7,847 bases of DNA, taken from positions 1 to 7,847 of the forward strand of contig DMIX01000284.1 of assembly GCA_003451975.1 (NCBI GenBank), read 5' to 3'. The translations under genes and the position numbers were made by a program. Positions within the stretch are counted from its first letter, which is position 1; each line of letters opens with the position of its first letter. This document shows positions 1 through 7,847 of this stretch, one piece after another. The DNA is from Propionibacteriaceae bacterium. GTDB lineage: Bacteria > Actinomycetota > Actinomycetes > Propionibacteriales > Propionibacteriaceae. The notes beneath the pieces are model-generated. The model saw only the letters and a list, made by a program, of their open reading frames with translations, was not told the DNA's origin and did not search any database.

Positions 1-354
1 GACCAACTCATCAGCAGAAATCGACTTGGTCACATAACCGCGGGCGCCGGCGCGAATGATGCCGATGACATCCTCGGCGGCATCGGAGACCGACAGGGCC
101 AGGAATTTCACGTCGGGCTGGGCGGCGCTGACCTGTTTGATCACTTCCAGGCCACCACCACCGGGAATGTGAACGTCCAGTAGCACCACATCGGGCAGCG
201 TCGCCACGATGGCGGCCACCGCAGTGGGAACATCCTCGCCCTCGCCGACCAGCTCGACTCGGCCACCAATGTCATGTTTGACGCCACTGCGGAACATCGC
301 ATGGTCGTCGACCACAACGACCCGCCACCGTGTCGGGGCCTGTTCTTGACTCAT
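1..354 (-). CDS. NarL/LuxR-type response regulator, receiver domain (partial, C-terminus outside window)
   Basis: The 118 visible residues form a complete CheY-like receiver domain. The acidic pair is D16-D17 (VVVVDDH), the phosphoacceptor is D60 (in LDVHIP), the switch Ser is S88 (LALSVS) and the conserved Lys is K110 (GARGYVTK). The spacing and the GARGYVTK motif are typical of the NarL/FixJ family, whose members carry a C-terminal LuxR-type helix-turn-helix; that part lies beyond position 1 and is not seen. The ATG at 354 overlaps the kinase stop codon in an ATGA arrangement, so the two genes are almost certainly translationally coupled and form a cognate pair. Inferred role: cytoplasmic DNA-binding regulator phosphorylated by the adjacent PspC-domain kinase, possibly acting on the divergent PspC operon. 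The target genes cannot be read from this sequence. Confidence 0.93.
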   Translation of the reverse strand, partial: MSQEQAPTRWRVVVVDDHAMFRSGVKHDIGGRVELVGEGEDVPTAVAAIVATLPDVVLLDVHIPGGGGLEVIKQVSAAQPDVKFLALSVSDAAEDVIGIIRAGARGYVTKSISADELV

Positions 355-1592
355 CGGGGCAACTCCAACCTGATCTCGGTGCCCTCTCCGGGCGCTGTCT
401 TGATTATCGCCCTTCCCCCGGTGCGTTTCATCCGCTCGATGATCGAACCGCGCACCCCCATGCGGTCCTCGGTGATGCCGGCCAGGTCGAAGCCCACCCC
501 GCGATCACGGATGTAGACGCTGATCAAGTCGGCGTCGACCTCGCAGTACAGGTCGATACGGTCGCTGCCGGAGTGCTTGGCGGCATTCACCATCGCCTCT
601 CCAGCCGCCCTCACCACGGCATCGAGTTCGGCAGTGAGCTCGGTGTCGCCGACGCTGACCAGTTCCACATCCACCCCGTGGTCGGTCTCGACGTCCAACA
701 TCTCCTCGGTCAGCGCCTCCACCAGGCTGCCGGAGGCAGGCTCCTCGCCGTAGAGCCATTGCCGAAGCTCGCGTTCCTGACGGCGAGCCAGCGCGCTCAC
801 CTTCTTGGGATCGGCGGCCTGGCGCTGAATCAAGGCCAGGGTCTGCAGAACCGAATCGTGCAGGTGGGCCGCCATGTCAGCTCGCGCATCGGCCAAGATC
901 GCGAGCTGCCGTGCCCGGGCCAGGCTGCGTCGGGCTCGCAAGAGCCACGGCGATACCGCCAGGAGCAGCGCCAGCGCGCCGACGCCGATCGCTAACAGGA
1001 GCTGACCCATCTCGGTGACGCCTTCGGTACGCGTCACGACCACCGTCACCGCGCCGATCAGCGCAATGATGCCCACCAGCACGGCCAGCACCGACGTCCA
1101 GTGAGCGAGCACGGCCGCGGCCACCCGCCGCCAGCCAGAGGCCTCCGGGGCCGGTTCGAAGCTGACTCGATCGGCCTGCCACCAGATCAGTCCCAGCCCG
1201 ACCGACCCCAGCACGCCGGCGAGCAAGGCATCGGTGTTCAGCCCCCAGCCGCTGGCCTCAACCAGCCACAGCAGGCCGAATCCGACCAGACCCAGCGCCA
1301 CGGCCACGCCGACATCGACTGCGCTCAGATTCGGGTCGGCCACCGAACGCATGCCGGTTCGGCTGTGCGACTCCAAGCCCGGCGCGGACGGCCCGTCCGA
1401 CTGCTCGGGCATCACCAGCCATAGAACGAGATAGAGCAGCACTCCCACCAGAGCGAAGGCGCCCAGCACCACGAAGACGAGTCGAAGCACCAGTACCGAC
1501 CACCCCAGTTGGTCAGCCAAGCCGGCGCACACCCCACCGATCCAGGCGGTCTGCAGCGGACGACTCGACCGTGCGGGATTGGTCACGCTCAC
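351..1592 (-). CDS. PspC-domain sensor histidine kinase (HisKA_3 / HATPase)
   Basis: A 413-residue membrane histidine kinase. Residues about 11-62 are a PspC domain (GGVCAGLADQLG followed by a hydrophobic helix ending WLVMP). More hydrophobic helices lie near 91-111, 121-138, 157-186 and 197-218. The cytoplasmic part starts at about 220. A HisKA_3 dimerisation helix carries H245 as the likely phosphoacceptor (HLHDSVLQTL). The ATPase domain has an N-box (E332, N336), a G1 box DRGVGF (363-368), a G2-like MGVRGS (378-383) and GEGTEI near the end. The GTG start at 1592 is preceded by AGAGG 8 nt upstream (in GAGAGGAAG). It overlaps the response regulator by 4 bp and diverges from the PspC/toastrack gene. 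Known: actinobacterial kinases with N-terminal PspC domains pair with LuxR-type regulators and often sense envelope stress. Inferred here: the same, with a neighbouring PspC membrane protein as modulator. The stimulus is unknown. Confidence 0.93.
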   Translation of the reverse strand: MSVTNPARSSRPLQTAWIGGVCAGLADQLGWSVLVLRLVFVVLGAFALVGVLLYLVLWLVMPEQSDGPSAPGLESHSRTGMRSVADPNLSAVDVGVAVALGLVGFGLLWLVEASGWGLNTDALLAGVLGSVGLGLIWWQADRVSFEPAPEASGWRRVAAAVLAHWTSVLAVLVGIIALIGAVTVVVTRTEGVTEMGQLLLAIGVGALALLLAVSPWLLRARRSLARARQLAILADARADMAAHLHDSVLQTLALIQRQAADPKKVSALARRQERELRQWLYGEEPASGSLVEALTEEMLDVETDHGVDVELVSVGDTELTAELDAVVRAAGEAMVNAAKHSGSDRIDLYCEVDADLISVYIRDRGVGFDLAGITEDRMGVRGSIIERMKRTGGRAIIKTAPGEGTEIRLELPR

Positions 1593-1726
1593 CGGGGCTT
1601 CCTCTCGTGGTGGCCACTACCGTCCCAGGCTATCCAAAGCGGGCCGAGACGCGCTGAGCGGAAAACCGGGCAGCGTCAGGGTAGACCCCCATACTCGAAT
1701 CCGACCGGGGGGCGTTGACTTGCCCT
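1593..1726. promoter_or_regulatory. Divergent intergenic region between the kinase and the PspC/toastrack operon
   Basis: The 134-bp gap must hold promoters for both directions. On the minus strand a TAGCCT hexamer (1632-1627) could be a -10 box giving a leader of about 28 nt with a good Shine-Dalgarno, but no convincing -35 is seen. On the plus strand only a weak CATACT (1690-1695) was found. A short dyad GGGTAGACCC (1679-1688) could be a regulator half-site pair; this is speculative. Autoregulation by the response regulator is an inference from the divergent layout only. Confidence 0.4.
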
Positions 1727-2899
1727 GTGACCGACAAACTGCCCGTGCTCAGCCGTCCCCGCGACGGTGCCGTCTTCGGCGGCGTTTGTGCAGGGGTGGC
1801 TCGGCGCCTCGGGATCGATCCAACTGTGCTGCGGGTCATCGCCGTGGCGATCACGGTCTTCCTGGGTGGATTGGGAGTGGCCCTCTACGTGGCCGGGCTA
1901 TTGCTGCTGCCGCGCGATCATGAGCAGTACAGCCCGCTGACCCGCGCCATCCCACTGCTTCGGCGGATGCCGCCGGTCGCACTGGCCGTGATCGTCGTGG
2001 CCCTGGCCGTGGCGATCACCTGGGGTTCGGGCAGTAGCGCGATCCTGGTGCCGGCCGCGATCATCGCCGTGGTGTTGTGGTTCGTCGGCTTTCGGCGTCG
2101 CTCTCAGGCTTCGATTGTTCATACCCCTGAGCCCACCCCGTTCGAACGGGCCGCGGACGCTTGGCGGGCGCGACTGGCCGAGCAACAGGTCCCCGGATTC
2201 GAGGGCTATCAAGCCACCGAGCCTCGCTGGCAGCAGCCCTACACCGACCCCAGCGATCAGTGGGTCGTGGACAATCCACCACCGGTTCCGGCGGTACCTC
2301 CGCAGCCGAAGCGAAGCTGGCGGCTGTGGGGTCTGGCGCTGGCGTTGGCAGGAGTCGGCACCGGAATCGTGGCCGCGCTCTCGATCGTCTTCGGGCTTCC
2401 GGCCGGCGCGGGCGCCTACTTCGCTGCGGTGCTGGCCGCGCTGGGAATCACTGCGGTGGTGGCCTCGCGAGTGGGGCGTCCGCCGCTGCTGATCCCGGCC
2501 ATCATCGTCACAGCCGTGGCTACCGCTGCCGTCCAGTTCGGGCCGAATCCGGGTTATGTCGGGGACTACTCCCGTGTCATCACCAACGAGGACCAACTCC
2601 AACCCGTCCGGGTGGGTGCCGGCTCGGTCAACCTCGACCTGAGCAATCTGGACCTCACCCAGGATCGCGACCTGGACGTCGAGGTGGGCACAGGCGATGT
2701 CACGATCACGCTTCCGCTTGAGGAGGCCGCCACCGTGGACTGGAAACTCGGACTCGGCGAGCTGACTTTCGGCGACGCCGACTTCCCGGTCACGAGCAGC
2801 CACGTCGATTCCTTCCAGAACAATCCGGTCGGCACCGCGCACCACCGAATCACGATCAATCTCAAGGTCGGCGCCGGAGATGTGACGGTGATGCCATGA
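1727..2899 (+). CDS. PspC-domain membrane protein with C-terminal toastrack (LiaF-like) domain
   Basis: A 390-residue polytopic membrane protein. Residues about 9-62 are a PspC domain (FGGVCAGVARRLGID, then a helix ending LLLLP). Hydrophobic helices follow at about 82-98 and 104-121. A hydrophilic, Pro-rich linker (122-198) leads to three more helices (about 199-222, 228-246, 252-270). From about 280 to the end is a beta-rich domain with repeated glycine turns (VGAGSVNLDLSNLDL, VGTGDVTITLP, VGAGDVTVMP), typical of toastrack/DUF2154-like domains in LiaF-type proteins. Inferred role: modulator of the divergent kinase, by analogy with LiaF and the corynebacterial PspC inhibitor EsrI. The start is uncertain. 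GTG 1727 is chosen over TTG 1715, which would add four residues; neither has a well-spaced Shine-Dalgarno (a GGGGGG run lies at about 1707-1712). The stop overlaps the next ATG as ATGA, so it heads a short operon. Confidence 0.88.
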   Translation: MTDKLPVLSRPRDGAVFGGVCAGVARRLGIDPTVLRVIAVAITVFLGGLGVALYVAGLLLLPRDHEQYSPLTRAIPLLRRMPPVALAVIVVALAVAITWGSGSSAILVPAAIIAVVLWFVGFRRRSQASIVHTPEPTPFERAADAWRARLAEQQVPGFEGYQATEPRWQQPYTDPSDQWVVDNPPPVPAVPPQPKRSWRLWGLALALAGVGTGIVAALSIVFGLPAGAGAYFAAVLAALGITAVVASRVGRPPLLIPAIIVTAVATAAVQFGPNPGYVGDYSRVITNEDQLQPVRVGAGSVNLDLSNLDLTQDRDLDVEVGTGDVTITLPLEEAATVDWKLGLGELTFGDADFPVTSSHVDSFQNNPVGTAHHRITINLKVGAGDVTVMP

Positions 2900-3066
2900 G
2901 TTCTGATCGCAACGCTTTCGCCTTCGGCATGGCCGCACTCGCCCTCGCCGCCCTCGGACTGTGGGCCAACTACGGCCAGGTCGACTGGCGCATCGTCGGC
3001 TTGGCCGCACCCATCGCTTTGGTGGTGATCGGTGTGGGCATGTTGGCGATGAGCAAAGACCACTGA
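2896..3066 (+). CDS. Small two-helix membrane protein (56 aa), unknown function
   Basis: A 56-codon ORF starting at the ATG that overlaps the preceding stop (ATGA, 2896-2899) and ending at TGA 3064-3066. The product has a short polar N-terminus (MSSDRNAF), a hydrophobic stretch at about residues 8-24, a short polar turn (NYGQVDWR), a second hydrophobic stretch at about 33-52 and a charged tail (MSKDH). This predicts a small hairpin-like inner-membrane protein. The 4-bp overlap with the toastrack gene and the 20-bp gap to the next PspC gene support real, coupled translation. I recognise no family. Inferred: an accessory membrane component of the same envelope-stress locus. Confidence 0.75.
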   Translation: MSSDRNAFAFGMAALALAALGLWANYGQVDWRIVGLAAPIALVVIGVGMLAMSKDH

Positions 3067-3086
3067 ACCCTCAGAAAGGAAAACCC

Positions 3087-3335
3087 ATGAAAGAACAACT
3101 GATCCGCTCCAGCAGCGACAAGATGATCGCCGGAGTCTGCGGCGGCGTCGCCCGCTCCTTCGGCATCGATGCGAGCATTGTGCGCATCGTATGGGCCTTG
3201 GCCTGCTTCTTTTTCGCACTGCCGGCCGTGCTCTACGTCGTCCTGTGGCTGGTGTTGCCCATCGACGGTGGCGGCACCGGTTTCGACGATCTGAAGAACG
3301 CCTTCAGCAGCAAACCCCCGTCCGACCTGCGCTGA
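3087..3335 (+). CDS. Small stand-alone PspC-domain protein (82 aa)
   Basis: The protein is essentially one PspC domain. Polar N-terminal residues 1-12 lead to MIAGVCGGVARSFGID (about 13-28), one hydrophobic helix containing aromatics (about 34-60, ending YVVLWLVLP) and a short soluble tail with GFDDLKNAF. ATG 3087 is preceded by AGAAAGGA (3073-3080) with 6 nt spacing, a clear Shine-Dalgarno. The longer in-frame reading from 2961 overlaps the previous gene and is not supported. Known: PspC-domain proteins are inner-membrane factors, and in enterobacteria PspC interacts with the PspA/PspB phage-shock proteins; no PspA is seen here. It is the third PspC domain in this locus and could compete with or modulate the kinase. 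The function remains inferred. Confidence 0.88.
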   Translation: MKEQLIRSSSDKMIAGVCGGVARSFGIDASIVRIVWALACFFFALPAVLYVVLWLVLPIDGGGTGFDDLKNAFSSKPPSDLR

Positions 3336-3340
3336 TCGCC

Positions 3341-3414
3341 CCCACTTCGCTACACCCGCGTCACGTTGCTACCTCTGCGGAGGTAGCAACTTCACCGGAA
3401 TGTAGCGAGGTGGG
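3341..3414. terminator. 74-bp concentric palindrome between convergent genes, probable bidirectional terminator
   Basis: Outer arms CCCACTTCGCTACA (3341-3354) and TGTAGCGAGGTGGG (3401-3414) pair over 14 bp with a single G-U position. Inner arms GTTGCTACCTC (3365-3375) and GAGGTAGCAAC (3380-3390) pair perfectly over 11 bp around a TGCG loop. Both have the same centre (3377.5) and are separated by a 10 by 10 nt internal loop. The element nearly fills the 80-bp gap between the convergent PspC (stop 3335) and guaA (stop 3416) genes, which fits a terminator serving both strands. No T-tract follows either arm, so it is either a tract-less actinobacterial terminator or a palindromic repeat unit. Confidence 0.7.
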
Positions 3415-3415
3415 A

Positions 3416-4969
3416 CTATTCCCACTCGATGGTGCCCGGTGGCTTGCTGGTGACATCCAGCACCACGCGGTTCACTTCAGGAACCTCGTTGGTGATTCTG
3501 GTGCTGATGCGCTCCAGCAGGTCATAGGGCAGCCGACTCCAATCGGCGGTCATGGCGTCCTCGCTGGAGACCGGGCGCAGCACGATGGGGTGCCCATAGG
3601 TACGACCATCGCCCTGCACCCCGACTGAGCGGACGTCGGCCAGCAGCACCACCGGGAACTGCCAGATCTCACCGTCCAGTCCGGCGGCGGTGGTCTCTTC
3701 GCGGACGATGGCGTCGGCGGCACGCAGAATGCGCAGCCGCTCGGCATCCACCGCTCCCACGATTCGAATCCCCAGCCCGGGCCCGGGGAAGGGATGCCGG
3801 TTCACGATGTGTTGGGGCAATCCCAGCTCACGCCCAACCTGACGCACCTCGTCCTTGAACAGGGTGCGCAGCGGCTCGATCAGCTGGAACTGAAGGTCAT
3901 CGGGCAGGCCACCCACGTTGTGGTGGCTCTTGATGTTGGCCGCTCCCTCACCACCACCTGACTCGACCACATCGGGGTACAAGGTGCCCTGGACGAGGTA
4001 ATCGATGGGACCTTCGTCGTTGATCCGACGAGCCGCATCCTCAAAGGTGCGGATGAACTCCCGGCCGATGATCTTGCGCTTGGTCTCCGGATCACTCACC
4101 CCGGCCAAAGCGCCAAGGAAACGCTCCTGCTCGTTGGCAACCACCAGTTTCACTCCGGTCGAGGCCACGAAATCCTGCTCAACCCGCTCGGCCTCGCCGG
4201 TACGTAGCAGGCCGTGATCGACGAAGACACAGGTGAGCTGATCGCCGATAGCCCGCTGCACCAGCGCAGCCGCCACGGCCGAGTCGACCCCGCCGGACAA
4301 GGCACACAGCACTCGCGCCGAGCCCACCTGGTCGCGGATCCGGGCGATCTGATCCTCGACGATGCTGGCGCTGTCCCAGCTACGCCGACAACCGGCGATC
4401 TTCCACAGGAATTTCTCCAACACGCGTTGGCCGTGCGCCGAGTGCAGCACCTCCGGATGCCATTGGACGCCGGCCAGCCGCCGCTGTGGATCCTCGAAAG
4501 CCGCCACTGTGGCCCGCGGCGAGCGGGCGTTCACCCGGAAACCAGCCGGGGCGGCGACGACCTCATCGCCATGCGACATCCACGACACCAGAGTGTCCGG
4601 CAGTCCGTCGAGCAGGACGCCGGGATCGAGCACCTCCACAGTGGTGCGGCCGTATTCGCGCTGACCCGTCTGAGCGACCGTACCGCCAAGGGCCTGCGCC
4701 ATCGCCATGAAGCCGTAGCAGATACCGAACACCGGGATCCCGGCTTCCAACAGTGCGACATCCAACTGCGGCGCCCCAGCCTCATAAACCGAACTCGGCC
4801 CACCGGAGAGGATCACCGCTTTCGGCTGCTTGGCGAGCAGATCGGCGACACTGATGGTGTGGGGGACGATCTCGGAGTAGACCTCGGCCTCCCGCACCCG
4901 ACGGGCAATGAGTTGGGCGTACTGGGCGCCGTAATCGACAACCAGCACCAGATCATGATCGGCGCTCAT
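3416..4969 (-). CDS. guaA: GMP synthase (glutamine-hydrolysing)
   Basis: Converts XMP, ATP and glutamine to GMP in the cytoplasm, the last step of de novo guanine nucleotide synthesis. The 517-residue length is normal for the family. The N-terminal class I glutamine amidotransferase domain (about 8-190) has [22 protein letters not shown], the nucleophile C84 (GICYG), and H171 and E173 (WHPEV). The ATP-pyrophosphatase domain begins at about 200 with the P-loop SGGVDS (225-230). The C-terminal dimerisation part ends KPPGTIEWE, the conserved XMP-binding tail. ATG 4969 was chosen because the family N-terminus begins just before VLVVDYG. The longer in-frame GTG at 5008 adds 13 residues not expected in the family and would read through the apparent -10 box. 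All key residues are present. It is transcribed alone, divergent from the sulfur operon and convergent with the PspC genes. Confidence 0.97.
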
Positions 4970-4977
4970 GCCTGCTG

Positions 4978-4983
4978 ATTCTA
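4978..4983 (-). promoter_or_regulatory. Candidate -10 box for leaderless guaA
   Basis: Read on the minus strand, TAGAAT sits 8 nt before the guaA ATG at 4969, matching the TANNNT actinobacterial -10 consensus. Initiation 6-8 nt downstream would start the mRNA at or next to the ATG. No Shine-Dalgarno at normal spacing is visible (AGCAGG abuts the ATG), which agrees with a leaderless transcript. No good -35 was found at 16-19 nt. Confidence 0.5.
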
Positions 4984-5017
4984 GGGGTGTCAGGACTGCG
5001 CATTTCACCGCGACGAG

Positions 5018-5048
5018 TTGCCAAACGCCGAATTCATGGTGCTAGCCT
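5018..5048 (+). promoter_or_regulatory. Promoter of the leader peptide / metY-cysK operon
   Basis: TTGCCA (5018-5023) matches the -35 consensus at 5 of 6 positions. TAGCCT (5043-5048) matches the TANNNT -10 box, with a 19-nt spacer. The -10 box occupies exactly -12 to -7 relative to the A of the leader ATG at 5055, so transcription is expected to begin on that ATG and yield a leaderless mRNA. No start site can be measured from sequence alone. Confidence 0.65.
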
Positions 5049-5054
5049 TCAGCC

Positions 5055-5126
5055 ATGACCTCGACGAGCTCCGCAACCATGTGTTGCTGCTGCATGCCGT
5101 CGATGGCGCGTTGTCGAATGTGCTGA
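5055..5126 (+). CDS. Polycysteine leader peptide (23 aa), cysteine-responsive attenuator uORF
   Basis: A 23-codon ORF from ATG 5055 to TGA 5124-5126. It begins MTSTSSATM, then has four consecutive Cys (C10-C13; codons TGT TGC TGC TGC at 5082-5093), with further Cys at 20 and 23, so 6 of 23 residues are Cys. Met is at positions 1, 9, 14, 17 and 22. The ATG lies 7 nt after a TANNNT box and has no Shine-Dalgarno, consistent with leaderless translation. Known: in mycobacteria, polycysteine leaderless short ORFs upstream of cysteine-metabolism operons work as attenuators, where ribosomes stalled on the Cys run block mRNA structure that otherwise sequesters the next gene's ribosome-binding site. 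The next genes here make homocysteine and cysteine, so the same role is inferred. The peptide itself probably has no separate function. An 82-codon ORF in another frame (5018-5266) overlaps it and is judged spurious. Confidence 0.85.
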   Translation: MTSTSSATMCCCCMPSMARCRMC

Positions 5127-5270
5127 ACCAGCCTCGACCCGCATCACCACTCGGTTCGAAAGAACCACGCATTTTCCTGCTCGGACTACGTCCACATCAC
5201 CCGCATTTCCCGCCCCAGGTTTCACCCAGGGGCAGCCAACTGCAGCAGCAACACATCATTCACTAGGAGA
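5073..5270 (+). promoter_or_regulatory. Translational attenuator: long-range pairing of Cys codons with the metY ribosome-binding region
   Basis: Three segments are seen. A: GCAAC (5073-5077). B: ATGTGTTGCTGCTGCA (5079-5094), the M9-C13 codons plus one base. C: TGCAGCAGCAACACAT (5241-5256). B and C are perfectly complementary over 16 nt. C ends 8 nt before the Shine-Dalgarno AGGAGA (5265-5270) of metY. A can instead pair with GTTGC (5083-5087) as a local hairpin. Between B and C are two small hairpins: GGTTC-GAAA-GAACC (5153-5166, GNRA loop) and GCCCC/GGGGC (5212-5233, with an inner GG/CC pair). Inferred switch: with ample Cys-tRNA the ribosome reaches the stop at 5126, B is free and pairs with C, hindering metY initiation. 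With little Cys-tRNA the ribosome stalls on B, C stays open and metY is translated. Confidence 0.7.
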
Positions 5271-5276
5271 AACACC

Positions 5277-6560
5277 ATGTCCTACAGCCTCGACACGCTG
5301 ACCGTCCATGCCGGTCAGGAGGAAGCCGACCCGACTACCCACTCCCGAGCCGTGCCGATCTACCAGACCGCCAGCTATGTCTTCGAGGACACTGAGGACG
5401 CCGCCGACCTCTTCGCACTGCGCAAGCCGGGCAACATCTACTCCCGGATCATGAACCCCACCCAGTCCACTTTCGAGGAGCGGGTCAACGCTCTCGAAGG
5501 CGGCGTCGGCGCGCTCGCCACTGCCTCTGGTGCCGCCGCCATCACCTACGCGGTACTCAACCTCACCTACGCCGGAGACAACATCGTGGCGCTGTCCACG
5601 CTGTACGGCGGCACCTACGCTCTGTTCGCCCACACCCTGGCCCAGTACGGCATCGAGGCTCGGTTCGTGGACCCCGGCAAGCCCGAAGAGTTGGCAGCTC
5701 ACGTCGACGAGAAGACCAAGCTGGTCTTCGGCGAGACCATCGGTAATCCAGCGATCAACGTCATCGACCTCGACGCCTGGTCCGACGCAGCGCACGCACT
5801 CGGCTTGCCATTCATCGTGGACAACACCGTCGCCACCCCGCTGCTGGCACGCGTGTTCGACCACGGCGCCGACATCGCCGTCCACTCGGCTACCAAGTAC
5901 ATCGGCGGGCATGGCACGGCAATCGGCGGCATCATCGTCGACTCCGGGAAGTTCGATTGGGCCGCCCACTCCGAGCGATTCCCCGGGTTGACCAAGGCCG
6001 ATCCGGCCTACCACGGCGCAGTGTGGACCGAAGCCGCCGGCCCGGCGGCCTACATCATCCGCGCCCGCACCGTGCTGCTACGCAACACCGGCGCGACGCT
6101 GAGCCCGTTCAACTCCTGGCTGTTCCTGCAGGGCTTGGAGACGCTGCACCTGCGCATCGAGCGCCATTCGGAGAACGCCTTGGAGGTAGCCCAGTTCCTG
6201 GAGAACCATGAGGCTGTCGCCTGGGTCAACTACCCGGGTTTGGACTCCTCACCGCACAAGGCCACTGCCGATCGGGTGTTGGCCGGACGCGGCTACGGCG
6301 GCATCCTGGCCTTCGGACTCAAGGCTGGACGCCAAGCCGGGGCGACCTTCATCGAATCGCTGAAGCTGTTCAGCCACCTGGCCAACATCGGTGACGCCAA
6401 GAGCCTGGCCATCCACAACGCCACCACCACCCATTCCCAGCTCAACGACGAGGAACTCCTCGCCGCCGGAGTGGCACCCGAAATGGTTCGCCTCAGCATC
6501 GGTATTGAATCCGCCAGTGACTTGATCTCCGACCTGACGCAGGCCCTCGACTCCATCTGA
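5277..6560 (+). CDS. metY: O-acetylhomoserine sulfhydrylase (homocysteine synthase)
   Basis: A PLP enzyme of the Cys/Met metabolism family, 427 residues, which matches the longer MetY type rather than the shorter MetB/MetC type. It is expected to make homocysteine from O-acetylhomoserine and sulfide in the cytoplasm (direct sulfhydrylation). Visible landmarks: N-terminal [18 protein letters not shown] (55-62; Y55 and R57 contact cofactor phosphate in the family), SGAAA (84-88), Y110 stacking on PLP (TLYGGTY), GETIGNP (152-158), D182 (VDNT), the Schiff-base lysine K207 ([11 protein letters not shown]) and the C-terminal VRLSIGIES. The start ATG 5277 has AGGAGA 6 nt upstream. It is the first structural gene after the polycysteine leader and is followed by cysK after 32 bp. 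Some family members also accept O-acetylserine; sequence inspection cannot exclude this. Confidence 0.95.
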
Positions 6561-6592
6561 TCAACGTCGTAAGTAAAGGGAGAGAACACGAC

Positions 6593-7519
6593 ATGACGTA
6601 CTACGAAGATGCAACCAAGCTGGTGGGGCGAACCCCACTGGTCAAGATCAACCGCCTCTATGGCGACACGACCGCCACCGTGCTGGCCAAGCTGGAGTAC
6701 TACAACCCGGCGAACTCGGTGAAGGACCGCATCGGGGTGGCGATCATCGACGCCGCCGAGGCCGACGGATCACTCAAGCCGGGTGGCACCATCGTCGAAG
6801 GCACCAGTGGCAACACCGGAATCGCGTTGGCCTGGGTGGGTGCGGCACGCGGCTACCGGGTGATCCTGGCCATGCCGGAGACCATGAGCAAGGAACGCCG
6901 GGCCTTGCTGCGGGCGTTCGGGGCCGAACTGGTCCTCACCCCCGGGCCGGAGGGCATGCAGGGCGCTGTGACCAAAGCCGAGCAGCTTGCTGCTGAGATC
7001 CCCGGTGCGATTTTGGCCCGACAGTTCGCGAACCCGGCCAATCCGGATATCCACCGGCGAACCACCGCCGAGGAGATTTGGGCCGACACCGATGGCGCCG
7101 TGGACTTCGTGATCGCCGGGATCGGTACCGGTGGCACCGTCACCGGAATCGGCCAGCGGCTCAAGGAGCACAATCCCGACATCAAGATCGTCGCCGTGGA
7201 ACCTGCCGAGTCACCGCTGCTGACCGAAGGCAAGGCCGGACCGCACAAGATCCAGGGCATCGGTGCGAACTTCGTGCCCGAAATCCTCGACCAGAGCGTC
7301 ATCAACCGGGTACTGACGGTGACCAGTGACGACGCCCTCGCCTGGGCCCGTCGGGCGGCCGCCGAAGAGGGACTCCTCGTCGGGATCTCCGCGGGAGCCG
7401 CGCTGAAGGCCGCCGAGCATGTGGTGCAGAACCATCCCGATGCCACCATCGTGGTCATCCTTCCCGACTGGGGTGAGCGCTACTTGTCGACCCCGCTGTA
7501 CGCCGACCTGCTCGACTAG
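6593..7519 (+). CDS. cysK: Cysteine synthase (O-acetylserine sulfhydrylase)
   Basis: Makes cysteine from O-acetylserine and sulfide using PLP in the cytoplasm. The 308-residue length is normal for CysK. Motifs: VGRTPLVKI near the start, the PLP lysine K44 (NPANSVKDR), the substrate loop TSGNTG (71-76), the phosphate loop GTGGT (178-182) and S266 (GISAGAA), which bonds the PLP ring nitrogen. The C-terminus [13 protein letters not shown] is typical of the family. There is no fused regulatory CBS domain, which argues against cystathionine beta-synthase, although that enzyme shares the fold. ATG 6593 is preceded by AAAGGGAGAG (6575-6584) at 8 nt. It lies 32 bp after metY on the same strand, so both probably share one mRNA and the leader control. 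Confidence 0.96.
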
Positions 7520-7521
7520 TC

Positions 7522-7565
7522 CTGGTGGCTGCCGAGTCCCGCACCCCCGACTCGGAGGCCACCGG
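7522..7565 (+). terminator. Strong hairpin between cysK and metB (terminator, attenuator or processing element)
   Basis: An inverted repeat pairs 7522-7538 with 7549-7565 around a 10-nt C-rich loop. The core helices are GGTGGC/GCCACC and CCGAGTC/GACTCGG, with two T-G wobbles and one G-A mismatch. It begins 2 nt after the cysK stop and ends 7 nt before the metB Shine-Dalgarno. No T-tract follows, so it is either a tract-less partial terminator that lowers metB expression or a 3' stabiliser for the metY-cysK mRNA. Confidence 0.6.
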
Positions 7566-7586
7566 CATCACCGGAAAGATCCCCTG

Positions 7587-7847
7587 ATGAACCAGCCCGC
7601 CCCCGCTCCCGAAGGCGTCGCACCACTCGCCCTTCGGCCCGCGACCATCGCCGCCCGAGCCGGGATATCCACCGACACCAGCTACGGTGCTGTGGCACCG
7701 CCGCTGCACCTGTCGGCAACCTTCCAGTTCGAAGCGCTCGGCCGTCCGCGCCGCTACGACTACACCCGGTCGGGGAACCCGACCCGTGACCTTTTCGGCC
7801 AGGCTGTCGCCGACCTTGAGGGCGGCGCCAGTGGCTGCGTGACAGCC
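7587..7847 (+). CDS. metB: Cystathionine gamma-synthase (N-terminal part, runs off the window)
   Basis: The 87 visible residues match the start of MetB. After a Pro/Ala-rich N-terminal tail (MNQPAPAPEGVAPLALRP) come ATIAARAG, YGAVAPPLHLSATF, YDYTRSGNPTRD (the tyrosine and arginine that bind PLP phosphate from the partner subunit) and LEGGASG. The family also contains cystathionine gamma- and beta-lyases and O-succinylhomoserine sulfhydrylase. The YGAVAPPLHLSATF and YDYTRSGNPTRD stretches look most like cystathionine gamma-synthase, which condenses an O-acylhomoserine with cysteine. The catalytic lysine lies outside the window, so the exact activity is not proven. ATG 7587 has GGAAAG (7573-7578) 8 nt upstream. 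It lies 67 bp after cysK on the same strand, beyond the hairpin, so co-transcription is likely but perhaps attenuated. Confidence 0.88.
   Translation, partial: MNQPAPAPEGVAPLALRPATIAARAGISTDTSYGAVAPPLHLSATFQFEALGRPRRYDYTRSGNPTRDLFGQAVADLEGGASGCVTA

Follow-up and report, generated by a model that had tools for sequence, protein, structure and literature searches.

Ahead of metY in this member of the genus Propionicimonas lies a short leader ORF whose run of Cys codons is complementary, over 16 nt, to the segment that precedes the metY Shine-Dalgarno sequence. Can this match act as an RNA switch through which cysteine supply sets the expression of the sulfur genes downstream? Folding and modelled ribosome positions indicate that it is a predicted long-range mRNA helix, joining the Cys codons to the upstream half of the metY docking site, and that this helix probably serves as a cysteine-responsive translational attenuator. 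Three links are inferred: translation of the leader, cysteine as the signal, and regulation at the translational level. The window, the whole 7,847-nt stretch of DNA analysed here, is part of a 455-contig genome.

A cysteine leader upstream of metY and cysK

The leader and the genes that follow it are laid out as listed here.

5018–5023, + strand: −35-like hexamer TTGCCA (TTGACC in the majority of relatives), from the pattern TTG[AC]C in relatives
5043–5048, + strand: −10-like hexamer TAGCCT, 6 nt 5′ of the leader ATG, from the pattern TANNNT in relatives
5055–5126, + strand: leader ORF MTSTSSATMCCCCMPSMARCRMC plus stop, its ATG and TGA being shared by 16 leaders
5082–5093, + strand: Cys codons TGT TGC TGC TGC (codons 10–13), putative sensing site, from the sequence and a codon table of 16 leaders
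5112–5123, + strand: second Cys pair TGT CGA ATG TGC, ahead of the stop, from the codon table and pattern matches; TGTCGAATG is also found in other genera
5277–6560, + strand: metY, O-acetylhomoserine/O-acetylserine sulfhydrylase (TIGR01326, 621.5 bits; cut-off 495.1)
6593–7519, + strand: cysK, cysteine synthase A (TIGR01139, 434.8 bits; cut-off 350.95)
7587–7847, + strand: 5′ part of a cystathionine gamma-synthase-like gene that ends at the window edge (partial match)

The leader ORF encodes 23 residues (24 codons with the stop) and lies 5′ of metY and cysK. Its four consecutive Cys codons (CCCC, codons 10–13) ahead of these sulfur genes are the arrangement by which a polycysteine attenuator is recognized. 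By family assignment, the products of the genes 3′ of the leader make homocysteine and cysteine. The metY and cysK genes, both on the + strand, are separated by 32 nt, and cysK is likely the second operon gene after metY. The top matches of the partial gene at 7587 are O-succinylhomoserine (thiol)-lyase and cystathionine gamma-synthase, both partial and under their cut-offs. The guaA gene, on the − strand, is directed away from the leader–metY–cysK unit. Elsewhere in the window, genes that read as encoding a response regulator, a sensor kinase with a PspC-like domain and small membrane proteins resembling PspC are arranged divergently, at 1–1592 on the − strand and 1715–3335 on the + strand.

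Among the 16 leaders compared below, for which the start codons of the relatives were assigned by script, TTG[AC]C is located at −38 to −36 from the leader ATG in 15 and is missing in one (L007), and TANNNT is located at −13 or −12 in all 16, with the hexamer 6–7 nt 5′ of the ATG. This conserved spacing predicts a transcript that starts at or beside the leader ATG, that is, a leaderless one. A strict consensus promoter scan of 4960–5330 gave no promoter-like site, and the leaderless-promoter pattern has 10 matches in its own genome as opposed to 6 for the reversed control. Substitution ratios over the leader are indecisive for the reading frame, since pN/pS in the Cys frame (0.66) is equalled in the +1 frame (0.62) and one reverse frame (0.59); the +2 frame has 1.08. 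The sequence case for the Cys frame rests on the common start, stop and Cys codons and on the promoter distance. No family was matched in an NCBIfam search with the leader peptides. Rfam covariance models (T-box, SAM and other riboswitches), run over the whole window at E up to 1, gave no match in the leader; their sole match in the window, at 1413–1477, is far under its gathering score.

An exact 16-nt match that is predicted to fold into a long-range helix

The earlier note had described two exact reverse complements, one covering the leader Cys codons and the other just before the metY Shine-Dalgarno sequence; both the letters and the coordinates are correct.

5079–5094, + strand: arm 1 of the long-range helix, ATGTGTTGCTGCTGCA, exact complement of 5241–5256 and paired in the minimum free energy (MFE) fold
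5241–5256, + strand: arm 2, the anti-Cys strand, TGCAGCAGCAACACAT, at −36 to −21 from the metY ATG, exact complement of arm 1 and paired with it in the fold
5265–5269, + strand: Shine-Dalgarno sequence AGGAG of metY, from the sequence
5264–5284, + strand: small local hairpin TAGGA/TCCTA, in which the Shine-Dalgarno sequence is paired with metY codons 2–3, from the fold and the same under the modelled stall

Arm 1 consists of the ATG of codon 9, Cys codons 10–13 and one base of codon 14, and no further Watson–Crick pair is possible at either end of the match. Its length is the longest of any exact inverted repeat in the 237-nt leader. Dinucleotide-preserving shuffles give 5–11 nt, with 0 of 400 above 11, which bears out the proposal that so long a match is improbable by chance. 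When a 237-nt segment is slid along the window (n = 129), the segment that holds both arms gives 16, an overlapping one gives 12 and the rest give at most 11.

In the fold of 5055–5290, all 16 pairs are present in both the MFE and centroid structures, and the helix is retained when metY sequence is added. The MFE of this region is −79.9 kcal/mol, compared with −61.45 ± 4.4 kcal/mol for shuffles (z −4.19), and 0 of 200 shuffles equal it. Arm 2 lies just before the Shine-Dalgarno sequence, as the earlier note had it: the helix ends 8 nt 5′ of AGGAG, and arm 2 thus precedes this sequence and does not cover it. A separate candidate, sequestration of the Shine-Dalgarno sequence by a leader CUCC, appeared in a shorter fold and was dropped because the Shine-Dalgarno sequence pairs locally once 54–60 nt of metY are included; the CTCC at that position is kept in 4 of 16 leaders.

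A modelled ribosome on the Cys codons frees the upstream docking region

The ribosome was modelled as a 28-nt mask moved codon by codon, without kinetics. In the ribosome-free window, opening the docking region from −35 to +12 costs 22.9 kcal/mol. With the A-site at Cys codons 10–13 the cost is 10–12 kcal/mol, whereas it is 25–27 kcal/mol at codons 2–5 and 24–25 kcal/mol at codons 19–24 (24 at the leader stop). The docking region is thus freed by a footprint on codons 10–13 but not by one at the stop. Over the shorter region from −20 to +12, the cost in the window changes from 9.0 to 7–8 kcal/mol under the Cys stall, and a mask on the first codons also gives 7; relief over this shorter region reaches roughly 3–6 kcal/mol in six relatives (L009, L004, L006, L092, L094 and L095).

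The earlier note had proposed that a stalled ribosome masks one arm and keeps the metY start open. The first part is reproduced by the model, in which arm 2 is mostly freed and the docking cost is halved, but the start itself is little changed, with a predicted Shine-Dalgarno exposure of 0.22 free and 0.21 stalled. Masking 5070–5105, the check suggested in the earlier note, gives a similar picture: the MFE structure no longer contains the helix and leaves 10 of the 16 bases of arm 2 without a partner, but the Shine-Dalgarno sequence pairs with 5280–5283 either way. Because its exposure is constant, any effect must lie in the −36 to −21 part of the docking site, so that a gate, if there is one, works through the upstream half of the site where the 30S subunit docks.

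Under this proposal, a ribosome in cysteine-sufficient cells would complete the leader and depart, the arms would pair, and the helix at −36 to −21 would impede docking of the 30S subunit at metY. A shortage of Cys-tRNA would instead halt the ribosome on codons 10–13, where it would cover arm 1, and metY and cysK would be produced.

The relief was compared, for a stall at codon 11, with 60 controls per leader in which the −50 to −14 region was shuffled. It goes beyond all 60 controls in four leaders (L001, L002, L007 and L009) and is reached by 2 of 60 controls in L010 and by 3 of 60 in each of L004 and L092. In the remaining 9 of 16 (L003, L006, L008, L091, L093, L094, L095, L015 and L099), it is not significant.

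The leader is widespread in the genus and the strong pairing is not

Among 30 genomes of the genus, 24 carry metY (E 1e-150 or better), and in 16 of these 24 a 24-codon leader with adjacent Cys codons occupies the same place. Two others have reduced forms, a shorter CRC leader (L011) and a short MCLRMR leader (L100). No comparable leader lies 5′ of metY in L005, L019, L021, L096 or L097, although L097 has CC in another short ORF and L096 has a single Cys ahead of a stop; in L098, the contig ends inside metY and offers no upstream sequence. The genus-mate L005, which lacks the leader, has a palindrome-like sequence, GTGTATACACGTACGTACAC, at −98 to −79 from the metY start, perhaps an operator that has replaced the leader.

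In the 16 leaders, which were selected for adjacent Cys codons, Cys is encoded at codon 11 in all 16, at codon 20 in 15, at codons 10 and 13 in 14 each and at codon 12 in 13. The TCG ATG of codons 16–17 and the TGA stop are invariant, and 14 of the leaders use CGA for Arg at codon 21. The upstream region was extracted for 90 of the listed places; of 90 loci considered for addition, 34 were left out for having no start motif, among them L098 and named duplicates. Two sets of control metY regions, 89 and 98 in number, were chosen by script as having no Cys leader and being distinct by sequence, and include at least one named duplicate (L140) of a leader-bearing locus (L042).

Arm pairing as good as that observed is found in 0 of 89 control regions for L001, L002, L010 and L007. 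It is found in 1 for L092, 5 for L009, 8 for L006, 10 for L095 and 19 for L004, and in 20 for L008, 20 for L093, 32 for L099, 34 for L091, 35 for L094, 61 for L003 and 68 for L015. The exact match is 16 nt long in L001 and L002 and 13 nt in L010, lengths that 0 of 89 controls equal. Compared with shuffles over the last 45 nt before metY, the duplex energy is significant (p ≤ 0.04) in 5 of 16 leaders (L001, L002, L007, L009 and L010) and shows no excess at p 0.05 in the other 11; over the last 30 nt, only L008 is significant (p 0.03). Four of the 16 leaders, including the near-identical L001 and L002, thus pair more strongly than both kinds of control, and L009 comes close. When anti-Cys strands are swapped between leaders, own strands have a mean of −22.7 kcal/mol versus −21.5 kcal/mol for swapped ones (permutation p 0.029 over 45 nt; p 0.051 over 30 nt), in a test whose effective number is smaller than its count because the near-identical L001 and L002 are counted apart.

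Six leaders can be aligned in register if a 3-nt insertion in L008 and L009 is left out. Pairs 5, 7–10, 12 and 14 are Watson–Crick in all six. Pair 4 is U–A in four leaders, G–C in L009 and broken (G·A) in L008, which has the same leader change as L009. This is one compensatory change, from U–A to G–C in L009, of which L008 is likely the intermediate; covariation has little room here because the Cys codons are themselves constrained. In the metY tree, L003, which lacks the arm pairing, is the sister of the window's pair L001/L002 (support 96/92), and L007/L010 and L008/L009 sit on other, unresolved branches. From this placement, the arm pairing is either old and decaying or arose more than once. 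The earlier note had looked to conservation and covariation in relatives, and the outcome is divided: five of 16 leaders pair above shuffles, four of these above the 89 controls, with one compensatory change, but L003 is unpaired and pair 4 is broken in L008. A common helix for the whole genus was sought and not found, given the 11 leaders with no excess over shuffles and the 9 with no significant stall relief.

A second metY leader (L190) lies on contig 188 of assembly G149 and differs from L093 in both the third base of codon 10 and the anti-Cys strand; it perhaps belongs to a second strain in the G149 bin. In a codon-swap comparison, L190 pairs best with its own strand (−19.4 versus −13.7 and −15.9), L093 is neutral (−15.2 versus −15.1 and −13.7) and L094 is worst with its own (−17.1 versus −19.3 and −19.4).

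Alternative explanations for the match

The uneven distribution of the pairing bears on how far the proposed attenuator can be extended beyond the window. It is quite possible, if somewhat short of an even chance, that the leader senses cysteine throughout, that most of the genus uses other, lineage-specific pairings, and that pairing was recently strengthened to the 16-bp helix in the species pair that includes the window. This would explain why strong arm pairing is not found throughout the 16 genomes that carry the leader, and other anti-Cys strands do occur at the Shine-Dalgarno sequence in relatives, for example CAACACA in L190 and CATTCGACAA in L012; L010, L007 and L009, on other branches, nevertheless pair codons 9–13 in the same register (L009 with its 3-nt insertion). 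For the window itself, such a history is compatible with the attenuator that we favour. A tentative and rather doubtful extension is that the switch is codon-templated, the starvation codons being one strand of the repressing helix, with the anti-Cys strand rewritten in each lineage while the leader peptide stays fixed. The choice of TGC or TGT would then be set by the anti-Cys strand before metY, because the Cys codons form the helix strand, and the locus would offer a clean case of synonymous codon choice under RNA-pairing selection. At the other extreme, the pairing could be a by-product of TGC and TGT Cys codons meeting a CA-rich, unstructured, translation-enhancing region, with no regulatory role. 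The Shine-Dalgarno-proximal regions of the leader species are indeed A-rich and T-poor, and the 11 pairings no better than shuffles are what it would lead one to expect, but the exact lengths in L001/L002 (16 nt) and L010 (13 nt), equalled by 0 of 89 controls, together with the compensatory G–C in L009, make it improbable. Still harder to credit is that an alternative ORF at 5018–5266 on the + strand, 82 codons long and ending on the Shine-Dalgarno sequence, is a real gene coupled to metY. It is open in the window and ends at −10, as in L002 (−10) and nearly so in L010 (−8), but its end is scattered from −99 to +1352 in the remaining 13 leaders, twice being the metY frame itself; this alternative frame shows no constraint, with a pN/pS over the leader of 1.08 versus 0.66 in the Cys frame, and its TTG start coincides with the −35-like element.

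The rival that touches the mechanism most directly concerns the region between the leader and arm 2.

5127–5240, + strand: C-rich, G-poor spacer, a possible Rho-loading region, from the C/G ratio

In Rho-dependent transcription attenuation, this spacer would load Rho once ribosomes leave, a stall near the stop (codons 20–23) or an altered RNA fold would prevent the loading, and the 16-bp helix would be secondary. The C/G ratio is 2.21 over 5127–5256, and the spacers of the 16 leaders, at 1.46–2.41, have the C-rich, G-poor composition expected of a Rho-dependent (tna-like) attenuator. From −140 to −20, the median is 1.98 in the 16 leaders (1.27–2.32) compared with 1.05 in the 98 control metY regions, although 15 of these 98 have a ratio of at least 1.46. 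No intrinsic terminator (a G+C-rich hairpin followed by a U-run) was found in 4960–5330, and the longest T-run in the spacer is at most 4 in all 16 leaders. Rho has also been proposed for the Cys leaders of Mycobacterium and Propionibacterium acnes, there called rather weak in the part of that study consulted (Seliverstov et al. 2005, PMC1262725). Among nine other Cys leaders of the family, six have C/G below 1.4 (L012 1.19, L036 0.69, L038 1.07, L042 1.35, L052 0.77 and L040 0.95), which speaks against Rho, and three lie above it (L014 2.38, L033 1.78 and L031 1.71). With a ribosome stalled on codons 10–13, most of the spacer is uncovered and would still be open to Rho loading, and an exact match that involves the Cys codons themselves is left unaccounted for. 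Rho-dependent control therefore appears unlikely, but, with a C-rich spacer and no intrinsic terminator, it keeps real weight, and the claim that a complete on/off mechanism can be read from the sequence alone goes too far.

Relation to known attenuators

Polycysteine attenuators, leaderless short ORFs of mycobacteria, have reportedly been described by Canestrari and colleagues. On our best reading of the model, the locus would belong with these mycobacterial attenuators and would be unusual in that the sensing codons make up a full strand of the predicted helix. As in mycobacteria, a short ORF with a Cys run, predicted to be leaderless, lies 5′ of sulfur genes, and a stalled ribosome is proposed to block a structure at the next ribosome-binding site. 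Compared by description, the two differ in bacterial family and in gene (here metY–cysK), and in that the Cys codons here are the full strand of a 16-bp helix that ends before the Shine-Dalgarno sequence, not on it. In the portions consulted, control of the mycobacterial attenuators is placed at translation (PMC13236596, PMC9031893), and leaderless mycobacterial mRNAs are described as carrying Cys-rich small ORFs (Shell et al. 2015, PMC4633059). For the cys operons of Mycobacterium and P. acnes, and for Bifidobacterium cbs, Cys leader peptides had been predicted earlier; the portion consulted reports no conserved terminator hairpin in Mycobacterium and leaves the mode of regulation unknown, with Rho suggested and rated rather weak (Seliverstov et al. 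2005, PMC1262725). Similar to the P. acnes cases, which come from the same bacterial family, the leader here has a Cys run 5′ of sulfur genes; as opposed to what that portion describes, a concrete pairing is proposed (PMC1262725).

The comparison extends to classical leader-peptide systems. As in the trp and ilv attenuators, stalling at starved codons would select the RNA fold, but unlike them no terminator hairpin with a U-run is found here (4960–5330). In erm-type translation attenuators, which depend on arrest peptides, the ribosome that translates the leader disrupts a helix located at the start site of the gene that follows. The leader ribosome is proposed to do the same here, although the signal would be a shortage of Cys-tRNA and not a drug, and the predicted helix misses the Shine-Dalgarno sequence. 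Among the matches listed, in a search outside which most subscription journals lie, no paper dealt with a leader of metY or with a helix formed by Cys codons in Propionibacteriaceae. The locus offers a concrete single-helix hypothesis for propionibacterial Cys leader control and extends predicted cysteine-responsive leader control to a metY–cysK operon of Propionicimonas.

Cysteine leaders in the wider family

The leader end TGTTGTCGAATG (CCRM; 5112–5126 in the window) is found again, with hardly a letter changed, in several genera. CCRM leaders lie 5′ of metY in another genus (L012, L014, L033, L036, L038, L042 and L211) and, where names come from our reading of the proteins, 5′ of thioredoxin-like genes (L192, L199 and L200) and of a cysteine-dioxygenase-like gene (L206 and L207). 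The placements ahead of thioredoxin-like and cysteine-dioxygenase-like genes suggest that the family has a broader regulon of cysteine leaders, and the pattern alone proves nothing, since one match (L202) lies inside a coding gene resembling a histidine kinase.

Some of these leader ends have pairing partners of their own. In L012, the leader end pairs over 10 nt with CATTCGACAA, a strand touching the Shine-Dalgarno sequence, and, in L206 and L207, it pairs over 9 and 8 nt, respectively, with a strand directly 3′ of the leader stop. Exact pairing of the motif TTGTCGAATG with the Shine-Dalgarno strand reaches 10 nt in L012, 7 nt in L036 and L038 and 8 nt in L211, and only 4–5 nt in L191, L192, L199 and L200. 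As a family-wide feature, this pairing was rejected: taken together, the nine family leaders tested show no significant effect (mean z −0.56 and −0.43).

In a further propionibacterial genus, for which nine loci were fetched, Cys-rich short ORFs lie clearly 5′ of cysK in two of the eight readable ones (L217 and L219). These ORFs end in CICRCCC and CSTCQCCC, and L215 and L218 are weaker cases.
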